Assembly: GCA_016212295.1 (NCBI GenBank)
Contig: JACRGO010000179.1
Coordinates: 1 to 6,934 of the forward strand
Length of the DNA stretch: 6,934 nt
Source of the DNA: Nitrospinota bacterium
GTDB taxonomy: Bacteria; Nitrospinota; Nitrospinia; JACRGO01
Direction of reading: 5' to 3'
Shown here one piece after another: positions 1-6,934 of this stretch (the first letter of the stretch is position 1; every line of letters begins with the position of its first letter). The notes under the pieces are model-generated. The model was not told the origin of the DNA and did no database searches. It was given only the letters and a program-made list of their open reading frames with translations. The translations under genes and the position numbers were made by a program.

Positions 1-23
1 CCTCAGAAATAATCCTGCGGGGG

Positions 24-52
24 AGAATAAAGGGATATATTTTAAAATTCAA
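24..52 (-). promoter_or_regulatory. weak candidate sigma70-type promoter for a gene beyond the left edge
   Basis: On the minus strand a TTGAAT box (plus positions 47-52) is followed after exactly 17 bases by TATTCT (24-29). Each box matches four of six consensus positions. The surrounding 156 bases carry no gene and lie downstream of the small membrane protein gene, so a promoter for the next minus-strand gene, outside the window, is plausible. AT-rich DNA gives such matches by chance, so this is a guess. Confidence 0.2.
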
Positions 53-156
53 GTCGGTAACACCCATAAAACGACTATTTTGTTTTAAAAAACAGTATGT
101 TAGAGCATGCTATGACAATTTTAACCGGACAGCAGTGATAAAATCATAAATTTTCA

Positions 157-507
157 TTATGGTTTCCAATCCCAAGCCGCGCGTCCAAGCATAAAAAAAG
201 TAACTATTAATAATGGTAACACATATTGCACGGCAACAAAGCCTTTTCCAAAAAGTAACGCCGACGCAGCCGCAATGGATCTCATGGCATAAATAACGGC
301 CAAGGCAATGACCACTCTTCGGTATCCATGGTAAATAAACCAGGACAAGGCCATGAACAAAAGCCCTATAACCGGAACAATTATTTTTACACGGACACCG
401 AAATCGTGGGGCGGCATGGTATAAAAAAAGACAACCATATATGCAACGCCCATTATAACATAGGCACATGCGGCCTGACGGTATTTTTTTAAGTGGAGAT
501 AAGTCAA
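157..507 (-). CDS. small four-helix integral membrane protein, function unknown
   Basis: The family is not recognised with certainty. The 116-residue product is almost entirely hydrophobic, with four likely membrane helices at about residues 13-31, 41-60, 64-86 and 89-108. Short basic or polar loops separate them, including HGYRR at 60-64. It ends in a tryptophan-containing tail, AAWDWKP. The frame opens only with TTG at 507, because an in-frame stop lies 18 bases upstream and no ATG or GTG falls between; no clear Shine-Dalgarno sequence precedes it. Internal ATGs at residues 19 and 24 would cut into helix 1, so TTG is preferred. The gene follows argG by 165 bases that include a repeat element, so joint transcription is uncertain. 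The coherent helix pattern supports a real gene; the weak start is the main doubt. Confidence 0.6.
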   Translation of the reverse strand: MTYLHLKKYRQAACAYVIMGVAYMVVFFYTMPPHDFGVRVKIIVPVIGLLFMALSWFIYHGYRRVVIALAVIYAMRSIAAASALLFGKGFVAVQYVLPLLIVTFFMLGRAAWDWKP

Positions 508-627
508 AATTTTATGGGAAATACTTTAAGATTAAATGGTTATATATAAAAATAAAAAGTAATATGTGAGGACAGTAGCAAGAAATACGAAACAAGGACC
601 AAATATTGCCAAGGCTTTTAGTTTAGG

Positions 628-681
628 TGATTTCGCCATTTTGATATTCGAATTTATTTCGGATTTCGATATTCAATATTC
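628..681 (-). repeat. heptad-period repeat element at the 3' end of argG
   Basis: Read on the minus strand from 681, the sequence divides into seven-base words: GAATATT, GAATATC, GAAATCC, GAAATAA. A four-base break ATTC (650-653) follows, then GAATATC, AAAATGGC and GAAATCA. All but one of the words begin with GAA. The element overlaps the end of argG: the last two codons (GAA, TAT) and the TGA stop are made from the first two heptads. I could not find a convincing opposite arm in the following 100 bases (plus 530-627), so it is either a single-arm or a decayed element. Its layout matches the palindromic element upstream of the TPR gene, although the words differ. Confidence 0.6.
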
Positions 682-1905
682 TCCCCTCCCCTGCCCTTTC
701 ATCTTCTTTTGGGCCTTAAGCGGAATGGCATTGATGTTGATGAAACCAGTGGCGTTGGTGGGGTCATAGCGCCCTTCATCCTTGTCCATTGAGGCGATGT
801 CGGCGTCATACAGCGAATTGGGAGACCTGCGGCCGGTCACCATGCAGTTTCCCTTATAGAGTTCCAGCCTGACCTCGCCGCTCACCCCTTTCTGGCTTTC
901 CGCTATCATGGCCTTCAACACCCTGGCCTCCGGCGAGAACCAGAAACCGTTGTACACCAGGCGTGCGAACCTGGGCATGAGGGAGTCCTTCAAGTGGATA
1001 ACTTCACGGTCCAGGGTGATGGACTCCATGGCGCGGTGGGCGATATGCAGGATTGTCCCGCCAGGCGTTTCGTACACGCCTCGCGATTTCATCCCCACGA
1101 ACCTGGATTCCACCATGTCCACCCGCCCTATACCGTTTTCTCCCCCTATTTCGTTCAATCTGGAAAGAAGGGCCGCCGGAGAAAGGGCCTTCCCATCCAC
1201 CTTCTTAGGGTTGCCATCCTCAAATTCGATCAAAAGCTCAGTGGTCTTGTCCGGCGCGTCCTTTGGCGATCTGGAAAGCTCGAACATATCCGCCGGCGGC
1301 TTCATCCACGGGTCTTCCAATATCCCGGCCTCGAAACTGATGTGCATGAGGTTCTCATCGGAACTCCACGGCTTGGAGGCAGTGGCCTTGACTGGTATCC
1401 CGTTTTCCTCGGCGTACTGGATCAGCTCTTTTCGTCCCGGAAATTTCTGGAAAAACGCCGGATCACGCCAAGGGGCCACGACCTTGATATCAGGCTTCAA
1501 TGCGTAATAGGTTAATTCAAATCGTACCTGGTCGTTCCCCTTCCCGGTGGCGCCGTGGGCCACGTAATCTGCCCCCACCTTTTCGGCCAGATCGATCTGC
1601 CGTTTAGCTATCAATGGACGGGCAATGGACGTGCCCAGGAGATATGTTCCCTCGTAAAGCGCGTTTGCCTGAATCAGGGGAAAAATATAATCTCGAACAA
1701 ACTCTTCCCGCACATCATCCACCACCACTTCCATCGCGCCTGATTTTTTCCCCTTTTCCTTAATTGCGTCCAGGTTTTCCACCTTCTGCCCCAGATTGAC
1801 CAAAAGGCCGTAAACTTCGTAACCACGGTTTGAAAGCCAGTGGACCAGTACAGAGGTGTCAAGTCCGCCGGAATACGCCAGAACCATTTTTTTGTTGTTT
1901 GACAT
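673..1905 (-). CDS. argG: argininosuccinate synthase
   Basis: The enzyme catalyses ATP-dependent condensation of citrulline with aspartate to argininosuccinate, AMP and pyrophosphate, the penultimate step of arginine synthesis in the cytoplasm. The 410-residue length fits the family. The ATP-binding P-loop-like motif SGGLDTS is at residues 12-18 within AYSGGLDTSVL. The signature GTSIARPLIAK is at 91-101 and HGATGKGNDQVRFE at 117-130; APWRDPAF and KPWSSDENLMHISFE follow in the expected order. The C-terminal segment contains YDPTNATGFI. No motif is missing or frameshifted. The ATG at 1905 is preceded by AGGAG at a good distance. The last residues (GQGRGEY) are unlike the usual end of the family, and the final two codons and stop lie in a repeat element. 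No argF or argH is in the window. The gene is richer in G+C than the flanking membrane and SGNH genes. Confidence 0.98.
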   Translation of the reverse strand: MSNNKKMVLAYSGGLDTSVLVHWLSNRGYEVYGLLVNLGQKVENLDAIKEKGKKSGAMEVVVDDVREEFVRDYIFPLIQANALYEGTYLLGTSIARPLIAKRQIDLAEKVGADYVAHGATGKGNDQVRFELTYYALKPDIKVVAPWRDPAFFQKFPGRKELIQYAEENGIPVKATASKPWSSDENLMHISFEAGILEDPWMKPPADMFELSRSPKDAPDKTTELLIEFEDGNPKKVDGKALSPAALLSRLNEIGGENGIGRVDMVESRFVGMKSRGVYETPGGTILHIAHRAMESITLDREVIHLKDSLMPRFARLVYNGFWFSPEARVLKAMIAESQKGVSGEVRLELYKGNCMVTGRRSPNSLYDADIASMDKDEGRYDPTNATGFININAIPLKAQKKMKGQGRGEY

Positions 1906-1912
1906 TTATTCA

Positions 1913-1917
1913 CTCCT
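1913..1917 (-). promoter_or_regulatory. Shine-Dalgarno sequence of argG
   Basis: Minus-strand AGGAG lies seven bases before the argG ATG (context TTTAGGAGTGAATAAATG). It is the clearest ribosome binding site in the window and fixes the argG start at 1905. Confidence 0.85.
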
Positions 1918-1955
1918 AAAATAAATTTTGGACATATATCAAGAAGAAATAAAGA

Positions 1956-1983
1956 AGCCGGAATCCAGGAGCCAGAATATGAA
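1956..1983. repeat. short heptad-period repeat remnant between the SGNH gene and argG
   Basis: Plus strand divides into AGCCGGA, ATCCAGG, AGCCAGA and the weaker ATATGAA, a period of seven bases. The remaining 101-base spacer between the SGNH stop and the argG start is AT-rich with no palindrome. Only three good units are present, so this is a modest call; words of this CCAGAAT/CCAGGAG type are familiar as intergenic repeats in environmental genomes. Confidence 0.4.
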
Positions 1984-2006
1984 AAAAATTGCAACTCTTA
2001 ACCTTA

Positions 2007-3101
2007 CTATCGGTTAATCATTTCCCTGAATTTTGGATCATTGGAAATCCGAGAGAAAATGGCATCGGCTATGACCTTATGCCCTGCCTCGTTAGGATGG
2101 GCGTCATAAGGAAATTTTGTGTCGATCCACAACTGCCGCAAATTTTCCCAATCATTTTTTTTCATATGGAACTGAAAGAAGTCGTATAAATCCAAAACAC
2201 CGTACCCGAATTTAGTTAGATGAAATACCAATTTTTTATGGAGAAACAGGTAGTGTGGGTCCTTGTTACGGTCTGGGACTCGCTTTATCCAAGGATCACC
2301 AATCACGATATATGGCAGGATACCGTTTTTCTCAGCGCTAGAGGCGATTTCCTTCAACGCGTTCAGGTGGTTGTCGTAATCCGGGCCTTCCACAAAATTA
2401 CCCTGGAACAATTTATTAACGTTTTTATAATAAATCCTGTCCTTGTTCAGGAAATACCGGACCCTCCTGACGGTCCACTTTATCAGGGCGGAATGCAGGA
2501 AGTTATCTCCTACCCCTGGAGCTATATAATCCGGTGGATAGAGCTCGCCCAGCAGTTCCGCGTCATTATGGTCATAGTGCAAAATAAGAACGTGTGGTTT
2601 TACTTTCAGGGCCTTTTTCTTAAAGACCGCTGACTCCACCGCTGAATTGTATCCGGGCACAGCGAAATTGAAGGATCTGAACTTATGTTCTGCATTTGAA
2701 TTATTCAGCAACCCCTCCAATAGGCGTAAATATGTATCCTCCTGCTCCACTCCCCATCCGAACATTGAGGAATCGCCCACGCCCGCGATTCGTATTTTTT
2801 TATCATTCGAGGAATCATTGCCCGTATCGCTTTTTCCAACTCTCAGCCCTTCCGCATTGGTTTTTACGCTTTTGCCCAAAAAAGACGTGTCTAAATCAGG
2901 TATAAGTTCATAAAAAATTTCAGGGTCCTGGCTAGGCCGGACCAATTTCTTGGCGCCCTCATTGCCGCGTAATCCTATTTCCAGGCGTTCCTTGCTGATT
3001 TCATCCTGAAAAAAAAATCTGACAATGATTTCGCCGGATAAAAAACAAACACTCAAGGAAAATATTGCGACATATATATTTATCAGAATATTTTTTTTCA
3101 T
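2007..3101 (-). CDS. membrane-anchored SGNH/GDSL-family hydrolase
   Basis: This is a probable esterase or acyl-transferring enzyme of the SGNH fold, acting outside the cytoplasmic membrane; its substrate is unknown. All four family blocks are present (364-residue numbering): VGDSSMFGWGV with the nucleophile Ser111, VPGYNS with Gly150, HYDHNDA with Asn179, and YDAHPNEAGH with Asp333 and His335. The N-terminus (MKKNILINIYVAIFSLSVCF) is a signal anchor of about 20 hydrophobic residues after two lysines. The ATG at 3101 overlaps the stop of the preceding TPR gene (TAATG), which suggests translational coupling. A GTG at 3113 would add four residues and is less likely, because the ATG directly precedes the lysines of the anchor. 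Members of this family are common in surface polysaccharide loci, but that role is inference here. Two homopolymer runs lie near the 5' end (eight A in codons 2-4, nine T near residue 30). Confidence 0.85.
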   Translation of the reverse strand: MKKNILINIYVAIFSLSVCFLSGEIIVRFFFQDEISKERLEIGLRGNEGAKKLVRPSQDPEIFYELIPDLDTSFLGKSVKTNAEGLRVGKSDTGNDSSNDKKIRIAGVGDSSMFGWGVEQEDTYLRLLEGLLNNSNAEHKFRSFNFAVPGYNSAVESAVFKKKALKVKPHVLILHYDHNDAELLGELYPPDYIAPGVGDNFLHSALIKWTVRRVRYFLNKDRIYYKNVNKLFQGNFVEGPDYDNHLNALKEIASSAEKNGILPYIVIGDPWIKRVPDRNKDPHYLFLHKKLVFHLTKFGYGVLDLYDFFQFHMKKNDWENLRQLWIDTKFPYDAHPNEAGHKVIADAIFSRISNDPKFREMINR

Positions 3102-3103
3102 TA
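3099..3103 (-). promoter_or_regulatory. TAATG stop/start overlap coupling the TPR and SGNH genes
   Basis: The TAA stop of the TPR gene (3103-3101) shares its last A with the ATG of the SGNH gene (3101-3099). Only a weak GAG lies upstream, so initiation probably depends on ribosomes finishing the TPR frame. This is good evidence that the two proteins are made together. Confidence 0.7.
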
Positions 3104-4777
3104 CGACGCGCACTCATTGAGCTTCTTTATCATCTCCTCCCTGAGATTGCGTAAGTCGCGATACCGGTCGAAACGTTCCGCGGCCATGATCCTTGGGTTA
3201 ATGTAAATGGCCTCCATCAACCGGAAGGACGCCTGGGCCTGGTTCTGCGTTTCCAGATAAGCCATGGCAAGGTCGCACAGGACCCATTCCTTTCCCCTGG
3301 GGTTGAATTTAAGTATGTCCTTATAAACATGGTACGCCTCTTCCTGGCGTCCATGTTCGCGAAGATACACGGCATGGTTCAGTCCGGCGGTCTTTAAGTT
3401 CTCAACCACTATGTTCCTGTCCGGGATTTCGTGGCCAAGCAGTTCCATGTAGATCTGAAACGCCTTGCCTTCATGCCCGTTCTTCCTTAATTCCACAGCA
3501 TAGTTGTTGAAGGCCGGCCCCACGAAGGAAGGGTCCTCGTCGATCACCTGACGGAAAATTTTCTCGGCCTTTTCGTATTCCTGGTTCCTGGCGAGCAGGA
3601 TGGCTTGATCGATCCGTATATCCATCTCCAAGTCCGGGTCCACGTAATCTATTGAGCTTGTATTTTTTATTACTCTTGCCGATAATTTGGAAATTTCCCT
3701 TTCAAAATCCTCCAGGCCCATCTCCCGGAAATCAGCCTCTCCCAGAGCGGCCACCACCGGGGCGTAAGGCGATTTCGGAAGTCTTTCCGGAGAGCCGGCA
3801 TTGTCCCTTGCCATTTTGTCTATCAAGGATTCGGCCTCCTTGAGGTGTTTCATCGCCAGGGCGAACAAGGTCTTGATTTTTTCAGGGTTGTCCTTGTTCT
3901 CCTTGATCAGGACAAAACAACAGGCCGCAATTTTTGCGTAGGGGGATGGCACGGATTGCTCGAGCTTGTTCGCCTCCCTGTAATCCGATAATGCGGGCAT
4001 GAACTTCTTGCTCTTGTAATAGGCGTCTCCTCTTTCCACAAGCGCCTGGAAATTGGCATGAATCGAGATCGCCTCAGTGAAAACCTTTATCGCCTCCTCG
4101 TACTCTCCCTTTTGGAACAACTCCTCGCCCCTGGTGAGGAGTTCCTTGTATTTGTTAACTTTTTCCATGTCGCCGTCCTTTAAGGCGATTGGGTCCTTTT
4201 TTTCAGGAGTGGCCGCGGCGGTCATCATTTTGTGGAAGCTGAGCAAGTCCTTAAGGATTTCTTCAATATTAGTGTCTATTTCAGCGTTGGTGGTAAGAAA
4301 ACTGGCGTACCTGATCCCGAAATTTCCCAGGAGCCTGAAGATATCCTGCTGCTTTTGAGAGGAATAGGAGAGGAAAAACACCGGTATAAGCGTTTTAAAG
4401 GACGTATTTGGAGCGCTGCTCTTGATTGCCCTTAATAAATTGACAAGGTTATGCCCCCCTGTTTGCGGCCGGTAATGCAGGAGGATCAAATAATCGGACT
4501 TCAGCCATTTAACTATATTGGCTATCAGCGCGCCGGTTTGTTGCGCGGGTTGTGGATAGGTGTGGAACCCGACCCTTTCCAAAACATTAGCAAGGTTGGC
4601 GCTCAAGGTCTTGTCATCCAGACTGAAGGGCAAATGGGAGTGCTTCTTAACCAGATCCCTTAATTTCGCCTTATAAACCGCAATCAGCTTCTGCCTCACC
4701 GGGAGCTTTTGAGAGGCGGTTTCGGATTCGGATGATGCGGCGTTATTATCGTTGCTGGAATCACTGTTCATGCGCAT
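3101..4777 (-). CDS. TPR protein with possible receiver-like N-terminal domain
   Basis: The 558-residue product is cytoplasmic; no signal or membrane segment is seen. Residues 1-25 are a Ser/Asn/Glu-rich disordered leader. Residues 60-178 alternate hydrophobic strands and helices (YLILLHY at 96-102, LIPVFFLSY at 130-138, IRYASFLTT at 155-163) in an order reminiscent of CheY-like receivers. The phospho-acceptor Asp expected after the third strand and the Lys after the fifth are not visible, so it would be a pseudo-receiver. TPR-type helix pairs follow at about 208-241, 243-276, 389-418, 420-450, 463-495 and 497-528, with a helical linker between the second and third. TPRs bind protein partners, so an adaptor or regulatory role is likely. 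The ATG at 4777 has a short AGG upstream; a second ATG at 4771 is possible. The gene overlaps the SGNH gene by one base. The TPR call is firm; the receiver assignment is inference. Confidence 0.8.
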   Translation of the reverse strand: MRMNSDSSNDNNAASSESETASQKLPVRQKLIAVYKAKLRDLVKKHSHLPFSLDDKTLSANLANVLERVGFHTYPQPAQQTGALIANIVKWLKSDYLILLHYRPQTGGHNLVNLLRAIKSSAPNTSFKTLIPVFFLSYSSQKQQDIFRLLGNFGIRYASFLTTNAEIDTNIEEILKDLLSFHKMMTAAATPEKKDPIALKDGDMEKVNKYKELLTRGEELFQKGEYEEAIKVFTEAISIHANFQALVERGDAYYKSKKFMPALSDYREANKLEQSVPSPYAKIAACCFVLIKENKDNPEKIKTLFALAMKHLKEAESLIDKMARDNAGSPERLPKSPYAPVVAALGEADFREMGLEDFEREISKLSARVIKNTSSIDYVDPDLEMDIRIDQAILLARNQEYEKAEKIFRQVIDEDPSFVGPAFNNYAVELRKNGHEGKAFQIYMELLGHEIPDRNIVVENLKTAGLNHAVYLREHGRQEEAYHVYKDILKFNPRGKEWVLCDLAMAYLETQNQAQASFRLMEAIYINPRIMAAERFDRYRDLRNLREEMIKKLNECAS

Positions 4778-4788
4778 AATGCCTATAA

Positions 4789-4815
4789 AAGATATTTAAA
4801 AAATCCAAATGTCAA
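4789..4815 (-). promoter_or_regulatory. weak candidate promoter of the TPR gene, partly inside a repeat
   Basis: The outer end of the palindromic repeat supplies a perfect TTGACA on the minus strand (plus 4810-4815). The best -10-like box, TATCTT (4789-4794), is only 15 bases away and would leave a very short leader before the ATG at 4777. The -35 match is striking but the rest is poor, so this is a low-confidence call. Confidence 0.2.
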
Positions 4816-4938
4816 ATAACAAATAAATCTCAATAACCAAAATTACAAAGAACAAACAAGGAAAAGGAATTGTTTTGTTTATTCGGTAATTGTAATTTGA
4901 AATTTATTTGAAATTTGCTATTTGTCATTTGGGATTTT
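4801..4938. repeat. long imperfect palindrome built of CAAATNN heptads
   Basis: The left arm (about 4801-4855) reads CAAATGT, CAAATAA, CAAATAA, ATCT, CAATAAC, CAAAATTA, CAAAGAA. The complement of the right arm (about 4880-4938) reads CAAATGA, CAAATAG, CAAATTT, CAAATAA, ATTT, CAAATTA, CAATTAC. The arms therefore pair imperfectly and differ by one whole heptad. The AT-rich centre (about 4856-4879) has no coding potential. No transposase or target duplication is evident. It resembles a non-autonomous, MITE-like or STRR-like intergenic repeat located between the deacetylase stop and the TPR start. Confidence 0.75.
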
Positions 4939-4949
4939 GTTTCACTTTT

Positions 4950-4969
4950 GGTCGCGGCGAAACCGCGCC
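4950..4969. other. GC-rich hairpin inside the repeat-rich spacer
   Basis: CGCGG (4953-4957) and CCGCG (4963-4967) flank a five-base loop CGAAA. Outer GG (4950-4951) and CC (4968-4969) add two pairs around a bulged T. Its G+C content stands out against the AT-rich surroundings. No T-run follows on the minus strand, and only a short TTTT follows on the plus strand, so it is not a convincing intrinsic terminator. It sits inside a larger inverted repeat, 4927-4938 with 4979-4990. Confidence 0.55.
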
Positions 4970-4979
4970 ATGTTTTGAA

Positions 4980-5011
4980 AAATCCCAAATCTTAAATCCC
5001 AAATCTAAAAT
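4980..5011. repeat. AAATCCC/AAATCTN heptad tandem overlapping the deacetylase stop
   Basis: Plus strand reads AAATCCC, AAATCTT, AAATCCC, AAATCTA, AAAT with a strict seven-base period (or two copies of a 14-mer). The TAG stop of the deacetylase gene (5005-5007) and its final Phe codon lie inside it. The first unit with its flanking A pairs perfectly over 12 bases with 4927-4938, the right end of the neighbouring palindrome. Confidence 0.7.
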
Positions 5012-5784
5012 GCCTCTCCTTCCTTCACCCATTTCTCGATATCCGCCATGCCCTTGCGCGTAGGCAAGGATTTGCTGTTCTGTAAATGGCCGGGATGGAA
5101 TCCGGCGAGATGCGCGATGTCGTTAAGACCCACGGCTTCGGTTGAAAAGAAGGGCTCCCCGTATTTCGCGCGAATCAGGCTGCCGTAATAAAGTCCGCGC
5201 CCTGTCAAAATATCCTTCATATACTCCTTCCTTTCCGGAGTATAAAACTGCGATTCATAACAGCGGCATGCCTCAAGTTTTTTCTCGAAAAACGTGGTCA
5301 CGTCCAGAATAAAGGCCGGTTGCTGAATGATCCTTTTATGGTTGGCGCCGTGGTAAAAAAGAAGATCAGCGAAATGAGGGGCGCCCTTCATGGAGGTCTT
5401 GGTCAATTTCGCGTGAAACCTGGCCTCGACAGAGAGGCGTGACCCTGCGGTATGGTCCGGGTGGATGTCCTCATCGTAATGCGTGAATATAATGGAAGGC
5501 CGGAGTTCGCGGTAAACCTCAGCGATCTTTTCCCTGGCGTCCAGGTTTTCAGTAAGGTAACGGTTTGGCAGGTCCAAGGTGATCCTTGCATCCACGTTCA
5601 GGATTCTGGAGGCCCTGTCCCTTTCCTCCATTCTTTTCTCAGGGGCGCCGAAGGGGGTGGGCTCTCCGTTCGTCAAGTCCAGTATGCCCACCCGGTACCC
5701 TTTCTCCTTGAAGAGAAGGATGGACCCCGCCATGCTCATTTCTATGTCGTCCGGGTGGCAGCCTACACAAAGTATATCGATCAT
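5005..5784 (-). CDS. PIG-L/LmbE-family zinc deacetylase, BshB1-like
   Basis: This family hydrolyses N-acetyl groups from GlcNAc-type conjugates, for example GlcNAc-malate in bacillithiol synthesis, in the cytoplasm with one catalytic zinc. The zinc and catalytic motif HPDD is at residues 10-13 (VGCHPDDIE) and the second, HPDH, at 108-111 (THYDEDIHPDH). LDLTNGEPTPFGAPEKRMEE at 36-55 and the C-terminal KYGEPFF at 207-213 match the BshB1 branch best. At 259 residues it is slightly longer than typical, with an extra tail from about 225. The ATG at 5784 directly precedes the conserved first strand; no strong Shine-Dalgarno is visible. No bshA or bshC is in the window, so bacillithiol synthesis cannot be claimed and another acetylated sugar substrate is equally possible. 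The stop lies in a heptad repeat. Confidence 0.88.
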   Translation of the reverse strand: MIDILCVGCHPDDIEMSMAGSILLFKEKGYRVGILDLTNGEPTPFGAPEKRMEERDRASRILNVDARITLDLPNRYLTENLDAREKIAEVYRELRPSIIFTHYDEDIHPDHTAGSRLSVEARFHAKLTKTSMKGAPHFADLLFYHGANHKRIIQQPAFILDVTTFFEKKLEACRCYESQFYTPERKEYMKDILTGRGLYYGSLIRAKYGEPFFSTEAVGLNDIAHLAGFHPGHLQNSKSLPTRKGMADIEKWVKEGEAF

Positions 5785-5808
5785 TGGATATTATTGCATT
5801 TAAAATTT

Positions 5809-5833
5809 ATGGTAATCGATTTTATTTTACCAT
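5809..5833. other. short AT-rich inverted repeat upstream of the deacetylase gene
   Basis: ATGGTAA (5809-5815) and TTACCAT (5827-5833) form a perfect 7-bp inverted repeat around 11 bases, 25 bases before the deacetylase ATG. It could be an operator-like site or chance in AT-rich DNA. No convincing promoter boxes were seen beside it. Confidence 0.3.
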
Positions 5834-5845
5834 GAAAATACAAAA

Positions 5846-5955
5846 ATTCTCACACGAAGGCACAAAGGCACGAAGAAATAAGAAGACAGAGGACATGAAA
5901 ATCAGTTACTTCCACCTATTTTTTTTCTTGTGCCTTTGTGCCTTCGTGTGAGAAT
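5846..5955. repeat. perfect 26-bp inverted repeat, possible bidirectional terminator
   Basis: The left arm 5846-5871 and right arm 5930-5955 are exact complements over 26 bases, around a 58-base loop. The arms have an eight-base inner period (CACACGAA, GGCACAAA, GGCACGAA). Beyond the perfect part the pairing continues with a one-base bulge. T-runs follow the stem on both strands: TTTTT on the minus strand at 5846-5842 and two runs on the plus strand after 5958. It may therefore end transcription of the WD40 gene. The WD40 stop codon begins at its outer base. It resembles widespread GAAGGCACAAAGGCAC-type mobile intergenic repeats. Confidence 0.8.
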
Positions 5956-6934
5956 CAGTTTTTATTTTTTCGACATGGATTTTTGTAATTTTCATCAGCG
6001 TGGACGGCAAATGTTTTTACTGACCCATTTTCGTCCCTCGCCCTTTGCCCTTCACCCTTCGCCCCTTCTATCGCCTCTATCGGAAAACGCTTCATGCCGG
6101 AACTAAGGCCGATCCATCTCCATGCGTTAGGGGAGGAAGAAAGAAGTTTTTTGCCCTCGCCGTCCCATGCCGCTGTTTCCCCTTCCGGCAGTTGAACGAA
6201 GGTCTTGAGGCATTCTCCGGTTTTAATGTCCCAGACCTTAAGGGTATTGTCGGATGAAGCGGAGACTATCCTCCGGTTGTCGGGAGTTACGGCACAGGAA
6301 TTCACCGAACCAGAATGCCCTTCCAGGGTCTTGAGGCATTTGCCCGTTTCCGCGTCCCATATCCTGAGTGTATTGTCGTCTGAAGCGGAGGCAATTCTCC
6401 GGTTATCGGGGCTTACGGCGCAGGAATGTATATAACTGGAATGCCCTTTAAGGGTTTTGAGGCATTTTCCGGTTTCCATGTCCCAGACCTTGAGGGTATC
6501 GTCATCAGAAGCGGAGACTATCCTCCGGTTGTCGGGACTTACGGCGCAGGAATTCACCGAACCGGAATGCCCTTCCAGGGTCATGAGGCATTTTCCCGTT
6601 TCCGCGTCCCAAACCTTAAGGGTACTGTCATCAGAAGCGGAGACTATCCTTCGGTTGTCGGGGCTTACGGCGCAGGAATTCACCGAAGCGGTATGCCCTT
6701 CAAGGGTCTTGAGGCATTTTCCCGTTTCTGCGTCCCAAACCTTAAGGGTATTGTCGTTGGAAGCGGAGACAATCCTTCGGTTGTCGGGACTTGCGGCGCA
6801 GGAATTCACCGAACCGGAATGCCCTTCCAGGGTCTTGAGGCATTTTCCCGTTTCCGTGTCCCAAACCTTAAGAGTATTGTCGGATGAAGCGGAGACTATC
6901 ATCCGGTTGTCAGGGCTTAGGGCGCAGGAATTCA
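5955..6934 (-). CDS. WD40 beta-propeller protein, 3' part of gene (N-terminus outside window)
   Basis: The open frame enters from the right edge (NSCALSPDNR precedes the first in-frame Met, which replaces a repeat Arg and is not the start). Six units carry the SxDNTLKVWD type motif; five complete ones are 42 residues each, with GH, the conserved Asp and WD in the expected places. A degenerate last unit follows (WDGEGKKLL...AWRWIGL), then a low-complexity tail of about 40 residues. Units differ from one another at about five to eight residues, clustered at unit positions 6-8, 15, 22 and 28-32. WD40 arrays bind proteins; such nearly identical arrays often form the sensor end of multidomain proteins with NACHT/NB-ARC, TIR, kinase or protease domains. 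Which of these applies here cannot be seen. The tail reads through a 7-bp tandem repeat, and the stop touches an inverted repeat. Confidence 0.9.
   Translation of the reverse strand, partial: NSCALSPDNRMIVSASSDNTLKVWDTETGKCLKTLEGHSGSVNSCAASPDNRRIVSASNDNTLKVWDAETGKCLKTLEGHTASVNSCAVSPDNRRIVSASDDSTLKVWDAETGKCLMTLEGHSGSVNSCAVSPDNRRIVSASDDDTLKVWDMETGKCLKTLKGHSSYIHSCAVSPDNRRIASASDDNTLRIWDAETGKCLKTLEGHSGSVNSCAVTPDNRRIVSASSDNTLKVWDIKTGECLKTFVQLPEGETAAWDGEGKKLLSSSPNAWRWIGLSSGMKRFPIEAIEGAKGEGQRARDENGSVKTFAVHADENYKNPCRKNKN
6030..6064. repeat. 7-bp tandem repeat inside the WD40 gene tail
   Basis: Plus strand reads TTCGTCC, CTCGCCC, TTTGCCC, TTCACCC, TTCGCCC: five units of exactly seven bases, consensus TTCGCCC. 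On the coding strand it is translated as the Gly/Glu/Arg-rich segment GAKGEGQRARDE. The length of 35 is not a multiple of three, so loss or gain of one unit would shift the frame of the last codons. Confidence 0.75.
6198..6934 (-). repeat. 126-bp tandem repeats encoding WD40 blades
   Basis: Five full 126-bp units run at 6899-6774, 6773-6648, 6647-6522, 6521-6396 and 6395-6270. A partial unit lies on each side and the right edge cuts the array. DNA identity between units is high; most carry a GAATTC at the same place. The fourth unit is the most divergent, around its GHSSYIHS segment. Such arrays can gain or lose blades by recombination, and may be mis-assembled. Confidence 0.88.

Follow-up and report, generated by a model that had tools for sequence, protein, structure and literature searches.

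Two intergenic heptad repeats in a Nitrospinota genome as probable gene-less derivatives of an S23p/IVP cassette

Repeats in the window and their genomic copies

The window, the whole 6,934-nt stretch of a Nitrospinota contig that was analysed, carries two repeats. Both copies lie between protein genes and not within rRNA, and neither holds any PF05635 ORF. One of them, a G-word element (G1 subfamily), is located on the minus strand at 581-681. From 681 to 628 it reads GAATATT GAATATC GAAATCC GAAATAA / ATTC / GAATATC / AAAATGGC / GAAATCA, that is, four heptads (681-654), ATTC (653-650), the word GAATATC (649-643) at the position of GAATGAC with its ATG in gene-bearing relatives, and further words (642-628), after which comes the loop. 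A right-arm remnant, GGTCCTTGTTTCGTATTTC, lies at 603-581 on the same strand; own-genome copies have a longer right arm, and gene-bearing G-word cassettes also support the assignment.

The other repeat, at 4801-4938 on the plus strand, is a C-word element, a 140-bp ORF-less imperfect inverted repeat recognised by its own-genome copies and by gene-bearing C-word cassettes, comparison with which gives plus as its sense orientation. Its left arm (plus strand, 4806-4845) reads CAAATGT CAAATAA CAAATAA / ATCT / CAATAAC / CAAAATTA. The heptads occupy 4806-4826, and 4827-4845 appears to be a decayed translation-start region: ATA at 4833-4835 stands in the place of the ATG of a four-helix-bundle ORF in gene-bearing cassettes (CAATGACCAAAATTC; ORF starts in L259, L278, L280, L313 and L318). 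The right arm (minus strand, 4873-4938) reads on the complement CAAATGA CAAATAG CAAATTT CAAATAA / ATTT / CAAATTA / CAATTAC and forms inverted repeat I3 (28 nt, 82% complementary). An extra arm fragment on the plus strand at 4979-5011, AAATCCCAAATCTT repeated 2.4 times, is 79% complementary to 4906-4938. The third inverted repeat, also ORF-less, is built on a different word (octads CACGAAGG/CACAAAGG) and, with no assigned strand, lies at 5846-5955 (I1, 36 nt, 89% complementary); its word resembles the flanks of L197, a gene-bearing cassette of the same genus.

The letters of the two repeats are those given in the sequence-only reading, and both are repetitive in their own genome. For the C element, 264 candidates were found there, and all of the 40 copies scored were near full length with 86-94% identity. 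Of the G element, six further near-full copies and over 20 partial ones are present. A 247-kb sample of the genome, chosen by contig number, contained 18 period-7 arrays versus none in shuffles, with 0-1 for the other periods from 4 to 12. The C family was essentially absent from G001, a genome of the same genus (best E 0.0025), which makes the amplification recent and lineage-specific. The ORF-less C elements showed no orientation bias (8 ++ versus 11 --). Decayed intermediates between gene-bearing and ORF-less forms were also found (L341, L343, L344 and the half-deleted L382). In G056, a genome with ORF-less copies, the single PF05635 gene has another word, and the presumed source cassette was not found.

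A common layout of the two repeats had been proposed from their alignment. Within the window alone, only 2 of 400 mononucleotide shuffles matched or beat the score of the G arm when aligned with the left arm of the C element, but 35 of 400 heptad-order shuffles reached it, so that the match is not clearly better than the latter. The layout is therefore marginal from the window alone, and the genome-wide evidence is decisive.

Array layout and the start codon

The layout pattern SAAAYAAATTMSAATRWCMAAAATTC was found at 121 sites in genomes from at least 10 phyla. In gene-bearing cassettes of one protein clade (YDLEERT), the array takes the form [xAAAYNN]n, xAAAYAA, ATTC/A, xAATGAC, where x, the leading letter, stands for C, G or T and does not vary along an array. 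Two pattern letters covary at the layout sites (Fisher p=1.5e-9, the sequences not being independent): where S1 is C the counts are 259 C versus 4 G, and where S1 is G they are 50 G versus 4 C. The same word is used in both arms. The suggestion had been made of a single repeat family that keeps its breakpoints while its word is exchanged as a set, and this part of it is supported.

The ATG inside xAATGAC is the start codon of the four-helix-bundle ORF, and the sequence after the array, ATG ACC AAA ATT CAA, encodes MTKIQ, the start of this ORF. In C-, G- and T-word cassettes alike, the start codon lies in the word after the break; the gene is retained in G-word cassettes (L217, L280, L318/L127 and L340) and in C-word cassettes (L235 in the own genome, L259, L313, L314 and L335-L338). 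The break, described as ATYY followed by words of 7 and 8 bases, thus marks where an ORF begins: it is a coding boundary, and a copying step that works per heptad, suggested as its cause, is not supported. Copying or homogenisation by heptad may still occur: between plasmids of ~99% identity the arrays differ by exactly two heptads in length, and a difference of one heptad between Coxiella IVS strains has been published (PMC4990558). The ATG is present at 110 of the 121 layout sites, and an intact ORF lies no more than 400 nt away at only 2 of the 121. Most copies thus persist without an ORF.

PF05635 genes, their flanks and their sites

The own genome has 18 matches to PF05635 (TIGR02436), the S23p/IVP protein family of intervening sequences (IVS) in 23S rRNA, and nearly all of them have inverted heptad arms. 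For 62 PF05635 genes, the flank score was 23.0 when matched versus 9.7 when mismatched, and the own partner flank was the best match in 47. Control ORFs gave a median flank score of 9.0, and the two highest controls turned out to be PF05635 genes; lags of 7, 8 and 14 were elevated solely in PF05635 flanks. In other phyla, 25 of 29 PF05635 genes agreed. When 117 PF05635 genes from 28 genomes were pooled, the own-flank match was 22.3 versus 9.5 with the flanks of other genes, with much relatedness among the sequences and MAGs making up most of the genomes; a strict flank threshold was missed by 37 of the 117. Terminal inverted repeats able to form a stem are present around these 117 genes and also in the C element of the window. 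The word follows the protein clade (Mantel r=0.34, 0 of 1000 permutations). As judged from these flanks, PF05635 genes of this genome, its class and many other phyla sit between inverted heptad arrays; the two arms of a cassette share one word, and other cassettes have other words. The PF05635 ORFs are under purifying selection (dN/dS 0.06-0.26), and the cassettes are co-oriented with the operons in which they lie (77 ++ versus 5 --). A separate observation was made at L364, where an inverted pair of AGTGACA arrays brackets a 90-aa ORF, a microcompartment-type gene judged by eye. Bracketing by a common word is therefore not exclusive to PF05635 genes.

Cyanobacterial plasmids showed filled and empty cassette sites between close relatives, and the plasmid cassettes carry matched arms. 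No consistent target-site duplication was found: one site suggests a 5-bp GTAAT, and at two sites local sequence was replaced. The cassette is probably mobile. A phage vehicle is not supported, one protein used as query giving no PF05635 match in phages. On an Azospirillum plasmid, cassette L377 sits in helix 45 of the 23S rRNA, where the helix loop is replaced, with GGACAGA/GGACGGA heptads as arms on either side. Since one cassette fills this helix, the rRNA IVS is a special case of a wider cassette class. In the Coxiella IVS, GACAGAT heptads precede the S23p start codon (PMC4990558).

Alternative explanations and the proposed element

We consider it very likely that both repeats derive, as MITE-like forms that lack the ORF, from an S23p/IVP cassette, in which a PF05635 gene lies between inverted heptad arrays of one word. 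Counting against this are the rarity of intact ORFs at the layout sites, the missing source cassette in G056, the absence of a consistent target-site duplication and of a wobble asymmetry, and the 37 genes below the strict flank threshold. As the window copies have no ORF, they are termed derivatives, and not members, of the 23S rRNA IVS/S23p element. The cassettes resemble the IVS with an S23p/IVP ORF of Leptospira and Coxiella (PMC4990558) in protein family, terminal inverted repeats, an ORF in the loop and sporadic distribution, as well as in the heptads of the Coxiella and Azospirillum IVS. Unlike these, the present elements are placed between the protein genes of operons, and a genome often carries many of them; each cassette has its own matched word, and derivatives without the ORF are dispersed.

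It is very improbable that the arrays are simple-sequence repeats, unrelated to any gene and produced by polymerase slippage at a preferred unit of 7 nt, and that the layout is due to chance in AT-rich DNA. The present arrays do have a tandem 7-nt unit, are intergenic and vary in length, like the heptads of Nostoc/Calothrix, Xanthomonas (GGGAATC) and Beggiatoa (TAACTGA), the change here being by whole heptads; many bacteria have an excess of heptads, for which slippage has been proposed as the cause (PMC4692102, PMC4679880). The marginal result of the heptad-order shuffles in the window would also agree with this explanation. The published heptads, however, are mainly direct repeats with one word per genome and no linked gene, whereas here one genome has many words, the arrays form inverted pairs, and a gene family is linked to them. 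The arrays flank PF05635 genes as inverted pairs that share a word, their words track the protein clade, and across phyla their fixed breakpoints end in a start codon. Slippage accounts for length change, but neither for the inverted pairing nor for dispersal of a 140-bp unit. The matched-flank and clade tests refute slippage as the whole story, and it stays a component.

The ORF-less copies are MITE-like in number and length: like MITEs and small dispersed palindromic repeats, they are short, non-coding, high-copy inverted-repeat forms of a larger element that also exists with a coding ORF. They could accordingly be REP/REPIN-like or IS-derived MITEs moved by a Y1 (RAYT) or other transposase, the PF05635 genes being secondary insertions in a repeat hotspot. 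A GC hairpin (GGTTGCGGCGAAGCCGCGCCATG), separate from the heptad element itself, borders some own-genome copies at one edge, a similar one flanks the relative L063, and Y1 genes (PF01797) occur in 20 of 40 relatives, with two in the own genome. This explanation seems improbable, however, since each PF05635 clade has its own word in both arms in different genomes, which suggests that arms and gene travel together; the paralogous cassettes L227 and L228 are 81% identical across arms and ORF only, with nothing shared outside. A genome with both cassettes and ORF-less copies, G019 (78% complete), gave no Y1 match. As many-copy intergenic palindromic repeats the elements resemble REP/REPIN, but no defining hairpin with tetranucleotide and no consistent Y1 partner was identified. 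Unlike MITEs, they have no known transposase, the coding element encodes only a 120-aa four-helix protein, and the arms are heptad arrays, not fixed terminal inverted repeats. No integrase, reverse transcriptase (RT) or Y1 transposase was shown to act on them.

It would also be improbable that the elements belong to a DGR-like or retron-like retroelement with an Avd-type subunit and an RT acting in trans. A distant relationship of PF05635 to the DGR accessory protein Avd is indicated by structural comparison in the literature (PMC10053308) and by a weak match of one PF05635 protein to the Avd model of NCBIfam (28 bits against a cut-off of 80), and the sense-strand insertion bias is consistent with such an origin. 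A search for a linked RT had been suggested; a PF00078/RVT_1 search of 40 relatives detected none in the cassette-rich genomes G004 (8 cassettes, 92% complete), G002 (3, 96%) and G019 (6, 78%), and the own genome has one RT versus 18 PF05635 matches. Unlike DGRs, which combine RT, Avd and template/variable repeats, the cassettes have neither a linked RT nor a template/variable repeat.

A host-beneficial regulatory module, in which the heptad hairpin and the four-helix protein form a unit of mRNA processing or translational control kept in operons, is an unlikely explanation, despite the co-operonic orientation of the cassettes, a purine-rich upstream arm (about 64% A+G) and the purifying selection on the PF05635 ORFs. 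Against it stand the patchy presence or absence at closely related sites, the dozens of ORF-less copies with unbiased orientation and the near-absence of the C family from the same-genus genome. G:U/U:G and A:C/C:A arm mismatches numbered 142 versus 130 (p=0.50). In the absence of a wobble asymmetry, an RNA-stem function is not evident, and the idea of a pressure on the transcript to keep pairing gained no support.

For the S23p/IVP cassette we propose the following mechanism. The element would be selfish and mobile, and its protein would be made through host transcription of the operon. The protein may recognise its own word and promote copying or insertion, and the ORF-less copies may use it in trans. 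Slippage would shift whole heptads within one arm and keep the word uniform, and template switching across the hairpin may copy one arm onto the other, so that a new word sweeps both. More tentatively, we suggest the possibility of an unrecognised, widespread minimal mobile element, in which one 120-aa four-helix-bundle protein, specific for its own heptad word, would drive both the gain and the copying of cassettes, and likewise of their ORF-less forms, with no transposase or RT of its own. Word and protein would co-evolve, the 23S rRNA IVS would be a few copies that landed in rRNA, and the class might be a main source of unexplained intergenic heptad repeats.

A literature search of open-licence papers found none tying PF05635 genes outside rRNA to heptad arms, a result that does not prove there are none. 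In many genomes the S23p/IVP proteins carry the annotation four helix bundle protein; they have been reported without a known function, although an S23p structure has been solved for Xcc0516 of Xanthomonas campestris, and the intergenic heptad excess in bacteria has so far had no specific explanation; the matched-word cassette connects the two. The matched word is a testable candidate recognition sequence for each protein clade, and the filled and empty sites make mobility testable. Within this scheme, the intervening sequences of rRNA become one special form of an element that is commonly intergenic.

Layout of the repeats and the start codon

The sequence-only reading had described two intergenic repeats, at 628-681 (minus strand) and 4801-4938, which share one layout (heptads, an NAAATAA word, an ATYY break, then words of seven and eight bases) with different leading letters. 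The letters were exactly as claimed. Judged from the window alone, the layout match was weak, since 35 of 400 shuffles of the heptad order reached the score of the left arm, so support had to be sought elsewhere in this genome and in others. A search with a layout pattern instead of the bases, C or G being permitted at both word starts, returned at least 121 sites among the matches listed, with differing leading letters and from several phyla. Desulfobacterota contributed sites, as did records labeled Planctomycetes, Omnitrophota, Nitrospinae, Gammaproteobacteria, several Patescibacteria, Verrucomicrobia, Hydrogenedentota, Bacteroidetes and Aminicenantes. The single archaeal match (L139) had no heptads and is probably due to chance. 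Among these sites, the bases 7, 14 and 21 upstream of a break word starting with C were 259 C versus 4 G, and those upstream of a break word starting with G were 50 G versus 4 C. The upstream leading letters thus agree with the letter of the break word, and the proposal that the word changes as a set was borne out.

An intact ORF lay near only 2 of the 121 listed sites, most being ORF-less, and ATG was present inside the post-break word at 110. In the stretches L116/L313 this word opens an ORF: CAATGACCAAAATTCAAAATCCCAAA reads ATG ACC AAA ATT CAA AAT CCC AAA (MTKIQNPK...), and the protein, a four-helix-bundle protein, continues YDLEERTFQFAKAV... and matches TIGR02436 at 85.5 bits, with 2rld as a solved relative. 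The gene-bearing cassettes of this clade (L259, L278, L280, L313, L314, L318, L335-L340) have the order array, ATTC or ATTA in most, and xAATG, where x, the set letter, is C, G or T. As read from the sequences, the layout break is the start codon. At the place of this ATG the C element (4801-4938) has ATA, and the G element (581-681, minus strand) has GAATATC at the place of the start-codon word. Steps towards ORF-less copies are seen in three decayed genes (L341, L343, L344) and in L382, a half-deleted copy.

At 673-681 the G element runs into the 3' end of argG, whose final codons (GEY-stop) are element sequence. In L338, a gene-bearing C-word cassette, the complete 11-7-8 unit recurs several times in the arms, which match very closely (inverted-repeat score 47).

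PF05635 genes between matched arms

Our genome contained 18 matches to PF05635, the S23p/IVP family of 23S rRNA intervening sequences (IVS). Inverted heptad arrays surround nearly all of the genes above the curated cut-off, each with its own word (ACGATCC, GCGATTA, CACGGTT, TCATTGG, TGGAATA, GAACATC, CAAATTA and others). The sole sub-threshold match (L241) showed no inverted heptad arrays. The intergenic cassettes are tied to known rRNA elements by the helix 45 insert of Azospirillum lipoferum, a classical 23S rRNA IVS whose two arms carry GGACAGA/GGACGGA heptads. In the Coxiella IVS, GACAGAT heptads lie ahead of the S23p start codon, their number differs among strains, and S23p reportedly has no known function (PMC4990558).

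The upstream flank of each gene was aligned with the reverse complement of its downstream flank. For 62 genes of the class, matched flanks averaged 23.0 and flanks taken from different genes 9.7; in 47, the gene's own partner outscored every other. The median for control ORFs at the same loci was 9.0; the two highest-scoring controls were themselves PF05635 genes. With other phyla included (117 genes, 28 genomes), the averages were 22.3 and 9.5; 80 genes exceeded the 99th percentile of mismatched pairs and 37 fell below this strict threshold. In a plasmid collection, matched arms were found in 11 of the 12 cassettes examined, which were mostly cyanobacterial. Word similarity tracked protein identity across different genomes (r=0.34, 0/1000 permutations), showing linkage of word to clade; this comparison, like those of flanks and layout, drew mostly on draft MAGs, and the sequences are not independent.

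Selection on the ORF was shown by dN/dS of 0.06-0.26 between related ORFs where computable, paralogues within one genome included. Genes between tandem neighbors were co-oriented in 77 cases versus 5 opposed, orientation being taken from the longest open frame and 11 genes having no call. ORF-less C elements showed no orientation bias (8 versus 11). These facts fit a need for transcription with the operon.

A same-word array pair also enclosed an unrelated ORF in one operon (L364, G000:C208). This operon is seemingly for a microcompartment, and AGTGACA occupies several of its intergenic gaps with or without a PF05635 gene, which is local spread of one word. Four-helix-bundle cassettes also lie between cas6 and cas4 in CRISPR operons of Pseudanabaena and Anabaena plasmids (L369, L374), type I-D according to the L374 annotation.

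Copies and movement

The genome comprises 3.74 Mb in 237 contigs, of which the window is one entire contig. The 140-bp C element had 264 candidates, and all 40 scored were near full length at 86-94% identity; a sequence search found the family essentially missing from a same-genus genome. The G element, which falls into two subfamilies, had six other near-full copies and more than 20 partial ones. Diverged full-length relatives with unchanged spacing occur in genomes from other families of the class. In 247 kb of the genome, sampled by contig number, period-7 arrays numbered 18 versus 0 in shuffles, and the remaining periods from 4 to 12 gave 0-1.

A third, ORF-less inverted repeat at 5846-5955 consists of octads (CACGAAGG/CACAAAGG) in 36-nt arms, 89% complementary, and its word resembles that of a gene-bearing cassette of the same genus (L197). 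With short heptad tracts of other words at 6030-6064 and 1957-1977 (TTCGCCC; CCAGAAT/CCAGGAG-like), this 6.9-kb contig has about five different words. Edge modules are common to elements with different words: C and G2 elements (L002-L030; L038-L060) carry a GC hairpin (GGTTGCGGCGAAGCCGCGCCATG) on one side and ACAAACTTATAAAACTTTGTTTTTTT on the opposite side. A similar GC hairpin adjoins L063, a relative from another family, and G1 elements (L033-L038) have a terminator-like hairpin, GCCTGAACGAAAACCCCCGTTCAGGC or CTTGACCGAAAATCAGGGTTTTCGGTCAAG, at the edge.

Two paralogous cassettes of the genome (L227, L228) were 81% identical across arms and ORF and unrelated outside. Three filled/empty comparisons on plasmids showed presence and absence. 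At one site of conjugative cyanobacterial plasmids, where the sequences were about 99% identical, Trichormus and Scytonema carried the cassette and Nostoc carneum and Microchaete lacked it; GTAAT may be duplicated there, and the filled copies differed by two heptads in length. In a Nostoc plasmid, the cassette stood in place of about 45 nt downstream of a traM-like gene. The Azospirillum lipoferum cassette stood in place of the helix 45 tip in one 23S rRNA gene. This gene, unannotated on plasmid p2 of strain 4B (L377), carries an S23p IVS in place of the helix 45 loop; the insert is missing from an rRNA gene located on a different plasmid of this strain.

Possible mechanism

The sequence-only reading had offered pairing pressure or copying per heptad, and had proposed a search for a linked transposase or reverse transcriptase. 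Selection for transcript pairing was not supported, wobble and non-wobble mismatches numbering 142 versus 130, nor was a dedicated RT or Y1 partner. The protein itself may recognize its own word and promote insertion or copying, and ORF-less copies would be carried in trans. Slippage inside one arm, together with template switching across the hairpin, might hold both arms to one word, and the same processes would also let a new word sweep both arms.
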